Under the pieces are notes generated by a model. That model was not told the origin of the DNA. It did not search any database and was given only the letters and a program-made list of their open reading frames with translations. A stretch of 64,000 nt of DNA from an uncultured Clostridia bacterium (GTDB taxonomy: Bacteria; Bacillota; Clostridia; Christensenellales; Borkfalkiaceae): assembly GCA_947629095.1 (NCBI GenBank), contig CANRCK010000002.1:1-64000 (forward strand), in the 5' to 3' direction. Shown here piece by piece: positions 1 through 64,000 of the stretch. The position numbers were made by a program, and so were the translations under genes. Position 1 is the first letter of the stretch. Every line of letters begins with the position of its first letter.

Positions 1-120
1 TATGTTCATCTAATTGACCAATAGGTGGCATAAATGTTAATTTGTGAATTTGATTTTAACAAATTAACAAAAAAATTAAGCCGCCCGCGCAAATTTTTGC
101 GCGGGCGGCAAGCGTTTTTT
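1..120 (+). repeat. Mini-element, copy A (short UTR, SD, tiny ORF, hairpin)
   Basis: The first 76 bases match 52334-52409 at 75 of 76 positions. The unit reads: a 21-base opening motif (starting TATGTTCA, ending TTGACCAA), an AGGTGG ribosome-binding site, an ATG at 34, an AT-rich tract, then a 14-bp GC-rich hairpin at 80-109 followed by a T6 run at 115-120. The hairpin arms differ in sequence from those of copy B but pair equally well. In this copy the frame opened at 34 has no stop before the hairpin, so translation of a defined peptide is doubtful. The promoter that precedes copy B would lie left of the window edge. Function unknown; it could be a small transcript, a leader, or the end of a mobile repeat. 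Confidence 0.6.
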
Positions 121-124
121 ACTC

Positions 125-435
125 GGCTCCCCTTAGCAAGGACGAACGAGGCATTTCATAGCACAGCGCAGTGCGCTGTGCGTGCCGAAGCGAGAAGAGT
201 GCGCGCATACGTCCCGCGCGAACGGTGCCCGAACACGGTGCTATTCCTTACGCCGTGTGAGAAAGCTGTCGAGCAATGCGAGACTGAGGGGATTGTTTTA
301 ATGGTTACGCTTACCCCCCTCAGTCATTAAAATGACAGCTCCCCCCTTGTTGCCAAGGGGGGAGCCAAGGGTTTAGGGGTGCGGGCAGACAGCCCACTTT
401 TTACTAAGGGGTGGGTGCGGCTGCCGAGGGCGGCG
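125..435 (+). repeat. Dispersed noncoding repeat, copy 1
   Basis: Segment 125-297 is repeated in inverted orientation at 52517-52688. Its core (264-297, beginning AGCTGTCGAGCA and ending GGGGATTGT) also occurs at 49020-49052 and, inverted, at 32965-32997. Bases 321-370, a CAGTCATTAAAATGACAGC block followed by a GGGGGGAGCC hairpin, recur at 49077-49124. Reading frames across it are not conserved between copies, so I treat it as noncoding. No transposase and no clear target-site duplication is visible. Confidence 0.75.
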
Positions 436-444
436 GACCGAGAT

Positions 445-472
445 AAAAAACGCCCCGCGGAAAACCGCGGGG
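445..472 (-). terminator. Intrinsic terminator of the two-component operon
   Basis: On the minus strand CCCCGCGG, a four-base loop and CCGCGGGG are followed by a CG and a T6 run. It lies 24 bases past the histidine kinase stop codon and separates that operon from the repeat cluster. Confidence 0.85.
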
Positions 473-495
473 AATAAATGCTGTTATTTATAATA

Positions 496-1545
496 CTAAA
501 ACGCGTCGTCCTCTTCAACGAGGGGCAGTTCAACGGTAAACGTGCTGCCATTGCCGGGTTCGCTTTCAGCCGAAATGCTTCCGCCCGCCAGCGTGCAGAT
601 GCGCTTGCAAATAGCAAGCCCCAAACCGTTGCCTTCGGTGAGCTTTGCGTCGGGCGAACGGTAATATCTGTCAAAGATTTTGGGAATATCCTCCTTGGGA
701 ATGCCGCAGCCCGTATCCCTTACGCAAATGACGGCATTGTCTTTTTCACGTTTGAGGGAAACGGAAATTTTTCCGCCCTCCGGGGTGAACTTGATTGCGT
801 TTGAAAGCAGATTTATCCATACCTGCCTGAGCATTGCGCCGTCGCTGTTGATGGTTATCGGCTCCAGATCGGAGTCTATTTCAATATGCTTTGAATCCCA
901 CTGCCTTTCGAGCACTATTATGCAGTCGGTTATTTCGCAGTCGAGCTTCAACGGCGCCTTTTCGCCGAGGACTTGCTGGTTTTCCACCTTGGAAAGAAGC
1001 AAAATACTGTCGGCAAGCGTGCCCAGCCTGCCCGCCTCGTCGGAAATTATTTTAAGAAATTTTTGCTCCTCCTCTTCGCTTAGTCCGCCCTCGAGAAGGA
1101 GATTTGCAAAGCCCTGTATCGAAAAGAGGGGCGTTTTTATTTCGTGCGAAAAGGTGTGCACAAAGTCGTCGCGCATGCTCTTTACCGAGCAAAGCTCGTC
1201 CGTCATTTTGTTGAAGTTTTTATAAACGCGGGCAAAGACGTCGCCTCGGCGGTAGGTTATTTTTGCCGAATAGTCGCCCGCCGCCACGCGGGAAAGACCG
1301 AATATGAGCTTTTGCGCCTTGCGGACCGCCACAAAAACTATTATGGTTATTACAACGGACAGTATGAGGGCGAGAATGAGCACGACGATTGACGCCAGGG
1401 AATATAAACTTACGCCGAGCTTGTTTTTGAGAATATATAAAATTACGAGCGACAGAACGGCAAAGCCGAGAAGTATAAGAAACGAGAACAGCGCAGTGCC
1501 CATTAAGATGAACTTGTTTTTGCTGCTCTTCCAGAATCCTTTCAC
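496..1545 (-). CDS. Membrane sensor histidine kinase
   Basis: This is a two-component sensor of 349 residues. Two membrane segments (about 13-38 and 48-74) enclose only a very short outside loop, so the signal may be sensed in the membrane or through another protein. A HAMP-like linker (about 75-125) leads to the HisKA domain with the phospho-accepting His134 in a TFSHEIKTPL motif. The C-terminal ATPase has N (NAIKF), G1 (DTGCGIP) and G2 (GNGLGLAI) boxes. The GTG start overlaps the stop of the upstream response regulator (GTGA), which indicates translational coupling with its cognate partner. No target gene adjoins it, so the stimulus is not predictable. Confidence 0.92.
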   Translation of the reverse strand: MKGFWKSSKNKFILMGTALFSFLILLGFAVLSLVILYILKNKLGVSLYSLASIVVLILALILSVVITIIVFVAVRKAQKLIFGLSRVAAGDYSAKITYRRGDVFARVYKNFNKMTDELCSVKSMRDDFVHTFSHEIKTPLFSIQGFANLLLEGGLSEEEEQKFLKIISDEAGRLGTLADSILLLSKVENQQVLGEKAPLKLDCEITDCIIVLERQWDSKHIEIDSDLEPITINSDGAMLRQVWINLLSNAIKFTPEGGKISVSLKREKDNAVICVRDTGCGIPKEDIPKIFDRYYRSPDAKLTEGNGLGLAICKRICTLAGGSISAESEPGNGSTFTVELPLVEEDDAF

Positions 1546-2213
1546 TTTTTAATCACCGCCTTATATCCCACTCCCCTTATAGTGCAAATTTCAAACTCCG
1601 GGAAGTTTTCAAAACGCTTGCGCAGCCTGTTCACGTGGGTGCGCACGGTGCTTTCGTCGCTCTCGGAGGTGTATCCCCACACGCTGTCCAAAATGTTGTC
1701 CTTTGTGAAGATTTTGCCGGGATATGACAGGAGAAGAAACAAGAGCTGGAACTCCTTTGAAGTGAGATCGATTGTTTCGCCGCCGCGGGTGATTGTTTGC
1801 GACGCCTGGTCCACCACCATGTCGCCTATTACTATCTTGCCCTCGTTGGAAATTTTGCAGCGGCGGAGTATGGCGTCTATGCGCCATATAAGCTCCTGAA
1901 AGTCCACGGGCTTTGTGAGATAGTCGTCGCAGCCGACGGCAAAGCCGTGACCCTTGTCCGTGATGGCGTCCTTTGCGGTGAGCATTATCACGGGGGTGTT
2001 CAAGCCCATTGCGTGCACCTTTTCAACAAAGGCATAGCCGTCCATACCGGGCATCATTATGTCCGTTATTATAAGGTCTATGCTCTGGGTGCGCATAATG
2101 GAAAGCGCGTTCTCCCCGTTGGGGGCGGAAAAAACCGTGTAACGCTGCTTGAGTCTTGTGGAAACCAATAAACGGACGTTGGAATCGTCCTCAACCAAGA
2201 GAATATTTGCCAT
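1542..2213 (-). CDS. OmpR/PhoB-type response regulator
   Basis: This 223-residue DNA-binding response regulator is the partner of the histidine kinase encoded immediately downstream with a four-base overlap. The receiver domain (1-120) has acidic residues near the N-terminus (VEDD), the phospho-acceptor Asp51 in TDIMMPGMDG, and the switch Thr and Lys later in LTAKD and TKP. The C-terminal winged-helix domain (about 125-223) ends with the typical RGVGYK hairpin. The ATG is preceded by an AAGGTG ribosome-binding site. A sigma-A-like promoter lies about 20 bases upstream of it. Family assignment is secure; the regulon is unknown. Confidence 0.93.
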   Translation of the reverse strand: MANILLVEDDSNVRLLVSTRLKQRYTVFSAPNGENALSIMRTQSIDLIITDIMMPGMDGYAFVEKVHAMGLNTPVIMLTAKDAITDKGHGFAVGCDDYLTKPVDFQELIWRIDAILRRCKISNEGKIVIGDMVVDQASQTITRGGETIDLTSKEFQLLFLLLSYPGKIFTKDNILDSVWGYTSESDESTVRTHVNRLRKRFENFPEFEICTIRGVGYKAVIKK

Positions 2214-2233
2214 AATTTTTCACCTTCTTAACT

Positions 2234-2262
2234 ATTTTATTATAAAATGGGCAAAAAATCAA
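2234..2262 (-). promoter_or_regulatory. Promoter of the response regulator/kinase operon
   Basis: On the minus strand TTGATT (2257-2262), a 17-base spacer and TAAAAT (2234-2239) precede the response regulator ATG by 20 bases. The -35 matches consensus at four of six positions and the -10 at five. Confidence 0.55.
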
Positions 2263-2424
2263 TAGCGCTTTGCGTTCATTTAGTGTAAAATATAAAAAAA
2301 TAACTGCCCGAATGTCTGTTACGGAGTAAAAAATAAATCCGCGCGGGTTTATACGTATTTACACACATTGATATACTTTTGGGTGAAGGCGGGGGATAGC
2401 AACCCCGCGGCTCGGAATAAATTT

Positions 2425-3576
2425 ATGAAAATCGTTATAGTTATCGACTTAATCGACAACCTCACAAACGGGTCCGTTATGACCGCAAGGCGCTTTGCTG
2501 ACGGTCTGCGCGAACGCGGGCACACGGTTAAAATAGTTGCAGTGGGAACCGCCGACGGGGACGGCGTGAACGTGAAGGAGAGATATGTGCCCTTGCTCAC
2601 CGAGGTTTCGGCTAAAAACCAGATAAAGTTTGGCAAGTTCGAGCGGAAAAAGATTGAAGAAGCGTTTGCGGACGCAGACTTGGTTCACTTTATTTTTCCC
2701 TTCAAGCTTGAAAAGAAGTGCAAAAAGCTTGCCGATAAAATGGGCATACCGACTACGGCGGCTTTCCACGTACAGCCGGAGGATATTAGTTACAACGCGC
2801 ACTTAAACTGGATTCCGGGGATAAATAAATTTATTTACGGATTGTTCAGGAGAAAATTCTATAAAAAATTCCACCGCATCCACTGCCCCTCGGAATTTAT
2901 TGCGGAACAGCTTACAGAGCACGGGTACAAGGCAAAGCTATACGTTATTTCCAATGGATTCGACAGAAATTTTTGCCCGCCCGAAACGAAGGTAAAAAAC
3001 GAAAAATTCGAAATTGTTATGGTGGGCAGGCTTGCCCCCGAAAAGAAACAGAAAATTTTGATTTCCGCCGTTGCGCGGTCGGCTTATAAGGATAAAATCC
3101 ACCTTACCCTGCTCGGAAACGGTCCGCTGAAAAAAAAGCTGCAAAAACAGGCTGCAAAGCTGAAAGTAGACTGTTCGTTTGACTTTTTGCCGAAGGCGCA
3201 GCTGATTAAAAAGCTGCAGTCGAGCGACCTTTATGTGCACGCTTCAACCGTTGAAATAGAGGCAATAGCCTGCATAGAGGCGATTGCGTGCGGGCTTGTG
3301 CCCGTAATCTCCGACTCGAGCCTTTCCGCCACGCCGCAGTTTGCGCTGGACAAGCGTTCGCTGTTTAAAAACGACGACGTTGCGGAGCTTGCAAAAAAGA
3401 TAGATTATTGGCTGGAAAACGAAAACGAGCGGCTGAGAATGAGCGGCGTTTACGCCGCTTCCGCGGGGAACTATCAGTTGGAGTATTCGCTTGAACGCGC
3501 CGAAAAAATGTTCGGGGACGAAATTGCCGACTGCCGCGGCGCAAGCAGGCAAAGCGAAAGAACGCCCGAAATATAA
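2425..3576 (+). CDS. GT4-family glycosyltransferase
   Basis: This 383-residue protein has the two Rossmann domains of GT-B glycosyltransferases. The N-terminal half carries a conserved opening (MKIVIVIDLIDNLTNGS) typical of CotSA- or lipid-glycosylating GT4 proteins. The C-terminal half has the GRLAPEKK motif (around residue 200) and an E-x7-E-like donor site (EIEAIACIEAIACG, about residues 275-290). I chose the ATG at 2425 because the longer frame from 2368 adds a segment unlike the family; the ribosome-binding site is weak. It stands alone on the plus strand and ends in its own terminator. The acceptor, lipid or polysaccharide, cannot be read from the sequence. Confidence 0.85.
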   Translation: MKIVIVIDLIDNLTNGSVMTARRFADGLRERGHTVKIVAVGTADGDGVNVKERYVPLLTEVSAKNQIKFGKFERKKIEEAFADADLVHFIFPFKLEKKCKKLADKMGIPTTAAFHVQPEDISYNAHLNWIPGINKFIYGLFRRKFYKKFHRIHCPSEFIAEQLTEHGYKAKLYVISNGFDRNFCPPETKVKNEKFEIVMVGRLAPEKKQKILISAVARSAYKDKIHLTLLGNGPLKKKLQKQAAKLKVDCSFDFLPKAQLIKKLQSSDLYVHASTVEIEAIACIEAIACGLVPVISDSSLSATPQFALDKRSLFKNDDVAELAKKIDYWLENENERLRMSGVYAASAGNYQLEYSLERAEKMFGDEIADCRGASRQSERTPEI

Positions 3577-3665
3577 CCCCAAAACGGAGTCTGCCGAAGG
3601 AATGTATTCATAGAGAATCAAGAAAAACTTAATTTTATATCGGAATACACCTTTGGGCGAGTCAC

Positions 3666-3697
3666 AAAAACGGCGAGGAACTTTCCTCGCCGTTTTT
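3666..3697 (+). terminator. Intrinsic terminator after the GT4 gene
   Basis: CGGCGAGGA, a short loop and TCCTCGCCG are followed by T5, about 90 bases past the GT4 stop. The A5 run at the left end also gives a possible terminator on the other strand. Confidence 0.8.
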
Positions 3698-3962
3698 AGA
3701 TGATTTTTATAGCGCTTTCAGATACTTTTTGCTTGCACCAATGCTACTTCAAGCCTCTGAACGAGGCGGAGTACGCATAAAGCCCGTGTTTTCTTCGACC
3801 TGCGAAAGATTGCTCATGCCGGAGAGACCAGCGAGTACGCCCTCGCGCGAGGCGGCAAACCTTATGGCAAAACTTTCTCTCTATAAGCGGATTCCGCTTG
3901 TTGTGGGTCGATTGAAGTAGATTAAGACAAAACTTTAAAAAATTTAAAATATTGAATTTGGC
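3698..3962. other. Intergenic stretch with possible gene remnants
   Basis: Together with 3577-3665 this gap between two genes exceeds 300 bases. Bases 3721-3925 are more GC-rich than the surrounding intergenic DNA and look formerly coding. In different frames one can read short protein-like runs, for example DLRKIAHAGETSEYALARGG over about 3799-3860, ending in a stop after KTFSL. No start with a ribosome-binding site serves them and I do not recognise the family. A 63-codon frame at 3729-3920 is also possible but has no ribosome-binding site. Confidence 0.3.
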
Positions 3963-3991
3963 TTGCAATTGATTACAGGTTAATGTATAAT
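3963..3991 (+). promoter_or_regulatory. Promoter of the O-antigen-ligase-like gene
   Basis: TTGCAA (3963-3968), a 17-base spacer and a perfect TATAAT (3986-3991) precede the predicted start at 4024, giving a leader of about 26 bases. Confidence 0.8.
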
Positions 3992-4023
3992 ACTATTCGT
4001 AATACGTGTAGGCGATTAAAAAA

Positions 4024-5472
4024 TTGATTGGAAACGGCATAGATAAAACCAAACGGGATACCGTTGTAAAATACGTTAAAGCTGCGCTTACGTCACCCCT
4101 GTTCCCCTATATTACGGCGGCGGTGATGTTGCTGTGCTATTACGCAGGCTTGGACATAGTGGCAATATATTACCTTGCCATAACCGCCCTGCTTATACTG
4201 CTTTTGCTTGACGACCTTACCCCGCTTATAACATTCTTTTTGTTTTTGCTCGTATTCATATCCTATAAAAATTCGCCGTCGTACGACACCCAAAGCGGAT
4301 ACTATTTTCAGCCCGCGATATTGATTCAGACCATAATTGCCGCGGGGGCTGTGGTGTGCGCCTGCATTTACAGGGTTATACTCACCGCCGTAAAAAAACG
4401 GTTTAAACCCACTTCCGTTTTCCTTGGGCTGTGCGTCCTGTCCGCGTCCTTCCTTTTGAACGGCGTTTCAAACGGAAACGGCATAATGAATTTCGGATAC
4501 GGCGTTTTGCTGTCGCTCGTGTATCTCGGGATATTTGTTCTGCTTAAAGATAACCTTAAAATAGACGGAAATTCCTACAAGCTTTTGGCGCACGCGTTTG
4601 CGGCGCTGAGCATTTTGCTGGTTACGGAGCTATACGTGGCGCATCTCACGCGCGATGGGATATACGTTAACGGCGTGATAAACCGCGAAGGCTTTTCGTT
4701 CGGGTGGGGCGTTTACAACACCATGGGATTTTTGCTGCTTTTATGCATTCCCTCGGTGATGTATCTTGCAAGCATATATAAACACGGATATCTTTTTACA
4801 ATATACTCCCTGTTTTTGGCGTTTTCCTGCTTTATGTCAATGAGCCGGCAGGCGATGGTCGGGGTTTGCATTATCTACCCCGTGAGCGCGCTTTTGCTGT
4901 TCATTAAAGCGGGGCGAAAAAAGATACATCTTATTATATATATTATATTTGCACTTGCGGCACTTGCCTTTGTGGTGCTGGAATGGAAAAATATTTTTAA
5001 TGTTTTCAAGCAGATTTTTGCAAACATTATGGACGACGAGGGAGTGCTGCACGGAAGCGGGCGCATGGAGCTGTATAAAACCGCCCTGGACGACTTTGCG
5101 TCGTCGCCGATATTCGGCGTGGGGTTCTTCAACGCGGAAATAACCAAACCGGACGTTACCGGGCTGGGGCTGAACCTCCACTTCTACCACAATACTATTC
5201 TGCAAATGATGGGTTCCTGCGGTATGGTGGGGTTGATATGCTACGTGGTGCACCGCATTACAACCGTGCTGTGCTTCTGCAACAACATTACCGTGGACAG
5301 AAGCTACGTGGGGCTTTCCATTATGGTTATATTGCTTTTAAGTCTTGTGGACGTGCATATGTTCGACGTGTTGCCGACGTTTGTATACAGTTTTCTTCTT
5401 GCGGTGGTTGTAGCCACCGACAAAAAACCCGAGTACACAACAACAAAAACGATTACGATAAGAATAGATTAA
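4024..5472 (+). CDS. O-antigen ligase/polymerase-like membrane protein (Wzy_C)
   Basis: This 482-residue polytopic protein has about ten to twelve membrane segments. Toward the C-terminus it has the signature of the Wzy_C/WaaL family: GSGRMELYKTAL, SSPIFGVGF and an HFYHNTILQ loop, about residues 340-400. Such enzymes join or polymerise undecaprenyl-linked glycans outside the membrane. The proposed start is TTG, because the first ATG would remove the first hydrophobic segment; the ribosome-binding site is poor. It faces the long polysaccharide operon across a shared terminator but has its own promoter. A second, unrelated polymerase-like gene lies inside that operon, so this one may act as ligase or serve another glycan. 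Confidence 0.8.
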   Translation: MIGNGIDKTKRDTVVKYVKAALTSPLFPYITAAVMLLCYYAGLDIVAIYYLAITALLILLLLDDLTPLITFFLFLLVFISYKNSPSYDTQSGYYFQPAILIQTIIAAGAVVCACIYRVILTAVKKRFKPTSVFLGLCVLSASFLLNGVSNGNGIMNFGYGVLLSLVYLGIFVLLKDNLKIDGNSYKLLAHAFAALSILLVTELYVAHLTRDGIYVNGVINREGFSFGWGVYNTMGFLLLLCIPSVMYLASIYKHGYLFTIYSLFLAFSCFMSMSRQAMVGVCIIYPVSALLLFIKAGRKKIHLIIYIIFALAALAFVVLEWKNIFNVFKQIFANIMDDEGVLHGSGRMELYKTALDDFASSPIFGVGFFNAEITKPDVTGLGLNLHFYHNTILQMMGSCGMVGLICYVVHRITTVLCFCNNITVDRSYVGLSIMVILLLSLVDVHMFDVLPTFVYSFLLAVVVATDKKPEYTTTKTITIRID

Positions 5473-5483
5473 TATCATAATAA

Positions 5484-5524
5484 AATACTCCCGCGGGACG
5501 CAAGGTCCCGCGGGAGTATTTTTT
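5484..5524. terminator. Bidirectional terminator between convergent units
   Basis: A 15-bp stem (AATACTCCCGCGGGA with its complement) is flanked by A-rich and T-rich runs, so it works on both strands. It ends both the plus-strand ligase-like gene and the minus-strand polysaccharide operon, whose last stop is 11 bases away. Confidence 0.92.
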
Positions 5525-5534
5525 ATTGCACACC

Positions 5535-6125
5535 TTATTTGAGAGTATTCCAAAGTTGGTCCTTTGCGGACATTGCAAGCGGAGTGCCGTCCTCAAGCGT
5601 ATATCCCGAGGCGGAAGCGCTGCCGCAATATTTGCCTTTTACGTGCCAGTCTATCCCTATCGCGGGGTCGTTCCAGGCTATGCCGCCCTCGTCGCCGGGG
5701 TGATAATAGTCGGTGACCTTATAGCAAAATTCCGCCGTGTCCGAGAGCACTAAAAAGCCGTGGGCAAAGCCTTCGGGAATGAAGAACTGCTTTTTGTTCC
5801 CGGCGGAAAGCTCCAGCCCGTACCATTTGCCGTAAGTTTTGCTGCCCTGCCGCAAATCCACGGCAACGTCGAACACAGTGCCAAAAACCACGCGCACAAG
5901 CTTGGCTTGGGGATATTTTATCTGGAAGTGCAGACCCCTTAAAACGCCCTTTACGCTCATGGATTGGTTGTCCTGCACGAACTCCGCAAAAATCCCCGCC
6001 TCGGCCGCGTCGCGCTTGTTGTAAGTCTCCGAAAAATATCCGCGGCTGTCCCCGTGGACGGCAGGATCTATGACGCAAAGCCCCTCTATTCCGCCGACGT
6101 TTTTTTGAACCTTTATCTGCCCCAT
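5535..6125 (-). CDS. rfbC: dTDP-4-dehydrorhamnose 3,5-epimerase
   Basis: RfbC (RmlC) epimerises dTDP-4-keto-6-deoxyglucose at C3 and C5, the third step of dTDP-L-rhamnose synthesis in the cytosol. The 196-residue cupin has the hallmark DSRGYFSETYN segment, VLRGLHFQ with the catalytic His, and FFIPEGFAHGFLVL. Length fits the family (about 180-200). I use the ATG at 6125, which begins MGQIKVQ and overlaps the end of rfbD by 13 bases; the longer frame would add a foreign 23-residue tail. It is the last gene of the 18-gene unit, immediately before the terminator. Confidence 0.93.
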   Translation of the reverse strand: MGQIKVQKNVGGIEGLCVIDPAVHGDSRGYFSETYNKRDAAEAGIFAEFVQDNQSMSVKGVLRGLHFQIKYPQAKLVRVVFGTVFDVAVDLRQGSKTYGKWYGLELSAGNKKQFFIPEGFAHGFLVLSDTAEFCYKVTDYYHPGDEGGIAWNDPAIGIDWHVKGKYCGSASASGYTLEDGTPLAMSAKDQLWNTLK

Positions 6126-6979
6126 AAATCTTTTATCTCCGATAAATATCTTTTGAGCGCGTCCCGCCAATCGGGCAGGGGTGTAAACCCGCACGCGGCG
6201 AGCTTGCTTTTATCCAGCCTGCCGTTATAGGGGCGCGCCGCCTTTGAAAGCCCGTATTCCGCGGTGGATACGGGAATTACCCGGGTGGAGTACCCCGCCT
6301 GCCTGAAAATTTCCACAGCAAAATCGTACCAACTGATATATCCGCCCCCGTTTGTGGCGTGATAGCAGCCGTATTTTTCCGTTTCGATCATATCTACGAG
6401 CAGGCGCGCCAAATCGCACGTGTATGTGGGCGTGCCGATTTGGTCGTTCACAACTTTAAGAAAAGCGTGCGTTTTGCCGAGCTTCAACATTGTTTTTACA
6501 AAGTTTCCGCCGTTTTTGCCGAACACCCACGCTATGCGCACTATAAAAAATTTTGAAAGATTTTCCCTTACGGCAAGCTCTCCTTCGAGCTTGGTTTTGC
6601 CGTAGACGTTGAGGGGGGAAAATTCCGTGCAGTCGGGGTTGAGCGGCTCCTCGCCCTGCCCGCAAAAAACGTAGTCGGTGGAGATATACATCATTTTGCA
6701 GCCGAGTTTTTTGCACTCCCTTGCTATGTTCTCCGTTCCCTTTGCGTTGACGAGCCGAACCCTTTCCGCGTTGTCCTCGGCGGCGTCCACAGCCGTCCAT
6801 GCCGCACAGTGGATAACAGCTTGCGGGAGAATTTTTTCCATTGCGCGCGCAACACTTTGGGCGTCGGTTATATCCATTTCGCCGATATCCGTGCCCACAG
6901 CCTCGTGCCCGCGGCTTGCAAGCTCCTTTAAAACGTCATAGCCCAACTGCCCGTTGGCGCCCGTTACGAGTACTTTCAT
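6113..6979 (-). CDS. rfbD: dTDP-4-dehydrorhamnose reductase
   Basis: RfbD (RmlD) carries out the NAD(P)H-dependent final step to dTDP-L-rhamnose. The 288-residue extended SDR protein has the nucleotide-binding GANGQLGYD near the N-terminus, then STDYVFCGQ and the catalytic Y-x3-K in NVYGKTKLEGE. The C-terminal part has the substrate-binding region with RPYNGRLDKSK. It overlaps rfbB by four bases upstream and rfbC downstream, so the rhamnose genes are translationally coupled in the order A-B-D-C. Confidence 0.95.
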   Translation of the reverse strand: MKVLVTGANGQLGYDVLKELASRGHEAVGTDIGEMDITDAQSVARAMEKILPQAVIHCAAWTAVDAAEDNAERVRLVNAKGTENIARECKKLGCKMMYISTDYVFCGQGEEPLNPDCTEFSPLNVYGKTKLEGELAVRENLSKFFIVRIAWVFGKNGGNFVKTMLKLGKTHAFLKVVNDQIGTPTYTCDLARLLVDMIETEKYGCYHATNGGGYISWYDFAVEIFRQAGYSTRVIPVSTAEYGLSKAARPYNGRLDKSKLAACGFTPLPDWRDALKRYLSEIKDLWGR

Positions 6980-7998
6980 TCCCTGTTCCCGTACATTTTT
7001 TCGTAATAATTTTTATATTCGCCCGATATTATAGTCTCCCACCATTCGCGGTTTTCAAGGTACCACTCCACCGTCCTTTTGATTCCGTCCTCAAATTTGG
7101 TTTCGGGCAGCCAGCCAAGCTCGCCGCTTATCTTGGAGGGGTCTATGGCGTAGCGCATATCATGCCCCTTTCTGTCGGCAACGTGCCTTATAAGGCTTTC
7201 GGGCTTGCCCAAAAGCCCGCATATGAGCTTTACAACATCTATGTTCCGCATTTCGTTGTGTCCGCCGACGTTGTATACTTCGCCCGGCTTGCCTTGGTGG
7301 ATAATGAGGTCCACGGCGCGGCAGTGGTCCTCTACATACAGCCAGTCGCGCACGTTTAATCCCTCCCCGTACACGGGCAGGGGCTTATCGTTGAGGGCGT
7401 TAGCTATAATAAGCGGTATCAATTTTTCGGGGAATTGATAGGGTCCGTAGTTGTTGGAACAGCGGCTTATGCTCACGGGCAGACCGTAAGTTCTGTGATA
7501 TGCCAGAACGAGGAGGTCCGCCGAAGCCTTGGAGCCGGAATAGGGGCTGCTTGTGTGCAGGGGAGTGCTTTCGGTAAAAAATAAATCGGGTCTGTCGAGC
7601 GGCAGGTCGCCGTAGACCTCGTCGGTGGAAATCTGGTGGAACCTTTTTGCACCGTATTCGAGGCAGGCGTCCATAAGGGTTGCCGTGCCTATTATATTTG
7701 TCATTAAAAATACCGACGGGTTGTATATGCTCCTGTCCACGTGGGTTTCAGCCGCAAAGTTTACCACAATATCCGGTTTTTCCTCGCCGAACAGCTTGAA
7801 AACTCCCTCCCTGTCACATATATCCAGCTTTACAAAGCGGAAGCGGGGGTTGCTTATAACGCCTTTAAGCGTGGAAAGATTGCCCGCATAAGTGAGCTTA
7901 TCCACGCAGACGATTCTGTACGACGGATACTTTTTGAGCATATGGAATATGAAGTTGGAGCCTATGAAGCCCGCGCCGCCCGTTACGATTATGGTCAT
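6976..7998 (-). CDS. rfbB: dTDP-glucose 4,6-dehydratase
   Basis: RfbB (RmlB) converts dTDP-glucose to dTDP-4-keto-6-deoxyglucose. The 340-residue extended SDR has GGAGFIGSNF at the N-terminus, the STDEVYGDL active-site Asp/Glu pair characteristic of 4,6-dehydratases, and the catalytic Y-x3-K in SPYSGSKASAD. Later motifs (SRCSNNYGPYQFPEKLIP, NVRDWLYVEDHC) also match RmlB. Length is as expected. It lies three bases downstream of rfbA and overlaps rfbD. Confidence 0.96.
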   Translation of the reverse strand: MTIIVTGGAGFIGSNFIFHMLKKYPSYRIVCVDKLTYAGNLSTLKGVISNPRFRFVKLDICDREGVFKLFGEEKPDIVVNFAAETHVDRSIYNPSVFLMTNIIGTATLMDACLEYGAKRFHQISTDEVYGDLPLDRPDLFFTESTPLHTSSPYSGSKASADLLVLAYHRTYGLPVSISRCSNNYGPYQFPEKLIPLIIANALNDKPLPVYGEGLNVRDWLYVEDHCRAVDLIIHQGKPGEVYNVGGHNEMRNIDVVKLICGLLGKPESLIRHVADRKGHDMRYAIDPSKISGELGWLPETKFEDGIKRTVEWYLENREWWETIISGEYKNYYEKMYGNRE

Positions 7999-8001
7999 TT
8001 T

Positions 8002-8877
8002 TCAATTTCTCCCGCAGATTTTTTTGAGGTGTTCGCCGTAGGGGGATTTGCCGTACTCCTCGGCGGCGGCAAGCAGCGTCTCCCGCGATATCCAGCCGTT
8101 GTTGTACGCCACTTCTTCGGGCGCGGAAATGGTGACGTTTTGCCTTTTGGAGAGTATGCGGACAAATTCGCCCGCTTCGAAAAGGCTGTCGAACGTGCCC
8201 GTATCCAGCCACGCAAAGCCCCTGTCTAGGACTTGGACCGTAAGATCGCCCGCCTCGAGATACATTCTGTTCAAATCGGTTATTTCAAGCTCGCCGCGGG
8301 CGGAAGGCTTAATTTTTTTTGCAAAATCCACGGCGCGGTTATCGTAAAAATACAGCCCGGTTATGCAATAGTGAGACTTGGGCTTGAGGGGCTTTTCCTC
8401 CACGGAGAGCACCCTGCCGTTTTTATCGAACTCAACTATCCCGAAGCGCTCAGGGTCGGCTACGCCGTAGCCGAAAATGGTAGCCTTGCCCTCTTCGGCG
8501 TTGCGCTTTGCCTGCGCAAGCATCTTGGAAAAGCCGTTGCCGTAAAAAATGTTGTCGCCGAGAATCATTGCGCAGGTATCGCCGCCTATGAACTCCCTGC
8601 CTAAAATAAACGCCTGCGCAAGCCCGTCGGGGGAAGGCTGGACCTTGTAGCATAAACTCAGCCCCAAACGGGCACCGTCGCCGAGGAGTCTTTGGAAGTT
8701 GGGCAGATCCTGCGGTGTGGAAATTATTAAAATTTCCCTTATGCCCGCCTGCATCAGCGTGCAGAGAGGGTAAAATATCATCGGTTTATCGTATACAGGC
8801 AAAAGCTGTTTGCTTGTGACGCGGGTGAGCGGATATAACCTTGTGCCGCTTCCCCCCGCAAGTATGATTCCTTTCAT
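8002..8877 (-). CDS. rfbA: Glucose-1-phosphate thymidylyltransferase
   Basis: RfbA (RmlA) couples glucose-1-phosphate and dTTP to dTDP-glucose, the entry into the rhamnose pathway. The 291-residue protein opens with the nucleotidyltransferase signature [13 protein letters not shown] and continues with [20 protein letters not shown] and [12 protein letters not shown]. The length and the complete set of motifs match RmlA homologues. It is followed with a three-base gap by rfbB and preceded by the flippase gene, so rhamnose supply is co-transcribed with glycan export. Confidence 0.96.
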
Positions 8878-8888
8878 TAAAAAGCTCC

Positions 8889-10328
8889 TTATGCCCGGTT
8901 TTCACCGCCGCGCTCACCCCTTTTGAAGAATTTTTTGAGCGCGGAAAGCAAGGTTTTATAGTTGAGTAAAACGTACGCCGCCACCATACAGCCGTAGGCA
9001 AGGCACGCCCACCAGCGGGATAAAAAGTATACCGCAAGTATGAATCCGGCGGACATAACCGCCTCTTCGATAAACGGCAGGAACATTTTTTTGCCGATTA
9101 CCCTGAGCACCATAATTTCGGAACAGACGGAATTGAGAGCTATTGCAGCCACGATGCACGCGAGCAGCGCGGTCATATTACGGAATACGAGCGCACAGAT
9201 GAGGAATGCCGCCACGCCGACGGCAGCCGAACACGCGTTGACCGCAAGCATATATTTTTCCTTTCTGTAAGCCTTTAAATAATTGTTTGTGAGCAGGCTC
9301 ACTTTTGAAGAATACACAACGAGGGGCAGCAAAACGCCGAGATATACAAGGCTGTCGGAATAATTCGGCAGCCACTTTTCCAGAATCCAGCAGCCCGGGA
9401 AATAAAACAGTATCGCAAAAAACAGCAGCGGCGACAAAAACGCGCGCGTGCCCATGTAAACTTCGGGCAGCTGTTCTTCGTTGAGGCGCTTTAAGGAAGG
9501 GAAAAGCACAACGCTTGCAGCGGTTATAAAGGTGATAAATACGTTTGAAACGCTGAACGCAAAGGAAACGTGCCCGAACATAAGGTCGTCCCAATTCCAC
9601 TGCACGATGAGCTTTGCGCTGCCTATAATAAGCATTGACGACCAATTTGCAAACATAAGGATTATGCCCGCGCCGACGTTTACGCCCGCCTCTTTTACGG
9701 CTTCCCTCAACCCCGTGCTCCTGCCGAGATACAGCCCCCTGTTCATCGCGCACGAAAGGGCAAAGCCTATTGCGTCGCCCATAAGGTCGGCTATGCAGTA
9801 CCAATAAAAATCGTTGACCCTGCATAAAAGCAATATGCCCACGATTACGCCGTAGGAAATTCTTTGGACGAGAATAAGTATGGCGTATTTGGGAATACGG
9901 TTGGTTATCTGGAAGCTGTATGAAGAATAGGTTACAAGGTTTTTTGTAACTATGCCGAACGCAACGAGGATCACAACGATTTGCGTTACGTCCTTGCAGG
10001 CAAGCAGGGATACCGCGGTTGTGATAAGCGTGAGCGCGCACGTGAAGCAAAGCAGAATTTTAAACTGCGAGCGCAGCCTCTCCTTGTCGAGTTCCTCGTA
10101 ATCGTACTGTGAATAGCGCAGCACTATGCCGTCCAGAAGCCCGAAATGCAGAACGCCGACATAGCCGACGTACAGCACGTACGTCTGCCAATAGGCGTAT
10201 TGATATTCGTCTATGAACTTGGGCACTATAAAATTGAGCACAAAGCTCACGAGCAGGGATATCACCTGCACCGATATTGAAATTATTACGTTTGCCGCAA
10301 ATTTTTTTGTGGTTATTCTTTGTTTCAT
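8889..10328 (-). CDS. Wzx-like polysaccharide flippase
   Basis: This 479-residue protein has about 12-14 membrane segments and belongs to the MOP superfamily of polysaccharide transporters (MatE/Wzx type). Such proteins flip undecaprenyl-linked repeat units to the outer face of the membrane. The N-terminal stretch ([20 protein letters not shown]) and the Lys/Arg-rich loop between helices are typical; sequence detail beyond hydrophobicity is weakly conserved in this family. Its start overlaps the upstream SDR gene by four bases. With the Wzy-like protein at 12046-13380 it makes a Wzx/Wzy-dependent export route the best interpretation. Confidence 0.85.
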
Positions 10329-11311
10329 AAATTATCTTTTAAGGCTCTCATTCCATCGATAAGGTCGGCAAACGCCTCGTAAAGCCCGAAGCGCGGAGTC
10401 CAGCCCAAAGATTTGAGCTTTTGCGCGGAGAGGTTCATTTTAAGCGTGGGGGCATAGCCCGCCTTGGTTACGTCCTCCTCCCGTATGAGCACTTTAACTT
10501 TTCCGCCGCCGAAATTTTTTGCAACGAACTCCGCCATTTCGTAAACCGAGCAGTAGGTATCCTCGTTTGCGGCGTTATAAGCCTCCCCGTCGGCGCCGTA
10601 CAAAAGCACCGTGAGTATTGCGGAAACGGCGTCCTCAACGTGCAGATAATTGCGCTCGGTCAGCCCTTTGGTCTTTAAAATTATATCCCTGCCCTCGATG
10701 GCGCAGCGGGCAAATTCGGCAAATACCCTGCCGTCGGAATAGTTTACCCCGCCGCCGAAGGTCTGCGTGAGACGGACGGTTTTTGCGGGAACGCCGTACT
10801 CCGAGGCGTATGCCGCGCAGAGCGATTCGCACAGGCGTTTGCTTTCGGGATAGCTTGAACGGGGTTCGGTGCAGTTTAAATACGCGGGCGAGTTTTCGGT
10901 TATTTTATCGCCGTGCGGCGGCGCGCCGTACACCTCCATTGTGGAAAGATACACAAGCCCGGAAACGTTGTTTGCGCGCGCGAATTCGAGAACGCGCCGG
11001 GTGCCGCACACCGCCTCGTTTATAACTTCCGCCGGCGAAGAGACAAAATCTTTGCTTGCCGTGCGGTTTGCGCCGTGTATAACGTAGTCCGCGCCGATAT
11101 CTTCGGCTTTTAAGTCGCACACGTCGGTTATATCCAGCGCAAGATTGTCCTGCGCAAGATTTGCAAACGCCGCCTCCGCCCTTTGCCTGCTCCTCACCGA
11201 AGCCGTGACCTTTGCGCCGATCCCCAGCAATTTTGCAACGAGCGCCCTGCCGATGAGTCCGCTTGCACCCGTTATATATACCGTTTTGTTTTTTAAAGGG
11301 CTGAAATCCAT
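10325..11311 (-). CDS. NAD-dependent epimerase/dehydratase (extended SDR)
   Basis: A 328-residue nucleotide-sugar-type short-chain dehydrogenase. It shows GASGLIGRAL near the N-terminus, an STMEVYG active-site strand and the catalytic Y-x3-K in SSYPESKRLCE. The exact reaction is not readable. The gene follows an IspD-like cytidylyltransferase and the unit also encodes LicD, so it may make or reduce a CDP-linked intermediate; it could equally be a UDP-sugar epimerase. I place the start at the ATG at 11311, one base past the upstream stop; an in-frame TTG at 11323 is an alternative. Confidence 0.82.
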   Translation of the reverse strand: MDFSPLKNKTVYITGASGLIGRALVAKLLGIGAKVTASVRSRQRAEAAFANLAQDNLALDITDVCDLKAEDIGADYVIHGANRTASKDFVSSPAEVINEAVCGTRRVLEFARANNVSGLVYLSTMEVYGAPPHGDKITENSPAYLNCTEPRSSYPESKRLCESLCAAYASEYGVPAKTVRLTQTFGGGVNYSDGRVFAEFARCAIEGRDIILKTKGLTERNYLHVEDAVSAILTVLLYGADGEAYNAANEDTYCSVYEMAEFVAKNFGGGKVKVLIREEDVTKAGYAPTLKMNLSAQKLKSLGWTPRFGLYEAFADLIDGMRALKDNL

Positions 11312-11312
11312 A

Positions 11313-12059
11313 TCAATCTTCAAAGCCGTAAATCTGCCTGTCCTCTCTTGCGTCCAGAATGGCGCGCATGGTGTAGTAATCGTCGGGAGTGGTTATTTTT
11401 ATGTTTTCGTAGGGGCCGTCCACCATATGCAGGGTGTAGCCGTAATTCTTCATAAGCGTGCAGGAGTCTATGGAGTCGGTCAACCCGTCCGCCAAAGCCC
11501 GTTTATGTACGGAGAGGATATCGTTGAGCCAAAAGCTTTGCGGCGCCTTTGCCACGCGCGACTTTGCGCGGGGGGGAACCTGTTCCACGCAGCCGTTTGA
11601 ATCCACAACAACTATAGTCTCCTTTACCGTCCCCGCGGTAATTGCCGAACCGTGCTCCTTTACGCACTTTATATTCTCGGAAAGAAGCTCGGGGGTAATA
11701 AGCGGGCGGACGCCGTCGTGAATCAGAACTATGGCGTCCCTGCCTGCCGCAATCTCCTCGGCGGCAACAAGCCCGTTGTATATCGACAGCTGACCCGATT
11801 TGCCTCCGGGCACGATTTTTTTGACCTTTTCTATCCTGAATTTATATAAAAGTTCCTTTAAATAGTCTATCCACTCTTCCACGCACGCAACAACTACGGC
11901 GTCTATATCGCCGTTCTTTTCAAAGTGTTCGAGCGTGTAAATTATTATGGGCTTGCCGTGCAGTTCCAAAAACTGTTTGGGTTTTTCCTTGCTGCGCATG
12001 CGGCTGCCTACGCCGCCGGCAAAAATTACGCCGATATTCATAACCTTACCCTTTTCCAT
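11313..12059 (-). CDS. IspD/TarI-family cytidylyltransferase
   Basis: The 248-residue enzyme transfers CMP from CTP to a polyol phosphate. Motifs are FAGGVGSRM, PKQFLELHGKPIIIYTLEHF, HDGVRPL and the closing KITTPDDY. The family includes IspD (methylerythritol phosphate) and TarI/Bcs1 (ribitol-5-phosphate). Because it sits between a Wzy-like protein and an SDR, in a unit with LicD, and far from the dxr gene of this window, a role in CDP-ribitol-like precursor synthesis seems likelier than isoprenoid synthesis. Two starts are credible: ATG at 12059 with AAGGAG seven bases upstream, and ATG at 12041 with AAGG upstream. Confidence 0.82.
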   Translation of the reverse strand: MEKGKVMNIGVIFAGGVGSRMRSKEKPKQFLELHGKPIIIYTLEHFEKNGDIDAVVVACVEEWIDYLKELLYKFRIEKVKKIVPGGKSGQLSIYNGLVAAEEIAAGRDAIVLIHDGVRPLITPELLSENIKCVKEHGSAITAGTVKETIVVVDSNGCVEQVPPRAKSRVAKAPQSFWLNDILSVHKRALADGLTDSIDSCTLMKNYGYTLHMVDGPYENIKITTPDDYYTMRAILDAREDRQIYGFED

Positions 12060-13380
12060 AATTTATCTCCTTTTTTGCCTTTTGGCTTTTTGCGCTCTTT
12101 TTGCGCACGCCGTAAACCCCGTAATACACGACCGCCATCCAGAACAGTTCGTAGAGGAAACTGAGCGAAAATCTGCCGAACAGCTGCTCGGCTATGGGGA
12201 AAAAGATGATGGGATAAATGAGCATACAGTACAGCACCCACGAAAAGCCGTATTTATGGCGCAGGGCGTTGTTGAACAGACAGCGGTAAAAGCCGCCGAG
12301 TAAAAACGGAAGAATTATTACGCCCAAATAGCCGAAATCCTCAACGAAGGGTTTAAGCGCGGTGTAGACGTTGGAGATATAAATATAGCCCGTTGAACTC
12401 GTGTATGAAATGACCTCGTCAAAACGGGCGACAGTGCCGAAGTCGACCTTGAAGCCCAAAGTGCGCAAAATGCCCTCAAAGGACCTGAAAAACGTTGCAA
12501 GCGTGGAGTTGCCGAGCATCATTTCGCCGTTGTAATTCTTTATCCAGATATTGAAATTGTTCAAACCCGAACCGCCGTAGATACTCAGCGAATTCAAAAG
12601 GTTGGAAGAATAGCGCTTTGCCTTGCCCAAAAGGAAAAACAGCAACAAGATCCCCGCCATCATAAGCACGACGCGCAGCACTATGCTCAGGTTGGGGTTG
12701 CGCTTTTTGGTGTTGGCCATATAGAACATAACATAGAGAGTAATTGCATAAAAGGCATACCGCAAAAAGATGTTTCTGTCCGTGGTGAACAATACCGTAA
12801 CCATAAAAATAATTACGGGGATTAAAAGCTTTATTATGCTTACGCGGTCCCTGCGCGAATACATGCGCTGGAAAAGCCTGTACGTGTTTACGTATGCGAT
12901 TGCAACTACCGCTTCAAGCATCTGGGAATAGAAAAAGCCCGGGGTGTAGCCGTTTACCACGCTGTCGTATATGTGCCTAAGCTTTTCGCTGAGGCTGCCG
13001 TAGCCGCCCACGTCGGAAAGCAACTTGAAAACGTATATAAATGCAAGCGCCGCCGAGAGTACTATGAACAGCGTGGCAGGATACTTGGTTTTAAGCCCCG
13101 CCTCCTCCGGCGAAACGCGGACGCGGGTTTTGGGAGCGGACGGAAGAATCTGCCCGAACGCAAGGTCGCCCGCCCACCAAAAAATCAAAGCCGTGGAAAC
13201 GTAGATTATAAAGTTTACGTTTATATCCACGTCCCACTTTTTTGAATTGAAAAGAACTATGCAATAGCAGGCGGTTATTGCAAGGCACAGCAAAAACCAT
13301 GGCGAAAGCAGATTTCTTTTGCCATATAAAAACGCCGCAAGAAGCAGGCACAATAAAATTGTAAGCGCAACTACAGCCAA
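12046..13380 (-). CDS. Wzy-like oligosaccharide repeat-unit polymerase
   Basis: A 444-residue membrane protein with about eleven segments and a central loop, consistent with polymerases that link undecaprenyl-carried repeat units outside the cell. Sequence motifs are poor in this family; the assignment rests on topology, on the TEL-like pattern FFRSFEGILRTLG followed by YISNVYTALKPFVEDFG (typical of the O-antigen polymerase family), and on the surrounding genes. The start is TTG, supported by a GGAG ribosome-binding site eight bases upstream. It overlaps the cytidylyltransferase by up to 14 bases. Confidence 0.78.
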   Translation of the reverse strand: MAVVALTILLCLLLAAFLYGKRNLLSPWFLLCLAITACYCIVLFNSKKWDVDINVNFIIYVSTALIFWWAGDLAFGQILPSAPKTRVRVSPEEAGLKTKYPATLFIVLSAALAFIYVFKLLSDVGGYGSLSEKLRHIYDSVVNGYTPGFFYSQMLEAVVAIAYVNTYRLFQRMYSRRDRVSIIKLLIPVIIFMVTVLFTTDRNIFLRYAFYAITLYVMFYMANTKKRNPNLSIVLRVVLMMAGILLLFFLLGKAKRYSSNLLNSLSIYGGSGLNNFNIWIKNYNGEMMLGNSTLATFFRSFEGILRTLGFKVDFGTVARFDEVISYTSSTGYIYISNVYTALKPFVEDFGYLGVIILPFLLGGFYRCLFNNALRHKYGFSWVLYCMLIYPIIFFPIAEQLFGRFSLSFLYELFWMAVVYYGVYGVRKKSAKSQKAKKEINYGKG

Positions 13381-13398
13381 ATTTTCAACTCCGAAAAA

Positions 13399-14307
13399 CT
13401 AAAACCAGCCTGCCATAACTTTTATGAAAAAGCCCGCGCGGCTCTCCCCCGTGTGGGAGCGCAGCTCTTTGCCGTGTTTTAAAAGTTTTGTCTTTTTTGC
13501 GAGGGCGCAATCCAAAAGAAGAGGAAAGCCCTGCGCTTCTGCGGGGAACGCCCTTACAGCCTCTTTTGCAAGCATGCTTCTGCCGTTCCTCGACTCGGGA
13601 CAAAAGAGCTTTTTGAACTTTTTTTTGAGTCTCTTTAAAAGCCCGTCCCCATATGCCCCCACCACGTTGCCTGCGTGCTGGCGGTATTTTATAAACGAAC
13701 GGCTGTCGTATACGAGTCCGCCGCACAGGGCGGCGGCTTCGGCAAGCCATACGTCGTGTATTCTGTTCTTTAAAAGGCGCGGCGTGGGGCGGGCGGCGGG
13801 ATCGGTCACCTTGACGAAAAAGCCGTTGGTCATAACCATAGTGCAGCCGGCGAGAGTGTTTGAACTCATTATTTCTTCGGGCGACATATGCATTTTTTCG
13901 TCCGCGCCGTATCTCATTCCCAAACTGTTCCCTTCCGCATCGGTACACTCCTGGTTGGAAGTATACAAAAGCCCGCCGCGCTCCCGCAAAAATTTTGCCG
14001 CTTCAAAAATTTTTTGGGGCAGCCAGATATCGTCCTGGTCGGAAAGCGCGTAGTAATCAAACGTATCGGGCACGGAATATAAAAGCTCCATAAAGCTGTT
14101 GCCCACGCCGACGTTTTTTGCAAGCTCATAGTGGAAATTGCCGTGGTTTTTTGCATATTCCTTTAAAATTTCCGCCGTGCCGTCCGAGGAACCGTCGTCG
14201 CGCACGAAAATTTCAATCTCCGCGCCCGTTTGGGCGAGGAGACTTTCAAGCTGCTCCGCAAGATATTTTTCGCCGTTGTACGTGCTTACGAGTATTGCCG
14301 CAGTCAT
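13399..14307 (-). CDS. GT2-family glycosyltransferase
   Basis: A 302-residue GT-A fold transferase that presumably adds one sugar to the lipid-linked repeat unit at the cytosolic membrane face. The N-terminal domain has VSTYNGEKYLAEQLESLL, the VRDDGSSDGT nucleotide site and the metal-binding ALSDQDDIWLP, which resembles rhamnosyltransferases of the WsaF/RfbF group. That would fit the dTDP-rhamnose genes of the same unit, but donor specificity cannot be proved from sequence. It overlaps the LicD gene by four bases and ends 18 bases before the polymerase. Confidence 0.88.
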   Translation of the reverse strand: MTAAILVSTYNGEKYLAEQLESLLAQTGAEIEIFVRDDGSSDGTAEILKEYAKNHGNFHYELAKNVGVGNSFMELLYSVPDTFDYYALSDQDDIWLPQKIFEAAKFLRERGGLLYTSNQECTDAEGNSLGMRYGADEKMHMSPEEIMSSNTLAGCTMVMTNGFFVKVTDPAARPTPRLLKNRIHDVWLAEAAALCGGLVYDSRSFIKYRQHAGNVVGAYGDGLLKRLKKKFKKLFCPESRNGRSMLAKEAVRAFPAEAQGFPLLLDCALAKKTKLLKHGKELRSHTGESRAGFFIKVMAGWF

Positions 14308-15134
14308 TTGTCGCCGTCCCTGTAATACGCCTTGAAGGTGTGGTGCGTAACCTGTTTTTCCGCGGGGGGAAGCTGCATATAATCGCCGTAATGCGCCTTT
14401 AAATATTCGTCGTAAGCCGCAATCGCGTAAAATTCCCGCCCTTCGAAGGTAAGCGTTGTCAATTCGGTGAACAGCTCCCGCCTGTAAATTTCCCTTTCGC
14501 GGTAGGCTCCGCCCACGGCGGCGGCATAGGCAACCTTATCGAAATCTATATTTTTATATTTATTTTGCACTTTTTGAAACAGACGCTTTTTGTTAACCAT
14601 GCGGCTAAGAACAAACAGCGCAAAGCGCGCAGGCTCCACGTACCACGGGTGCGTTTTGGAGCGAAAAAAATGCGCCCAGCCCGCCGCGCCTATAAGCGCC
14701 CTTTTAAAAGCCGTGGAACGGAATTTTTTTACAGCCTTTTTATAGCTGTCGGCAAGCCCGTCCACGGGGAAAACGTCTATAAAAACCCCAAAGCCCTGCC
14801 ATTCGCTGCCCGAAACGTCGTCCAGCAAAACCGTGTCGGGATTATAGATTTTTGCGGAAAGATCGCAAAATTCCGCATTTGTTTCAAACGAGCGTATTTT
14901 AAAGCCCGTTTCGTGCGAAAGGCAATAGCTTATGAACGCGTCGTAGTCGGGGCGGGGCATCATTACGTCCACGTCGTCGTCCCACGGGATAAAACCTTTG
15001 TGGCGCACGGCGCCCAAAAGCGTGCCGCCGCCCAGAGAATAGCGATATCCCCTTTCGCGGCAGAGTTTATCGAAGGAAACGAGTAGCTCCGTTTCTATCT
15101 GTTTAAGTTGTTGTGTGTCTATGTATCCGCCCAA
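14304..15134 (-). CDS. LicD-family phosphotransferase
   Basis: LicD proteins transfer a phosphorylated group such as phosphocholine or polyol phosphate from a CDP-linked donor to a glycan. The 276-residue protein has the defining motif near residues 33-60 (YSLGGGTLLGAVRHKGF then IPWDDDVDVMMP), a nucleotidyltransferase-like metal site. The start is TTG at 15134 with GGAGG seven bases upstream. Since the same unit encodes a CTP-dependent cytidylyltransferase, polyol-phosphate decoration is plausible; phosphocholine is an alternative, though no choline kinase is visible here. Confidence 0.87.
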   Translation of the reverse strand: MGGYIDTQQLKQIETELLVSFDKLCRERGYRYSLGGGTLLGAVRHKGFIPWDDDVDVMMPRPDYDAFISYCLSHETGFKIRSFETNAEFCDLSAKIYNPDTVLLDDVSGSEWQGFGVFIDVFPVDGLADSYKKAVKKFRSTAFKRALIGAAGWAHFFRSKTHPWYVEPARFALFVLSRMVNKKRLFQKVQNKYKNIDFDKVAYAAAVGGAYREREIYRRELFTELTTLTFEGREFYAIAAYDEYLKAHYGDYMQLPPAEKQVTHHTFKAYYRDGDK

Positions 15135-15156
15135 GGCAATTCCTCCGCTTTAACGG

Positions 15157-16038
15157 CTAATTTATAACGCCGATAATCTGGCTGCCGTACTGCTCCGTAA
15201 CGTCGTTGCCGCACACGTCGGTAACTTCGGTGACAGCCTTGTTGCTGACCGCCTGCTGACCTTCGGCTTTTGCAAGGAACCACTCGTATTCTATATCCAC
15301 GTGCCCCAAATCCAAAGCCTGTATGCTTTTTGACATATCGTAGCAAAGCACCGTGGCGGTGGGTCCGAGCGCGCAAATCATAAGGTCGTAATTGCCCGTT
15401 TCAACTTCCCTTTGGGTTGCAGCCAGAATTTTATCATATGCAAAAAAGGCGTTTTTTGAAGGGCAGAGCAATCTCTTTATAGAAGCGGCGCCGGCAAACA
15501 AATCGTTGCCCATGCCCATACGGCTCTTTTCGCCTTCCACTATCAAAAGCCGCTTGCCGTTCCATAGCTGTTTGAGTTTTTCAACGTACTCCGCGCCCCG
15601 CCGCATGGACGGAATGCGCTCCGCGTAAAACCTGCTTATATTCGTGTCGCCGTAGCGCGAGCCGCCGGCATAAAAATCCCTGTACCAGAAGCCGCGCGTG
15701 CAGCGGAGATAATTTTCCCACCATTTTTTATCGTCAGGCATATAAAAATCAAGCGTGCGGAACACGTCGGGAATACAGACGAGAACGTTTTGGTCTCTAT
15801 TTGCGGCTACGCCCGAAAGCCTTGACGAAAGTTCCTTATCAGCGTCCTGGAATTTTATTCCGACACCGCGCATAAGATTGAACTCCCCGTCGCCGAAGCG
15901 GCACACCGAGCAGCCGTTTTTAAGAATATAGCCGAGGGTGGTTTCATCGTCCATTATCTCGGGCATGGGGAATTTTTGCGAGAGCCTGCGGGAAGCGGGC
16001 GCGGACAGCATAAATTTAAATTTGTGGATAAAATTCAT
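15157..16038 (-). CDS. GT-D fold (DUF1792/SP_1767-like) glycosyltransferase
   Basis: A 293-residue protein of the GT-D class. The hallmark is SVCRFGDGEFNLMRG (about residues 42-56), followed by the central strand RLLIVEGEKSRMG and LMICALGPTATVLCYD. Family members transfer glucose or similar sugars onto surface glycans or glycoproteins and use a D-x-E metal site, here within GDGEF. It abuts the next GT2 gene with one base between stop and start. Which sugar it adds is unknown. Confidence 0.82.
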   Translation of the reverse strand: MNFIHKFKFMLSAPASRRLSQKFPMPEIMDDETTLGYILKNGCSVCRFGDGEFNLMRGVGIKFQDADKELSSRLSGVAANRDQNVLVCIPDVFRTLDFYMPDDKKWWENYLRCTRGFWYRDFYAGGSRYGDTNISRFYAERIPSMRRGAEYVEKLKQLWNGKRLLIVEGEKSRMGMGNDLFAGAASIKRLLCPSKNAFFAYDKILAATQREVETGNYDLMICALGPTATVLCYDMSKSIQALDLGHVDIEYEWFLAKAEGQQAVSNKAVTEVTDVCGNDVTEQYGSQIIGVIN

Positions 16039-16039
16039 C

Positions 16040-16825
16040 TTACCCCTCCCCTTTGGTTCTTTTTCTCATAAATATTTTTTTAAGCGCGCCGTAGAAGAGA
16101 TGTATCGTCATATAGTAAAACGAAGCGATTCTGCCGCGGTTTTCGCTGTACCGCATAAGGTAGTAGTGGTTTTTGACCAGCCGCAATTTTTTTCCGTGGG
16201 AAAGGGAAACCCTGCGCACGCGATATTTTGCAAGCGTTTCGCCAAGGTAATGGCACTCCGCTTTTTTTACCGCTTTAAGCCACAGGGCATAGTCGTTTTC
16301 GCCGTTGCCGATCCGTTCGTCTATCTGCAAGCGCCCCACAACGGTTGCGTCGTACATCACCGTGAGGCACCCGGGATAGCAATAGCGGAACATTTTGCGC
16401 TTGCCTACCGCCTTGGGTCCCGTTATTTCCACGCCGAGCGGCTTTGAGTTTTCGTCTATTTGCTCGTATCTCGTATAGCTGAACGCATAGCCGTTTTGGT
16501 TCATAAAGGATATCTGCCTTTCCAGCTTTTGGGGATACCACACGTCGTCGCTGTCCAAAAAGGCAATCCATTTTCCGATTGCTTCGCCCAAAGCCCTGTT
16601 GCGCGCCGCTGCCGCGCCGAGGTTTTTTTCCTGCACGAACAGCTTTATGCGCCCGTCCCTTTGGGCATAACTGCGGATAAGCTCCGCAGAGCCGTCCGTG
16701 GAACAGTCGTCAACGACCAAAAGCTCCCAATCGGTATACGTTTGGACAAGAACGGACTCTATTGTCTCCGCAATAAATTTTTCGCCGTTGTAATTCGGCA
16801 TAATAACAGACACTTTCTCTTGCAT
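16040..16825 (-). CDS. GT2-family glycosyltransferase
   Basis: A 261-residue GT-A transferase with VIMPNYNGEKFIAETIESVL, the donor site VVDDCSTDGS and the metal-binding AFLDSDDVWYPQKL. It resembles WfgS/WcaA-type enzymes of capsule clusters. The C-terminal tail is basic (SLSHGKKLRLVKNHY) and probably contacts the membrane. The start abuts the stop of the phosphoglycosyltransferase gene, so it likely adds an early sugar of the repeat unit. Donor and linkage are unknown. Confidence 0.88.
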   Translation of the reverse strand: MQEKVSVIMPNYNGEKFIAETIESVLVQTYTDWELLVVDDCSTDGSAELIRSYAQRDGRIKLFVQEKNLGAAAARNRALGEAIGKWIAFLDSDDVWYPQKLERQISFMNQNGYAFSYTRYEQIDENSKPLGVEITGPKAVGKRKMFRYCYPGCLTVMYDATVVGRLQIDERIGNGENDYALWLKAVKKAECHYLGETLAKYRVRRVSLSHGKKLRLVKNHYYLMRYSENRGRIASFYYMTIHLFYGALKKIFMRKRTKGEG

Positions 16826-17521
16826 TCAGTCATTCCTCTTGAGTACGGCGAAAACCGTTTTGAACATAGTGCCTATATCCCTGAAAAAGCCCTGCTTTTT
16901 TAAAGATTCAAGGTTATATTTCATTTTTTGGGGCAGTATTTCGTTTACATAAACTTCGCCGGCGTTTTCGGCGTTCTGCAAAAGATTGCTTTCGTCCTTA
17001 TATTTTATGCTCGCCTCCGACGTGACCCCCGCCGGCAAAAGCAGGGTGGCGCGCATTTCGGGCGTGTATCTTTCAACAAACTCCGGAACCTCGGGGCGGG
17101 TGCCCACAAAGGACATTGCGCCGCGGAAAACGTCTATAAGCTGCGAAACTTCGTCAAGGCGCAGCTTCCTTATAAATTTGCCGACCTTGGTTATTCTTTT
17201 ATCGTCCCCCGAGGTGACCCGCGCGCCTATTTCGGCGGCGTTTACAACCATTGTCCTGAATTTGAATATGCGGAACTCCCTGCCGTATTGCGTAACTCTC
17301 GTCTGCCGAAAAAACACCGGTCCGCGGCTGTCCGCCTTTATGGCTATTGCCAGAACGAGGAACAGGGGCGAGAGAACGACCAGAAGCACGGCGGAGACGA
17401 AAACATCGAATATCCTCTTCCAGAACAACGAAAAATTCTTTTTTCTTAAAATCCGGTAGTAGGGATAAACCTCTTTGCAGCGCATATTTTCGGGCAGTTT
17501 ATCCCAGCGTTTTACAAGCAC
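16826..17521 (-). CDS. Phosphoglycosyltransferase initiating glycan assembly (PglC/WcaJ C-terminal type)
   Basis: This 231-residue monotopic enzyme transfers a sugar-1-phosphate from a UDP-sugar to undecaprenyl phosphate, starting repeat-unit synthesis. A re-entrant helix (about 35-57, RIFDVFVSAVLLVVLSPLFL) is followed by GPVFFRQTRV, FKFRTM, the catalytic Asp-Glu dyad in LRLDEVSQL and GTRPEVPEF. It has only the catalytic core, like PglC. GTG at 17521 is the start, with GGAG nine bases upstream, overlapping the aminotransferase gene. Next to PglE- and PglF-like genes, a 4-amino- or 4-acetamido-6-deoxy-GlcNAc phosphate is a likely substrate. Confidence 0.9.
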   Translation of the reverse strand: MLVKRWDKLPENMRCKEVYPYYRILRKKNFSLFWKRIFDVFVSAVLLVVLSPLFLVLAIAIKADSRGPVFFRQTRVTQYGREFRIFKFRTMVVNAAEIGARVTSGDDKRITKVGKFIRKLRLDEVSQLIDVFRGAMSFVGTRPEVPEFVERYTPEMRATLLLPAGVTSEASIKYKDESNLLQNAENAGEVYVNEILPQKMKYNLESLKKQGFFRDIGTMFKTVFAVLKRND

Positions 17522-18711
17522 TTTATAATCTCCGAATAATTTTCGATGACGTACTCCACCTCTTCGTCCGTAAGACAGGTATGGAGGGGGAGCGTTATTT
17601 CGTTTTTATAAAAATCAAAGGCGTTGGGGAAATCCTTAATATCGAACCCCAGGTTTTTATAAGCCGTGTGCATGGGCAGGGGCTTGTAGTGCACGTTGCA
17701 AGCAATGCCGCGCTCTGCCATCTTTGTTATTACGGCGTTTCTCTCCTCTTCGGAAATGCCGGGTATGCGGGTGATATACAGGTGCCCCGAGGAGCTGTAC
17801 TCTTTTGAATAGTGGTTAAGGGTCTGCACGCCGAGGGGACGGAAAGCGGCGTCATACCGCCCTGCTATCTCGCGGCGCCTTTTGAGCATTTGGGGATATC
17901 TCTTCATCTGCGCCAGCCCCATGGCAGCGGCTATATCGGTCATATTGCACTTGTACCACGTGCCGACTATGTCGTACTCCCATGCGCCGAGGCGGGTCTT
18001 TGCAAGGGCGTCCTTCGACTGCCCGTGCAGCGACAGAAGCTGCGCCGTGTGATAAATTTCGGCGTTGTCAACGCCTTCGATATTCCGCCAGGTGAGGGCG
18101 CCGCCCTCAGCGGTGGTCAAATTTTTTACCGCGTGGAAGGAAAAGGAAGAAAAGTCGGCGATATTGCCCGCCTTTATGCCTCCCCTCTCCGCCCCGAAGG
18201 AATGGGCTGTGTCGGCAAGCACGGCTATCCTGCCTATTTTTTTATGCACGGGGTTTTCGGTGCGGAAGTTTTTGCCGCACCTCGTTACTATATCGAACAG
18301 GGCGTCATAGTTGCAGGGAATGCCCGCAAGGTCCACGGGGATAATTGCCTTTGTATGCGGAGTTATTGCCCTTTCAACGGCGTTATAATCCATTTCAAGA
18401 CCGTCTTTGACGGTGTCTATAAGCACGGGCTTTGCGCCCACGTGGCAGATGACGGAAGCCGTTGCCGTGTAGGTGTATGCCGAGGTGATGACCTCGTCGC
18501 CCGCCCCTATGCCCAGAATCCTGAGCGCGGTTTCGGCGCAAGCAGTTTGAGAGTTGAGGCACACCGCCCTTTCCGTTCCGCAATATGCGGCAACCTCTTC
18601 CTCCAGCTTTTTGGTGCGGGGTCCCGTGGTTATCCACCCCGATTTGAGAGCCGCGCACACTTCCTCTATTTCTTCACTGCTTATGTCCGGCGGTGAAAAC
18701 GATATTTTCAT
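17512..18711 (-). CDS. DegT/DnrJ/EryC1/StrS aminotransferase (PglE-like)
   Basis: A 399-residue PLP enzyme that would aminate the 4-keto sugar made by the dehydratase encoded just upstream. Motifs include GWITTGPRTKKLEEEVAAYC, the AYTYTATASV cofactor loop, DTAHSFGAE and the PLP lysine in SFSFHAVKNLTTAEGG. The C-terminal region (HLYITRIP, ACNVHYKPLPMH) matches sugar aminotransferases of the PglE/WbpE/PseC group. Its start overlaps the dehydratase gene by four bases. The product would be a UDP-4-amino-4,6-dideoxy sugar; stereochemistry is not predictable. Confidence 0.9.
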   Translation of the reverse strand: MKISFSPPDISSEEIEEVCAALKSGWITTGPRTKKLEEEVAAYCGTERAVCLNSQTACAETALRILGIGAGDEVITSAYTYTATASVICHVGAKPVLIDTVKDGLEMDYNAVERAITPHTKAIIPVDLAGIPCNYDALFDIVTRCGKNFRTENPVHKKIGRIAVLADTAHSFGAERGGIKAGNIADFSSFSFHAVKNLTTAEGGALTWRNIEGVDNAEIYHTAQLLSLHGQSKDALAKTRLGAWEYDIVGTWYKCNMTDIAAAMGLAQMKRYPQMLKRRREIAGRYDAAFRPLGVQTLNHYSKEYSSSGHLYITRIPGISEEERNAVITKMAERGIACNVHYKPLPMHTAYKNLGFDIKDFPNAFDFYKNEITLPLHTCLTDEEVEYVIENYSEIIKCL

Positions 18712-20555
18712 ATACTCTCCTTATTTTCGGTGATCGTGTAGGTGGGAACGAGCTTGCATATAAGCTCCTTCATACGGTCCGTTTCGCCGTAGGCGGCTTT
18801 GTACAGCTCGTCCAGATAGCTCCACAGGTTTTCCTCGTCCAGCTGAATGGGGTTGGCTATGTTTATAAGCCCGTTTGGCGTTTTTTGCATGCCCTCCTCG
18901 TCCATCAGCCTCTCCTCGAAGAGCTTTTCGCCCGGACGAAGCCCGGTACACTTTATCTCTATATCCTCGCCCGGACGAAGCCCCGAAAGCTTTATCAGGT
19001 TGACGGCAAGGTCGTAAATTCTTACAGGTTCGCCCATATCGAGGACGAATATCTGACCGCCCTTTGCGTAGGCGCCCGCCTGCAATACGAGCGCAACCGC
19101 CTCGGGAATGGTCATAAAGTAGCGGATTATATCCTTGTGCGTTACGGTTACGGGACCGCCTTCGGCTATCTGTTTTTCAAACAGGGGGATAACCGAGCCG
19201 TTGGAGCCGAGCACGTTGCCGAAGCGTACCGCAACGAAATTGGTGCTTTGGCTGTGCCGACCTATGGTCTGTATTATCATTTCGCATATGCGCTTGGTTG
19301 CGCCCATAACATTGGTGGGGTTGACCGCCTTATCCGTGGAAATCTGAACAAAGGTCTTTGCCTTGTATTTATCGGCGCAGCGCGCCACGTTCAGAGTGCC
19401 GAAAACGTTGTTTTTGACAGCCTCGTTGGGGCTGGTTTCCATAAGGGGCACGTGCTTGTGGGCTGCGGCGTTGAAAACTATGTCCGGCTTATATTTTTTG
19501 AACACGTCCTCCATCTTGCCCGCGTCCCGCACGCTGGCTATAAGGGCAATCATATTCAGTCCTGGGCACTTGCGCTTCAACTCCTGCTCTATGTCGTAGG
19601 CGTTGTTTTCGTAGATATCCAAAATTATCAGAAGCCCGGGGTGGTGCGTTGCAATCTGGCGGCAAAGCTCGCTGCCTATGGAGCCGCCCCCGCCCGTAAC
19701 GAGCACGGTCTGACCCTCGATATAGCCCATTATTTCGTCGAGATTTACCTTTACCTGGTCGCGCCCCAAAAGGTCGGAGATGCGGACCTCGCGCAGCGCC
19801 GAAACGCTGGCGTCGCCCGAAACAATCTGGTAGATTCCCGGCAGGGTTTTAACCTTGCAGCTCGTCTGTTTGCAGATTCCGTAAATCCTCTTTAAATCGG
19901 CTTTGGAAGCCGAAGGTATTGCAATTAAAATTTCGTCTATAACGTACTTTTGGGCGTATTTGGGGATATCGGCGGTGCCGCCGACTATTTTTACGTTGTT
20001 AATGTCCAGCCCTATCTTTTCGGGGTCGTCGTCAATTACGCAAATTGGCAGATAATCTATCTTGTCGGTGGTTTTTATTTCGCGTATGAGCATAGTGCCC
20101 GCGCTGCCGCCGCCCACTATCATTGCGCGAACGCCCTTGTTGCGGCTTCTCCTCAAAGAGTATCTTATGCTTACGAAAAACCGCTTTGAAAAACGGGATA
20201 TCAAAGTGAGAATGGCAAGGAGCAGAATGAAAGTGAACATCACCTGCAAATTGACGACCGCTTTGAAAACAAAGAGATATATTACGGTTACGCCGAGAAC
20301 GCACAAGTCTGCGCCGAGGACCTTTAACGTGTCCACTATTCCCGCCGAGCCGAAAACTATCAGGTACAGTCTGAACAGCGCATAAAGAACAAACGTAGTG
20401 CCGAGTTCGGCAAGATACCACCACAAAAGATCCCGGCTTAAGTATATTCTGCCGTATACTATAAGCAGGGAAAGCGCCACAGCCAGCGTCACCGCGACAA
20501 AGTCGCACAGAAGCAGGAAAGCTATATTTTTTACTTTAGTGTATTGTTTAGCCAT
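18708..20555 (-). CDS. Membrane UDP-sugar 4,6-dehydratase (PglF/WbpM/CapD family)
   Basis: A 615-residue protein with about four N-terminal membrane segments (to about residue 110), a Rossmann-like regulatory domain (IVGGGSAGTMLI, near 135-150) and a catalytic SDR domain (VLVTGGGGSIGSEL, near 285). The active site reads STDKAVNPTNVMGATKR: Met replaces the usual Tyr before x3-Lys, as in PglF and WbpM. Such enzymes make UDP-4-keto-6-deoxy-GlcNAc from UDP-GlcNAc. Its position just after the GlmU-like/glmM/glmS genes means substrate supply and use are co-transcribed. Confidence 0.93.
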   Translation of the reverse strand: MAKQYTKVKNIAFLLLCDFVAVTLAVALSLLIVYGRIYLSRDLLWWYLAELGTTFVLYALFRLYLIVFGSAGIVDTLKVLGADLCVLGVTVIYLFVFKAVVNLQVMFTFILLLAILTLISRFSKRFFVSIRYSLRRSRNKGVRAMIVGGGSAGTMLIREIKTTDKIDYLPICVIDDDPEKIGLDINNVKIVGGTADIPKYAQKYVIDEILIAIPSASKADLKRIYGICKQTSCKVKTLPGIYQIVSGDASVSALREVRISDLLGRDQVKVNLDEIMGYIEGQTVLVTGGGGSIGSELCRQIATHHPGLLIILDIYENNAYDIEQELKRKCPGLNMIALIASVRDAGKMEDVFKKYKPDIVFNAAAHKHVPLMETSPNEAVKNNVFGTLNVARCADKYKAKTFVQISTDKAVNPTNVMGATKRICEMIIQTIGRHSQSTNFVAVRFGNVLGSNGSVIPLFEKQIAEGGPVTVTHKDIIRYFMTIPEAVALVLQAGAYAKGGQIFVLDMGEPVRIYDLAVNLIKLSGLRPGEDIEIKCTGLRPGEKLFEERLMDEEGMQKTPNGLINIANPIQLDEENLWSYLDELYKAAYGETDRMKELICKLVPTYTITENKESI

Positions 20556-20576
20556 ATTTCAACAGTCCAAAATTTA

Positions 20577-22400
20577 TTATTCTACGGTCACGCTCTTTGC
20601 AAGATTCCTCGGCTTGTCCACGTCGTTGCCGCGCAAAACGCTCATGTAGTAAGCAAACAGTTGCAGCGGCACCACGGCAAGGCTTGCGGCAAAATAAGGG
20701 TCGGTTTTGGGAAAGCCGAACCGAAGCCCCTCCCCGCAGCACACGCCTTCGGCGGCGAACGTTGCGGTGAACGCCCCGCGCGAACGCGTCTCCTCGAGGT
20801 TGCCGAACGTCTTTTCGCTGACCTGCGGCTGCGTGACCACCGCAATTACGGGCGTTCCCTTTTCCACGAGGCTTATTGTGCCGTGTTTAAGCTCGCCCGC
20901 GGCGTACGCCTCCGAGTGCATATAGCTTATTTCCTTCAATTTGAGGCTGCCCTCGAGGCAGACGGCGTAGTCTATCCCCCTGCCTATAAAGAACACGTCC
21001 TTTTTGTTGGAGACCGAAGCCGCAAAGCGCTGCACGCTCTCCTTTTGGGAAAGTATGCTCTGAACCTTTGAGGGCAGGGTGAGAAGTTCCTTTACGGATT
21101 CCGCGTATTTTTCCGCGGAGATAGTATTTTTTACGGCTGCAAGCTGCAACGCGATAAGATAGCAGGCAACAAGCTGCGCCGAGTATGCCTTTGTGGTGGC
21201 AACGGAAATTTCCGGTCCCGCCTTGGTGTAGAGCACCTTGTCCGCCTCGCGGGCGATGGTGGAACCTACCACGTTGACCACGGCAAGGGTGGAGAGCTTC
21301 CGCTCCTTTGCAAGCCGAAGCGCGGCAAGGCTGTCCGCAGTCTCCCCCGACTGGCTTATTACCATAAACAGCGCGGATTTATCCAGAACGGGGTTGCGGT
21401 AGCGGAATTCCGAAGCAAGTTCCACCCTGACGGGAATTCGGACCATACTTTCGACTATGTACTGCATAACCACGGCAACGTGGTACGCCGAGCCGCAGGC
21501 GGCGATTACAAGCCCCGAAAAGCTTTTAAGCTCCCCGTCCGTAAGCCCCGCCTCCGAGAGGTCTATTTTTCCGTCTCTTAAAAAGCAGTTGAGCGTGTCG
21601 CTTATTACCTTGGGCTGCTCGTGTATTTCTTTCAGCATAAAGTGGGGGTAGCCGCCCTTTTCGGCAGTCTCCGCGTCCCACGTTATTTTTGTTATTTCCT
21701 TTTTTGTTTCCTCGCCTTCGGGATTGTAAAACTTTACTTCCCCGCGTCTGAGGCAGGCGATTTCGCCGTTATCGATATAGTAGACGCTGCGGGTATATTT
21801 GAGTATAGCCGGAACGTCGGACGCCAAAAAGCTCTCCCCCCCGGCAACGCCCAAAATCATGGGGCTGTCCTTTCTCACGGCGTAAATCTCCCCCGGGCGG
21901 TCGGCAAAAATTACGGCAAGCGCATAGGAGCCCCTGACCTTTAAGGCAAAGCCCGCAAGCGCTTTTACGGGGTCGTTGAATTTTTTATAAAAATAATCCA
22001 CGAGCTTGGTGGCAACCTCGGTATCCGTTTCGGAGTAGAAAGTATAGCCGCGCTTTACAAGCTTTTCCTTTTGTTCGAGATAGTTTTCTATTATTCCGTT
22101 GTGCACGGCAACTATGGTTCTGTCGTCGTTGCAGTGGGGATGGGCGTTGTTTTCCGAAGGTTCCCCGTGAGTTGCCCAGCGGGTGTGACCTATGCCGCAG
22201 GCGCCTTTAAGCGCTCTGCCGCCCTCCGTTTTTTCAATCAGACGGTCAAGTTTGCCCGCCGATTTGACTAAGTTTATGTTAACCCCGTCGGACACGGCTA
22301 CGCCGGCGGAGTCATAACCCCTGTATTCAAGTTTTTTGAGGCTGTCCAAAATTATCGGCGCAGCCTCCCTGTTTCCTACGTAACCTACGATTCCGCACAT
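20577..22400 (-). CDS. glmS: Glucosamine-6-phosphate synthase (isomerizing)
   Basis: GlmS makes glucosamine-6-phosphate from fructose-6-phosphate and glutamine. The 607-residue protein has the N-terminal glutaminase with Cys2 as nucleophile (MCGIVGYVGNREAAP), RGYDSAG and HTRWATHGEPS, then two SIS domains (ACGSAYHVAVV, SQSGETADSL, STTKAYS as VATTKAYS) and the closing DKPRNLAKSVTVE. In many Firmicutes glmS is preceded by a self-cleaving ribozyme. Here only 23 bases separate it from glmM, leaving no room for one, so control must act elsewhere, perhaps at the operator of the operon promoter. Confidence 0.97.
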   Translation of the reverse strand: MCGIVGYVGNREAAPIILDSLKKLEYRGYDSAGVAVSDGVNINLVKSAGKLDRLIEKTEGGRALKGACGIGHTRWATHGEPSENNAHPHCNDDRTIVAVHNGIIENYLEQKEKLVKRGYTFYSETDTEVATKLVDYFYKKFNDPVKALAGFALKVRGSYALAVIFADRPGEIYAVRKDSPMILGVAGGESFLASDVPAILKYTRSVYYIDNGEIACLRRGEVKFYNPEGEETKKEITKITWDAETAEKGGYPHFMLKEIHEQPKVISDTLNCFLRDGKIDLSEAGLTDGELKSFSGLVIAACGSAYHVAVVMQYIVESMVRIPVRVELASEFRYRNPVLDKSALFMVISQSGETADSLAALRLAKERKLSTLAVVNVVGSTIAREADKVLYTKAGPEISVATTKAYSAQLVACYLIALQLAAVKNTISAEKYAESVKELLTLPSKVQSILSQKESVQRFAASVSNKKDVFFIGRGIDYAVCLEGSLKLKEISYMHSEAYAAGELKHGTISLVEKGTPVIAVVTQPQVSEKTFGNLEETRSRGAFTATFAAEGVCCGEGLRFGFPKTDPYFAASLAVVPLQLFAYYMSVLRGNDVDKPRNLAKSVTVE

Positions 22401-22423
22401 TTTTATGCCTCTTTAAAAAGCCG

Positions 22424-23812
22424 TTATTCCAACGCGTATCCCTTGGCTTTTATAGCACCCGTAACTTCATTTACGCATTCCGCGCATATTTCGCCGTTTT
22501 CCGCCTCCGCCATAATCCGCACGAGGGGTTCGGTGCCCGACCCGCGCACGAGTATCCTGCCCGAGTCGCCCAACTTTTCCTCCACCCTGCGCACGGCCGC
22601 CAGCACGTCTGCGTCGCTGAGCGCCGCCGCCTTGTCGGCAACCTTTACGTTTTTAAGAAGCTGGGGATAAATTGTTACGGGTTTGCACAGCTCGGAGAGC
22701 TTTTGCTTTTTTGCAAGCATAACTTCCATTATTTTCAGGCTTGTGAGCACGCCGTCGCCCGTGCAGGCGTATTTTGAAAAGATTATGTGCCCCGATTGCT
22801 CACCGCCGAGGCGGCAGCCTTTTGCGGACATGTATTCATAGACGTATCTGTCGCCAACGGCTGTTTTTACGTAACCTATGCCGAGCTTATCGAGCGCCTT
22901 ATAAAGCCCCAAATTGGACATAACCGTGGTGACGACGGTGTTGGTGAGAAGTTTGCCGCGCTCCTTCATATATCTTGCATAGAGATATAAAATCTTATCG
23001 CCGTCAACAACGTCACCGTTTTCGTCCACGGCAAGGCACCTGTCGGCGTCGCCGTCGTAGGCAAAGCCCACGTCCAGCTTTTTGGCTTTTACAAGCTCCC
23101 TAAGCCCCTCCATATGGGTGGAACCGCAGTTGAAATTTATGTTCTGACCGTCGGGGGAGGCGTTTATTACCGAAACTTTTGCGCCCAGCGCCTCAAACAC
23201 GTTTTTTGCTATTCTCCAAGAGCCGCCGTTGGCGCAGTCCAGCCCCACGCGCATTCCGCGGAAGGAATATACGCCCAACGAGATGAGATATCCCATATAT
23301 CTGTTGCGCCCCGCCTCGTAGTCAACGGTTTTGCCTATCTTTTCACGCGTGGCATAGGGCACCTCGGCGTAATGCCTGCCGAAAACTTCCACGCCGCCGT
23401 CTATATAATCCTCTATGAGCGAGAGCGTGCTATCGTCCATTTTTTCGCCCTGTCCGTTCAAAAGCTTTATGCCGTTGTCGTAGTAGGGGTTGTGGCTTGC
23501 CGAAATCATTATGCCGCAGTCGAAGTCGTCCACCCGCGCTATATACGACACGGATGGCGTGGTGGTAACGTGCAGCATATATGCGTCCGCGCCCGAAGCC
23601 GTAAGCCCCGCTATAAGGGAAAACTCGAACATATAGCCCGAGCGGCGCGTATCCTTGCCTATTACCACCTTGGGCTGCTCCTCTTCACCCCTGCGCCTTT
23701 TCAGTTCGCCGAGATACCAGCCCAAAAACCTGCCTACTTTAAACGCATGGTCTGCGGTTACGCCCACATTCGCCTCGCCGCGGAAACCGTCCGTTCCGAA
23801 ATATTTGCCCAT
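22424..23812 (-). CDS. glmM: Phosphoglucosamine mutase
   Basis: GlmM converts glucosamine-6-phosphate to glucosamine-1-phosphate. The 462-residue alpha-D-phosphohexomutase has the N-terminal FGTDGFRGEAN, the phosphoserine loop ISASHNPYYDNGIK (around residue 100), the metal-binding DGDADRC and the C-terminal phosphate-binding RGSGTEPLVR. It begins one base after the beta-helix gene stops and is followed by glmS, so three steps to UDP-GlcNAc precursors are grouped at the head of the polysaccharide operon. Confidence 0.96.
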   Translation of the reverse strand: MGKYFGTDGFRGEANVGVTADHAFKVGRFLGWYLGELKRRRGEEEQPKVVIGKDTRRSGYMFEFSLIAGLTASGADAYMLHVTTTPSVSYIARVDDFDCGIMISASHNPYYDNGIKLLNGQGEKMDDSTLSLIEDYIDGGVEVFGRHYAEVPYATREKIGKTVDYEAGRNRYMGYLISLGVYSFRGMRVGLDCANGGSWRIAKNVFEALGAKVSVINASPDGQNINFNCGSTHMEGLRELVKAKKLDVGFAYDGDADRCLAVDENGDVVDGDKILYLYARYMKERGKLLTNTVVTTVMSNLGLYKALDKLGIGYVKTAVGDRYVYEYMSAKGCRLGGEQSGHIIFSKYACTGDGVLTSLKIMEVMLAKKQKLSELCKPVTIYPQLLKNVKVADKAAALSDADVLAAVRRVEEKLGDSGRILVRGSGTEPLVRIMAEAENGEICAECVNEVTGAIKAKGYALE

Positions 23813-23813
23813 T

Positions 23814-24473
23814 TTATTTCCTTTTTACGATGTTGTCCGTACTCTTTATTATGCTGTCCGCGGGATAGACGCCCCTGAGCGATGTGAGAGGATAAGCCGA
23901 AGTGCGCCTGCCTATCACCGTGCCGGGGTTTAAAACGCAGTTGCAGCCTATTTCGGCGTAGTCGCCCACTATTGCACCCAGCTTTTTCAGCCCCGTTTCA
24001 AGCCTCTCTTCCCGCCCGACGGCTACGGGGGTTCTGTCCGACTTTACGTTGGAAGTTATTGCGCCCGCGCCGAGGTGGCTCCTGTATCCCAAAATGCTGT
24101 CGCCCACATAGTTGTAGTGCGGAACCTGTACCCCGTCGAACAGAACGGAGTTTTTTATTTCGGTGGAATTGCCCACCACGCAGCCTTCGCCGACGATTGC
24201 CGAGCCGCGGATAAACGCACAGTGCCTTATTTCCGCGCCGCGGCAGACGATTGCGGGCGCGCCGATGTATGCCGTGGGCGCAACGGTTGCCGTTCTGTGC
24301 ACCCAAACGCCCTCCTTTATCTCCGCATAGTCGGCGGGCAGGGTTTTGCCGAGCGCAAAAATATAGTCCTTCAACCCGTTGAGCGCACCGAATGGATAGT
24401 TAAAAGATTTTATGTATTCGCCCGCAACGGAGTGCGAATAGTCCAGAATACCTTGAAAAATTGTTGTGTCCAT
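23814..24473 (-). CDS. GlmU-like left-handed beta-helix protein, without uridylyltransferase domain
   Basis: This 219-residue protein is the first gene of the 18-gene unit. From about residue 50 it has hexapeptide repeats of a left-handed beta-helix (VHRTATVAPTAYIGAPAIV, HCAFIRGSAIVGEGCVVGNS, GAITSNVKSDRTPV), resembling the acetyltransferase half of GlmU. The pyrophosphorylase half is missing, and the first 50 residues are unrelated. It may acetylate glucosamine-1-phosphate or, like PglD, the 4-amino sugar made downstream; a binding or regulatory role is also possible. The ribosome-binding site is weak. Confidence 0.75.
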   Translation of the reverse strand: MDTTIFQGILDYSHSVAGEYIKSFNYPFGALNGLKDYIFALGKTLPADYAEIKEGVWVHRTATVAPTAYIGAPAIVCRGAEIRHCAFIRGSAIVGEGCVVGNSTEIKNSVLFDGVQVPHYNYVGDSILGYRSHLGAGAITSNVKSDRTPVAVGREERLETGLKKLGAIVGDYAEIGCNCVLNPGTVIGRRTSAYPLTSLRGVYPADSIIKSTDNIVKRK

Positions 24474-24514
24474 CGCCCAAAAGCACCGTAATTTTTTGAA
24501 AATTCAGCCAAAGC

Positions 24515-24535
24515 GTATAATATTCCATATTATAC
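24515..24535. promoter_or_regulatory. Perfect palindrome at +3 to +23 of the polysaccharide operon
   Basis: GTATAATAT, three bases, then ATATTATAC form a perfect 9-3-9 dyad directly downstream of the predicted start of transcription (about 24538). The position is ideal for a repressor. The regulator is unknown. Confidence 0.55.
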
Positions 24536-24544
24536 AGCATTGTA

Positions 24545-24573
24545 ATTTTAGCATATGCAAACCGCGTTGTCAA
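24545..24573 (-). promoter_or_regulatory. Strong promoter of the 18-gene polysaccharide operon
   Basis: On the minus strand a consensus TTGACA (24568-24573), a 17-base spacer and TAAAAT (24545-24550) preceded by TGC (extended -10). The leader to the first start codon is about 65 bases. No other promoter of this quality or gap larger than 23 bases is seen before the terminator at 5484. Confidence 0.88.
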
Positions 24574-24767
24574 ATTTTTATATTATAAATAATATAATCC
24601 CGCCGCGTGCAAGGTTTATTATTTTTTTGATTGAAATTAACCGTAAAACGCACCGTTTGCACCGTATTTTGCGATAAAAAGGATAAAAATTAAAATTTAG
24701 GGGGAAAATTGCCGAAAAAAGCGCATCTGCGGCATAGTTTTTTTGCGGAAAAACCGCAAAACGGCAA
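24574..24767. other. AT-rich intergenic stretch
   Basis: The gap between the transporter stop (24813) and the polysaccharide operon start (24473) is 339 bases. Apart from the transporter terminator, the operon promoter and the palindrome, 24574-24767 shows only AT-rich DNA with no convincing gene. Confidence 0.5.
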
Positions 24768-24792
24768 AAGCCCGCCCCGTGAAGGGGCGGGC
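24768..24792 (-). terminator. Intrinsic terminator after the NSS transporter
   Basis: On the minus strand GCCCGCCCC, a four-base loop and GGGGCGGGC are followed by TTTT and a further T-rich stretch, 21 bases past the transporter stop. Confidence 0.8.
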
Positions 24793-24812
24793 GAACACCT
24801 TAAGGGCGGTTA

Positions 24813-26285
24813 TTAAATTCTGCGGACGGGGCGGGGCTTTGCAGCAAAAGTGACAATGAACCCAGCCGAAAAGACGAGCGCGCTGCCCGCCCAGCCGAAT
24901 GCAAGCAAAGCCCACGGGGGATACGGAAGCCCGCAAAAGAGCTTTGTGAATTCCGGCGCAGCCAAAAGTATAAGCACCGCGGGGCAGAGAAATTTTACCG
25001 AAAACCCATAGAGCGCGTAAGGCAGCGTAAGCTTTTTTGAATACCTGTTTATTTCCGCAGGCAGACCTCTGCCCTCTTTTGACAGCCCGAGCGCAAGACA
25101 CTCGGCTATGCATAAAATTATCACGTTGTAAAAATTTATGAACCTGTCGGATATCTCCACAGCCGTCCGCGCAGCCGTGGTTGCAAAGACGAGGCAGCAT
25201 ACGCCCGCAAAGGCGCACAGAACGGGCGCGGCTTTGCGGCGGCGCAAGGTGAACTCTTCCAACACCGGGGATAGAGCCGCTTCAAGCATGGATACGCCCG
25301 ACTGAACTGCCATAAGGGTCATTGAAAAATAAAAAAGGACCCCGCATATGCCGCAAATAACGGGGTTTTTGAACAGTCCCAAAATAGCCGCGGGATACAC
25401 CGAAAAGGCGGTTATTATGCCCGAGGAAGAAACGCTGTTCTGCAATCCGCAGCCGTACACTGTGGTAAACAGCGCAACCGAAGCAAGCACCGAAACGGCG
25501 GCGTCGGCAAAGGCGATTATAAGAGAAGCCGAATATATATTGCATCTTTCGGGCAGATAGGCGCCGTAAGCGGGCATTATGCCCACGGCAAGCGACAGCG
25601 AAAAGAACACCTGCCCGAGCGCGTTTATCCAAAGCTCGGGGGAAGCAATGCGGGAAAAATCGGGCAGAAACAGCGCCGAAAGGGCTTGGGATGAGTTGGA
25701 ATACAAAAGTCCGCGCGCAGATATAAGCAAAAGCATTGCCACGGGCACGAAAACGGTGAATTTTGCGGACGCCGAAATGGCGTTTGCACCGCCGCGCAAG
25801 CACAGGCACATAAATATCCAAACGAGGGCTATTGCGGCGCATACGAGCGGGGATATGCCCGAAATAACGCCGTTTTGGCTTGCATGGAGAACGCTTTCGA
25901 AAAAGTAATTCTGCGGGTTTGCCTCCCGCGAAAGGCACAGCGGAACTATTTGTACAGCTTCCGAAAGCAGCCAGCCCGCAAGCCCCGCATAGATTATTGC
26001 AGTAAACAGGGAGTTTGCGCACTGCGCCCAGCCGAGGCGGCTGCCGCCCTTAAAAAGGGTTGCCATACAGCGGGGCGCGCCCGCGCGAACCTTTCTGCCG
26101 AGGGCGGCTTCGGCATTCAAAAGAGGTATGCCCAAAAACAAAAGGGCGCAGATATATATGAACAAAAAAGTCCCGCCGCCGTACTTTGCGCACAGCCCCG
26201 GGAACCTGAGAGCATTGCCCAGCCCCACCGCCGCGCCAACGCTTGCAAGAATAAACCCGCCCTTAGACTTAAACTTTTCCGCCAT
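24813..26285 (-). CDS. Sodium-dependent neurotransmitter-symporter family transporter
   Basis: A 490-residue NSS/SNF (LeuT-like) protein with about twelve membrane segments, expected to import an amino acid or similar compound with Na+. The N-terminal signature KSKGGFILASVGAAVGLGNALRFPG forms part of the Na+ and substrate sites, with the FPGLCAKYGGGTFLFIY extension typical of the family. The ATG at 26285 gives the normal family start, but it has no ribosome-binding site; a TATAAT directly precedes it. A longer frame from 26351 is possible but adds unrelated residues. It may be read from the RND operon, 99 bases upstream. Confidence 0.9.
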   Translation of the reverse strand: MAEKFKSKGGFILASVGAAVGLGNALRFPGLCAKYGGGTFLFIYICALLFLGIPLLNAEAALGRKVRAGAPRCMATLFKGGSRLGWAQCANSLFTAIIYAGLAGWLLSEAVQIVPLCLSREANPQNYFFESVLHASQNGVISGISPLVCAAIALVWIFMCLCLRGGANAISASAKFTVFVPVAMLLLISARGLLYSNSSQALSALFLPDFSRIASPELWINALGQVFFSLSLAVGIMPAYGAYLPERCNIYSASLIIAFADAAVSVLASVALFTTVYGCGLQNSVSSSGIITAFSVYPAAILGLFKNPVICGICGVLFYFSMTLMAVQSGVSMLEAALSPVLEEFTLRRRKAAPVLCAFAGVCCLVFATTAARTAVEISDRFINFYNVIILCIAECLALGLSKEGRGLPAEINRYSKKLTLPYALYGFSVKFLCPAVLILLAAPEFTKLFCGLPYPPWALLAFGWAGSALVFSAGFIVTFAAKPRPVRRI

Positions 26286-26384
26286 ATTATATGGGTATGC
26301 CCGATGGCGCAAAATTATTAATACAAGCGGGTTCATTCCTCCATACGGCAATAATCCGTACGGATTAAAATTGCAGATATATAT

Positions 26385-29300
26385 TTAATTTACGGTGTTT
26401 ACGGCGCGGTTTTTGCGGCTTTTGCCGTTGGGATACGCCGCAGACAATCTGTGCACGGCGCAGTATACCGCGGGAATGAGTATGAGCGTTACAAGCGTGC
26501 CTATCAAAAGCCCGCCTATCACCACTATCCCCAAAGGCTGCATCAGCTCGGAGCCTTGACCTATGCCTATTGCAAGGGGGATGAGCGCCAGAATAGTTGT
26601 GAGCGTGGTCATAAATATCGGGCGCAGGCGCACCTTGCACGCCTCGCATACGGCGTTGAAATGGGGCATCCCGCCATCGTGAAGCTGCTTGATTTTTTCA
26701 AGCATAACTATGGCGTTGTTTACTATTACGCCCATGAGCATTATGAGCCCTATAAACGAAACAACGTTCAGAGTGGTGCGCGTTATTACGAGAAGAAGGA
26801 ACCCGCCCGTGAACGAGAACGGTATGCTTGCCATTATTATGAGAGGCTTTACCGCCGAGGAGAACTGTATTGCCATTACGGCATACAGAAGGAAGAAAGA
26901 TATTACGAGAGCCACTGCAAGCCCGCCGAACGCGTCGTTGAGATAGCTTGAAATGCCGCTCTGTTTGAAAGTGTAGCCGGCGTTGTTTTCGCGGTCGAGC
27001 ACGGTTTGTGCAATCTCCTTCATTCTGTTGCCCGCCGTGCCCGTGTCGGCGCCCGGCAGAGTTGCCGAAACGGAGACCATTCTCTTGCCGTCCGAGCGGC
27101 GTATGCAGGCGTCAACCTGCTTTGGCTCGCCCACGTCCGCAACCTGGCTCAGCTTTACGTTATTCCCCTCCGAATCGTGCCCCACAACAAAGTCCTTTAA
27201 GGAATTTACGTCGCCCAAGGCGTCCTTTCCGAAGCTTACGTTAACCGAGCACTCCTCCCCATCCAGAGTTGCCGTGCAAGCCGTGTAGGAAGCTATGCCT
27301 ATCCTGAGCGTGAGGACGAGGGTCTGATAGTCCAGCCCATACTCCGCAAGGGCACTCCTATCGAACCGAACGTCCGTCTGCCACTCCTTGTCGGCAGCCG
27401 AGGACTTGATGTCGGTGAAGCCGTCGTTTTTAAGCTCTTCGCCTATTTCTTCGGCAATTCTCACAAGCTCGTCGTTGCTGTCGCCGAGTATGGTAACGGA
27501 CAGATCGTCCGAACCGGACATAAGAGATGCCACTACTCCGTCTATCTCCTTTACGCTAAGTCCCACGCGCTCGGGGGAGGCGCTTACGTCCCCTGAGAGC
27601 TGACGGATTTTTTCAACATATTTTTCCGTGCCGCGGTTGGTTTTGAGCTGCACGGTGATTATGCCGGTGTCGGTTAAGGCAAGCAAGCCGTGCTTGCCTA
27701 CGCTGACTGAAATATAATCGAGATTATCCTTGAATTCTTCCTCTATTTTCCCCGCAAAAAGCGATACGTCCTCCTTTATTCGGTCGAGCGCAGTGCCCGG
27801 CGCGTAGGTGGAGGTTATTTCTATCTGCCCCTTGTCGATGGACGGAAGGAACTCGGTGCCCGTCAAAAACAACATTCCCACGCTTGCGGCGAAGATTATG
27901 ACAGCCGACAAAATGGGCACCCACTTCCGCTTTAAAACATTGGGCAGAATTTTGCCGTAGAAGTTGGTTATTGCGTTCATTAAACGCGGCTCTTTAAGCG
28001 CGCCGAGCCTGCTCCTCTTGGGCGAATTTTGCAATACAGGTTGCTCTTTTTCCTCTTCCCCGCCCCCTAAAGGCGCCGTTTCGGTCTCCGCTTCGGGCTG
28101 CGGTCCGGCACTGAGAGAGGAAGCCGATAAAGCCGTTCCCGGCAGGGCTTTTGAAAGCTTTCCGCCGCGCAGCATCCCTTTATCGCCGCAGAGCATTGCG
28201 TAGAGCGCGGGAATTACCGTTACGGCGACTATGAGCGAGAACGCCAGCGAGAATATGACGGCAAAGGACAGATCGGTGAATATTTCGCCCGTAAGCCCGC
28301 CGGAGAAGATTATGGGAATGAACACGCACACCGTGGTTATGGTGGAGCCGAACAGGGCGCCGCCCACCTCGGTAGTGCCGTCAACGGCTGCCTCGAACGC
28401 GGTTTTATCCATTTCACGGTGCTTTGTGATGCTCTCTATAACTACTATACTGTTGTCAACAAGCATACCTATGCCCACGGCAAGCCCGCCCAAGGATACC
28501 ATATTGAGCGTTATGCCCATGAGGGACAAACATATCATTGCGGCAAGCACCGAAAGGGGCATTGTGACAGCGATTATGAGGGACGTTTTTACTTTTTTGA
28601 GGAAAACGAAGATTACGAGCACCGCCAAAAGCCCGCCTATGAGCATACTTATAAGCACGTTGGAGATGCTGTCCGATATAAACCGCGACTGGTCGTCCAA
28701 CAGCTCTACGCGTATGCCGAGGGCTTCGGCTTCGCTGCCGCCGAGATAGTCGGCGTAGACGCTTTTTACCCTATCCACTACCGTCGAAGAGTTTGCGCCG
28801 TTGGCTTTGTAAATTTCAACCGTGGTGCCCTCTATTATCTGCGGCATTGCGCCGTCGCCGAAATACACGTAGGAGGAATATTGCTCCTCCGCCTCCACCG
28901 AAGCCACGTCCGCAACGGAAACAACTATGTTTTCATCGCCCGTCTTTAAAATTATCTGTTTTAAAAGTATATCGGGGATATCGGCTTGCTCCTGAACCTG
29001 ACTTTTAATCAAGCTGAAATACAGGGGCGTATCCACAAAAAGCTGCGCCGTTTCGGGGTCGTTTATATCGTAATCGGAGATAAAACCCAAAATTCCTTCG
29101 CGTATTTTTTCGCGCACCGACTTAAACGTTTTCGCGGGGATTTGGATGGGAGTGTTTTTAATGTCGTCGACGCTCTTTATGGAGGAGTTGTTTTTTATTT
29201 GTACCTTCCCTACCGTATCGGTGAGGTCGCCCAGAGGAATATCGAGCGCGCCGTAGGAGAATGCCTCCACAAAGAGTGGCGCCAACAGCTCCAGCCCCGC

Positions 29301-29864
29301 GTTGGGGCGTATGGTCCAAACCTTTTCGTAGCCGCCCTTTATTTCAACGCTCTCCACGCCGTCTATTGCCGAAAGTTTTGCCGAGAGACTCTTTGCGGCG
29401 GCGTAAGCGTTCTCCCGCCCCGATTCGGAAGATTCGGAAGTTACGGAGAGAACTGCAAGCGCCTCGGCGTTCAGGTCTATGTCATAGACGTCCGCGGTTA
29501 CGCCCTCGGGCAGACCTATTGCGGAGAGCTTGCTGCGTATATCGCTCTCCTTTTCGCCCGTGTCGGTGCCGTAATCGAAGGAAAGAACCACCGCCGAGAG
29601 ATTGTCGTAGGAATAGCTGTCAACCGCGGTGACCCCGCCAATAGACGAAAGACCTTCCTCGAGCTTGCCCGTGACGTCCTCTTCAACCGTGCCGGCGTTT
29701 GCGCCCGGATATACGACCTGAACGCACACCATGGGCACGTTGATATCGGGAAGTAAATTAATGGGCATCTGAAGAGTGGAATAGACCCCGAAGCCCAAAA
29801 CAAACGCAACGATGAGGACTATTGCCACAGACTGCCTGATTATGAAAGAAAAAAAACTTTTCAA
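26385..29864 (-). CDS. RND-family efflux transporter (HAE1/SwrC-like)
   Basis: A 1159-residue inner-membrane pump of the AcrB superfamily. It has the first helix with the QSVAIVLIVAFVLGFGVY opening, the PINLLPDINVP loop, two large periplasm-type domains and two bundles of six helices (one around LISMLIGGLLAVLVIFVFL and GMLVDNSIVVIESI). A variable linker near residues 590-640, rich in Glu, Pro and Ser, follows the first half. Homologues in Gram-positives export lipopeptides, drugs or lipids. No membrane-fusion or outer-membrane partner is nearby, as usual in monoderms. It overlaps the preceding small membrane-protein gene by four bases. Confidence 0.93.
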   Translation of the reverse strand: MKSFFSFIIRQSVAIVLIVAFVLGFGVYSTLQMPINLLPDINVPMVCVQVVYPGANAGTVEEDVTGKLEEGLSSIGGVTAVDSYSYDNLSAVVLSFDYGTDTGEKESDIRSKLSAIGLPEGVTADVYDIDLNAEALAVLSVTSESSESGRENAYAAAKSLSAKLSAIDGVESVEIKGGYEKVWTIRPNAGLELLAPLFVEAFSYGALDIPLGDLTDTVGKVQIKNNSSIKSVDDIKNTPIQIPAKTFKSVREKIREGILGFISDYDINDPETAQLFVDTPLYFSLIKSQVQEQADIPDILLKQIILKTGDENIVVSVADVASVEAEEQYSSYVYFGDGAMPQIIEGTTVEIYKANGANSSTVVDRVKSVYADYLGGSEAEALGIRVELLDDQSRFISDSISNVLISMLIGGLLAVLVIFVFLKKVKTSLIIAVTMPLSVLAAMICLSLMGITLNMVSLGGLAVGIGMLVDNSIVVIESITKHREMDKTAFEAAVDGTTEVGGALFGSTITTVCVFIPIIFSGGLTGEIFTDLSFAVIFSLAFSLIVAVTVIPALYAMLCGDKGMLRGGKLSKALPGTALSASSLSAGPQPEAETETAPLGGGEEEKEQPVLQNSPKRSRLGALKEPRLMNAITNFYGKILPNVLKRKWVPILSAVIIFAASVGMLFLTGTEFLPSIDKGQIEITSTYAPGTALDRIKEDVSLFAGKIEEEFKDNLDYISVSVGKHGLLALTDTGIITVQLKTNRGTEKYVEKIRQLSGDVSASPERVGLSVKEIDGVVASLMSGSDDLSVTILGDSNDELVRIAEEIGEELKNDGFTDIKSSAADKEWQTDVRFDRSALAEYGLDYQTLVLTLRIGIASYTACTATLDGEECSVNVSFGKDALGDVNSLKDFVVGHDSEGNNVKLSQVADVGEPKQVDACIRRSDGKRMVSVSATLPGADTGTAGNRMKEIAQTVLDRENNAGYTFKQSGISSYLNDAFGGLAVALVISFFLLYAVMAIQFSSAVKPLIIMASIPFSFTGGFLLLVITRTTLNVVSFIGLIMLMGVIVNNAIVMLEKIKQLHDGGMPHFNAVCEACKVRLRPIFMTTLTTILALIPLAIGIGQGSELMQPLGIVVIGGLLIGTLVTLILIPAVYCAVHRLSAAYPNGKSRKNRAVNTVN

Positions 29865-30148
29865 GATTCCACTGCTCCCAATTTTTCAAGCTTTACAAGA
29901 TTTACCTTTGCGATTATAACGCATATAAACGCGGCTATGATAGTGCCGAGGGCAAAAAAGCCCGTCACGGCTACGCCCGTTATAAGCCCCGCAAGATTTG
30001 AATTCTGCATTTCGGTAGCCGCCGCAACGGCTATGAATATGAGGAGAGCCGCGCATGCGGGAATTGCGCAGAACACAAATATTTTGATGCAGAGCAGACA
30101 TTTTTTCAGGCGGGCGACGTATCGCTCCGCCAGCTTTTCCTTTTCCAT
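29861..30148 (-). CDS. Small two-helix membrane protein
   Basis: A 95-residue protein of unknown family. A charged N-terminus (MEKEKLAERYVARLKKC) leads to two hydrophobic segments (about 20-42 and 53-82) and a short basic-acidic tail. The ATG at 30148 is chosen because it fits the gap after rex; the longer frame reads antisense-like residues across rex. It lies eight bases after rex and its stop overlaps the RND start (ATGA). The coupling suggests a role with the pump, but nothing in the sequence shows one. Confidence 0.7.
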   Translation of the reverse strand: MEKEKLAERYVARLKKCLLCIKIFVFCAIPACAALLIFIAVAAATEMQNSNLAGLITGVAVTGFFALGTIIAAFICVIIAKVNLVKLEKLGAVES

Positions 30149-30156
30149 ATATTCAC

Positions 30157-30768
30157 CTATATCCGGCTTGAAAGTATTGCAAGGCTTGCCGCCACGTCGA
30201 TATTTCTGACGTTTACGCCGTCGGGGACCTTTAAAAGAATGGGCGCAAAGTTGAGGATTGCCGAAATCCCGCACCCCACGAGGGTGTTGCACACTTCCTG
30301 CGCAACGGCTGCGGGAACGCAGATTACGGCAAGCCGCGCGCCCGTTTGGCTTATAACCCCGCGCGCCTCCCCAACGCCGTAAATTTTGCAATCCGCAACG
30401 CTCTTGCCCGCTTTTTGGGGGTCCGTATCGAACGCCGCCACTATGTCTATGCCGTAATTTTTAAAACCGCCGTAGGACATAAGCGCCCTGCCCAGCGCGC
30501 CCGCACCGAAGATGACGGCGGGCAATATGCGGTTGCAGCCGAGGTAGTCCTCTATTGCGGCAATGAGTTCGCCGCAGTCGTAGCCCGTGCGCGTTCTGCC
30601 CCGCGCCGAGGTGTATGCCAGATCCTTTCTTACGAGCACCTCGCCCATGCCGAGCGCGCGGGCTATTGCGCCCGAGGAGATATTACCCTCGGTTCTGCCG
30701 AGAGATTTTAAATAATTTAAATAGACGGGCAACCTCTGCAGGGAAGCCACCGGTATTTCCTTTTCCAT
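30157..30768 (-). CDS. rex: Redox-sensing transcriptional repressor Rex
   Basis: Rex senses the NADH/NAD+ ratio and represses fermentation and respiration genes when NADH is low. The 203-residue protein has an N-terminal winged helix (residues 1-80, RLPVYLNYLKSL and SSGAIARALGMGEVLVRKDL) and a Rossmann domain (GAGALGRALMSYGGF, then VAAFDTDPQKAG). A domain-swapped C-terminal helix closes the dimer. It follows the ROK kinase by 27 bases and precedes a small membrane protein and the RND pump, an uncommon neighbourhood for rex. No clear Rex operator was found at the operon promoter. Confidence 0.95.
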   Translation of the reverse strand: MEKEIPVASLQRLPVYLNYLKSLGRTEGNISSGAIARALGMGEVLVRKDLAYTSARGRTRTGYDCGELIAAIEDYLGCNRILPAVIFGAGALGRALMSYGGFKNYGIDIVAAFDTDPQKAGKSVADCKIYGVGEARGVISQTGARLAVICVPAAVAQEVCNTLVGCGISAILNFAPILLKVPDGVNVRNIDVAASLAILSSRI

Positions 30769-30795
30769 AATTTCAACCCGTAATTATTTAAAACG

Positions 30796-31719
30796 TTACA
30801 TAAACAGCGCGGCTGCGCCGTATGCGCCCGCACGGTTACCCAAGGAGGCGCACTTTATTTCTACGGGGGCGTAGTCCGCGGCAAAAATTTCCCTGTCCAC
30901 AAGGGCTTGAAGAGGCTTGGTGAGCCTTGTGCCCTGCGCGGCTACCCCGCCGCCTATCAGAATGACCTGCGGACGGAATATATTTGCAAGGTTTGCAATC
31001 CCGCAGGCAAGATTTTGGAGATATTTATCCACAACGCGCCGTGCGGAGTCGTCCGTATCCATATATTCGAACGCCGTTCTGCCGTCGGCGGTGTCGTGCG
31101 TGTAGGTCTTCCACATTGCCGAACCGGTGTCCTGCCTCATCGCTTTGCGCGTGCTCTCCGTGAGCGCCCTTGCAGAGCAATAAGCCTCAAAGCACCCGTA
31201 TCTGCCGCAAGTGCAGCGCACGCCGCCCCGCTCTATGACCATATGCCCGAGTTCCGCGCCGGCGCGCTTGTTGCCTTCAAAGAGTTCACCGTTTAAAACT
31301 ATTCCTCCGCCCACTCCCGTGCCGAGGGTTATAAGAATACTGTTTGCCACGCCCCCGCCCGCGCCGAAGCGCGCTTCGCCAAGGGCAGCCGCGTTTGCGT
31401 CGTTGCAAACTTTTACGGGCAGCGAAAGATTTTTTTGGAGAAGTTCTTTGAGCGGATAATTTTCCAGACCGAGATTAGCCGCCTTTACAACCTCTCCGTC
31501 CTCCGTGATAACTCCGGGGCAGCAAACGCCAATCCCGTCTATTTTTGAAAAAGTTATGCCGCTGCCCGAAGCAAGCAGCTCCACAAGCTCCTCTATGCAG
31601 CCTGCAAGCTCCAAGCCCGTGCGGGTGGGTATGTCGTGCTCGTACACGGCTTTGCCGTCCTTTAAAACCAAACCTTTTATAAACGTTCCGCCAACGTCAA
31701 GCCCGAGTATGCAGCCCAT
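30796..31719 (-). CDS. ROK-family sugar kinase (glucokinase type)
   Basis: A 307-residue kinase. It has the phosphate-binding LGLDVGGTFIKG at the N-terminus, ICNDANAAAL-like KVCNDANAAALGEA, LGTGVGGGIV, and the ROK zinc site TCGRYGCFEAYCS preceded by GHMVIERGG. These fit ATP-dependent glucokinases; there is no N-terminal DNA-binding domain, so it is not a repressor. The ATG at 31719 has a GGGGGAGG ribosome-binding site seven bases upstream. The promoter overlaps a perfect palindrome, implying control by a separate repressor. Confidence 0.92.
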   Translation of the reverse strand: MGCILGLDVGGTFIKGLVLKDGKAVYEHDIPTRTGLELAGCIEELVELLASGSGITFSKIDGIGVCCPGVITEDGEVVKAANLGLENYPLKELLQKNLSLPVKVCNDANAAALGEARFGAGGGVANSILITLGTGVGGGIVLNGELFEGNKRAGAELGHMVIERGGVRCTCGRYGCFEAYCSARALTESTRKAMRQDTGSAMWKTYTHDTADGRTAFEYMDTDDSARRVVDKYLQNLACGIANLANIFRPQVILIGGGVAAQGTRLTKPLQALVDREIFAADYAPVEIKCASLGNRAGAYGAAALFM

Positions 31720-31734
31720 AAAATTACCTCCCCC

Positions 31735-31758
31735 ATAAACTATATGAGTATAGTTTAT
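31735..31758. promoter_or_regulatory. Perfect palindromic operator over the ROK kinase promoter
   Basis: ATAAACTATA, four bases, then TATAGTTTAT: a perfect 10-4-10 dyad. It covers the -10 box (31752-31757) and the predicted start of transcription (about 31745), a classic repressor position. Confidence 0.65.
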
Positions 31759-31780
31759 GTGTTTTTTAACCAACTGTCAA
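31752..31780 (-). promoter_or_regulatory. Promoter of the ROK-rex-pump operon
   Basis: On the minus strand consensus TTGACA (31775-31780), 17 bases, then TAAACT (31752-31757). The -10 is weak and lies inside the palindrome. Confidence 0.65.
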
Positions 31781-31803
31781 GAATTTATTTATACGTTTGA
31801 TGC

Positions 31804-31825
31804 AAAAAAGGCGCACTGTGGCGCC
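31804..31825 (-). terminator. Intrinsic terminator after dut
   Basis: On the minus strand GGCGC, a six-base loop and GCGCC are followed by T6, about 53 bases past the dut stop. The stem is short. Confidence 0.6.
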
Positions 31826-31877
31826 CTTGGGAAATGATAAATTGCGTTTTTATTTTAAGTGTTCCCGCCGGAAGCGC

Positions 31878-32315
31878 TCACTTCAAGCCCGTGGAACCAA
31901 AGCCGCCCCCGCCGCGCGCGGTTTGGGAAAGCTCGTCCAAGAGCACGAATTCCGCGGTTATATAAGGCGTTATGACGAGCTGGGCTATGCGCTCCCCTTG
32001 GGAGACGGTTTGGGGGATATCGGAGTGATTTAAAAGCGCAACCTTAACTTCGCCGCGATAGTCGCAGTCCACAACCCCCACTTTATTTGCGGGCGCAAGC
32101 CCGCGCTTTGTGGCAAGCCCGCTGCGGGCGTAGATCAGCCCCGCATATCCCACGGGCAACTCGAGCGCAATACCCGTAGGAATGACCTCCGTTGAGTGGG
32201 GAAGAATTGTAATTTCGCCGCTTATACAGGCGTACAAATCCGCCCCCGCGGCAAACTCGCTGCCGTATGATGGAATAACGGCATTGGGATTGAGCATTTT
32301 AATGTTGACTTTCAT
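31878..32315 (-). CDS. dut: dUTP diphosphatase
   Basis: Dut hydrolyses dUTP to dUMP and PPi, keeping uracil out of DNA and feeding thymidylate synthesis. The 145-residue trimeric-type enzyme shows motif 1 (AAGADLYA), motif 2 (ARSGLATKRGL), motif 3 (VGVVDCDYRGEVKV), motif 4 (GERIAQLVI) and the C-terminal motif 5 (RGGGGFGSTG). The ATG at 32315 follows AAGGAG and fits family length. It lies ten bases after nrdG, so dNTP synthesis and cleansing are linked. Confidence 0.97.
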   Translation of the reverse strand: MKVNIKMLNPNAVIPSYGSEFAAGADLYACISGEITILPHSTEVIPTGIALELPVGYAGLIYARSGLATKRGLAPANKVGVVDCDYRGEVKVALLNHSDIPQTVSQGERIAQLVITPYITAEFVLLDELSQTARGGGGFGSTGLK

Positions 32316-32325
32316 AAAGTTCTCC

Positions 32326-32859
32326 TTACACAAAATCCTTTTCGTTCCAAAGGACAATATCGTCCGTTTCAAGCGTGGGTTTGACAAGTATTATCCGCTG
32401 GTTGGACGAGCCGCGGAACAGTAAATTCAAATCTTTAAGGGCTTCCACAAACCTGCCGTCCACAAGCACGTCGAGGGTGTGCAAAATGCGCATATTGGTT
32501 TGAATATCCCCCAGCTTGCCCGTCAAAATATCCCTTTCCAAATCGTAGCCGGTAAAGCTCCAAAGCGATTTTTGCGGATACGTGTTGCGTAATCGCTCCA
32601 TAAAAGGGGCAAGACGGGCTGCGTTTTCGGGTTCGAACGGGTCGCCCCCCAAAAGCGTAAAACCCTTTATGTAGTCCGGCTCCATGGACTTTATTATTTT
32701 GTCCTCCACCTCTGCGGTAAACGGTTCGCCGTAGCCGAAGTCCCACGTTTCGGGGTTGAAGCAGTTTTTGCAGTGGTTGCGGCAGCCGCTGACGTACAGC
32801 GAAGTGCGCACCCCCGGTCCGTTGGATATATCAAAATATTTTATTTTTGCATAGTTCAT
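32326..32859 (-). CDS. nrdG: Anaerobic ribonucleotide reductase activase
   Basis: NrdG is the radical-SAM enzyme that installs the glycyl radical on NrdD. The 177-residue protein has the cluster-binding C-x3-C-x2-C (Cys26, Cys30, Cys33) in SGCRNHCKNC, after NGPGVRTSLYVSGC, and the SAM-binding GGDPFEPEN. A GGGAG ribosome-binding site precedes the ATG. Although it is normally adjacent to nrdD, here 355 bases containing repeat DNA separate the two; whether they remain co-transcribed is unclear. Confidence 0.96.
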   Translation of the reverse strand: MNYAKIKYFDISNGPGVRTSLYVSGCRNHCKNCFNPETWDFGYGEPFTAEVEDKIIKSMEPDYIKGFTLLGGDPFEPENAARLAPFMERLRNTYPQKSLWSFTGYDLERDILTGKLGDIQTNMRILHTLDVLVDGRFVEALKDLNLLFRGSSNQRIILVKPTLETDDIVLWNEKDFV

Positions 32860-33214
32860 AAAAAAATCTCCCGTAAATGCAGGGACGTGTTGAGTTTTTC
32901 GCCCCGAACGGTTTATTTAAGCCGCTTTGTGCACAAAGCGGCTTGAATTGAATATGGATTTTTGACAATCCCCTCAGTCTCGCTTTGCTCGACAGCTCCC
33001 CTTGCTAAGGGGAGCCAAGGGGTAGGGTGCAATTACTAAGTTAGCGGTGTGAAGAAGCGAGCAAGACCTTGCAATTACGAAGTTAGCGGTGGGTAGAAGC
33101 GAGTTATGCAAGGCGCGCGAGGAAAACCTGAGGGAGTTTACTAAATGGTAAATGACCGAAGGTTGCCGCAGCGCAACACAGCAGAACGACGCTTATACAC
33201 GCCGCCGCGGCAGC
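32860..33214. repeat. nrdD-nrdG spacer with palindrome and repeat copy 2
   Basis: No gene is visible. The spacer holds a perfect 26-bp palindrome (32919-32944, arms AAGCCGCTTTGTG) and an inverted copy of the dispersed repeat core (32965-32997) with its GGGGAGCC hairpin. It also holds two tandem 32-bp units (33029-33060 and 33071-33102) that start GCAATTAC and agree at about 28 positions. The palindrome lacks a T run, so it is a poor terminator. Confidence 0.7.
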
Positions 33215-35341
33215 TCAAAGGTGCAGCACGCGCGCCTTAATCTCCTTAGTCTTGCCCACATTCCAAAAGTTTTCGCCAAGATATCCGCAGGTACGGCGGG
33301 TAACGTTCATCTTGCGCTGGTCCTTGTTGTGGCAGACGGGGCACTCCCACTCGTTGTCGTCGTTTATTATAATTTCGCCGTCGAAGCCGCAAACGTGGCA
33401 ATAGTCGGACTTGGTGTTGAATTCGGCGTACTGTATGTTGTCGTAAATGAACTTTACAACGTCCTCCAAAGCCTGCAAATTGTGGCGCATATTGGGGATT
33501 TCAACGTACGAGATTGCGCCGCCCGAGGAAATCTTTTGGAACTGGCTTTCGAACGTGAATTTTGAGAACGCGTCTATGTGCTCGCGCACGTCAACGTGGT
33601 AGCTGTTTGTGTAGTAGCCCTTGTCGGTTACGTCGGGAATGGTGCCGAAGCGCTCCTTATCGATTCTTGCAAAGCGGTAGCAGAGCGACTCCGCGGGCGT
33701 GCCGTAGAGGGCAAAGCCCAGCCCCGTCTCCTTTTTCCACTTGTTGCAGTGGTCGCGCAGACAGTTCATAACTTTGAGCGCAAATTCCTGCCCCTCGGGA
33801 GTGGTGTGAGACACGCCCTTTACGAGCTTGGTAACCTCATACAGCCCTATATATCCCAAAGATATCGAAGAATATCCGCCGTGCAGATACTTATCTATTT
33901 TTTCGCCCGGCTGCAATCTTGCAATTGCGCCGTACTGCCAGTGCACGGGGGAAACGTCGCTTGTAACGCCCTCCAACGCCTCGTGGCGGCAAATGAGAGC
34001 TTCATAGCAGAGCTGCAATCTGTCCTCTAAAATCTCCCAGAACTTCTTTTCGTCGCCCTTGGCAAGAATCCCGCACTGGGGAAGGTTTATGGACACTACG
34101 CCCTGGTTGAACCTGCCCTCGAACTTATAGTTGCCGTTTTCGTCCTTCCAAGGAGCAAGGAAGGAACGGCAGCCCATCGGCGAAAAAACGTTGCCTTCGT
34201 AATTTTCCCTCATCTTTTTAGCCGAAATATAGTCGGGGTAGAGCCTCTTGGAGGAGCACTTTACGGCAAGCTTTGTAAGATAGTCGTATTTTCCGCCCTT
34301 CAGGCAGTTGTTCTCGTCGAGGACGTACACGAGCTTGGGGAATGCGGGGGTGATATACACGCCCTTTTCGTTTTTTATGCCCTGATAACGCTGGTTTAAA
34401 ATTTCCTCTATTATCATGGCGTTCTCTTCTATATACTCGTCCTTGTCGTCGAGATACATAAATATGGTTACGAACGGCGATTGCCCGTTAGTGGTCATTA
34501 AGGTGTTTATTTGATATTGTATGGTCTGTACGCCGGCTTTGAGAGCCTCCTTTATGCGCATATCCACAAACTGCTTTTTGGTTGCGGCGTCTATTTTGTC
34601 GCCGAACTTCTCCTCGCACTGCTGCATATACTTGTCGCGCGTGCGCCTTAAATATTTGCCGAGATGGGCAATATTTACGGACTGTCCGCCGTACTGCGAC
34701 GAGGCGACCGAAGCTATTATCTGCGTGGTTATGGTGCACGCCGTCTGGAAGGACTTGGGGCTTTCAATCATCTTGCCGTTCATAACGGTGCCGTTTTCAA
34801 GCATATCCTTTAAGTTTATAAGGCAGCAGTTGAAAATGGGCTGCAAAAAGTAGTCCGCGTCGTGGAAGTGTATTGCGCCCTCGTCGTGCGCCTTGGAAAT
34901 TTTTTCGGGCAGGAGTATACGGCGGGTGAGGTCCTTGGAAACCTCGCCTGCAATAAGATCGCGCTGGGTTGCCGCCGTGCGCGCGTTTTTGTTGGAGTTC
35001 TCCTCCATTACGTCCTTATTCTTGTTGCGGATAAGGGAGAGAATACTCTCGTCGGTTGTGTTGGCTTTTCTTATAAGGGCGCGCTCGTAGCGGTAGAGAA
35101 TGTAAGCCTTCATAAGCTGGAACTTTTGCAGTTCCATCAGTTGCTCCTCCACCATATCCTGAATATCCTCAACGAGCAGCCTGGACCTATGGCGGCTTGC
35201 GATATTATCCACAATCGCCTCTATCTGGGCGTCGGTTATCCTGTCCTCGAAGTCCACCGCTTCGTTTGCCTTTGAAATTGCCTTTACGATTTTGCTTCTG
35301 TCAAAATCGCACGTCGTTCCGTCACGCTTTATAACTTTCAT
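33215..35341 (-). CDS. nrdD: Anaerobic ribonucleoside-triphosphate reductase
   Basis: The catalytic class III reductase makes dNTPs from NTPs without oxygen. The 708-residue protein has an N-terminal ATP-cone (KVIKRDGTTCDFDRSKI), the catalytic barrel (AKCSSKRLYPD, SFLAPWKDENGN), four Cys for zinc near the C-terminus (CHVCG, CPVCH) and the glycyl-radical loop RRTCGYLG, where the radical forms on the last Gly. Length is typical. Two NrdR-like boxes and a consensus promoter lie upstream. This marks the host as able to grow anaerobically. Confidence 0.97.
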   Translation of the reverse strand: MKVIKRDGTTCDFDRSKIVKAISKANEAVDFEDRITDAQIEAIVDNIASRHRSRLLVEDIQDMVEEQLMELQKFQLMKAYILYRYERALIRKANTTDESILSLIRNKNKDVMEENSNKNARTAATQRDLIAGEVSKDLTRRILLPEKISKAHDEGAIHFHDADYFLQPIFNCCLINLKDMLENGTVMNGKMIESPKSFQTACTITTQIIASVASSQYGGQSVNIAHLGKYLRRTRDKYMQQCEEKFGDKIDAATKKQFVDMRIKEALKAGVQTIQYQINTLMTTNGQSPFVTIFMYLDDKDEYIEENAMIIEEILNQRYQGIKNEKGVYITPAFPKLVYVLDENNCLKGGKYDYLTKLAVKCSSKRLYPDYISAKKMRENYEGNVFSPMGCRSFLAPWKDENGNYKFEGRFNQGVVSINLPQCGILAKGDEKKFWEILEDRLQLCYEALICRHEALEGVTSDVSPVHWQYGAIARLQPGEKIDKYLHGGYSSISLGYIGLYEVTKLVKGVSHTTPEGQEFALKVMNCLRDHCNKWKKETGLGFALYGTPAESLCYRFARIDKERFGTIPDVTDKGYYTNSYHVDVREHIDAFSKFTFESQFQKISSGGAISYVEIPNMRHNLQALEDVVKFIYDNIQYAEFNTKSDYCHVCGFDGEIIINDDNEWECPVCHNKDQRKMNVTRRTCGYLGENFWNVGKTKEIKARVLHL

Positions 35342-35405
35342 CTTATTGTGCCTGCCTTAAAATATTGGTGCGGAAGAGACTCCCCCTTCCAAAATGAACG
35401 TTGTT

Positions 35406-35434
35406 ATTTTAACATACCGTTTAAGGCTTGTCAA
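35406..35434 (-). promoter_or_regulatory. Promoter of nrdD
   Basis: On the minus strand TTGACA (35429-35434), 17 bases, TAAAAT (35406-35411). The predicted leader to the nrdD ATG is about 58 bases. Confidence 0.8.
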
Positions 35435-35442
35435 TACAGCGC

Positions 35443-35491
35443 ACACAATATATTGTATGAAAATTTTTAACTCTCTAACTACATATTGTGA
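35443..35491. promoter_or_regulatory. Pair of NrdR boxes
   Basis: ACACAATATATTGTAT (35443-35458) agrees with the NrdR consensus at about 14 of 16 positions. A second, weaker box, ending ATATTGTGA (35476-35491), agrees at about 12. They are 33 bases apart, close to three helical turns, as NrdR requires. They sit just upstream of the -35 box of nrdD. Confidence 0.75.
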
Positions 35492-35512
35492 TTGAAAATT
35501 TTTCACACAAAA

Positions 35513-35558
35513 TAAAAAAACGGCGAAAAAAGGGGGTAAATCGCCCCATTTTCGCCGT
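35513..35558 (-). terminator. Intrinsic terminator after the HNH gene
   Basis: On the minus strand a long stem with one mismatch (CGGCGAAAAtGGGG paired with CCCCcTTTTTTCGCCG) is followed by T7. It separates the HNH gene from the NrdR/nrdD control region. Confidence 0.85.
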
Positions 35559-35616
35559 GAAACGTAACACTTTATAAAACATTAAAATTTATAACACTGC
35601 ATTTTGCCCAAAGTTT

Positions 35617-36045
35617 TCATAAAAATTTTTTTAAATAGGATAAATCGAGCTTCCACTCGGGCACGAGGTTGCGCCGCCTGTGCGCCGTGTTCGCTTCGCC
35701 GAGGGCGCGCCTGTACTCCGCGTAGCTGCAGCCGTTCACCTTCATAAAGTGCTCCGCCGCCCGCTCTTCCCCGCCCAAAAGCGAGGTTCTGCCTATATGT
35801 ATCACCTCGTGGCAGCTGCGGCACACTGCTATAACGTCAACGAGCCTTTGCACGGCGTTCTCTTCGTCGTACTCCCACCTCTCGTGCGCCTCGAGCCTGC
35901 GCGTCTGCGCGCCGCATATCATGCACTTCCCTCCCGCGCGCGCATATGCGTCCCTTCTTACAATATCCCACTGCGCGGGGGACAAAATACTTCTTAAATT
36001 GGAATACCAGCAGCTGTCCGGCACAAGCTCGAAATTAAGTTTCAT
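35617..36045 (-). CDS. Small HNH nuclease-like protein
   Basis: A 142-residue protein with a C-terminal-type HNH/zinc core. CMICG (about residues 41-45) and CRSCHEVIH (about 95-103) supply metal ligands, and LEAHERWEYDEENA the general-base His. Such stand-alone proteins are widespread in Firmicutes with no proven role; defence, repair or phage origin have been suggested. No methylase or immunity gene is adjacent, which argues against a restriction pair. The ATG coincides with the predicted start of transcription, so the mRNA should be leaderless. Confidence 0.82.
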   Translation of the reverse strand: MKLNFELVPDSCWYSNLRSILSPAQWDIVRRDAYARAGGKCMICGAQTRRLEAHERWEYDEENAVQRLVDVIAVCRSCHEVIHIGRTSLLGGEERAAEHFMKVNGCSYAEYRRALGEANTAHRRRNLVPEWKLDLSYLKKFL

Positions 36046-36051
36046 ACCTGT

Positions 36052-36080
36052 ATTTTATCATTTTTTAAAATATATTGCAA
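36052..36080 (-). promoter_or_regulatory. Promoter of the HNH gene (leaderless)
   Basis: On the minus strand TTGCAA (36075-36080), 17 bases, TAAAAT (36052-36057). Only six bases (ACAGGT) separate the -10 box from the ATG, so transcription would start at its A. Confidence 0.75.
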
Positions 36081-36084
36081 CCCG

Positions 36085-36113
36085 TTGACAAAATTTTACA
36101 GCCATGATACAAT
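36085..36113 (+). promoter_or_regulatory. Promoter of the SPFH operon
   Basis: TTGACA (36085-36090), 17 bases, TACAAT (36108-36113). It is divergent to the HNH promoter, the -35 boxes being four bases apart. Confidence 0.85.
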
Positions 36114-36118
36114 GTGTG

Positions 36119-36137
36119 TGATATCAAAATGATATCA
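36119..36137 (+). promoter_or_regulatory. Tandem 8-bp palindromes at the SPFH operon start
   Basis: TGATATCA occurs twice (36119-36126 and 36130-36137) with three bases between, giving an 11-base period. It overlaps the predicted start of transcription (about 36120). Tandem short palindromes one helical turn apart are the usual target of ribbon-helix-helix regulators, and this operon encodes one. Confidence 0.6.
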
Positions 36138-36158
36138 ATAATTTTTGGAGAGATTTGT

Positions 36159-37115
36159 ATGCAGAACATTGAAGAAAGAGAGCTTAAAGGCTTGAACGGC
36201 TGGGTTATGCTGTTTGTGTGCTTACTCGGCATACTTTTGGGCGTGGCGCTGACTATAATAGGACCGATGGCGGCAATGGGGTTTGACTCGAACAACTTCG
36301 AAACGGACACGGTGTCCGCGCCGGGTTGGTTTGCCTTGCTTGCCGTGGGCATTCTTATGTGCGTCGGTTTTGGGTTATGCTGCGGGGGCTTTAAGGTGCT
36401 TGCACCAAACGAGGCGCTGGTTCTGACGCTGTTCGGCAAGTATCACGGAACGTTGAAAAGGGACGGATTCTTTTTTGTAAATCCCTTCTGCGCGGCGCAA
36501 AATCCCGCGGCGGGCGGCGTTTTGAGCAAGAAGATAAGCCTTAAAGCCATGACATTGAACAACGACAAGCAAAAGGTGAACGACGAGGACGGCAACCCCA
36601 TTGAAATTTCGGTTGTCGTAATATGGAAGATAGACGACGCCGCAAAGGCGGTGTTTGCCGTGCAGAACTATATGACCTTTATATCCACGCAGTGCGACTC
36701 GGCGATAAGGCAGGTTGCGCGGCAGTATCCCTACGACGTGAGCGACAGCGGCGACGAAAAATCGCTGCGCGGGTCCTCGGTTGAGGTTGCCGAAGAACTC
36801 AAAAGAGAATTGCAGACCCGCTGCGACATGGCAGGCGTGGACATAATGGACGTGAGAATAAACAACCTTGCCTACGCGCCCGAAATTGCGGCGGCAATGC
36901 TCCAGCGCCAGCAGGCGGGGGCTATTATTGCTGCAAGGCAAAAAATTGTGGACGGCGCCGTTTCCATGGTGGATATGGCTTTGAAAAAGCTCTCCTCCGA
37001 CGGGATTGTGGACTTGGACGAGGAGCGCAAAGCGCAGATGGTTTCAAACCTGCTTGTGATTCTGTGCGGCAACCGCGACGCCCAGCCCGTGGTGAACAGC
37101 GGCTCGATATATTGA
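36159..37115 (+). CDS. SPFH/Band 7 domain membrane protein
   Basis: A 318-residue protein with two N-terminal membrane segments (about 15-38 and 53-77) followed by an SPFH domain. Visible are [23 protein letters not shown], the [19 protein letters not shown] strand pair, a charged coil with [20 protein letters not shown] and [23 protein letters not shown] proteins oligomerise at the inner membrane into large rings that organise lipids or proteases. The ATG at 36159 has GGAGAG upstream. It is first of five coupled genes that include a ribbon-helix-helix regulator. Confidence 0.9.
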
Positions 37116-37116
37116 C

Positions 37117-37977
37117 GTGAGCGGCAAAAACGCAACCTATATAATGAAAAACGCATTTGTATTCGACATAAATAACGGGGAAGTCACCGAGGAAAAATTT
37201 TTTGTAAAAAGACCTGCGGCGCAGTCGAAAAGCAAGATAGACGGCGCGCAAGACGAAATTTACGGCTTCAGAAAAAAAGCCGCGCCCGCGTGGATCCACG
37301 CCGTAGCGTGGGTTATATTAGGCATAGGCTTTGTATTTTTGGAGAGCTTTACATCGGAAGCGATAGATTCGGGATTTTACAGCGCATATTCCTCACTTTA
37401 TTATTTCTTTTACATAGGCGTCGCCCTGTTGGTTATGGGAGTGGCGCTGCGGATTGTGATTACCGTAAAGATGCGGAAGGCGGACTCCGACCCCGTGATA
37501 GGCGAAATGTTGAAGAGAGCCGACGACCTTACACTGAAATGTTTGGAGGAGATGGGCGTGCCCGAAACGGCACAAAAGACGGACGTGCTTATGTCCCTGC
37601 AAAAAACGTCGAAGTCGGGAAAAATAAAGCCGTACACGGCATATTTCAAGTATCTGAACTGTGAAATGCGGGTGTATGAGGGGAACGGAAACATATATTT
37701 TGCCGATACGGACGGCGTGCGCGCCGTATCCCTCGGCAGCATAACTTCGGTGGTTAAGGTCGACAAAAAAATCGCCTGCTTCGGCTGGAACAAGGTTGGC
37801 GACGTAAAGAACGGAAAATGGAGCGGGCTTGTGAAGCAGACCTCCGCCGGGGCATATAAAATAAAGGGATATTATTCGGTTGCGTTAAACGCGGACGATG
37901 AACCACGGGAGATTATTTTCCCCGCATACGAGAAAGATATTTTGGAAACTTTGCACGGCTTGGCTTTGCCGCAGTGA
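37117..37977 (+). CDS. Two-helix membrane protein of the SPFH operon
   Basis: A 286-residue protein of unrecognised family. A cytosolic N-terminal segment ([15 protein letters not shown]) is followed by two membrane helices (about 60-80 and 90-118) and a soluble C-terminal domain of about 160 residues with beta-rich character ([37 protein letters not shown]). The GTG at 37117 is one base past the SPFH stop and lacks a ribosome-binding site; translation presumably continues from the preceding gene. An ATG at 37144 is an alternative start. Partnership with the SPFH protein is an inference from coupling. Confidence 0.7.
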
Positions 37978-37978
37978 T

Positions 37979-38170
37979 ATGGATAAGAACGGTAAAAAAC
38001 AAATCCCCTTGAGGATATCGGAAAATTTATACGCAGAGCTTGAAAAATGGGCAGACGACGAGTTCCGCTCGGTCAACGGACAGATCGAGTATCTTTTGAA
38101 TGCCTGCGTAAAATACCGCAAAAAGGGCAAAAAGGGCTTGACGGACGAAACGGACGGGGATAAAATATAG
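37979..38170 (+). CDS. Arc-like ribbon-helix-helix DNA-binding protein
   Basis: A 63-residue regulator. The beta strand [20 protein letters not shown] and the helix-turn-helix [17 protein letters not shown] are the MetJ/Arc fold seen in Arc, CopG and many small Firmicutes regulators; the basic tail is KYRKKGKK. The ATG is one base past the upstream stop. It is probably the repressor of its own operon, whose promoter overlaps two TGATATCA palindromes. No toxin gene is obvious, so I do not call it an antitoxin. Confidence 0.85.
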
Positions 38171-38182
38171 TTGAGGTGGATT

Positions 38183-38800
38183 ATGGCTCAACTTGACGCA
38201 CAGCGGATAAAAAAACTTAAAACGGGCGAAAAAATAGGCTTTGCCGCCACGGTTTTTTGCGGGGCGGCGCTCGTTTACGCCATAGTGCTCTTTTCCGTCT
38301 CCGCGTCCACGGGCAACGCCCTGTTGCAGACGGTGACGTGGGCAACCGCGCCCGCGGCGTTGGTTTTGGGGATTGCCGTTGCGGCTTACTGCAACATAAA
38401 ATTCGGCGGCGAACTTGACAAAATAGTCAGGGAATTCATAACTGAGACATTTGTGGAAAACGCAGCCTTGATGCACCCCGAAAGAAGCTCCCTTTCATAC
38501 TACGTTGAAATAGGGCAAAGCAAGGCGGAAATTTCGGTGAACGACTATAAGGAGAAGATAGTTTTTGATTTTTCGGACTTTGGAAAGATTTCGCTTGCAA
38601 GGAAGCTGAATATTTCAAAAACGATAACCGACAGGCTGACCGCCACATTTTGCAGGCTGTACGAGCGCGGGGCAAGCTATAAGTCGGTGGACTACCGCGA
38701 AAAAGATACAAAGAGAAAGAAAACGGGCAAGGTCATACGCATTATAAGCGACGGCGTGCCCGATAAAAAATCATATAAGTACTATCTTAAAAATAAATGA
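38183..38800 (+). CDS. Two-helix membrane protein with cytosolic tail
   Basis: A 205-residue protein of unrecognised family. After a basic N-terminus there are two membrane helices (about 20-45 and 55-75), and then a cytosolic domain with SYYVEIGQSKAEISVNDYKE and a strongly basic end (EKDTKRKKTGKV). GAGGTGG precedes the ATG at 38183. Its last codons overlap the start of the ATP-grasp gene by four bases. The two membrane proteins of this operon share size and topology in the first 120 residues but no clear sequence identity. Confidence 0.7.
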   Translation: MAQLDAQRIKKLKTGEKIGFAATVFCGAALVYAIVLFSVSASTGNALLQTVTWATAPAALVLGIAVAAYCNIKFGGELDKIVREFITETFVENAALMHPERSSLSYYVEIGQSKAEISVNDYKEKIVFDFSDFGKISLARKLNISKTITDRLTATFCRLYERGASYKSVDYREKDTKRKKTGKVIRIISDGVPDKKSYKYYLKNK

Positions 38801-39678
38801 AAGGACTGATTTTAAACAACGCATACTATGAAACGCCCTCAACGAGTTATCAGGGCGAACGACTTGCCGCCGAGCTTAAAAAGCTCGGCGTTTCTGCCGA
38901 TATAAAAAAGAATGACTTCTTCGGCGCGGAAATTAAGGACGGAAACCTTGAAAACGCCGCAGCGGGATATGACTTTTGCGTCTATCTTGACAAGGACAAA
39001 TACGTAAGCTATGCGCTGGAAAAGTGCGGCGTGCGCCTCTTTAACCGCCACGAAGCAATACAGCTATGCGACGACAAGGCGCTTACCTCCCTCCGCCTTG
39101 CAAACTGCGGCATACCAATGCCGAAAACCGTTCCGGGACTTTTGTGCTACGACCCCTCCGCCGCCGTTTTGCCCGGTATATATTCTGTTTTGGAGCAAAA
39201 ATTGGGATATCCCATGGTTGCAAAGCAATGCTACGGTTCGCTGGGAAAGTTTGTTTATAAAATAGAAAACCGCGCGGAGCTTGAAGAAAAGTGCCGGGAG
39301 CTTAAATGCACCCCGCACCTCTTTCAACAATTTATTTCGGGAAGCGCGGGCAGGGATATCCGCGTTATTGTGATAGGCGGGAAAGCCGTTGCGGCTATGG
39401 AGAGAAAATCCAAGACGGATTTCCGCTCAAACGTGGAGCTCGGCGGCGTGGGAACACCCAAGGAAATAGACCAAAAACTTAAAACACTCTGCGAAAAGAC
39501 GGCAAATTTATTGGGGCTGGACTACTGCGGAATAGATATTTTGTACGGGGAAGAGGGTTATCTTTTGTGCGAGGTAAATTCCAACGCCTTTTTCGGCGGC
39601 ATGGAACGGGCTACGGGAATAAACGTTGCAAAGCTCTACGCCGAACACATAGCAGCCGCCGTTTCAAGCGGATTATAA
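38797..39678 (+). CDS. RimK-like ATP-grasp ligase
   Basis: A 293-residue ATP-grasp protein of the RimK/glutathione-synthetase group. Such enzymes form peptide-like bonds, for example adding glutamate to protein or peptide ends. Visible are an N-terminal domain, the ATP-binding MVAKQCYGSLGKFVYKI (about residues 135-150), DIRVIVIGGKAVAAMER, DFRSNVELGG, and the metal-binding CGIDILYGEEGYLLCEVNSN. The acceptor is unknown. It ends the five-gene SPFH operon, and its stop faces the glpK stop across 38 bases. Confidence 0.87.
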   Translation: MKGLILNNAYYETPSTSYQGERLAAELKKLGVSADIKKNDFFGAEIKDGNLENAAAGYDFCVYLDKDKYVSYALEKCGVRLFNRHEAIQLCDDKALTSLRLANCGIPMPKTVPGLLCYDPSAAVLPGIYSVLEQKLGYPMVAKQCYGSLGKFVYKIENRAELEEKCRELKCTPHLFQQFISGSAGRDIRVIVIGGKAVAAMERKSKTDFRSNVELGGVGTPKEIDQKLKTLCEKTANLLGLDYCGIDILYGEEGYLLCEVNSNAFFGGMERATGINVAKLYAEHIAAAVSSGL

Positions 39679-39716
39679 GCGTTGCATAGCGCCCGCCGCC
39701 ATTTTTATATGCAACA

Positions 39717-41195
39717 TTACAGGCGGGATTTTTGAACCGCCTTTTCCCAGCCACAAAGAAGGGCCAGCCTTTCACCCTCCTCCATTTTGGGCGCGAACAC
39801 GCGGCGAATTCCGCCCTTGAGCATATCCGAAATATCCCTTTCGCCCCATATACCCGCGCTTATTCCCGCCAAAAACGCCGCGCCGAGCACGGTTGATTCG
39901 CCCCGGCGGGAACGGACTACCTCCGCGCGGAGGATATCCGACTGGAACTGCATCAAAAATTTGTTTGCGCTTGCCCCTCCGTCAACAGACAGCCGGGTTA
40001 TATTTATGCCCGCGTCCTTTTCCATTGCCTTTACAACGTCGTAAACCTGATATGCAACGCCCTCCAGCGAGGCGCGGATAATCTGGTCCTTTGTTGTGCC
40101 GCGGGTTATGCCCGTTATTGTGCCGCGCGCGTTGGGGTCCCAATAGGGCGCCCCAAGCCCCGTGAAAGCGGGAACCACGTACACCCCGCCGCTGTCCTTT
40201 GCGCGGAGAGCGGCTCTTTCGCTTGCCGCAGCCGTTTTTATAAGCCCCATACTGTCCCTTAGCCACTGCACAACGGCTCCGCCCACAAACACAGAGCCTT
40301 CCAGAACGTAGCACGGCTTGCCGTTTGCCGTTGCCCCGAGGGTGGTCACAAGCCCGTTTTCGCTCTTCACGGGTTCTGCGCCCGTGTTCATCAAAAGAAA
40401 GCACCCCGTGCCGTAGGTATTTTTTATGTCGCCCGCTTCAAAACAGCCCTGCCCGAACAGCGAGCCTTGCTGGTCGCCCACTACCGAATGGATGTGCACG
40501 CCCTTTAAAACGCCCTCCTCCACCGCGCCGAAATCGTGCGAGGAAGGATAGACCTGCGGCAGCATACGCTCGGGAATGTCGAAGAGCCGCAAAAGTTCCT
40601 TATCCCACTCCAGAGTGTGGATATTGAACAGCATGGTGCGGGCGGCGTTGGTGTAGTCGGTGGCAAAAATTTTGCCCTTTGAGAGCCGGAAAAGTAAATA
40701 CGTATCCACCGTTCCGAAGCACAGCTCTCCCCGCTCGGCGCGCTCCCTCGCGCCCTCGACATTGTCTAAAATCCACTTGATTTTGGTTGCGGAAAAGTAG
40801 GCGTCGGGCACGAGCCCCGTCTTGTTGTAGATGCGCTCCGAAAAGCCGTCGTGCACCAGCTTTTTGCAGTAATCGGCCGTGCGGCGGCACTGCCATACTA
40901 TGGCGTTGTATACCGCGTCGCCCGTGCGCCTGTCCCAAACAAGCGTTGTTTCGCGCTGGTTTGTTATGCCGACTGCCGCAATATCCGCCGCGGAAAGCTG
41001 CGAGCCGGACATTGCAAGCGATATCACCGAATGCACAGAGTTTAAAATATCGGCGGGAGAGTGCTCCACCCAGCCGGGTTTGGGATAAATTTGGGGGAAT
41101 TCAAGCTGATAACCGCATACGCACTCCCCCTTTTGGTCATATACGTGGGCGCGCGTTGAAGTGGTGCCCTGGTCTATTGCAAGTATGTATTTCAT
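39717..41195 (-). CDS. glpK: Glycerol kinase
   Basis: GlpK phosphorylates glycerol to glycerol-3-phosphate. The 492-residue FGGY kinase has AIDQGTTSTRAHV at the N-terminus, the WVEH and QTNQRETT-like (TNQRETTLVWDRRTG) substrate segments, the Asp base in AFTGLGAPYWDPNARG, and VDGGASANKFLMQFQSDIL near the end. No glycerol facilitator or glpD is beside it. The ATG at 41195 is fixed by the family N-terminus, yet it lies only nine bases after a strong -10 box and has no ribosome-binding site. Confidence 0.96.
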   Translation of the reverse strand: MKYILAIDQGTTSTRAHVYDQKGECVCGYQLEFPQIYPKPGWVEHSPADILNSVHSVISLAMSGSQLSAADIAAVGITNQRETTLVWDRRTGDAVYNAIVWQCRRTADYCKKLVHDGFSERIYNKTGLVPDAYFSATKIKWILDNVEGARERAERGELCFGTVDTYLLFRLSKGKIFATDYTNAARTMLFNIHTLEWDKELLRLFDIPERMLPQVYPSSHDFGAVEEGVLKGVHIHSVVGDQQGSLFGQGCFEAGDIKNTYGTGCFLLMNTGAEPVKSENGLVTTLGATANGKPCYVLEGSVFVGGAVVQWLRDSMGLIKTAAASERAALRAKDSGGVYVVPAFTGLGAPYWDPNARGTITGITRGTTKDQIIRASLEGVAYQVYDVVKAMEKDAGINITRLSVDGGASANKFLMQFQSDILRAEVVRSRRGESTVLGAAFLAGISAGIWGERDISDMLKGGIRRVFAPKMEEGERLALLCGWEKAVQKSRL

Positions 41196-41204
41196 AACGG
41201 GATT

Positions 41205-41233
41205 ATTATAGCACAATATTTACGCCTTTTCAA
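41205..41233 (-). promoter_or_regulatory. Promoter of glpK (very short leader)
   Basis: On the minus strand TTGAAA (41228-41233), 17 bases, TATAAT (41205-41210) preceded by TGC (extended -10). The predicted start is about 41198, three bases before the ATG at 41195. Confidence 0.82.
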
Positions 41234-41326
41234 TACCGTTTGATTAAATATCCTTCACTAATGATATGCACACCAAAATTCAGACTGTTTTTGGGGTCAT
41301 TAGCGGTGGTTATCTTTTTAAGGCAA

Positions 41327-41357
41327 TAAAAATCCCAAGCACGACTTGCTTGGGATT
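41327..41357 (-). terminator. Intrinsic terminator after rseP
   Basis: On the minus strand AATCCCAAGCA, a five-base loop and TGCTTGGGATT are followed by a T-rich run (TTTTATTG). It is ten bases past the rseP stop. Confidence 0.88.
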
Positions 41358-41366
41358 AGTAACCTT

Positions 41367-42509
41367 TTATACAAATTGCAAAATGTCCACCAGAATGGCA
41401 AAACCCAATATCGCCACAAAACCCACGGCGTGTATTACAGCCTCTATTTTGCGCGGCACGGGCTTTCGGAATATCCACTCTATAAGACAGAAAATCACTT
41501 TGCTGCCGTCGAGGGCGGGTATAGGCAAAAGATTGAAAACGGCTAAATTAACGCCTATATATGCCGCTATTTCAAAAAAGTTTTGCGCCGAACGCGAAGC
41601 GATTTCGCTCGTGAGTTTGATAGTGGTCACGGGTCCGCCCATAGCTTCGAGCCCCAGATGCCCCGTGAGCAGCTCCCCCAGAACCTTGAATATGGTCCCC
41701 GCAATTCTCCACGAATACTCAAAGCCGTGACCTATGGTGCGGAAAAATCCCGTTTTAAAGCTCTCCACGCCCAAATCGTAGTAATACGTAGTGGTTTCAT
41801 CCTCTCCTTCGCCCGTGGTTACGCCGTAAGTGCCCACGCCGAGCGCGTGCCAGAGCTTTGAAGCCTCCTGCGAACTTGAAAAGCTGCAATCGCCGCGCAG
41901 CATCACCTCCGCCGTATGTTCCGAACCGTCGCGCAAAACCAAAACATCAACAATATCCCCCGTCTTTTTGCCCGAAAGCGCGGACATCGCGTCGGTTGCG
42001 AGATAGATATTTTTGCCCTCTATTTTTAAAATTACGTCGTTTTCCTTAAGCGAATATTCAATATATTGCGCCGCGTCCGCTCCATCCTCAGGCGGGGGCG
42101 CAACCGAACCTATTTTATACGCCATCTGCCCGAACGCAAACAGAGATATTACTATCAGAATGAGCGCCAAAATATAGTTCATAAGCGGTCCCGAAACCAA
42201 AACTATTATCCTCTTCCAGGGGGATTTGTTGTTGAAGGCGTCGGGAGAGTCCGCTTCGCCGTCCTCCCCTTCGAACGCACAAAACCCGCCCAGCGGCAGG
42301 GCGCGCACCGAAAAAACCTCGCCCGTGCGTTTGGACGCGTGCCTGAAAAGTTTGGGACCGAAGCCTATGGCAAACTCGTTGATTTTAAATTTAAGCGCCT
42401 TGCCGGCGACGTAGTGCCCGAATTCGTGCACGGTTATCATCACAAGCAATATTAGTATTGCAAGCAAGACCGAGCCGATGGCGGACATAACCGAATTGAA
42501 GGTATTCAA
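41367..42509 (-). CDS. rseP: Site-2 protease RseP/RasP
   Basis: An intramembrane zinc metalloprotease that cuts anti-sigma factors and leftover signal peptides. The 380-residue protein has the HEFGH active site at residues 28-32 in the first membrane helix, a central PDZ-type region with an IEGKN core (about residues 165-225), and the third zinc ligand in NLLPIPALDGSKVI near the C-terminus. A long acidic loop (FEGEDGEADSPDAF) precedes the PDZ part. It sits four bases after dxr, the standard dxr-rseP order. Confidence 0.95.
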   Translation of the reverse strand: MNTFNSVMSAIGSVLLAILILLVMITVHEFGHYVAGKALKFKINEFAIGFGPKLFRHASKRTGEVFSVRALPLGGFCAFEGEDGEADSPDAFNNKSPWKRIIVLVSGPLMNYILALILIVISLFAFGQMAYKIGSVAPPPEDGADAAQYIEYSLKENDVILKIEGKNIYLATDAMSALSGKKTGDIVDVLVLRDGSEHTAEVMLRGDCSFSSSQEASKLWHALGVGTYGVTTGEGEDETTTYYYDLGVESFKTGFFRTIGHGFEYSWRIAGTIFKVLGELLTGHLGLEAMGGPVTTIKLTSEIASRSAQNFFEIAAYIGVNLAVFNLLPIPALDGSKVIFCLIEWIFRKPVPRKIEAVIHAVGFVAILGFAILVDILQFV

Positions 42510-42513
42510 TGTA

Positions 42514-43620
42514 CTACCGCAGGTTTTTTAATTTATCTATAATTTTCCGCGCCCTTTCGCGGGAAATTTCGTCGACCTCCGCGAGCTTTGAAAAGCACTC
42601 CGCTTCCTCCCGCACGGTCGATTGGATTACACCGTCGCAAACGGTGAAAATGTCGGTATATGTTAAGTTTTTATTCAAAAACGCCTGCACCGCAACCTCG
42701 TCGGCGGCGTTCAGCGCACAGGGCAGCGTGCCGCCCGCCTCCCCGCATTTCAGCGCCAGGTCGAACAGGGGGAAATTTTTGCGCTCCAGCGGCTCGAAGT
42801 CCAGCGAAAATGGCTTTGTAAAGTCCATAAAACTTTCGCACAGGTAGCGCTTTGGATATGTTAACGCCATCTGTATGGGAAGTTCCATGGTGGGATAGCT
42901 CATCTGGGCAAGAATAGCCCCGTCGGCAAACTCGACCATAGAGTGTATTATGCTCTGCGGCTGTATTACCGCAACGATATCCCCATAGGGCACGCCGTAG
43001 AGCGCGTGCGCTTCAATCACTTCATAGCCCTTGTTCATAAGCGTTGCGCTGTCCACGGTGATTTTTTTGCCCATGCGCCACGTGGGGTGGTTGAGCGCCT
43101 GTTCGGGAGTTACCGACTTCAACGCCCCGGGGGCATATCCGCGGAAAGCGCCCCCGCTTGCTGTGATTATGAGCCTTTTTACAGACCGCTTTCTGTCAAA
43201 ATTCAAGCACTGCCATATTGCGGAGTGCTCGCTGTCCACGGGGAGAAGCTCCGTTCCGCTTGATTCGGCAGCGGGAAGAATTACGTCGGCTCCGCACACC
43301 AAAGTTTCCTTGTTGGCAAGGGCGAGCTGTTTGCCCGCTTTTGCCGCCCGCAGGCTGTATTCCAGCCCCGCAAAGCCGCCCGCGGCATTGAAAATTACGT
43401 CCGCGCCGCTCAATTCAGCCGCGCAGAGCGCACTTTCTTTGTCGGTTGAGGCAAGCGCGGAATACGCCGGTTTGAATTCCTCCACCTCTTGGATAAACTC
43501 TTTGGACGGCGCGTTTGCCACGAGCGCAACGATTTTGAACTTGTCGGGATTTGCCCTTACAACCTTTAAAACCTGCCTGCCTATGGACCCCGTGCTGCCG
43601 ATGAGCGCAACGTTTTTCAT
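42514..43620 (-). CDS. dxr: 1-Deoxy-D-xylulose-5-phosphate reductoisomerase
   Basis: Dxr commits carbon to isoprenoids by the methylerythritol route and works next to uppS (undecaprenyl synthesis). The 368-residue protein has the NADPH site IGSTGSIGRQVLKVV, the conserved LANKETLVCGADV with metal and substrate ligands, and LPVDSEHSAIWQCL, KRLIITASGGAFRG and HPTWRMGKKITVDSATLMNKG. Its gene precedes rseP and follows cdsA after an 82-base gap with a hairpin. Confidence 0.96.
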   Translation of the reverse strand: MKNVALIGSTGSIGRQVLKVVRANPDKFKIVALVANAPSKEFIQEVEEFKPAYSALASTDKESALCAAELSGADVIFNAAGGFAGLEYSLRAAKAGKQLALANKETLVCGADVILPAAESSGTELLPVDSEHSAIWQCLNFDRKRSVKRLIITASGGAFRGYAPGALKSVTPEQALNHPTWRMGKKITVDSATLMNKGYEVIEAHALYGVPYGDIVAVIQPQSIIHSMVEFADGAILAQMSYPTMELPIQMALTYPKRYLCESFMDFTKPFSLDFEPLERKNFPLFDLALKCGEAGGTLPCALNAADEVAVQAFLNKNLTYTDIFTVCDGVIQSTVREEAECFSKLAEVDEISRERARKIIDKLKNLR

Positions 43621-43654
43621 TTATATTATACCCGTTAAAGTTATTTTTAATGAC

Positions 43655-43688
43655 AACCGCCCCACGAATATGCGCGGGGCGGTTTTTT
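43655..43688. terminator. Hairpin in the cdsA-dxr gap
   Basis: AACCGCCCC, twelve bases and GGGGCGGTT are followed on the plus strand by further T residues. On the minus strand, the direction of transcription, the following tract (GTCATTAAAA) has few T residues. It may pause or partly terminate transcription between cdsA and dxr. Confidence 0.45.
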
Positions 43689-43702
43689 AAATTGTACGCG
43701 TT

Positions 43703-44683
43703 TTAAATTATTATGGTGCCGAAGCACAAAAGCACAACCACCGAGCAATAGAGCATACTGTCGAAGCGATCGAGTATTCCTCCGTGCCCGGGCAGAAGCT
43801 TGCCCATATCCTTTATGCCGCACTCCCTCTTTATGGCGCTTTCGAACAGGTCGCCTATCTGCGCGAGCACAGCCGTTGCAAGCCCCACTAAAATAAATGT
43901 AACTATGGGATGGATTTTATCGCTTGTGAAAGTGAGATAAACGTTGTTGTAGCCTGCGTAGATTATTTCGCCGTTAATCCCGCCGAGATAATAAATTACG
44001 ACGAATGCGAGCATAGCCCCCAAAATTCCGCCAAGGATTCCGCCCACGGCGCCTATTACGGTTTTGTTGGGGGAGAGCTTGGGTGAGAGCTTTAAGGGAA
44101 TCCACCGCTTGAATACCGAGCCTATGGCGTACGCGCACGTGTCGCACAGAACCGTGCACATAAACAGCATAAGTATAGCCGCCATAGAGTTCTGCTCAAG
44201 ATGGTTGATTGCCGCAAGCATGGTTGAAAGAACGCCGCAGTACAACATACAGAAAACGCAGGATATAGTGCCCTTTACGGTAGATTTGAGGGGGTCGAAA
44301 ACGGACGTTGCCATAAGGAACATCACGTAGACCGTAAAGGCGCAGGCAACCGCCAGAAGCCCCTCCGACATCGTTATTTCTATAACGACGTACAGCGGAA
44401 CTATGGTCGCCGCAAAAGCCATGGTTATTGCGTGCTGGGGGAAAGACGTTCCGCCAATAGCCCTCATAAATTCATAACTGCCTATAATGGATATGGCGCA
44501 GAACGCCACGTCAAAGCCCAGAGAACCCCAGCCCCCGGCTATCCCGCCCGAGGGCAGCAGCCACTTCATTGAAATGAGCGCCACCCATACCACAAGATAT
44601 ACCGCAGCCGTGATTACGCGTGCTTTTAAATTGGCATGCTCCTTTTGGGGCTGCACGGGTGTTTGTGTTTTAATTTCTTCCAT
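43703..44683 (-). CDS. cdsA: Phosphatidate cytidylyltransferase
   Basis: CdsA activates phosphatidate with CTP to CDP-diacylglycerol, the precursor of anionic phospholipids. The 326-residue membrane protein has about eight helices and the C-terminal signature: KRECGIKDMGKLLPGHGG followed by ILDRFDSMLYC. The first 25 residues are polar and specific to this protein (MEEIKTQTPVQPQKEH). The ATG at 44683 is used because GGAG lies seven bases upstream. It follows uppS by 54 bases. Confidence 0.96.
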   Translation of the reverse strand: MEEIKTQTPVQPQKEHANLKARVITAAVYLVVWVALISMKWLLPSGGIAGGWGSLGFDVAFCAISIIGSYEFMRAIGGTSFPQHAITMAFAATIVPLYVVIEITMSEGLLAVACAFTVYVMFLMATSVFDPLKSTVKGTISCVFCMLYCGVLSTMLAAINHLEQNSMAAILMLFMCTVLCDTCAYAIGSVFKRWIPLKLSPKLSPNKTVIGAVGGILGGILGAMLAFVVIYYLGGINGEIIYAGYNNVYLTFTSDKIHPIVTFILVGLATAVLAQIGDLFESAIKRECGIKDMGKLLPGHGGILDRFDSMLYCSVVVLLCFGTIII

Positions 44684-44737
44684 TTTTATCTCCGTTTTGC
44701 GGAAAAACGCAACACGTTCCCGCATGTTTTAGTCGAT

Positions 44738-45427
44738 TTAAATTCCGCCGAACCTTCTCGTGCGCCTGGAATACTCCTTTAAAGCCTTGTCGAATTCCTT
44801 TGGCGAAAAATCGGGAAAGAGCACGGGCGTAAAATAAAGCTCGGCATAGGCGGACTGCCAAAGTAAAAAGTTTGAAAGGCGCACCTCGCCGCCCGTCCTT
44901 ATTATGAAGTCGGGTTCTGGCAAGCCCTCCGTGTAGAGTTCTGACGAGAGGGATTCTTCGGTTATATTTTTTCCGTTCTCCCGCAAAACCTCCGCGGCGC
45001 GGACTATTTCAGCCCTGCCGCCGTAGTTTATGGCAAAGGTCAAGGTAAACTTGCCGTCGGGCGGGGAATTTTTTTCGCCGTCCTCCAAAAGACGGCGCAC
45101 GTCGTCGGGGAGAGGGGCTTTGTCGCCTATCACCCGCACCTTTGCGCCGCGCGCGTGCAGCTCCTTAACGTTGTTGGAAAAGTATTTGCGCAGAAGGTCG
45201 AAAAGCTCGTCAAGTTCCTCCCGGGGACGGTTTTTAAGATTCTCGGTGGAGAGCGCATACACGGTGATATATCTTATATCCCACTCATTGGCGCGCTTTA
45301 CTATCCTTATCATCGCGTCCATTCCGGCGCTGTGCCCGAAGGAACGCGGTCTGTGCCTGCGCTTAGCCCATCTGCCGTTTCCGTCCATTATTATTCCTAC
45401 GTGGCGGGGCAAGTTGGTTATTTCCAT
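44738..45427 (-). CDS. uppS: Undecaprenyl diphosphate synthase
   Basis: UppS extends farnesyl diphosphate to the C55 lipid carrier used by peptidoglycan and by the surface polysaccharide genes of this window. The 229-residue cis-prenyltransferase opens HVGIIMDGNGRWAKRR, where the Asp binds magnesium, and continues with GHSAGMDA, TVYALSTEN, NYGGRAEIVRA and the closing DFIIRTGGEVRLSNFLLWQ. The ATG at 45427 overlaps the frr stop by one base (TGATG); an in-frame TTG at 45430 is an alternative. Confidence 0.95.
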   Translation of the reverse strand: MEITNLPRHVGIIMDGNGRWAKRRHRPRSFGHSAGMDAMIRIVKRANEWDIRYITVYALSTENLKNRPREELDELFDLLRKYFSNNVKELHARGAKVRVIGDKAPLPDDVRRLLEDGEKNSPPDGKFTLTFAINYGGRAEIVRAAEVLRENGKNITEESLSSELYTEGLPEPDFIIRTGGEVRLSNFLLWQSAYAELYFTPVLFPDFSPKEFDKALKEYSRRTRRFGGI

Positions 45428-45993
45428 CAAACGGTCATTATCTCCTTGTCTTTTGCCGCAACAGCAGCGTCGATGGCGGCAATTCCGTCCGATACGGCTT
45501 TTTCAACGTCCTTTTCGTAACCGGAATATTCGTCCTCGGAAATAAGTTTATCCGTTTTGAGTTTTTTAAGCGCTTCGAGCGCCTCGCGGCGGACATTGCG
45601 TTCGGCAACCTTTGCCTCTTCGCCCATCTTTTTTACCTGCTTGGAAAGCTCTTTTCTTCTCTCCTCGGTGAGCTGGGGGAATGCAAGACGGATCACCTTG
45701 CCGTCGTTGGTGGGATTTATGCCTATATTCGAAACCTGCAAAGCCTTTTCAAGGGGCTTTAAGAGGGAAACATCCCACGGCGCAATCACAAGGCACCTGC
45801 CCTCCTGCACCGAAATGTTGGAGGTCTGGTTTATGGGCGTGGGCACGCCGTAGTAATCCACCGTTATTCTGTCGAGAATATGGGGATTTGCGCGCCCCGC
45901 GCGGACTGCCGAATAATCTTCCTTTAAAACGCTTAAAGTTTTTGTAAGCTTGTCGTCGAGAACCAAGAGGATCTCATCTGCCTGTTCACTCAT
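45427..45993 (-). CDS. frr: Ribosome recycling factor
   Basis: Frr splits post-termination ribosomes together with EF-G. The 188-residue protein has the typical three-helix bundle and the small beta domain: AVRAGRANPHILDRITVDYYG, PINQTSNISV, ALQVSNIGINPTNDGKVIRLAFP and LTEERRKELSKQVKKMGEEAKVAERNVRR (quoted from adjoining segments). GAGGTG lies before the ATG. The gene is 22 bases after pyrH, as in most bacteria. Confidence 0.97.
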   Translation of the reverse strand: MSEQADEILLVLDDKLTKTLSVLKEDYSAVRAGRANPHILDRITVDYYGVPTPINQTSNISVQEGRCLVIAPWDVSLLKPLEKALQVSNIGINPTNDGKVIRLAFPQLTEERRKELSKQVKKMGEEAKVAERNVRREALEALKKLKTDKLISEDEYSGYEKDVEKAVSDGIAAIDAAVAAKDKEIMTV

Positions 45994-46015
45994 TTTTCAC
46001 CTCTTATTTATTATA

Positions 46016-46726
46016 TCAGTTATTGTCTATAACGGTACCCAGCTTTTCGCCGCAGACTACGCGGATTATGGAGTCCTTTTCATCCAGCCCGAACGCCATT
46101 ACGGGGATATTGTTCTCCATACACATCGTGGCAGCGGTTGTATCCATAGCCTTGATGCCGTTTTTTATTATGTCGAGATAATTTATGTGCGTATACTTTT
46201 TTGCGTTGGGGTTCAGCTTGGGGTCGCTGTCGTATATACCGTCAACGTTCTTTGCCATCATCAAAAGGTCAGCCTGTATTTCGCACGCGCGCTGGGCTGC
46301 CGCCGTATCCGTGGAGCAATAGGGATTGCCCGTGCCGCAGGCTATTATAACCACGCGCTTCTTTTCGAAATGGCTCAAAGCCTTTCTGAGAATATACGGC
46401 TCGGCAACGGACGTCATAATAAGCGCCGTCTGCACCCTGGTGGGAATTCCGCTTCTTTCGAGGGCGTCCATCATGGCAAGCGAATTCATAACGGTAGCCA
46501 GCATGCCCATATGGTCCGCGGTGGTGCGCTCCATCTGTTTGCCCTGCCTGCCGCGCCAAAAGTTGCCGCCGCCTATCACAAGGCATATTTCAACGCCCAT
46601 GTCGTGGACCGCCTTTATCTGCGCAACTATGCCCGACAAAACGTTTTCGTCTATGCCGTGACCCTGCTTCCCTGCAAGAGCTTCGCCCGAAAGCTTGATT
46701 AAAACTCTCTTGTAACGAGGTTGCAT
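46016..46726 (-). CDS. pyrH: UMP kinase
   Basis: PyrH phosphorylates UMP to UDP, feeding UTP and therefore the UDP- and CTP-dependent sugar enzymes of this window. The 236-residue amino-acid-kinase fold protein has RVLIKLSGEALAG, the phosphate loop VIGGGNFWRGRQG, MGMLATVMNS, GNPYCSTDTAAAQRA and NGIKAMDTTAATMCMENN. It starts at an ATG behind AAGGAG, has its own strong promoter and leads the pyrH-frr-uppS-cdsA-dxr-rseP series. Confidence 0.97.
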   Translation of the reverse strand: MQPRYKRVLIKLSGEALAGKQGHGIDENVLSGIVAQIKAVHDMGVEICLVIGGGNFWRGRQGKQMERTTADHMGMLATVMNSLAMMDALERSGIPTRVQTALIMTSVAEPYILRKALSHFEKKRVVIIACGTGNPYCSTDTAAAQRACEIQADLLMMAKNVDGIYDSDPKLNPNAKKYTHINYLDIIKNGIKAMDTTAATMCMENNIPVMAFGLDEKDSIIRVVCGEKLGTVIDNN

Positions 46727-46740
46727 AAAATCTCCTTATA

Positions 46741-46783
46741 CTGTGCTACACAGCATTATAACATACCGCAAAGCAAATTTCAA
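46741..46783 (-). promoter_or_regulatory. Promoter of pyrH with a short dyad at the start
   Basis: On the minus strand TTGAAA (46778-46783), 17 bases, TATAAT (46755-46760). A 5-3-5 dyad, CTGTG-N3-CACAG (46741-46753), overlaps the predicted start of transcription near 46748. Confidence 0.8.
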
Positions 46784-46903
46784 TGATTTTGCGCGTTTTA
46801 AAACATAAAGTTTTAAGCGGGCGGGCGCTTTGATTTTTGAGTATTTGCGCGCGGGCGTTTGATATCAAAAAAACCTGTTCAAGTGCGAGAGCTTGAATTA
46901 TAA

Positions 46904-46948
46904 ATATAAAATGCGGGCGCGGCTGTATGCCGCGCCCGCATTTTATAT
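46904..46948 (-). terminator. Intrinsic terminator after tsf
   Basis: A nearly perfect stem of about 19 bp (TATAAAATGCGGGCGCGGC with its complement) ending in a T-rich tract lies 16 bases after the tsf stop. It is symmetrical and could act on both strands. Confidence 0.9.
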
Positions 46949-46963
46949 ATTCACGGAAGTTCT

Positions 46964-47866
46964 TTACTTTTTCATGGACTCAATTTGCTTTGCAACCTCG
47001 TCCTGAAGGTTTTCGCTCTTCTTTTCAAGCCCTTCGCCCATCTCGAAGCGGGCAAAGCGGGCAACCTTGAACTTGTTGCCTATAACCTGCATAACCTTTT
47101 GGCTGTCGTCCTTTACGAAGGGCTGCTCCATAAGGCAGTTGTCCTCGTAGAATTTGCCGAGCTTGCCCTCTACTATTTTTTCCAAAATGTTTGCGGGCTT
47201 CTTTGCGTTCTTCGGGTCGTTCTGCATCTGGATGAGCATTATCTCCTTTTCCTTTGCAAGAACGGAAGCGGGAACGTCGTCGCGGGTGATATAGTAGGGC
47301 TTGGAAGCCGCTATCTGGAGAGCTACGTCGTGCAGGGTCTCCTCTGCGCCCTCCTTGAAGTCTACCGCTTCAACCATAACGCCTACCTTGCCGCCCATAT
47401 GGATATATGTTTCGATTTTTCCCGCGGTTTCGTAAATTTCAAAACGGCGGATTGATATCTTTTCGCCTATAACGGCGGTCTGGTTTATTATATAATCCTT
47501 AACGGTGGTGCCCTCAAGCTCGCACGCGTTGAGCGCCTCAACGTCCGCAGGCTTGTTCTGCGCAATAACCTTTGCAACCGCGTCCACTATGCCGTGGAAC
47601 TTTTCCCCGCGGGAAACGAAGTCGCTCTCGCAGTTTATTTCAAGGAGAACGCCCACGCCGCACTTGCCGCACACGAATGCGCCAACTACGCCCTCGGCGG
47701 CAATTCTGCCTTCCTTTTTAACAGCCTTGGCAACGCCGCGCTCCCTCAAAAGCTCGGCAGCCTTTTCCATATCGCCGTCTGCGTCGGTCAAAGCCTTTTT
47801 GCAGTCCAGCATGCCCGCGCCGCTCTTGTCGCGGAGGGTCATTACGTCCTTTGCAGTGAATGCCAT
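46964..47866 (-). CDS. tsf: Elongation factor Ts
   Basis: EF-Ts recharges EF-Tu with GTP. The 300-residue protein begins with the UBA-like MAFTAKDVMTLRDKSGAGMLDCKKAL, followed by the EF-Tu contact TDVD-like (TDADGDMEKAAELLRERG) and the core EINCESDFVSRGEKF and YIHMGGKVGVMVE. Downstream strands include LHDVALQIAASKPYYITRDDVP. The ATG at 47866 behind AAGGAG is taken as start. It follows rpsB by 19 bases. Confidence 0.97.
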   Translation of the reverse strand: MAFTAKDVMTLRDKSGAGMLDCKKALTDADGDMEKAAELLRERGVAKAVKKEGRIAAEGVVGAFVCGKCGVGVLLEINCESDFVSRGEKFHGIVDAVAKVIAQNKPADVEALNACELEGTTVKDYIINQTAVIGEKISIRRFEIYETAGKIETYIHMGGKVGVMVEAVDFKEGAEETLHDVALQIAASKPYYITRDDVPASVLAKEKEIMLIQMQNDPKNAKKPANILEKIVEGKLGKFYEDNCLMEQPFVKDDSQKVMQVIGNKFKVARFARFEMGEGLEKKSENLQDEVAKQIESMKK

Positions 47867-47885
47867 ATCTATATTCTCCTTAAAA

Positions 47886-48671
47886 TTATTCAGCCTCTTC
47901 GGTCTTTTCGGGTTCCTCTGCGGCAACAACTTCCTCTATGGAAACTTCGCCCTCAACCGCGGTCTCCTCCGTGGGCAGCACGGGGGTTTCGCCCTGGTTC
48001 GCCTCGATTACGGCGTTTGCTATAACCGACGAAATGAGCTTTACGGCGCGGATAGCGTCGTCGTTGCCGGGGATAACGTAGTCTATAAGATCGGGGTCGC
48101 AGTTGGTATCGGTGATTGCCACGATAGGTATATTGAGCTTTCTTGCCTCGGCAACGGCTATATCCTCGCTGTGGGGGTCAACCACAAACATAACGCCGGG
48201 GAGCTTTGTCATTTCCCTTATGCCGCCGAGATTGGTCTGCAATTTGTTGAATTCTTCCTTTAATTTTGCAACTTCCTTTTTGGGGAGAAGCTCAAATTCA
48301 CCGTTCTGTTCCATCTTTTCGATTTTGACCATTCTGTCGATGCGGGAACGGATAGTTTTGAAGTTTGTAAGCGTGCCGCCCAGCCAGCGGGAGTTTACAT
48401 AGTACATTCCGCAGCGCTCAGCCTCTTCCTTAATGGCGTCCTGAGCCTGCTTTTTGGTGCCTACAAAGAGGACGGTTTTGCCCTCTTTTACCGACTCAAC
48501 CACAAATTTATAAGCCTCTTCGATGAGGTCTACGGTGAGCTGAAGGTCGATAATGTGAATGTCGTTACGGGAAGCGTAGATATACTTGCCCATTTTGGGG
48601 TTCCACTTCCTCGTCTGGTGCCCGAAGTGTACGCCGGCTTCGAGCAGTTGTTTCATTGTTATAACCGCCAT
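47886..48671 (-). CDS. rpsB: 30S ribosomal protein S2
   Basis: S2 joins the small ribosomal subunit late in assembly. The 261-residue protein has [59 protein letters not shown] and [25 protein letters not shown]. It carries an acidic C-terminal tail ([16 protein letters not shown]) longer than in many species. GGAGG precedes the ATG. It is the first gene of the rpsB-tsf operon, with a structured leader of about 115 bases. Confidence 0.98.
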
Positions 48672-48693
48672 AATTTATTCCTCCGTTACTCCT

Positions 48694-48763
48694 CCCCGCA
48701 GGCGCGTTCGGTTGGCGCTATACGCGGCAATTGAATAGATTTTTGCCGTCACGGAGCGCCTGC
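48694..48763 (-). promoter_or_regulatory. Structured leader of rpsB (possible S2 autoregulatory RNA)
   Basis: GCGCCTGC (48756-48763) pairs with GCAGGCGC (48698-48705) over a 50-base interval that contains a second hairpin (CGGCAA 48725-48730 with TTGCCG 48743-48748). The lower stem abuts the GGAGG ribosome-binding site of rpsB. This is the arrangement expected of ribosomal-protein feedback leaders, but I recognise no named family. Confidence 0.45.
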
Positions 48764-48793
48764 CCCGCGGGTGTGAATTTTTACAGCCTTAAC

Positions 48794-48822
48794 ATTCTAA
48801 CAGAAATTATTTTATTTGTAAA
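48794..48822 (-). promoter_or_regulatory. Promoter of rpsB-tsf
   Basis: On the minus strand TTTACA (48817-48822), 17 bases, TAGAAT (48794-48799). Predicted leader about 115 bases. Confidence 0.8.
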
Positions 48823-48929
48823 GAATTTTTGCAACGTTTTTACAATAAACCGCCGCCGTCAATCAAAAAATCCCGGGCGGCTTGCTTGGGATTTTTGTTA
48901 ATAGTGTATTTACGAAGTTGTGCGGTGCG

Positions 48930-49131
48930 TGCTCCCCTCTTGGCTGCCCTACCCCCTACCTTGGCTCCCCTTAGTAAGGACGAGCGAGGCATTTCCACTT
49001 GGCTCCCCTTAGTAAGGGGAGCTGTCGAGCAATGCGAGACTGAGGGGATTGTTTTTTATGGTTACGCTTGCCCCCTCAGTCATTAAAATGACAGCTCCCC
49101 CCACACCGTGGGGGGAGCCAAGGGGTGCGGT
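48930..49131 (+). repeat. Dispersed noncoding repeat, copy 3
   Basis: Contains the shared core (49020-49052), two GGCTCCCC-TTAGTAA-GGGGAGC hairpins and the CAGTCATTAAAATGACAGC block with its hairpin (49077-49124), in the same orientation as copy 1. Flanking 48860-48900 holds a weaker hairpin (AAATCCC/GGGATTT). No gene is visible between rpsB and the prepilin stop; 49132-49303 shows two further short hairpins only. Confidence 0.7.
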
Positions 49132-49303
49132 GTGTCGCCGCTTGCCTATCTTTTAAAAATAATTAACGGCGCAAGCAAAACCACGCTTTTGCGCAGCGCA
49201 GCCCAATTTGCAAATACTTTTGCCTCAGTAGAGGGAATTTGCGCCATTATACTATTGTGCGCCCTTAAAAATGGCGCAAAGGGAGGCAACGCCTCCCAAA
49301 TCA

Positions 49304-49339
49304 CAAAAAAACAGACATCGTCGAATGTCTGTTTTTTTG
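49304..49339 (-). terminator. Intrinsic terminator downstream of the prepilin-like gene
   Basis: ACAGACAT, six bases and ATGTCTGT are flanked by A7 and T7, so it can work on both strands. It is about 170 bases past the prepilin-like stop. Confidence 0.85.
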
Positions 49340-49508
49340 TGAATAGAATATAAAAGTAGTTCATACTATATCCCGCATTTGGCAAACCGTTTTGCCGATA
49401 AACTTTTTGCCGCGGGAAAAGTATGAACTACCAAGAGAAATTTATGAACAGAATTATTTAAACTACTCGTTCAAACAATTCGTTCTGTTGGGATTGTTTG
49501 GGTGCCTG

Positions 49509-52136
49509 TTATGCAACCGTTATTGTGCCTGCGCCGCTCACGGCTGTTTCGCTTTCTCCGTTTTTGTATTTAAGGGGAAGCGTGTATTCTTGCAGGTTGT
49601 TGTTTCCTTCGCCGATATTCGCACCAACGCTGAACTTGCCTTCCAAATTTGCGCCTTGAACAATTTCAATCTTTGCGTCTTTCACCACCTGCACTATACC
49701 GCCGACCTTTGCGCCGCTTTCAACCTTGAACGTTCCGCCGGCTTCAACAAAGAATCCGCCGTTTTTATACAGGTCGCCCAAAAGTTCGGGAGTGGGATAT
49801 GACTTGCCGCCCAAAACTTTTTCGCCGTCGCTGTTATAGTCGTCAACGACATAGAATTCGCCGCCGTTTGCAACGCTAAGGGTGCCGCCGTCTTTAACGG
49901 TTATTTTTGCGCCCGGCAGAGCCGCGTATCTGTTTGTAACGGTGAACGTGCAGCCGCTTGTAATTTCAAATTCAAAGTTATAAGATATATAACATAAAAC
50001 CTGTTTTTGAACATCCGGGAATAAATTCAATATAATTCCGGTTTGCACCTTGCCGCTTAAAGTTACGGTGTTTATGCCTATGTCGCCCGCAAGATTTCCT
50101 TCTTTATCGTCCTTAACGGCGTTTTTATAATCGTACTTGATTACAACCGAACCGCCACTCTCCAACGTAAGCAAGCCGCCCTTTTCGGGTGTTTCGTCGC
50201 TGCCTACAAAATAGCCCTCAATGTTGCCGGCAATGCTCAAGCCGCTGCCATCCATATTGATATTTGTTATATTCAACATTCCGCCGTATTTTATTTCAAG
50301 ATTCGTAATGTTGGGCAGGGCGTATCTCATATACGGGAAATTTTTGTGAGAAGTAAGCGAGCTAATTACGCTACTGGCATCAATTGTGTCGGTCACTACT
50401 ATTGGTTCAAACACGGTTGCGCCGCTTTCGGCTGTTACAATGCCGCTATCCTTGCATTTAATGTAGCCGTAAGCGTTCAATTTGCCGCCGTTTTTAACGG
50501 TGATTGTGCCGCTGTTATCTATCTGCCCGTAGTTTCCGCCAACGCAACCGCTATAGCTTGCAGATTGGAATGTTAACAGTTGCGGGCAGCACTCCGCGCC
50601 TATTTCCAAAGTACCCTCAACGGTCAGGTTTGCGCCTGCGGCAATTGTAAGCGTGCACCGCTTGTAGTTTTGATAAGTATAGCCGGTTGCATTGTTTTCT
50701 TTCAGCTCGTCGTCCACCAAAGTTGTTTTTTCTCCCGTGCCCTGACCGGTTTTTATGCCGCCCTCAATGGCATAGGGCACATGCAGGGTTACGTTTTGGG
50801 GAATATTGATACTTTCATTGCCTTGTATTGTATAATTGCTTGCGAGAATGACTTCGCGCGGAAGACCAAATGCCTTTACAGACTCCTCTGCCGCAGCCAA
50901 AGCCTCTTTCAAATCAGTGTAATAGCCGGGCTTATTTTCATCATCTTTGTTGCTGCTCACATACGGCACGGCGGCAAGATTTGCGCCGAAGGTTTTAACG
51001 CTTTCTTTGACCTCTTGAATATGTTGAGAGCTTACCTGCGCACCATATAAGTTTCCACCCATCGATTCGGTCAAAACTTCTATGTTGCCTAACAACACAA
51101 TGTTGCTCAAATCGGAATCGTTAATACTACCGTTGTTGACCACGCTCTCTATGGTATCAGGGATTACAACCACGGCGTTTTCGAGGAAGATTTTGAACAT
51201 ATAAAGATCTAACTTTGTGGTCGCTTCAGGAATAAAAACTCTCGAAGGTGAAACTTTAAGCTTTTTATAGTATTCCTCTGAAGTAGTGATTGTCCTATCA
51301 TAGGTCGATATCTCTTTCCATTGTGAACTTGTTGGACTCACTTCACTTCCGTCAATTGTAGGGGAACTATTATTTTCTTTGTCTACACCTATTACTTTTA
51401 CATCTTCATTATTATTACCTATCTTGATAAATGCCATATCACGACAAGCACCACGGATACCAGGCCATGTATCAAAACAATCAAGAAATACAGACTCATT
51501 TATTAACTTTTTGAAGCCTTCAATTACGGCATCTTTTTTATCAATTTTTATATCACAAATTTTTTTCCATAATGCCTTAAAATTATTCACCATTTCGGAA
51601 TGAGCAGCATCCTTATTCGTATGAATTCGAGTATTATAAAACCCATATATGGCTTCCGCGAGGTCGTTGCCGCCGGTGCTGACTATGGTGTAGTCCTTGA
51701 AAATTTCGGCAAAGGAGAACGGGTTGGGGTCTATTACCAAGGCGCCGTCGGTGGAAACGTCGGCTTCAACCGTTGCCGCCGTGCCGGTGGAAAGTTCTTC
51801 CGTTGTTATGTTGGCTTTGCTAAGGTTGATAAGTTCAAATTTGTTTGCGCTTTGGTGATAGGCAATTATGTTGTCCTTTTTCTTTGTGGTAAGATTGTTC
51901 AAACCGTTGTCCTTTAGCAGTTTGCGCAAATTTTCGGCTGTTGCGGTTTGGTCTGCATAGACTTCAGTCGATAAAACGGTATTCATATTTCTTGTAAGCT
52001 GCAAATCCGCACTGTTGTTGGCGTTGTCAATCACAGATATGAATGTGGGAATGAGAACTGCCGCCAAAACCGCTATAACCGCAATTACGATTACAAGCTC
52101 CACAAGGGTGAAGCCATGTTTGAGTTTTTTTAACAT
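49509..52136 (-). CDS. Giant prepilin-like surface protein (875 aa)
   Basis: The N-terminus is a class III (type IV pilin) signal: basic MLKKLKHG, then FTLVELVIVIAVIAVLAAVL. Cleavage is expected after Gly8 with methylation of Phe9 and a Glu at +5. Residues 10-60 form the pilin spine helix. After a small domain (to about 130) comes a long exposed region. From about residue 460 to the end it is beta-rich, with repeats such as TVKNGGKLNAYGYIK and TVKDGGTLSVANGG that suggest a beta-solenoid. Ordinary pilins have 120-200 residues. No pilus motor, platform or peptidase gene is in the window. An AGGAGG site precedes the ATG. DNA at about 51240-51620 is much poorer in G+C than the rest. Confidence 0.85.
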   Translation of the reverse strand: MLKKLKHGFTLVELVIVIAVIAVLAAVLIPTFISVIDNANNSADLQLTRNMNTVLSTEVYADQTATAENLRKLLKDNGLNNLTTKKKDNIIAYHQSANKFELINLSKANITTEELSTGTAATVEADVSTDGALVIDPNPFSFAEIFKDYTIVSTGGNDLAEAIYGFYNTRIHTNKDAAHSEMVNNFKALWKKICDIKIDKKDAVIEGFKKLINESVFLDCFDTWPGIRGACRDMAFIKIGNNNEDVKVIGVDKENNSSPTIDGSEVSPTSSQWKEISTYDRTITTSEEYYKKLKVSPSRVFIPEATTKLDLYMFKIFLENAVVVIPDTIESVVNNGSINDSDLSNIVLLGNIEVLTESMGGNLYGAQVSSQHIQEVKESVKTFGANLAAVPYVSSNKDDENKPGYYTDLKEALAAAEESVKAFGLPREVILASNYTIQGNESINIPQNVTLHVPYAIEGGIKTGQGTGEKTTLVDDELKENNATGYTYQNYKRCTLTIAAGANLTVEGTLEIGAECCPQLLTFQSASYSGCVGGNYGQIDNSGTITVKNGGKLNAYGYIKCKDSGIVTAESGATVFEPIVVTDTIDASSVISSLTSHKNFPYMRYALPNITNLEIKYGGMLNITNINMDGSGLSIAGNIEGYFVGSDETPEKGGLLTLESGGSVVIKYDYKNAVKDDKEGNLAGDIGINTVTLSGKVQTGIILNLFPDVQKQVLCYISYNFEFEITSGCTFTVTNRYAALPGAKITVKDGGTLSVANGGEFYVVDDYNSDGEKVLGGKSYPTPELLGDLYKNGGFFVEAGGTFKVESGAKVGGIVQVVKDAKIEIVQGANLEGKFSVGANIGEGNNNLQEYTLPLKYKNGESETAVSGAGTITVA

Positions 52137-52209
52137 TTATTATCCTCCTGTTTGTTTCTATCAATTTGCGTTCATCAGTTGGTCAATTAGGTGAACATAG
52201 CGGCAAATG

Positions 52210-52237
52210 ATTTTAACAAAACAGGGGGGCAAGTGAA
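52210..52237 (-). promoter_or_regulatory. Candidate promoter of the prepilin-like gene
   Basis: On the minus strand TTCACT (52232-52237), 16 bases, TAAAAT (52210-52215) with TGT in front (extended -10). The predicted start is near 52203, four bases before the inverted-repeat arm. Other AT-rich matches occur nearby, so the exact promoter is uncertain. Confidence 0.5.
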
Positions 52238-52293
52238 CATTATTAGCGGTAAAATTTTAAAAAATCACACATACGATAAATTTTTTTAAATTA

Positions 52294-52323
52294 TTGACAA
52301 ATTTTAAATTAATATGATAAAAT
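52294..52323 (+). promoter_or_regulatory. Promoter of mini-element copy B
   Basis: TTGACA (52294-52299), 18 bases, TAAAAT (52318-52323). The predicted start is near 52330, just before the right inverted-repeat arm. Confidence 0.7.
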
Positions 52324-52333
52324 ATCAATTGTG

Positions 52334-52450
52334 TATGTTCATCTAATTGACCAATAGGTGGCACAAATGTTAATTTGTGAATTTGATTTTAACAAATTAA
52401 CAAAAAAATAATGCGGCGGGCGCGAAAAAATTCGCGCCCGCCGCAAGCGT
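52334..52450 (+). ncRNA. Mini-element copy B: short transcript with 14-codon ORF and hairpin
   Basis: Downstream of a good promoter come the 21-base motif, an AGGTGG ribosome-binding site, an ATG at 52367, fourteen codons (MLICEFDFNKLTKK) and a TAA at 52409-52411. One base later begins a 14-bp hairpin (52413-52444, arm GCGGCGGGCGCGAA). Copy A has the same layout with different, equally paired arms. Here the hairpin is not followed by a T run. No plus-strand gene follows, so it is an orphan transcript: a small RNA, a tiny peptide gene, or a remnant of a leader. Confidence 0.4.
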
Positions 52451-52516
52451 ATCGCTTGAGCTTAGTATCTTAATTGCGTTGCAACTTGACTTGCATTTTA
52501 GCACATCAAACTTTAG

Positions 52517-52760
52517 ACAATCCCCTCAGTCTCGCGCTGCTCGACAGCTTTCTCACACGGCGTAAGGGCAACGCCGTGTTCGGGCACCGTGCGCGCCTTG
52601 CACTATGCGCGCACTCTTCTCGCTTCGGCACGCACAGCACACCGTGCTGTGCTATGAAATGCCTCGCTCGTCCTTACTAAGGGGAGCCAAGTTTGGGGCG
52701 TGTTGTAACCAGCCCACATTTTACTAAAGGTGGGGGCGGGCAGACGAGGCACCCCTCCCC
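52517..52760 (-). repeat. Dispersed noncoding repeat, copy 4
   Basis: 52517-52688 is the inverted counterpart of 125-297; it contains the core at 52517-52549, a GCACAGCAC-type hairpin and the GGGGAGCC end. The following 52696-52750 resembles 379-428. A hairpin with T5 (52799-52817, GTTGC/GCAAC) sits between this copy and the ABC transporter stop. No gene is visible in 52451-52826. Confidence 0.75.
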
Positions 52761-52826
52761 CTGTCATTCTGAGGAGGGCGAAGCCCGACGAAGAATCTGT
52801 TGCAAAGCAACTTTTTAGTTTCTACA

Positions 52827-55289
52827 CTACTCCGAGCGCAGACACTGCACCGGATCTTTTTTTGCCGCTATTATTGCCGGCACAAGCCCCGCCAGCAAAG
52901 TCAGGGCTATGGAAAGGGCAAGCATTCCCAAAACAATGCCCCACGTGAACTGCACAATGGCGCTGACGCCCAAAAAGCGGCTGATTATCACATTACCCAC
53001 TACGCCCGCCAAAAGCGCAAGCCCTACGCCCAGCACGCCCGCAAACGTGCCGAGAAGCAATGTTTCGGAATTAAACAGCTTTGTAATATCCCTCTTCCGC
53101 GCGCCTATACTCCTTAAAACTCCTATAACGCGCACGCGCTCTATCACCGACGTGTAGGTGATTACGCTTATCATTACGGTGGAAACTATAAGCGAAATTG
53201 CCGAAAACGCAACAAGCACGTAGCTAACCACGTCAATAAAGGTTGCCATAACGGTGAGCGCAAGCCCCGTGAGGTCCAGATAGGATACCTCGCTGTCAGG
53301 ATGGCTCTTGTTCCAATCCTCGATATAGGAAGCGATAAGCTGCTTGCTGTCGATATCCTTGGGATAAATGCGCACGTTGGTGGGCGTTTTGTATGCCCCC
53401 AAAGCTTTGAGCGCGGAAATTTGCTGGGAATGGACATAGGCGTCCTTCTCCTGCTCGGTGCCGTACTCGGGGCGCGAAAAATTTTTGCCCGTGAGCACGT
53501 TTTTTTCGGGCGAGGCGAGCTGCGCCATTCCCACCTTTGACTCGGTTGCGTTTTGCACCATAAACTCGGATAGTTCGGGAAGATATGCAAGCCCCGAATT
53601 GAGCCAGAGCGTGGAGCTGTTGTTTTTTGCGCGCAACACGCTTACGATTTTTATTTTCAGCCTGCTCTCCTTAGGGATTGCGTTGAACTTTTCCTCCGTG
53701 AGATTGCCTGACAGCGAACCGAAAGTGCCGTCCGCGTTCTGCACATACCAGCCGTCGTTTAAAATAATTTCATATTCCTTGCCGACTATGTCCGAAAACG
53801 CAACTTTGAGATAGTTGCCGTCGGCGTCCCTGCCGCAGGGTATGCCTATGCCCGTAAGCACGCCGGGATTGATGCGGTTGAACTTATCCACCACGAGGGA
53901 AACCTCGCGTATGTCCGAGGGATAGCCCGTGGAGTCCTCCGTGTGGTAGAGCACGTTGTAGTTATCCTCTATAAGTTCGTTCTGCTCTATCATCTGGTAG
54001 GCGTTGGACGTCCAGCTTGTGAGTTGATTATAGACGTATCCGCCGTTCGACTCCGCCTTTTGCAACACGTGCATATTGAGACTGTACGAAAAGTTTACCG
54101 TTTTTGTCCACGCGGGATTCATATTGCGGATATAATCTATAAACTCCTCCGAAAGAGTGGTCGTTGTGGAAAAACTCTGCCGCTGGTAGGGGATCACGCC
54201 GTCTATATCGGGATAGGGCGTTTCGTTTACCCCGCCCGCGTCCTCCATAACGCTTAAAATACGGCTTACGCTGTATGCCGTTTCACCAATGGTTACGGCG
54301 CTGTCGCCCACAGCCTCGGTCTGCATATAGTCCACGTACTTGCCCATGCCGAGGCTTGTTGCCAGCACGAGCGCGATGCCGAAGATGCCTATGCTGCCCG
54401 CAAAGCTTGTTAAAAGCGTTCTGCCGAACTTTACTTTTAAGTTTTTAAGGGACATTCTGAAAGCGGTGGAGAGCGCAAGACGGGATTTTTTGACCTTTTT
54501 GAAGCGCCCGCTTGCAGCCCCGCCCGCAGCGGAATATCCGCAGGCGGTTGTGCACTCTGCTTGGCGGGCATTCTCCGCAATCATTACGTCGCGCTCCGCC
54601 TCCCCGTCAGTATACGGATTGCTGTCCGACCTGATTTCGCCGTCGGACATGCCCACGATACGCGTTGAATACTCCTCGGCAAGCTCGCGGTTGTGGGTCA
54701 CCATCAGAACGAGCCTGTCCTTGGAAATTTCCTTTAAAAGTTCCATAACCTGCACGCCCGTTTCGCTGTCGAGCGCGCCCGTAGGCTCGTCCGCAAGTAT
54801 AACTTCGGGGTCGTTCACAATGGCGCGGGCTATGGCAACCCTCTGCATCTGCCCGCCGGAGAGTTGGTTGGGGAATTTTTTGAGCTGGCTTTCGAGCCCC
54901 ACTTTGCACAGGGCTTCCTTTGCCTTTTTTACGCGCTCCCTTCTGCCTTCGCCCGCAACGGACAGGGCAAGCGCAACGTTATCGAGAACGCTCATATTGG
55001 GAATGAGGTTATAGCTCTGGAAAACGAACCCCACTACCCCGCTTCGGTAGGTATCCCATTCGCACGCGCCGAAATCGGCAGTGCTCTTTCCGTCTATTAT
55101 AAGGTCACCGGAGGAATACTTGTCCAGCCCGCCGATAATGTTTAACAGCGTGGTTTTGCCACAGCCGGAGGGTCCGAGAATGGAGACGAACTCGCTGTTG
55201 CGCAAGTTGAGCGTGACGCCCTTTAAGGCATGGACCGTGAGGTCCTTTGCAACCTCGTAGTCTTTTGTTATATTTTTTAATTGCAACAC
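52827..55289 (-). CDS. ABC transporter, fused ATPase and FtsX-type permease (MacB-like)
   Basis: An 820-residue fusion. The N-terminal ATPase (1-225) has Walker [10 protein letters not shown], signature [15 protein letters not shown], Walker [13 protein letters not shown] and the H-loop [10 protein letters not shown] basic linker (about 225-285) leads to a first membrane helix (about 295-320), a large extracellular domain, and three helices near the C-terminus (about 680-810) of the FtsX/MacB fold. These mechanotransmission transporters export peptides or antibiotics, or handle lipoproteins; the substrate is unknown. The start is GTG with AAGGGG upstream. Confidence 0.93.
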
Positions 55290-55348
55290 TTTTTCAACCC
55301 CTTATATCCCTTTGACCGCAGCGTGACATAAATAATTGTTACCATACG

Positions 55349-55377
55349 ATTATACTATGTATTGTGTACAAAATCAA
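55349..55377 (-). promoter_or_regulatory. Promoter of the ABC transporter
   Basis: On the minus strand TTGATT (55372-55377), 17 bases, perfect TATAAT (55349-55354). Leader about 50 bases. Confidence 0.72.
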
Positions 55378-55397
55378 GCGGGGAAAATACACCCCGC

Positions 55398-55436
55398 AAA
55401 AAAAATGCCGCCGCGCTTCACTTTAAGCGTGGCGGC
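55398..55436 (-). terminator. Intrinsic terminator after hppA
   Basis: On the minus strand GCCGCCACGCTT and AAGCGCGGCGGC (one mismatch, six-base loop) are followed by A then T8. It lies 14 bases past the hppA stop. Confidence 0.92.
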
Positions 55437-55449
55437 TGTCCGATTAATT

Positions 55450-57699
55450 TCAGCCTATGGTCCAGCCGAGCTGGGCAAACCACCCGAACAGGTTGAAGTT
55501 GCTGAATACAACTACCGTTGCAAGCGATACGGTGGACATAATTTTGATGAGAATGTCGAGGGAAGGTCCCACAGTGTCCTTTAAGGGGTCGCCCACGGTG
55601 TCGCCCACTACGGACGCATCGTGCGCAGGCGTGCCCTTTTCTTCGCCCTCCACGCCGCCGGATTCTATGTATTTCTTTGCGTTATCCCACGCGCCGCCCG
55701 AGTTGCCGCAGAAAATTGCAAGCATTATTGCGGATATGGTTGCGCCCATAAGCACGCCGCCCACGAACATGGGTCCGAACACGAAGCCCGTAACGAGGGG
55801 GAACAGTATGCACATTATGCAGGGGATACGCATTTCTTTAAGCGCGCCCGAAGAGGAAATTTCGATGCACGTCTTGTAGTCGGGGAGAACTTTTCCCTCG
55901 CGCAGACCTGCTATTTCGTTGAATTGGCGGCGGACTTCCTCAACCATCTGCCTTGCAGCCTTTGCAACGGCGTTGATGAGCATACCCGAGAACATAAAGG
56001 GCAGCGCCGCGCCGCAGAGAGCACCGCATAGCGTCATGGGGTTGATTAGGTTGAGCATAAGCTGTTCAACGAGATTTATCTCCTGGAAGGCAAACAGATA
56101 GCTCGTCATAAGCGAAAGCGCCGCAAACGATGCCGAGCCTATTGCAAAGCCCTTGCCTATTGCCGCCGTGGTGTTGCCCACGGAGTCAAGCTTGTCGGTG
56201 ATTTCCCTTACTTCGGGGTCGAGGTAGCTCATTTCGGCAATGCCGCCTGCGTTATCCGAGATGGGACCGTAGGTATCCACCGAAACGGTTGCCGCAACAA
56301 AGGAGAGCATTCCGAACGCCGCGCACGCAACGCCGTACATTCCCGCTATTGCATAGCTGCCGAAGATTGCAACGGCAAGCACAACCACGGGGAGCATACA
56401 GCTTATCATTCCCGTTGCAAGCCCTTGAGTTACGGTGAGCGCGGGTCCCTCCTTTGAGGCTGCGGCTATGCCCTTTGTGGGCTTGTAGTCGTAGCTTGTG
56501 TAATATTCCGAAATTATACCTATGACTATGCCGGCTACTATTCCGAAAACGGCGGCAAGCCAGGGGCTGAACGCGCCGATCTTGAAGCCGACGTCCGTAA
56601 ACGCGGAGTTTTGGATATCCCCCAGCCCCGAGCCGACGTCCTTGAACATAAATATACTTAAAACAAGTCCCGCAACAACCGTTACGCCCGCCGAAATCCA
56701 TGTGGCGATATTCAGCTCCATATGTACGTTTTTTGAAAGGTTGGTGCGCAGAACTATATAGGATATGCCTATTATGCAGGCAAGAAGTCCGCAGCCCGCA
56801 AACACAAGCGGGAACAAAAGCATTTTACTCAGAAAAGCCGTATCCGTGAATATATTGTGCATAAACAGCTCGCCCGCAAGCATCACGGCGGACAATATCG
56901 CGCCGACGTAGCTTTCAAGAAGGTCGCTGCCAAGCCCTGCAACGTCGCCGACGTTGTCGCCCACGTTATCGGCTATTGTGGCGGGGTTGCGGGGGTCGTC
57001 CTCGGGAATGTGCTCCTCGGTTTTCCCCACGAGGTCCGCGCCCATATCCGCCGCCTTGGTGTAGATTCCTCCGCCCACGCGGTTGAACATAGCTATTATG
57101 GAACAGCCTAGCGCATAGCCAGAGAGAGTCATGGTGAAGTTTGTGGGAAGCCCTATAAAGTTTTTTGCCGCTTCATAGGTTTTGTCGCCGTAGTGTTTGC
57201 CTATCTCAACAACGCCGGCAATCTGACCCGCGCCCAACCCGAAAATGAGATAGACCAAAACGGCGCCCAGAAGCGCAAAGCCCGCAACGCACAAGCCCAT
57301 TACGGAACCGCCCTTAAAGGCAACTTTGAGGGTCTTGCCCAAATCCCTGCTTTCGCGCGCCTTGTTTGTAACGCGGACGTTGCAGTAGGTGGCTATTTTC
57401 ATTCCCACCCAGCCCGCGGCGGCGCTCATTACGGCGCCAATCACAAACGCTATAGCCGCCTGCCAGCTTATGATTATAAGCACGACCGCGGCGACCACCG
57501 CGCCTATTATCGCCACTATCTTATACTCGTATTTTATGAATGCGTTTGCGCCCGTGCGTATAGCCGAGCCGATCTCCTCCATTCTCTCAGTGCCCTCTTC
57601 CAGCTTTTTTACGCTGAAATAGTTGAACGCCGCGTATGCGCAAGCCAGAATAACGGCTATGCCGACGACGATCAGCAACAGGTTTTCCCAAGTGTTCAT
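55450..57699 (-). CDS. hppA: Membrane-bound ion-pumping pyrophosphatase (K+-dependent type)
   Basis: HppA couples PPi hydrolysis to H+ or Na+ export. The 749-residue protein has about sixteen membrane helices and the PPi-binding loops: DVGADLVGKTEEHIPEDDPR with NPATIADNVGDNVGDVAGLG, and near the end GGAWDNAKKYIE and DTVGDPLKDTVGPSLDILIK. The GNTTAA sequence (around residue 530) has Ala where K+-independent enzymes carry Lys, so K+ dependence is expected. H+ versus Na+ transport is left open. It suits an energy-limited anaerobe whose biosynthesis, including the nucleotidyl transfers here, releases PPi. Confidence 0.96.
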   Translation of the reverse strand: MNTWENLLLIVVGIAVILACAYAAFNYFSVKKLEEGTERMEEIGSAIRTGANAFIKYEYKIVAIIGAVVAAVVLIIISWQAAIAFVIGAVMSAAAGWVGMKIATYCNVRVTNKARESRDLGKTLKVAFKGGSVMGLCVAGFALLGAVLVYLIFGLGAGQIAGVVEIGKHYGDKTYEAAKNFIGLPTNFTMTLSGYALGCSIIAMFNRVGGGIYTKAADMGADLVGKTEEHIPEDDPRNPATIADNVGDNVGDVAGLGSDLLESYVGAILSAVMLAGELFMHNIFTDTAFLSKMLLFPLVFAGCGLLACIIGISYIVLRTNLSKNVHMELNIATWISAGVTVVAGLVLSIFMFKDVGSGLGDIQNSAFTDVGFKIGAFSPWLAAVFGIVAGIVIGIISEYYTSYDYKPTKGIAAASKEGPALTVTQGLATGMISCMLPVVVLAVAIFGSYAIAGMYGVACAAFGMLSFVAATVSVDTYGPISDNAGGIAEMSYLDPEVREITDKLDSVGNTTAAIGKGFAIGSASFAALSLMTSYLFAFQEINLVEQLMLNLINPMTLCGALCGAALPFMFSGMLINAVAKAARQMVEEVRRQFNEIAGLREGKVLPDYKTCIEISSSGALKEMRIPCIMCILFPLVTGFVFGPMFVGGVLMGATISAIMLAIFCGNSGGAWDNAKKYIESGGVEGEEKGTPAHDASVVGDTVGDPLKDTVGPSLDILIKIMSTVSLATVVVFSNFNLFGWFAQLGWTIG

Positions 57700-57756
57700 A
57701 AAAGCTCCTCCCTTCCGCAGAGCCGGCGGCTGCGCGGCATGCGGTTTTACGGTATT

Positions 57757-57785
57757 ATGTTATCATACCTTTTTTATAATTGCAA
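57757..57785 (-). promoter_or_regulatory. Promoter of hppA
   Basis: On the minus strand TTGCAA (57780-57785), 17 bases, TAACAT (57757-57762). The leader of about 50 bases holds a GC-rich hairpin before GGGAGGAG. Confidence 0.65.
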
Positions 57786-57823
57786 TATGAAATTTTCCGT
57801 TTGGGGACAAAATTTTTACATAT

Positions 57824-58741
57824 TCAGGCAAAAAGCCCCTCCGAAAGATATCTTTCGCCCGAATCGGGGAGAAGAACCACCACGTTTTTGCCGCAGTTGC
57901 AAGGGTCGGCGGCAAGCACGGTGGCGGCGTGAAGGGCTGCGCCCGAGGAGACGCCCGCAAGCAGCCCCTCGCACCGGGCAAGGCTCTTTGCGGCGGCAAA
58001 CGCCTCCCCGTCCGTCACGGTTAAAATTTCGTCCACCGCAGAGCGGTCGAACGTTTTGGGCACAAACCCCGCGCCTATGCCCTGAATTTTGTGCGCACCT
58101 GCCCTCCCGCCCGACAAAACGGGGGACGAAGCAGGCTCCACAGCCACGATTTTGACGGTACGTATTGAGTTTTTTAAAAATTTCCCCACGCCCGACACCG
58201 TTCCGCCCGTGCCCACGCCCGCAACGAATATATCGACCTTTCCGCCGAGGGTTTTGTAAATTTCCGGTCCGGTGGTTGAAAAGTGCGCCGCGGGATTTGC
58301 GGGATTGGTAAACTGCCCCAAAATCACCCCGCCGCACTCCGCGGCAAGCTCTTCGGCTTTCAGGACGGCGCCTGTCATTCCCCTTTCCCCGTCCGTTAAA
58401 ACCACTTCCCCGCCGTAAGCTTTTATAAGGCTCCGCCGCTCGGCGCTCATTGTGCGGGGCATCGTCAAAATCACGCGGTAGCCCTTTGCGCAGCCGATTG
58501 CGGCAAGCGCAATGCCCGTATTGCCCGAAGTCGGCTCCACTATAATCCCGCCCGGCTTCAATATCCCGCGCGCCTCCGCGTCCTCTATCATCGCCTTGGC
58601 AACCCTGTCCTTTGACGACCCCGCGGGGTTGAACCCCTCGGCTTTTGCGTATATATTTGCTTTTAAACCGAATACGCGCGCGTAATTTGTGAGTTTTACG
58701 AGCGGCGTTTTGCCCACAAGACGGGCTATGCCCTCCGTCAT
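57824..58741 (-). CDS. cysK: O-acetylserine sulfhydrylase (cysteine synthase)
   Basis: CysK makes cysteine from O-acetylserine and sulfide. The 305-residue PLP enzyme has VGKTPLVKL, the PLP lysine in NPAGSSKDRVA, the substrate loop PTSGNTGIALA, and the cofactor phosphate loop GVGTGGTVSGVGKFL. Ser in SSGAALHAA closes the site. The GGAGGG ribosome-binding site directly follows a terminator-like hairpin, so expression may be attenuated. It is shorter at the C-terminus than some CysK proteins but complete. Confidence 0.94.
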   Translation of the reverse strand: MTEGIARLVGKTPLVKLTNYARVFGLKANIYAKAEGFNPAGSSKDRVAKAMIEDAEARGILKPGGIIVEPTSGNTGIALAAIGCAKGYRVILTMPRTMSAERRSLIKAYGGEVVLTDGERGMTGAVLKAEELAAECGGVILGQFTNPANPAAHFSTTGPEIYKTLGGKVDIFVAGVGTGGTVSGVGKFLKNSIRTVKIVAVEPASSPVLSGGRAGAHKIQGIGAGFVPKTFDRSAVDEILTVTDGEAFAAAKSLARCEGLLAGVSSGAALHAATVLAADPCNCGKNVVVLLPDSGERYLSEGLFA

Positions 58742-58752
58742 GGTCTCCCTCC

Positions 58753-58780
58753 TAAAAACAAAAGCGGGCTGTGCCCGCTT
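58753..58780 (-). terminator. Terminator between prfA and cysK
   Basis: On the minus strand AAGCGGGC, three bases and GCCCGCTT are followed by TTGTTTTTA, which runs straight into the cysK ribosome-binding site. Confidence 0.75.
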
Positions 58781-58802
58781 GTGTGCTTATTTATTGCTCA
58801 TT

Positions 58803-59885
58803 TTATGCGTCACCGCCGGCAAGCTGTGCCTCTCTTTCGGCAACGGCAAGCGCCTCGATCATTTCGTCGATGTCGCCCATCATAAACGAGTCGAGGGAAT
58901 ACAGCGAAAGCCCTATGCGGTGGTCCGTTACCCGCCCCTGCGGAAAATTGTAGGTGCGTATGCGCTCGCTCCTGTCTCCCCTGCCCACAAGGCTCTTCCT
59001 GTGGGCGTCGTACTCGCTCTGGTTTTTGGAGTTATAGTAGTCGTACAGCCTCGAACGCAGTACCTTGAACGCTTTGTCCTTGTTTTTAAGCTGGCTTCTT
59101 TCGTCCTGGCAGGTGACCACTATGCCCGTGGGGAAGTGCGTAAGGCGGATTGCCGTCTCCGTTTTGTTCACCTTTTGCCCGCCCGCGCCCGAGGAACGGT
59201 AAACGTCCACGCGCACGTCCTCGTCGCGTATATCCACCTCCACGTCCTCGGCTTCCGGAAGCACGGCTACGGTCACCGTGGAGGTGTGCACCCTGCCCTG
59301 CGACTCCGTTTCCGGCACGCGCTGCACGCGGTGCACGCCGCTTTCGAATTTGAGCTGTTTGTAAGCGCCCCTGCCGCCTATATTCAAAACCACTTCCTTT
59401 ATGCCGCCCAGCTCGGTGTCGTTTAAATCCACAAGCTCGGTTTTAAGGCGGTGGCGTTCGCAATAATTGAGATACATTCTGTAAAGTTCGTAGGCAAACA
59501 GCGCCGCTTCGTCGCCGCCGGCGCCCGCGCGTATCTCCATTATGCAGTTCCTTTCGTCGTTCTTGTCCTTGGGCAGGAGCATAATTTTAAGCTCCTCCCT
59601 CAAAGCTTCGAGCTTTTGCCTGCAACCGTACACCTCTTCGGAGAAGAGCGCTTTCATCTCGGGGTCCGCTTCGGTTTTTTCCGCTTCGGCTGCGGCGTTC
59701 ATCTGCTTTTCGATCTCCGCATATTCCAGATATTTTTGCGCCGTTTCGGATATCTCCGCCTGCGCCTTGGCTATCTCCGTCCACTTCTGCGCGTCGGCAA
59801 TAACCTCCGGGTCGCTCATCTCCTTTGAAAGCGCCTCGTATCTTGCGGCGATATCCTGCAATTTTAATATCATTTTATCAGCCAT
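58803..59885 (-). CDS. prfA: Peptide chain release factor 1
   Basis: RF1 ends translation at UAA and UAG. The 360-residue protein has the N-terminal coiled-coil domain, [12 protein letters not shown], the stop-codon reading region with the PxT-like element ([18 protein letters not shown]), and the catalytic GGQ in [20 protein letters not shown]. The C-terminal part contains [16 protein letters not shown]. PrmC, encoded just upstream in the fusion protein, methylates the Gln of GGQ. Spacing is 27 bases. Confidence 0.97.
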
Positions 59886-59912
59886 AATCTTAAAAAACCC
59901 AATATATATCCA

Positions 59913-61742
59913 TTAAAATACTATTTTTATGAACCTGTCCACGCCCGCCAGATCCTTTAAAACTATAACGTAGTCGCGCTTTTTGAAGAGCGACAATATG
60001 GCCTCGGTCTGACCCTCACCGCACTCCATAATAAGCATTCCGCCCTTCACGAGGTGGGGCTTTGCGTCGTCGGCAAGCCGCCTGTAAAAGTCCAGCCCGT
60101 CCTCGCCGCCGTCCAAAGCAACTCTCGGCTCAAACTCGCGCACCTCGCGCTGTATATGGGGTATTTCGCCGCTCTTTATGTAGGGCGGGTTGCAGACTAT
60201 AATGTTGAACTTGCCGTGGACGTTGCGGAACATATCGCCCACGATAAAGTTTATTTTTACCTTGTTTGCGGCGGCATTCTCCCTTGCAAGCATTATCGCC
60301 GCGTCCGAAACGTCGGAAGCCGTTACGGTTACTTCCTTGTCGGCGCAGGTCTTTGCAACGGCTATGGCTATGCAGCCCGTGCCCGTGCACATATCCAGCA
60401 CTTTATCGCCCTTTTCCACCGACTTTATAACGGCGTCCGCCAAAAGCTCGGTTTCGGGCCGGGGGATAAGCGCGCGCTCGTCCACCTTTATTTTAAACCC
60501 GTAAAATTCCGTATCGCCGAAGATATACCAAAGCGGTCTCCCCGTGAGCCGTTTTTGCACTATGTCTTGAATTTTTTTGCTCTCCGAAGGCTTTACGATG
60601 CGGTCCTTTGAAAGCTCGCTGCGCTTTATGCCGAGAGTTATGGAGTATATCCACTCGGCGTCGCTCTCGTCGATGCCCTCCTTTTTGAAGCGGGCTTTGG
60701 TGTCCTTCAAGAGCTTTGAAAGCACGCCGCCCGTAGTAAACGAGGTTTCGGGCACGGTGGGGTCGGCGTCCATTTCCAAAACCTTTTTAAAGGCGGCTAT
60801 GGCAACCTCTATCATCTCCTCGTCCGGCTCGCGGGTGGTGAGCGTTTTTTGAAGAAGCATTCCCGGCGCCTTGAAGATTGTTACAAACCAATTGTCAAAG
60901 CGCGCCAAAAACTTTAAAATTTCGTAGGATATACCCGCCAAAACGGGCAAAAGGACTATTTCCACGCCGAGCTGAGCCAAAAACCTGAGCGCGCCGTTGG
61001 GGATTGTGGCGGAATTTATGCCTATTGCCCACAGCACCACGGACATAATGAGGACGTTTATCAAAACTACTATAAAAAGAAAGGACGTGCCGCACCTGTC
61101 GTGTATTCTCGAAGCTTTTTTAACGCTCTCGGGCGTGAGCTCCATTCCGTGCTCGTAGGCGTTGATGGTCTTGTGCTCCGCGCCGTGGTACTGATATAAT
61201 CTCCTGATATCCTTCAAAAACAGTATCAGCGAAAGATACAGTATGAATATCAAAAACTTTACGCCGCCCCAGATGACGTATTTCCACACGCCGCCGTGCA
61301 CCGTTTCAAGCGCGGGAAAGGCGGGAATGAGCCAAAAGTCGGTTATTACGCGGGGAAGAACCATAAACAACGCCACGGCAAGCACAACGCCTAAAAAGAG
61401 CGAAACTACCGTTATAACGTCCATAACGCTGAGCTTGAATTTTTCCGCAAGCCAGCCCGAGACTCTGCCGCCCTCTTCCTCGTCCTCGCCGTAGACCGCC
61501 GCGGAACGCATAAGGACCTTGGACCCGCGCACGAGGGAATTTACAAGGTTGACCGTGCCGCGGACAAAGGGAATTTTGCCCGCCTTTTTTACGGCGGGGG
61601 AGGGATTCAAACGCTTTGCCTCAATCTGAATATTTCCGTCGGGGTCGCGCACGGCGCACGCCATGCAGGTTTTGCCCTGCATCATAACGCCCTCCATAAC
61701 CGCCTGACCGCCGATATATGTGCATTTCTTTTTATTCTTCAT
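59913..61742 (-). CDS. prmC: DUF1385 membrane protein fused to release-factor methyltransferase PrmC
   Basis: A 609-residue two-part protein. Residues 1-300 match DUF1385 (YqhQ-like): YIGGQAVMEGVMMQGKT at the start, three or four membrane helices, and YHGAEHKTINAYEHG followed by HDRCGTSFLF. From about 325 to the end is PrmC, which methylates the GGQ glutamine of RF1 and RF2: RPLWYIFGDTEFYGF, RPETELLADAV, LDMCTGTGCIAIAVAK (SAM site) and the catalytic NPPY in IVCNPPYIKSGE. The stretch between them reads continuously with no frameshift. The DUF1385 role is unknown. Confidence 0.92.
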   Translation of the reverse strand: MKNKKKCTYIGGQAVMEGVMMQGKTCMACAVRDPDGNIQIEAKRLNPSPAVKKAGKIPFVRGTVNLVNSLVRGSKVLMRSAAVYGEDEEEGGRVSGWLAEKFKLSVMDVITVVSLFLGVVLAVALFMVLPRVITDFWLIPAFPALETVHGGVWKYVIWGGVKFLIFILYLSLILFLKDIRRLYQYHGAEHKTINAYEHGMELTPESVKKASRIHDRCGTSFLFIVVLINVLIMSVVLWAIGINSATIPNGALRFLAQLGVEIVLLPVLAGISYEILKFLARFDNWFVTIFKAPGMLLQKTLTTREPDEEMIEVAIAAFKKVLEMDADPTVPETSFTTGGVLSKLLKDTKARFKKEGIDESDAEWIYSITLGIKRSELSKDRIVKPSESKKIQDIVQKRLTGRPLWYIFGDTEFYGFKIKVDERALIPRPETELLADAVIKSVEKGDKVLDMCTGTGCIAIAVAKTCADKEVTVTASDVSDAAIMLARENAAANKVKINFIVGDMFRNVHGKFNIIVCNPPYIKSGEIPHIQREVREFEPRVALDGGEDGLDFYRRLADDAKPHLVKGGMLIMECGEGQTEAILSLFKKRDYVIVLKDLAGVDRFIKIVF

Positions 61743-61808
61743 AACTCGTTTTATCCGTATGCCTTTGGGGCTTTAATGTAAATTGCAAACGCATACAAAA
61801 TGCGCGGC

Positions 61809-61842
61809 TAAAAAAATAACGGCGCCAAAAATCGGAGCCGTA
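61809..61842 (-). terminator. Intrinsic terminator after rpmE
   Basis: On the minus strand ACGGCTCC and GGCGCCGT (one mismatch) are followed by TATTTTTTT, seven bases past the rpmE stop. So rpmE is probably monocistronic. Confidence 0.75.
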
Positions 61843-61848
61843 TATTTT

Positions 61849-62052
61849 TCAGATATTATAACGCTTTTTGAATTTGTCAACACGGCCGCCAGTATCAACC
61901 AACTTCTGCTTACCGGTAAAGAAAGGATGGCACTTGTTGCAGATATCCACTTTGAGGACGTCGGTCTTTTTGGTGGTACCCGTTGTGAACGTTGCACCGC
62001 AAGCGCATACAACCGTAACCTCGTGATAATCGGGATGTATATCGGGCTTCAT
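61849..62052 (-). CDS. rpmE: 50S ribosomal protein L31, zinc-binding form
   Basis: L31 bridges the ribosomal subunits. The 67-residue protein has four metal ligands (CACG and [13 protein letters not shown]), marking the zinc-containing C+ type rather than the zinc-free paralogue used under zinc shortage. It begins [12 protein letters not shown] and ends [10 protein letters not shown], the normal extent. An AGAGGTG ribosome-binding site precedes the ATG. The order rpmE, prmC, prfA is common in Firmicutes. Confidence 0.97.
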
Positions 62053-62089
62053 AATTTCACCTCTCGCACGTTTTCTTGAATACTCATCT

Positions 62090-62118
62090 ATTATATATAA
62101 TTAATTGCGGCAAGTCAA
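62090..62118 (-). promoter_or_regulatory. Promoter of rpmE
   Basis: On the minus strand TTGACT (62113-62118), 17 bases, perfect TATAAT (62090-62095). Confidence 0.85.
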
Positions 62119-62196
62119 TTGTTTTTTGCGGCGATTAAAAAAATTTACCGCAAAATACGTAAAATAGTTATCTTTTGCTTTTTTTATGAAATATAG

Positions 62197-62225
62197 TTGC
62201 AAATCGGCGCAAAATAGCGTATAAT
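62197..62225 (+). promoter_or_regulatory. Promoter of the alcohol-dehydrogenase-like gene (very short leader)
   Basis: TTGCAA (62197-62202), 17 bases, perfect TATAAT (62220-62225). The ATG at 62238 is twelve bases after the -10 box, so the leader is about six bases. Confidence 0.82.
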
Positions 62226-62237
62226 GAGCTATAAGCT

Positions 62238-63260
62238 ATGGATAATTGGGTATTAAAGGGACCGCAAACGCTCATAAACGAACCCGTGAGCTTAAATATA
62301 GTTTCTCCCACACAGGTCAAGGTTAAGGTTTCACACCTTCTCTTGACCGATTTCGACACGCAGATTTTTACAGGCGCGGCGGAACCCGCATATCCCAAAA
62401 CCATAGGGCGCGCCGCGGTGGGCATTGTTACCGAAGTCGGCGAAAACTGCTATGGCATAGAAAAGAACCAAAGAGTTTATTTTGAGCCTACGCGGGCGTG
62501 CGGTCATTGCCTTGCGTGCCTTTCGGGCAAGCCCCGCAACTGCACCTCCGTTTTGACCGCGGGAAAGGATTTTGACGGCTTTATGCGCGATTTTGTGGTG
62601 TGCGAATACAGCGAAGTTGCACCCCTCCCCGCCGCAGTGGACGATGTTAAGGCTCTGTGCATAGAATCCGTGGGAATTGCGGAAAATATTTACGATAAAC
62701 TTAATCTCTCCGCAGGTCAGAGAGTTGCGGTGGTCGGCGCCGACTTTACGGGCAATATAATTGCGCAGGTGCTGCAATACCACAAGGTTATTCCCATCGT
62801 TATAGACAACAACCTCGAACACCTCGATAAAATCAAAAAGTGCGGTATGTATTACGCTTTTACCGCCGACGACGACCTTATTGCCAATATTACCAATGCC
62901 ACGGGCGGGCACCTGTGCGACGCCGCGATATACAGCGGCAACTCCCGTCTGCCCCTATCCCTTTCCACAAGGCTTGTAGCCCACGGTAAGACGGTGGTGA
63001 TTTCGAGCATAGCGGCGGTCACGGCGCCCATGGACGCGCGCGATATACTTGCAAAAAACCTGACCGTGTTCGGCGTTTCGGACGCATACGACTACACGGA
63101 CGCGGTTATAAATATGCTTATTCACGGCGCCGTGAACATAGACGTATTCGAAAAGGAAATTTTGAGCGAATACGACCCCGTTGCGCTTTTAAAGGCGCGC
63201 TGCACCAATTCCCCGGGCATTAAAAAAACGAAGATGACCGTACTGAAAATGATCCTCTGA
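62238..63260 (+). CDS. Medium-chain alcohol-dehydrogenase-like protein lacking catalytic zinc ligands
   Basis: A 340-residue MDR-family protein. The structural zinc site is intact (CGHCLACLSGKPRNC, about residues 91-105), but the catalytic site is not: the usual CGTD is LLTD (about 35-38) and the usual GHE is GRA (about 57-59). The nucleotide-binding glycine motif is degenerate (VVGADFTGNIIAQ). The protein may use another chemistry, such as a zinc-free reduction, or may have lost activity. The coding frame is intact with normal codon use. The start has no ribosome-binding site and is nearly leaderless. It is followed 17 bases later by a phospholipase D-type gene. Confidence 0.83.
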   Translation: MDNWVLKGPQTLINEPVSLNIVSPTQVKVKVSHLLLTDFDTQIFTGAAEPAYPKTIGRAAVGIVTEVGENCYGIEKNQRVYFEPTRACGHCLACLSGKPRNCTSVLTAGKDFDGFMRDFVVCEYSEVAPLPAAVDDVKALCIESVGIAENIYDKLNLSAGQRVAVVGADFTGNIIAQVLQYHKVIPIVIDNNLEHLDKIKKCGMYYAFTADDDLIANITNATGGHLCDAAIYSGNSRLPLSLSTRLVAHGKTVVISSIAAVTAPMDARDILAKNLTVFGVSDAYDYTDAVINMLIHGAVNIDVFEKEILSEYDPVALLKARCTNSPGIKKTKMTVLKMIL

Positions 63261-63277
63261 GCCTGCGCTTACATTAT

Positions 63278-64000
63278 ATGCGCTTTTTAAGAACCGTATT
63301 CACACTTAACTTTTTATATATAGTATTAATTGCGGCGCAGATTGCCGCAATTATTTTTTTATGCCTGTACGTCCCCTCGGTAATCCCCCTTGCGGCGGCG
63401 TACGCGGGCACGTTTTTGCTTTCGGGGCTTACGGCGGCGGTGCTGCTTGTGCGCTGCGGCAGCTCCGAGGCTAAATGCGCGTGGTTTTTGCCCATAGCCG
63501 CCATTCCCGTGGCGGGGGCAGTAATATATCTCATTGCAACGGCGGGCAAAAAAAAATACGGAACGCTCAAAGTGCGCGCAAACGCTTTAAGCCCCGAGGG
63601 CGCATGCGCAAACTCGGTGTGCGGAACGTGCGAAGCGGGCTATGATTTTGCAGTTTACTTTAAGGACGGCGCAAAGCTGTTCAACAGGCTGTTTTTTGAG
63701 ATGGAAAAGGCAAAAAACTCAATATATATTGAGTTTTTTATAGTAAGCGCCGGCAGCGTCTTCGACCGTTTTGTTGCGGCTTTGAGGCAGGCGAAAGCCA
63801 ACGGCGCAACGGTAAAAATGCTGATAGACGGCGTAGGCTCGGCGTTCAAATTGCGGCGGAAGGACGTAAACCGCCTTAAAGAGGCGGGCGCGGAAGTAAA
63901 AGTTTTCCGCAGAATCACTCCCTTCCCGCGGTCCCGCCTGAACTTCCGCGACCACCGCAAAATTATAACCATAGACGGTAAGGTTGCGTTTACGGGCGGG
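63278..64000 (+). CDS. cls: Cardiolipin synthase-like phospholipase D protein (partial)
   Basis: This open frame of 241 codons has no stop before the window edge. Two N-terminal hydrophobic segments (about 8-30 and 36-60) and a further one around 70-85 anchor it. A phospholipase D domain follows (AVYFKDGAKLFNRLF, SIYIEFFIVSAG, ANGATVKMLIDGVGS), with the first HKD motif complete at the edge: DHRKIITIDGKVAFTGG. Cardiolipin synthases of this type join two phosphatidylglycerols and need a second HKD motif, which would lie beyond 64000. The start ATG at 63278 is close to the upstream stop; no clear ribosome-binding site is seen. Confidence 0.88.
   Translation, partial: MRFLRTVFTLNFLYIVLIAAQIAAIIFLCLYVPSVIPLAAAYAGTFLLSGLTAAVLLVRCGSSEAKCAWFLPIAAIPVAGAVIYLIATAGKKKYGTLKVRANALSPEGACANSVCGTCEAGYDFAVYFKDGAKLFNRLFFEMEKAKNSIYIEFFIVSAGSVFDRFVAALRQAKANGATVKMLIDGVGSAFKLRRKDVNRLKEAGAEVKVFRRITPFPRSRLNFRDHRKIITIDGKVAFTGG

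Follow-up and report, generated by a model that had tools for sequence, protein, structure and literature searches.

An invertible promoter segment just upstream of a giant prepilin-like gene is the reading that we favour for the inverted repeats near position 52,200 of the window, that is, of the whole 64,000-nucleotide stretch analysed here (bases 1-64000 of contig C2, 290,912 bp). At a probability of roughly 0.92, this segment would be a promoter inverton flipped by a tyrosine recombinase acting in trans, thereby switching the prepilin-like gene. The initial annotation had left the choice between an invertible switch and an operator shared by two divergent promoters, and the former is now strongly supported by opposite orientations of such segments in genus-mates, by a family of related recombination cores and by recombinases of the right clade. 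Because relatives carry matching segments oppositely at sister pilin genes, the window locus is very probably a DNA switch for surface proteins. The features discussed below are as follows.

1..115, + strand: distal flank of a second switch, aligned to 52334-52450 with 1 mismatch in the first 76 bp (alignment)
4..30, + strand: third core, identical to the distal core (joint matrix rank 1)
49509..52136, - strand: putatively controlled gene, encoding an 875-aa prepilin-like protein (open reading frame and profile matches)
52144..52149, - strand: AGGAGG, predicted ribosome-binding site of the prepilin-like gene (direct reading)
52170..52196, - strand: gene-proximal core GTTCACCTA-ATTGACCAA-CTGATGAAC, in the order inner half-site, spacer, outer half-site (matrix rank 3 of 63,974)
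52179..52199, - strand: 21-bp arm within the limits first annotated, corresponding to inner half-site plus spacer (sequence comparison)
52197..52336, no strand: putative invertible segment of 140 bp between the two cores (core placement)
52210..52237, - strand: weaker promoter match TTCACT-16-TAAAAT, 9/12 with TG, toward the gene (consensus match)
52294..52323, + strand: strong promoter match TTGACA-18-TAAAAT, 11/12, TG before the -10, away from the prepilin gene (consensus match)
52301..52328, - strand: promoter-like TTGATA-16-TAAAAT, 10/12, toward the gene, 113 nt before the proximal spacer (consensus match)
52334..52354, + strand: 21-bp arm within the limits first annotated (sequence comparison)
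52337..52363, + strand: gene-distal core GTTCATCTA-ATTGACCAA-TAGGTGGCA (joint matrix rank 1; placed by hand)
52412..52445, - strand: intrinsic-terminator-like hairpin just outside the distal core, oriented toward the gene (computed hairpin)

The arms described in the initial annotation were recovered exactly: they are 21 nt long, match at 20 of 21 positions (95% complementary) and lie 134 nt apart. They form the sole inverted pair in the window at a length of at least 21 bp with at most one mismatch and a gap of 60-400 bp, and no pair of such quality appeared in 60 dinucleotide shuffles. The locus thus has the inverted repeats around a short segment that are expected of a promoter inverton. 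Matches to Rfam families were all far below the gathering scores.

The most direct evidence for inversion comes from paralogous genes within two genus-mates. In genome G067, the prepilin genes on contigs C3 and C5 have near-identical flanks and identical 29-bp arms, between which the segment is reversed; once one copy is reverse-complemented, the two differ at 3 positions in 178 bp. The same arrangement is present at the prepilin genes on contigs C6 and C15 of genome G069, where 182 bp are identical after reversal. Both orientations are found at homologous loci, and within each pair a TTGAC- promoter at the usual distance points to just one of the two genes.

Comparison of 19 invertons from the genus indicates how the arms are built, as they resolve into 27-bp cores composed of a 9-bp half-site, a 9-bp spacer and a second 9-bp half-site. 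The central seven spacer bases are equal between arms in 14 of the 19 automatically placed invertons, and in the remaining five, the window with its distal arm included, one arm was placed out of register by the script. The length between cores is 120-144 bp in the 18 other placed invertons except for 184 bp in G080:C38 and 102 bp in G065, where one arm is out of register. The spacer ATTGACCAA is identical at 9/9 positions in all three window cores (proximal-distal identity by direct reading), and the single arm mismatch falls in a half-site and leaves the spacer unaffected; the window repeats therefore resemble recombinase sites with a matching spacer. The initial annotation had described a TGTTCA-N6-TGACCA dyad in each arm. 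We reject it as the functional symmetry, as the inverton alignment and the matrix described below point instead to the 27-bp 9-9-9 core, which is what the family conserves.

A half-site matrix built from 25 cores other than those of the window gave the window cores scores of 16.01, 16.01 and 13.93, corresponding to ranks 1, 1 and 3 of 63,974 27-mers, with the next at 9.84, and the ranks were the same when the cores on contig C1 of the same genome were also left out. Three or more 27-mers at the level of the window cores were found in 0 of 100 dinucleotide shuffles. At least one 27-mer scoring 13.9 or more occurred in 16 of 100 such shuffles, so a single score of this size is not rare (in mononucleotide shuffles of the window, a 27-mer reached at least 14.3 in 15 of 50), and the window cores are not three independent hits because they are near-copies of each other. 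In the real window there are only three high scorers, all in one exact register on the arms. The inner half-sites match the clade-type GTTCAYCTA exactly, and the outer ones match poorly, at 2.42 and 3.86 bits vs 11.96 and 12.6 for the inner ones; the outer half-sites differ among the window cores, as they likewise do in some other switches, for example those of G000:C1 (G000 being the genome of the window) and G069. A core pattern allowing up to three mismatches, chosen after these cores were known, found five sites in the own genome, two on C1 and three on C2, and its reversed control found 0.

The initial annotation had also proposed a promoter facing each way. This holds, as consensus matches are present on both strands of the segment, but they are of unequal strength. 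The -10 of the strong + strand match ends 22 nt before the distal spacer, and the -10 of the weaker match at 52210..52237 ends 22 nt before the proximal one; overall, the gene-facing matches on the - strand number one at 10/12 and three at 9/12. The segment would therefore contain outward promoters, judged by consensus. In 15 of the 15 invertons tested, a subset of the 19 placed ones, the -10 of a promoter match of at least 9/12 ends 19-29 nt short of a spacer, while 1.37 of 15 would be expected in shuffled segments. The direction of these promoters was read as toward the presumed gene in 7 and away from it in 8, the gene side in G013 and G076 being a guess. Reversing the window segment in silico puts TTGACA-18-TAAAAT before the gene and leaves the AGGAGG leader intact. 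Hairpins similar to that at 52412..52445, and likewise directed at the gene, occur beyond the distal core at the contig start as well as in G067:C5, G069:C6 and G080:C52. Two further elements were observed around the segment. An exact 13-bp direct repeat, TGATTTTAACAAA, is found at 52208-52220, inside the segment where it carries a - strand -10, and again at 52384-52396, just beyond the distal core. A 14-codon open reading frame at 52367-52411 (+), with an AGGTGG ribosome-site-like sequence, would be part of the outward transcript; the contig-start copy at 34-78 lacks its stop.

The 875-aa protein begins with a predicted prepilin cleavage/methylation motif (Pfam N_methyl PF07963, E 5.6e-7; TIGR02532, 27.8 bits, above the cut-off of 16.3), as expected of a type IV prepilin. 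A protein search with its sequence in 93 genus genomes gave matches in 10, the own genome counted, and several of these homologs have perfect inverted repeats just upstream. Among the 32 prepilin homologs examined, an upstream inverted repeat is present in 8, absent in 16 and unjudgeable in 8, where the contig ends within 200 bp upstream; 7 of the 32, the window included, are of the recognised switch type, since the G012 homolog with a repeat lacks the 9-9-9 core. This set left out G000:C13, G080:C53 and G076:C21, which have no N-terminal match or a cut 5' end, and four matches without a locus (G091:C38, C4 and C1; G012:C56:668). The giant prepilin gene of G080:C52, whose product is 42% identical to the window protein, has 27-bp arms 144 bp apart. 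Two prepilin homologs of the own genome, at G000:C2:279048 and C2:270377, have no such repeat upstream. The same is true of the prepilin genes that belong to the main pilus operons of G067, G069 and G080, operons which were recognised by eye from gene lists. Two kinds of repeat stand apart from these. The prepilin genes of loci L081 and L082 (G018:C130, G012:C56) are preceded by inverted repeats that surround GTATAC-type sequences, are unlike the 9-9-9 core and possibly represent another switch class. On G067:C9 (L212 / L217), a prepilin-like 1162-aa frame has 19-bp inverted repeats upstream and adjoins a recombinase in two pieces.

The window also holds part of a second switch, which the initial annotation had missed. 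An arm copy at 1-21, identical to 52334-52354, forms the very first bases of contig C2, and because the likeness runs through 1-115 vs 52334-52450, the distal switch flank exists twice, its second copy being cut at the arm. The hairpin at 80-109 of this flank differs in sequence from that at 52412-52445. The third core at 4-30 therefore places the beginning of contig C2 in the far flank of a second switch. The right end of contig C13 carries a giant prepilin paralog with its 5' part cut off, in an order that fits it as the partner of C2:1; no overlap between the two ends was found. Comparable ends are seen in relatives. G067:C19 stops 26 bp beyond a lone core whose flank and first segment bases match the C3 switch by eye, and G067:C27 breaks off within roughly the first 18 codons of another prepilin gene, so that a third G067 switch appears to be split over two contigs; on G025:C8, too, a lone core is followed by the contig end after 58 bp. 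Contigs would end at cores if switch copies were near-identical, and equally if orientations were mixed. Three of the eight homologs with a nearby contig end (G018:C133, G067:C27, G080:C48) end inside N-terminal codons. A dispersed intergenic repeat of ~180 bp, the "mini-element" of the initial annotation, was observed beyond the hairpin at both window loci, at 121-301 and 52512-52692 in opposite orientations, and a similar-looking stretch flanks a recombinase gene on contig C5 (L046:2503-2640).

As the initial annotation had stated, the window encodes no recombinase (no PF00239 or PF00589 match); none was found beside the switch, and the nearest is on another contig. Its suggestion that a serine or tyrosine recombinase be sought elsewhere in the genome was borne out by four PF00239 and three PF00589 proteins. 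One of the latter, P0002 (C1:151090-152001, 304 aa), is a tyrosine recombinase with a Pfam Phage_integrase domain; among solved structures it matches Int proteins best, and its match to the NCBIfam "tyrosine-type DNA invertase" model is weak (23.1 bits vs a cut-off of 222). P0002 directly adjoins an inverton of the own genome, with 21-bp arms and a promoter between them (L106:7888-8061 = G000:C1:150887-151060), and two of the five own-genome cores flank this promoter segment. The C1 inverton spacer differs from that of the window cores, and its promoter points away from the neighbouring open frame, which has a signal-like N-terminus, no Pfam match and a length of 2515 aa or more. A paralog of P0002 lies on contig C5, with no core or repeat nearby, and the genome thus has two recombinases of this clade with whole catalytic-domain matches. 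Further members of this inverton family were observed in G021, G025 and G080 (L168, L169, L170, L166), where they precede very long frames (lower bounds of 1841-2505 aa) whose N-termini are secretion- or lipoprotein-like. The third tyrosine recombinase, of 267 aa (L045, G000:C1:239302-242739), lies between genes in opposite orientations that look by eye, without a family search, like type I restriction-specificity genes, and this is possibly a phase-variable specificity locus.

Of the 93 genomes, 41 encode a P0002 homolog at E<=1e-20. A palindromic core lies 3' of the P0002-type gene in 19 of 46 cases, 6-347 bp away, and on the 5' side in 1 of 46; some of these flanks are cut by contig ends, and 19/46 is a lower figure because the filter was strict (at least 8 of 9 half-site pairs) and passed over even the C1 cores already known. 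A tree of the 46 matches, without outgroup and without the weaker or partial ones (e.g. a 59% partial match in G091), groups P0002 and its C5 paralog with recombinases of G067, G071, G073 and G081 (local support 0.99), and a wider clade adds those of G021, G025, G058 and G072 (0.85). Cores of the form TTCATCTATT-N5-AATAGATGAA with at most one mismatch are found in 5 of 93 genomes (G000, in its C1 cores, G021, G025, G067 and G071), which amounts to 5/9 genomes in the wider P0002 clade vs 0/84 outside it (2.4e-6, post hoc). The window cores do not fit this form and have the half-site GTTCAYCTA in common with it. A different clade, of the recombinases of G080:C48, G069:C7 and G067:C6 (0.97), goes with ACATAGAA-type cores, which at one mismatch or fewer are found in G069 and G080 only (2/93). 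Because core type goes with recombinase clade, the window site is most likely served in trans by P0002 or by its C5 paralog. Around the prepilin switches of G067 and G069, two in each genome, no P0002-type match (E<=1e-20) was found out to 40 kb.

Of the readings that dispense with inversion, the shared operator takes each arm as a transcription-factor site at the start of two divergent transcripts, consistent with the position of each arm just past a predicted -10 and with its imperfect dyad, a self-match with two mismatches. Such a site might be expected at other promoters. In the own genome, however, the arm is confined to the inverted pair and to the second copy of its distal flank, and a looser search adds one 1-mismatch site inside 14456-14473 and seven 3-mismatch sites. 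Across 92 genus-mates, an 18-letter arm pattern with up to two mismatches gave five isolated hits vs 14 for the reversed-pattern control, and thus nothing above noise; the site was not found to recur singly at other promoters. Seven single hits in unrelated organisms of the species-genome collection and 14 in viral contigs, considered as a possible regulon, were taken as chance, and the same arm was not found outside the own genome in the genus-mate, species-genome or viral-contig searches. What the family conserves is the longer core instead of the short dyad. The operator also leaves the segments inverted between paralogs unexplained, and we regard it as highly improbable. More improbable still is that 52179-52354 is a small MITE-like mobile element with terminal inverted repeats. 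The 21-bp inverted pair and the dispersed intergenic repeats nearby would suit such an element, but inversion between the arms is seen in homologs, and the assembled genome holds no further copy of the interior, only short matches at E >= 0.03; at the contig-start copy the interior is not visible because the contig begins at the arm.

Two other explanations accept the inverton and differ in its present activity or in its enzyme. The switch may be frozen, an inverton by ancestry that is inactive here because its recombinase was lost or is blind to degenerate outer half-sites. The low-scoring outer half-sites, the one mismatch between the arms, the absence of an adjacent recombinase and the broken recombinase copies in the relative G067:C9 are consistent with this, but the inner half-sites and the spacer are intact in all three copies, the genome has two clade recombinases with whole catalytic-domain matches, and outer half-sites vary in other switches too; we consider a frozen switch unlikely, with some weight still to be given to it. 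Palindromic cores also suit serine invertases, and the four PF00239 proteins of the genome (frames of 517-616 aa) could in principle turn the switch in place of a tyrosine recombinase. That cores lie just 3' of P0002-type genes and that their type goes with the tyrosine recombinase clade speaks against this, as does the finding that around the four serine recombinase genes there is no inverted repeat of at least 16 bp and none of the five cores, which makes a serine recombinase a very doubtful candidate.

For a promoter inverton served by a tyrosine recombinase, the sequence features suggest the following mechanism. The inverted 27-bp cores at 52170-52196 and 52337-52363, flanking the 140-bp segment with its two unequal outward promoters, would be paired by a tyrosine recombinase encoded on another contig (P0002 on C1 or its paralog on C5), and strand exchange within the common spacer ATTGACCAA would flip the segment. 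The assembled orientation, in which the strong promoter would fire away from the prepilin-like gene and the weaker ones face it, is probably the OFF or LOW state. After inversion TTGACA-18-TAAAAT would read through the proximal core and the AGGAGG leader into the gene, giving an ON or HIGH state; since a weaker match at the same 22-nt distance faces the gene, the contrast may be one of HIGH against LOW and not of ON against OFF. Read-through from upstream would be kept away from the gene by the hairpin beyond the distal core. The same core is carried by at least one other locus of the genome, which the contig start truncates.

By its anatomy, the window locus is a tyrosine-recombinase promoter inverton, here apparently serving a group of prepilin genes. 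Both invertible promoters and the phase variation of pilins have been described before. The fim system of E. coli belongs to a chaperone-usher fimbria and has one locus with the recombinases beside it; its fimS element is described as an invertible promoter for a pilus gene, turned by FimB and FimE, whereas the candidate recombinases here are on other contigs. Piv is the enzyme of the Moraxella bovis pilin inversion. In that organism DNA inversion is reported to underlie pilin phase variation (Marrs 1988), and the pilin genes themselves are inverted, in contrast to the promoter segments at several separate loci seen here. The RecV switches of Clostridioides difficile are closer in their tyrosine recombinase, short inverted repeats, invertible segments and trans action, as one tyrosine recombinase is described as needed at several remote invertible sites; among their repeats, those of Cdi2 and Cdi5 are identical and the others are described as unrelated to each other (PMC5903667). 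They differ in genus and in that the targets here are prepilin-like. By description, the locus also resembles inverton group 139 and invertase group 35 of gut Clostridia, in which invertons are tied to a nearby tyrosine-type recombinase family (PMC11892184); the main text of that paper has 0 occurrences of 'pilin', 'pili' and 'type IV'. In open-licence PubMed Central, the search for 'inverton' together with 'prepilin' returned no paper, and dispersed prepilin genes under one promoter-switch family were found in none of the literature searched there, PMC11868660 included, among the matches listed.

We tentatively extend this to the genus, as a model that we hold to be possible, somewhat short of an even chance: a tyrosine recombinase acting in trans would control scattered prepilin genes, each with its own switch of the same core, and each cell would end up with some combination of pilin-like surface proteins, perhaps with just one at a time, the prepilin of the core pilus operon remaining unswitched. 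Contig ends in such genomes, our observations suggest, can mark repeated or mixed switches. Such switches would give the genus a testable means of varying its surface, and a 27-bp site model together with candidate recombinases is now at hand for the whole genus.
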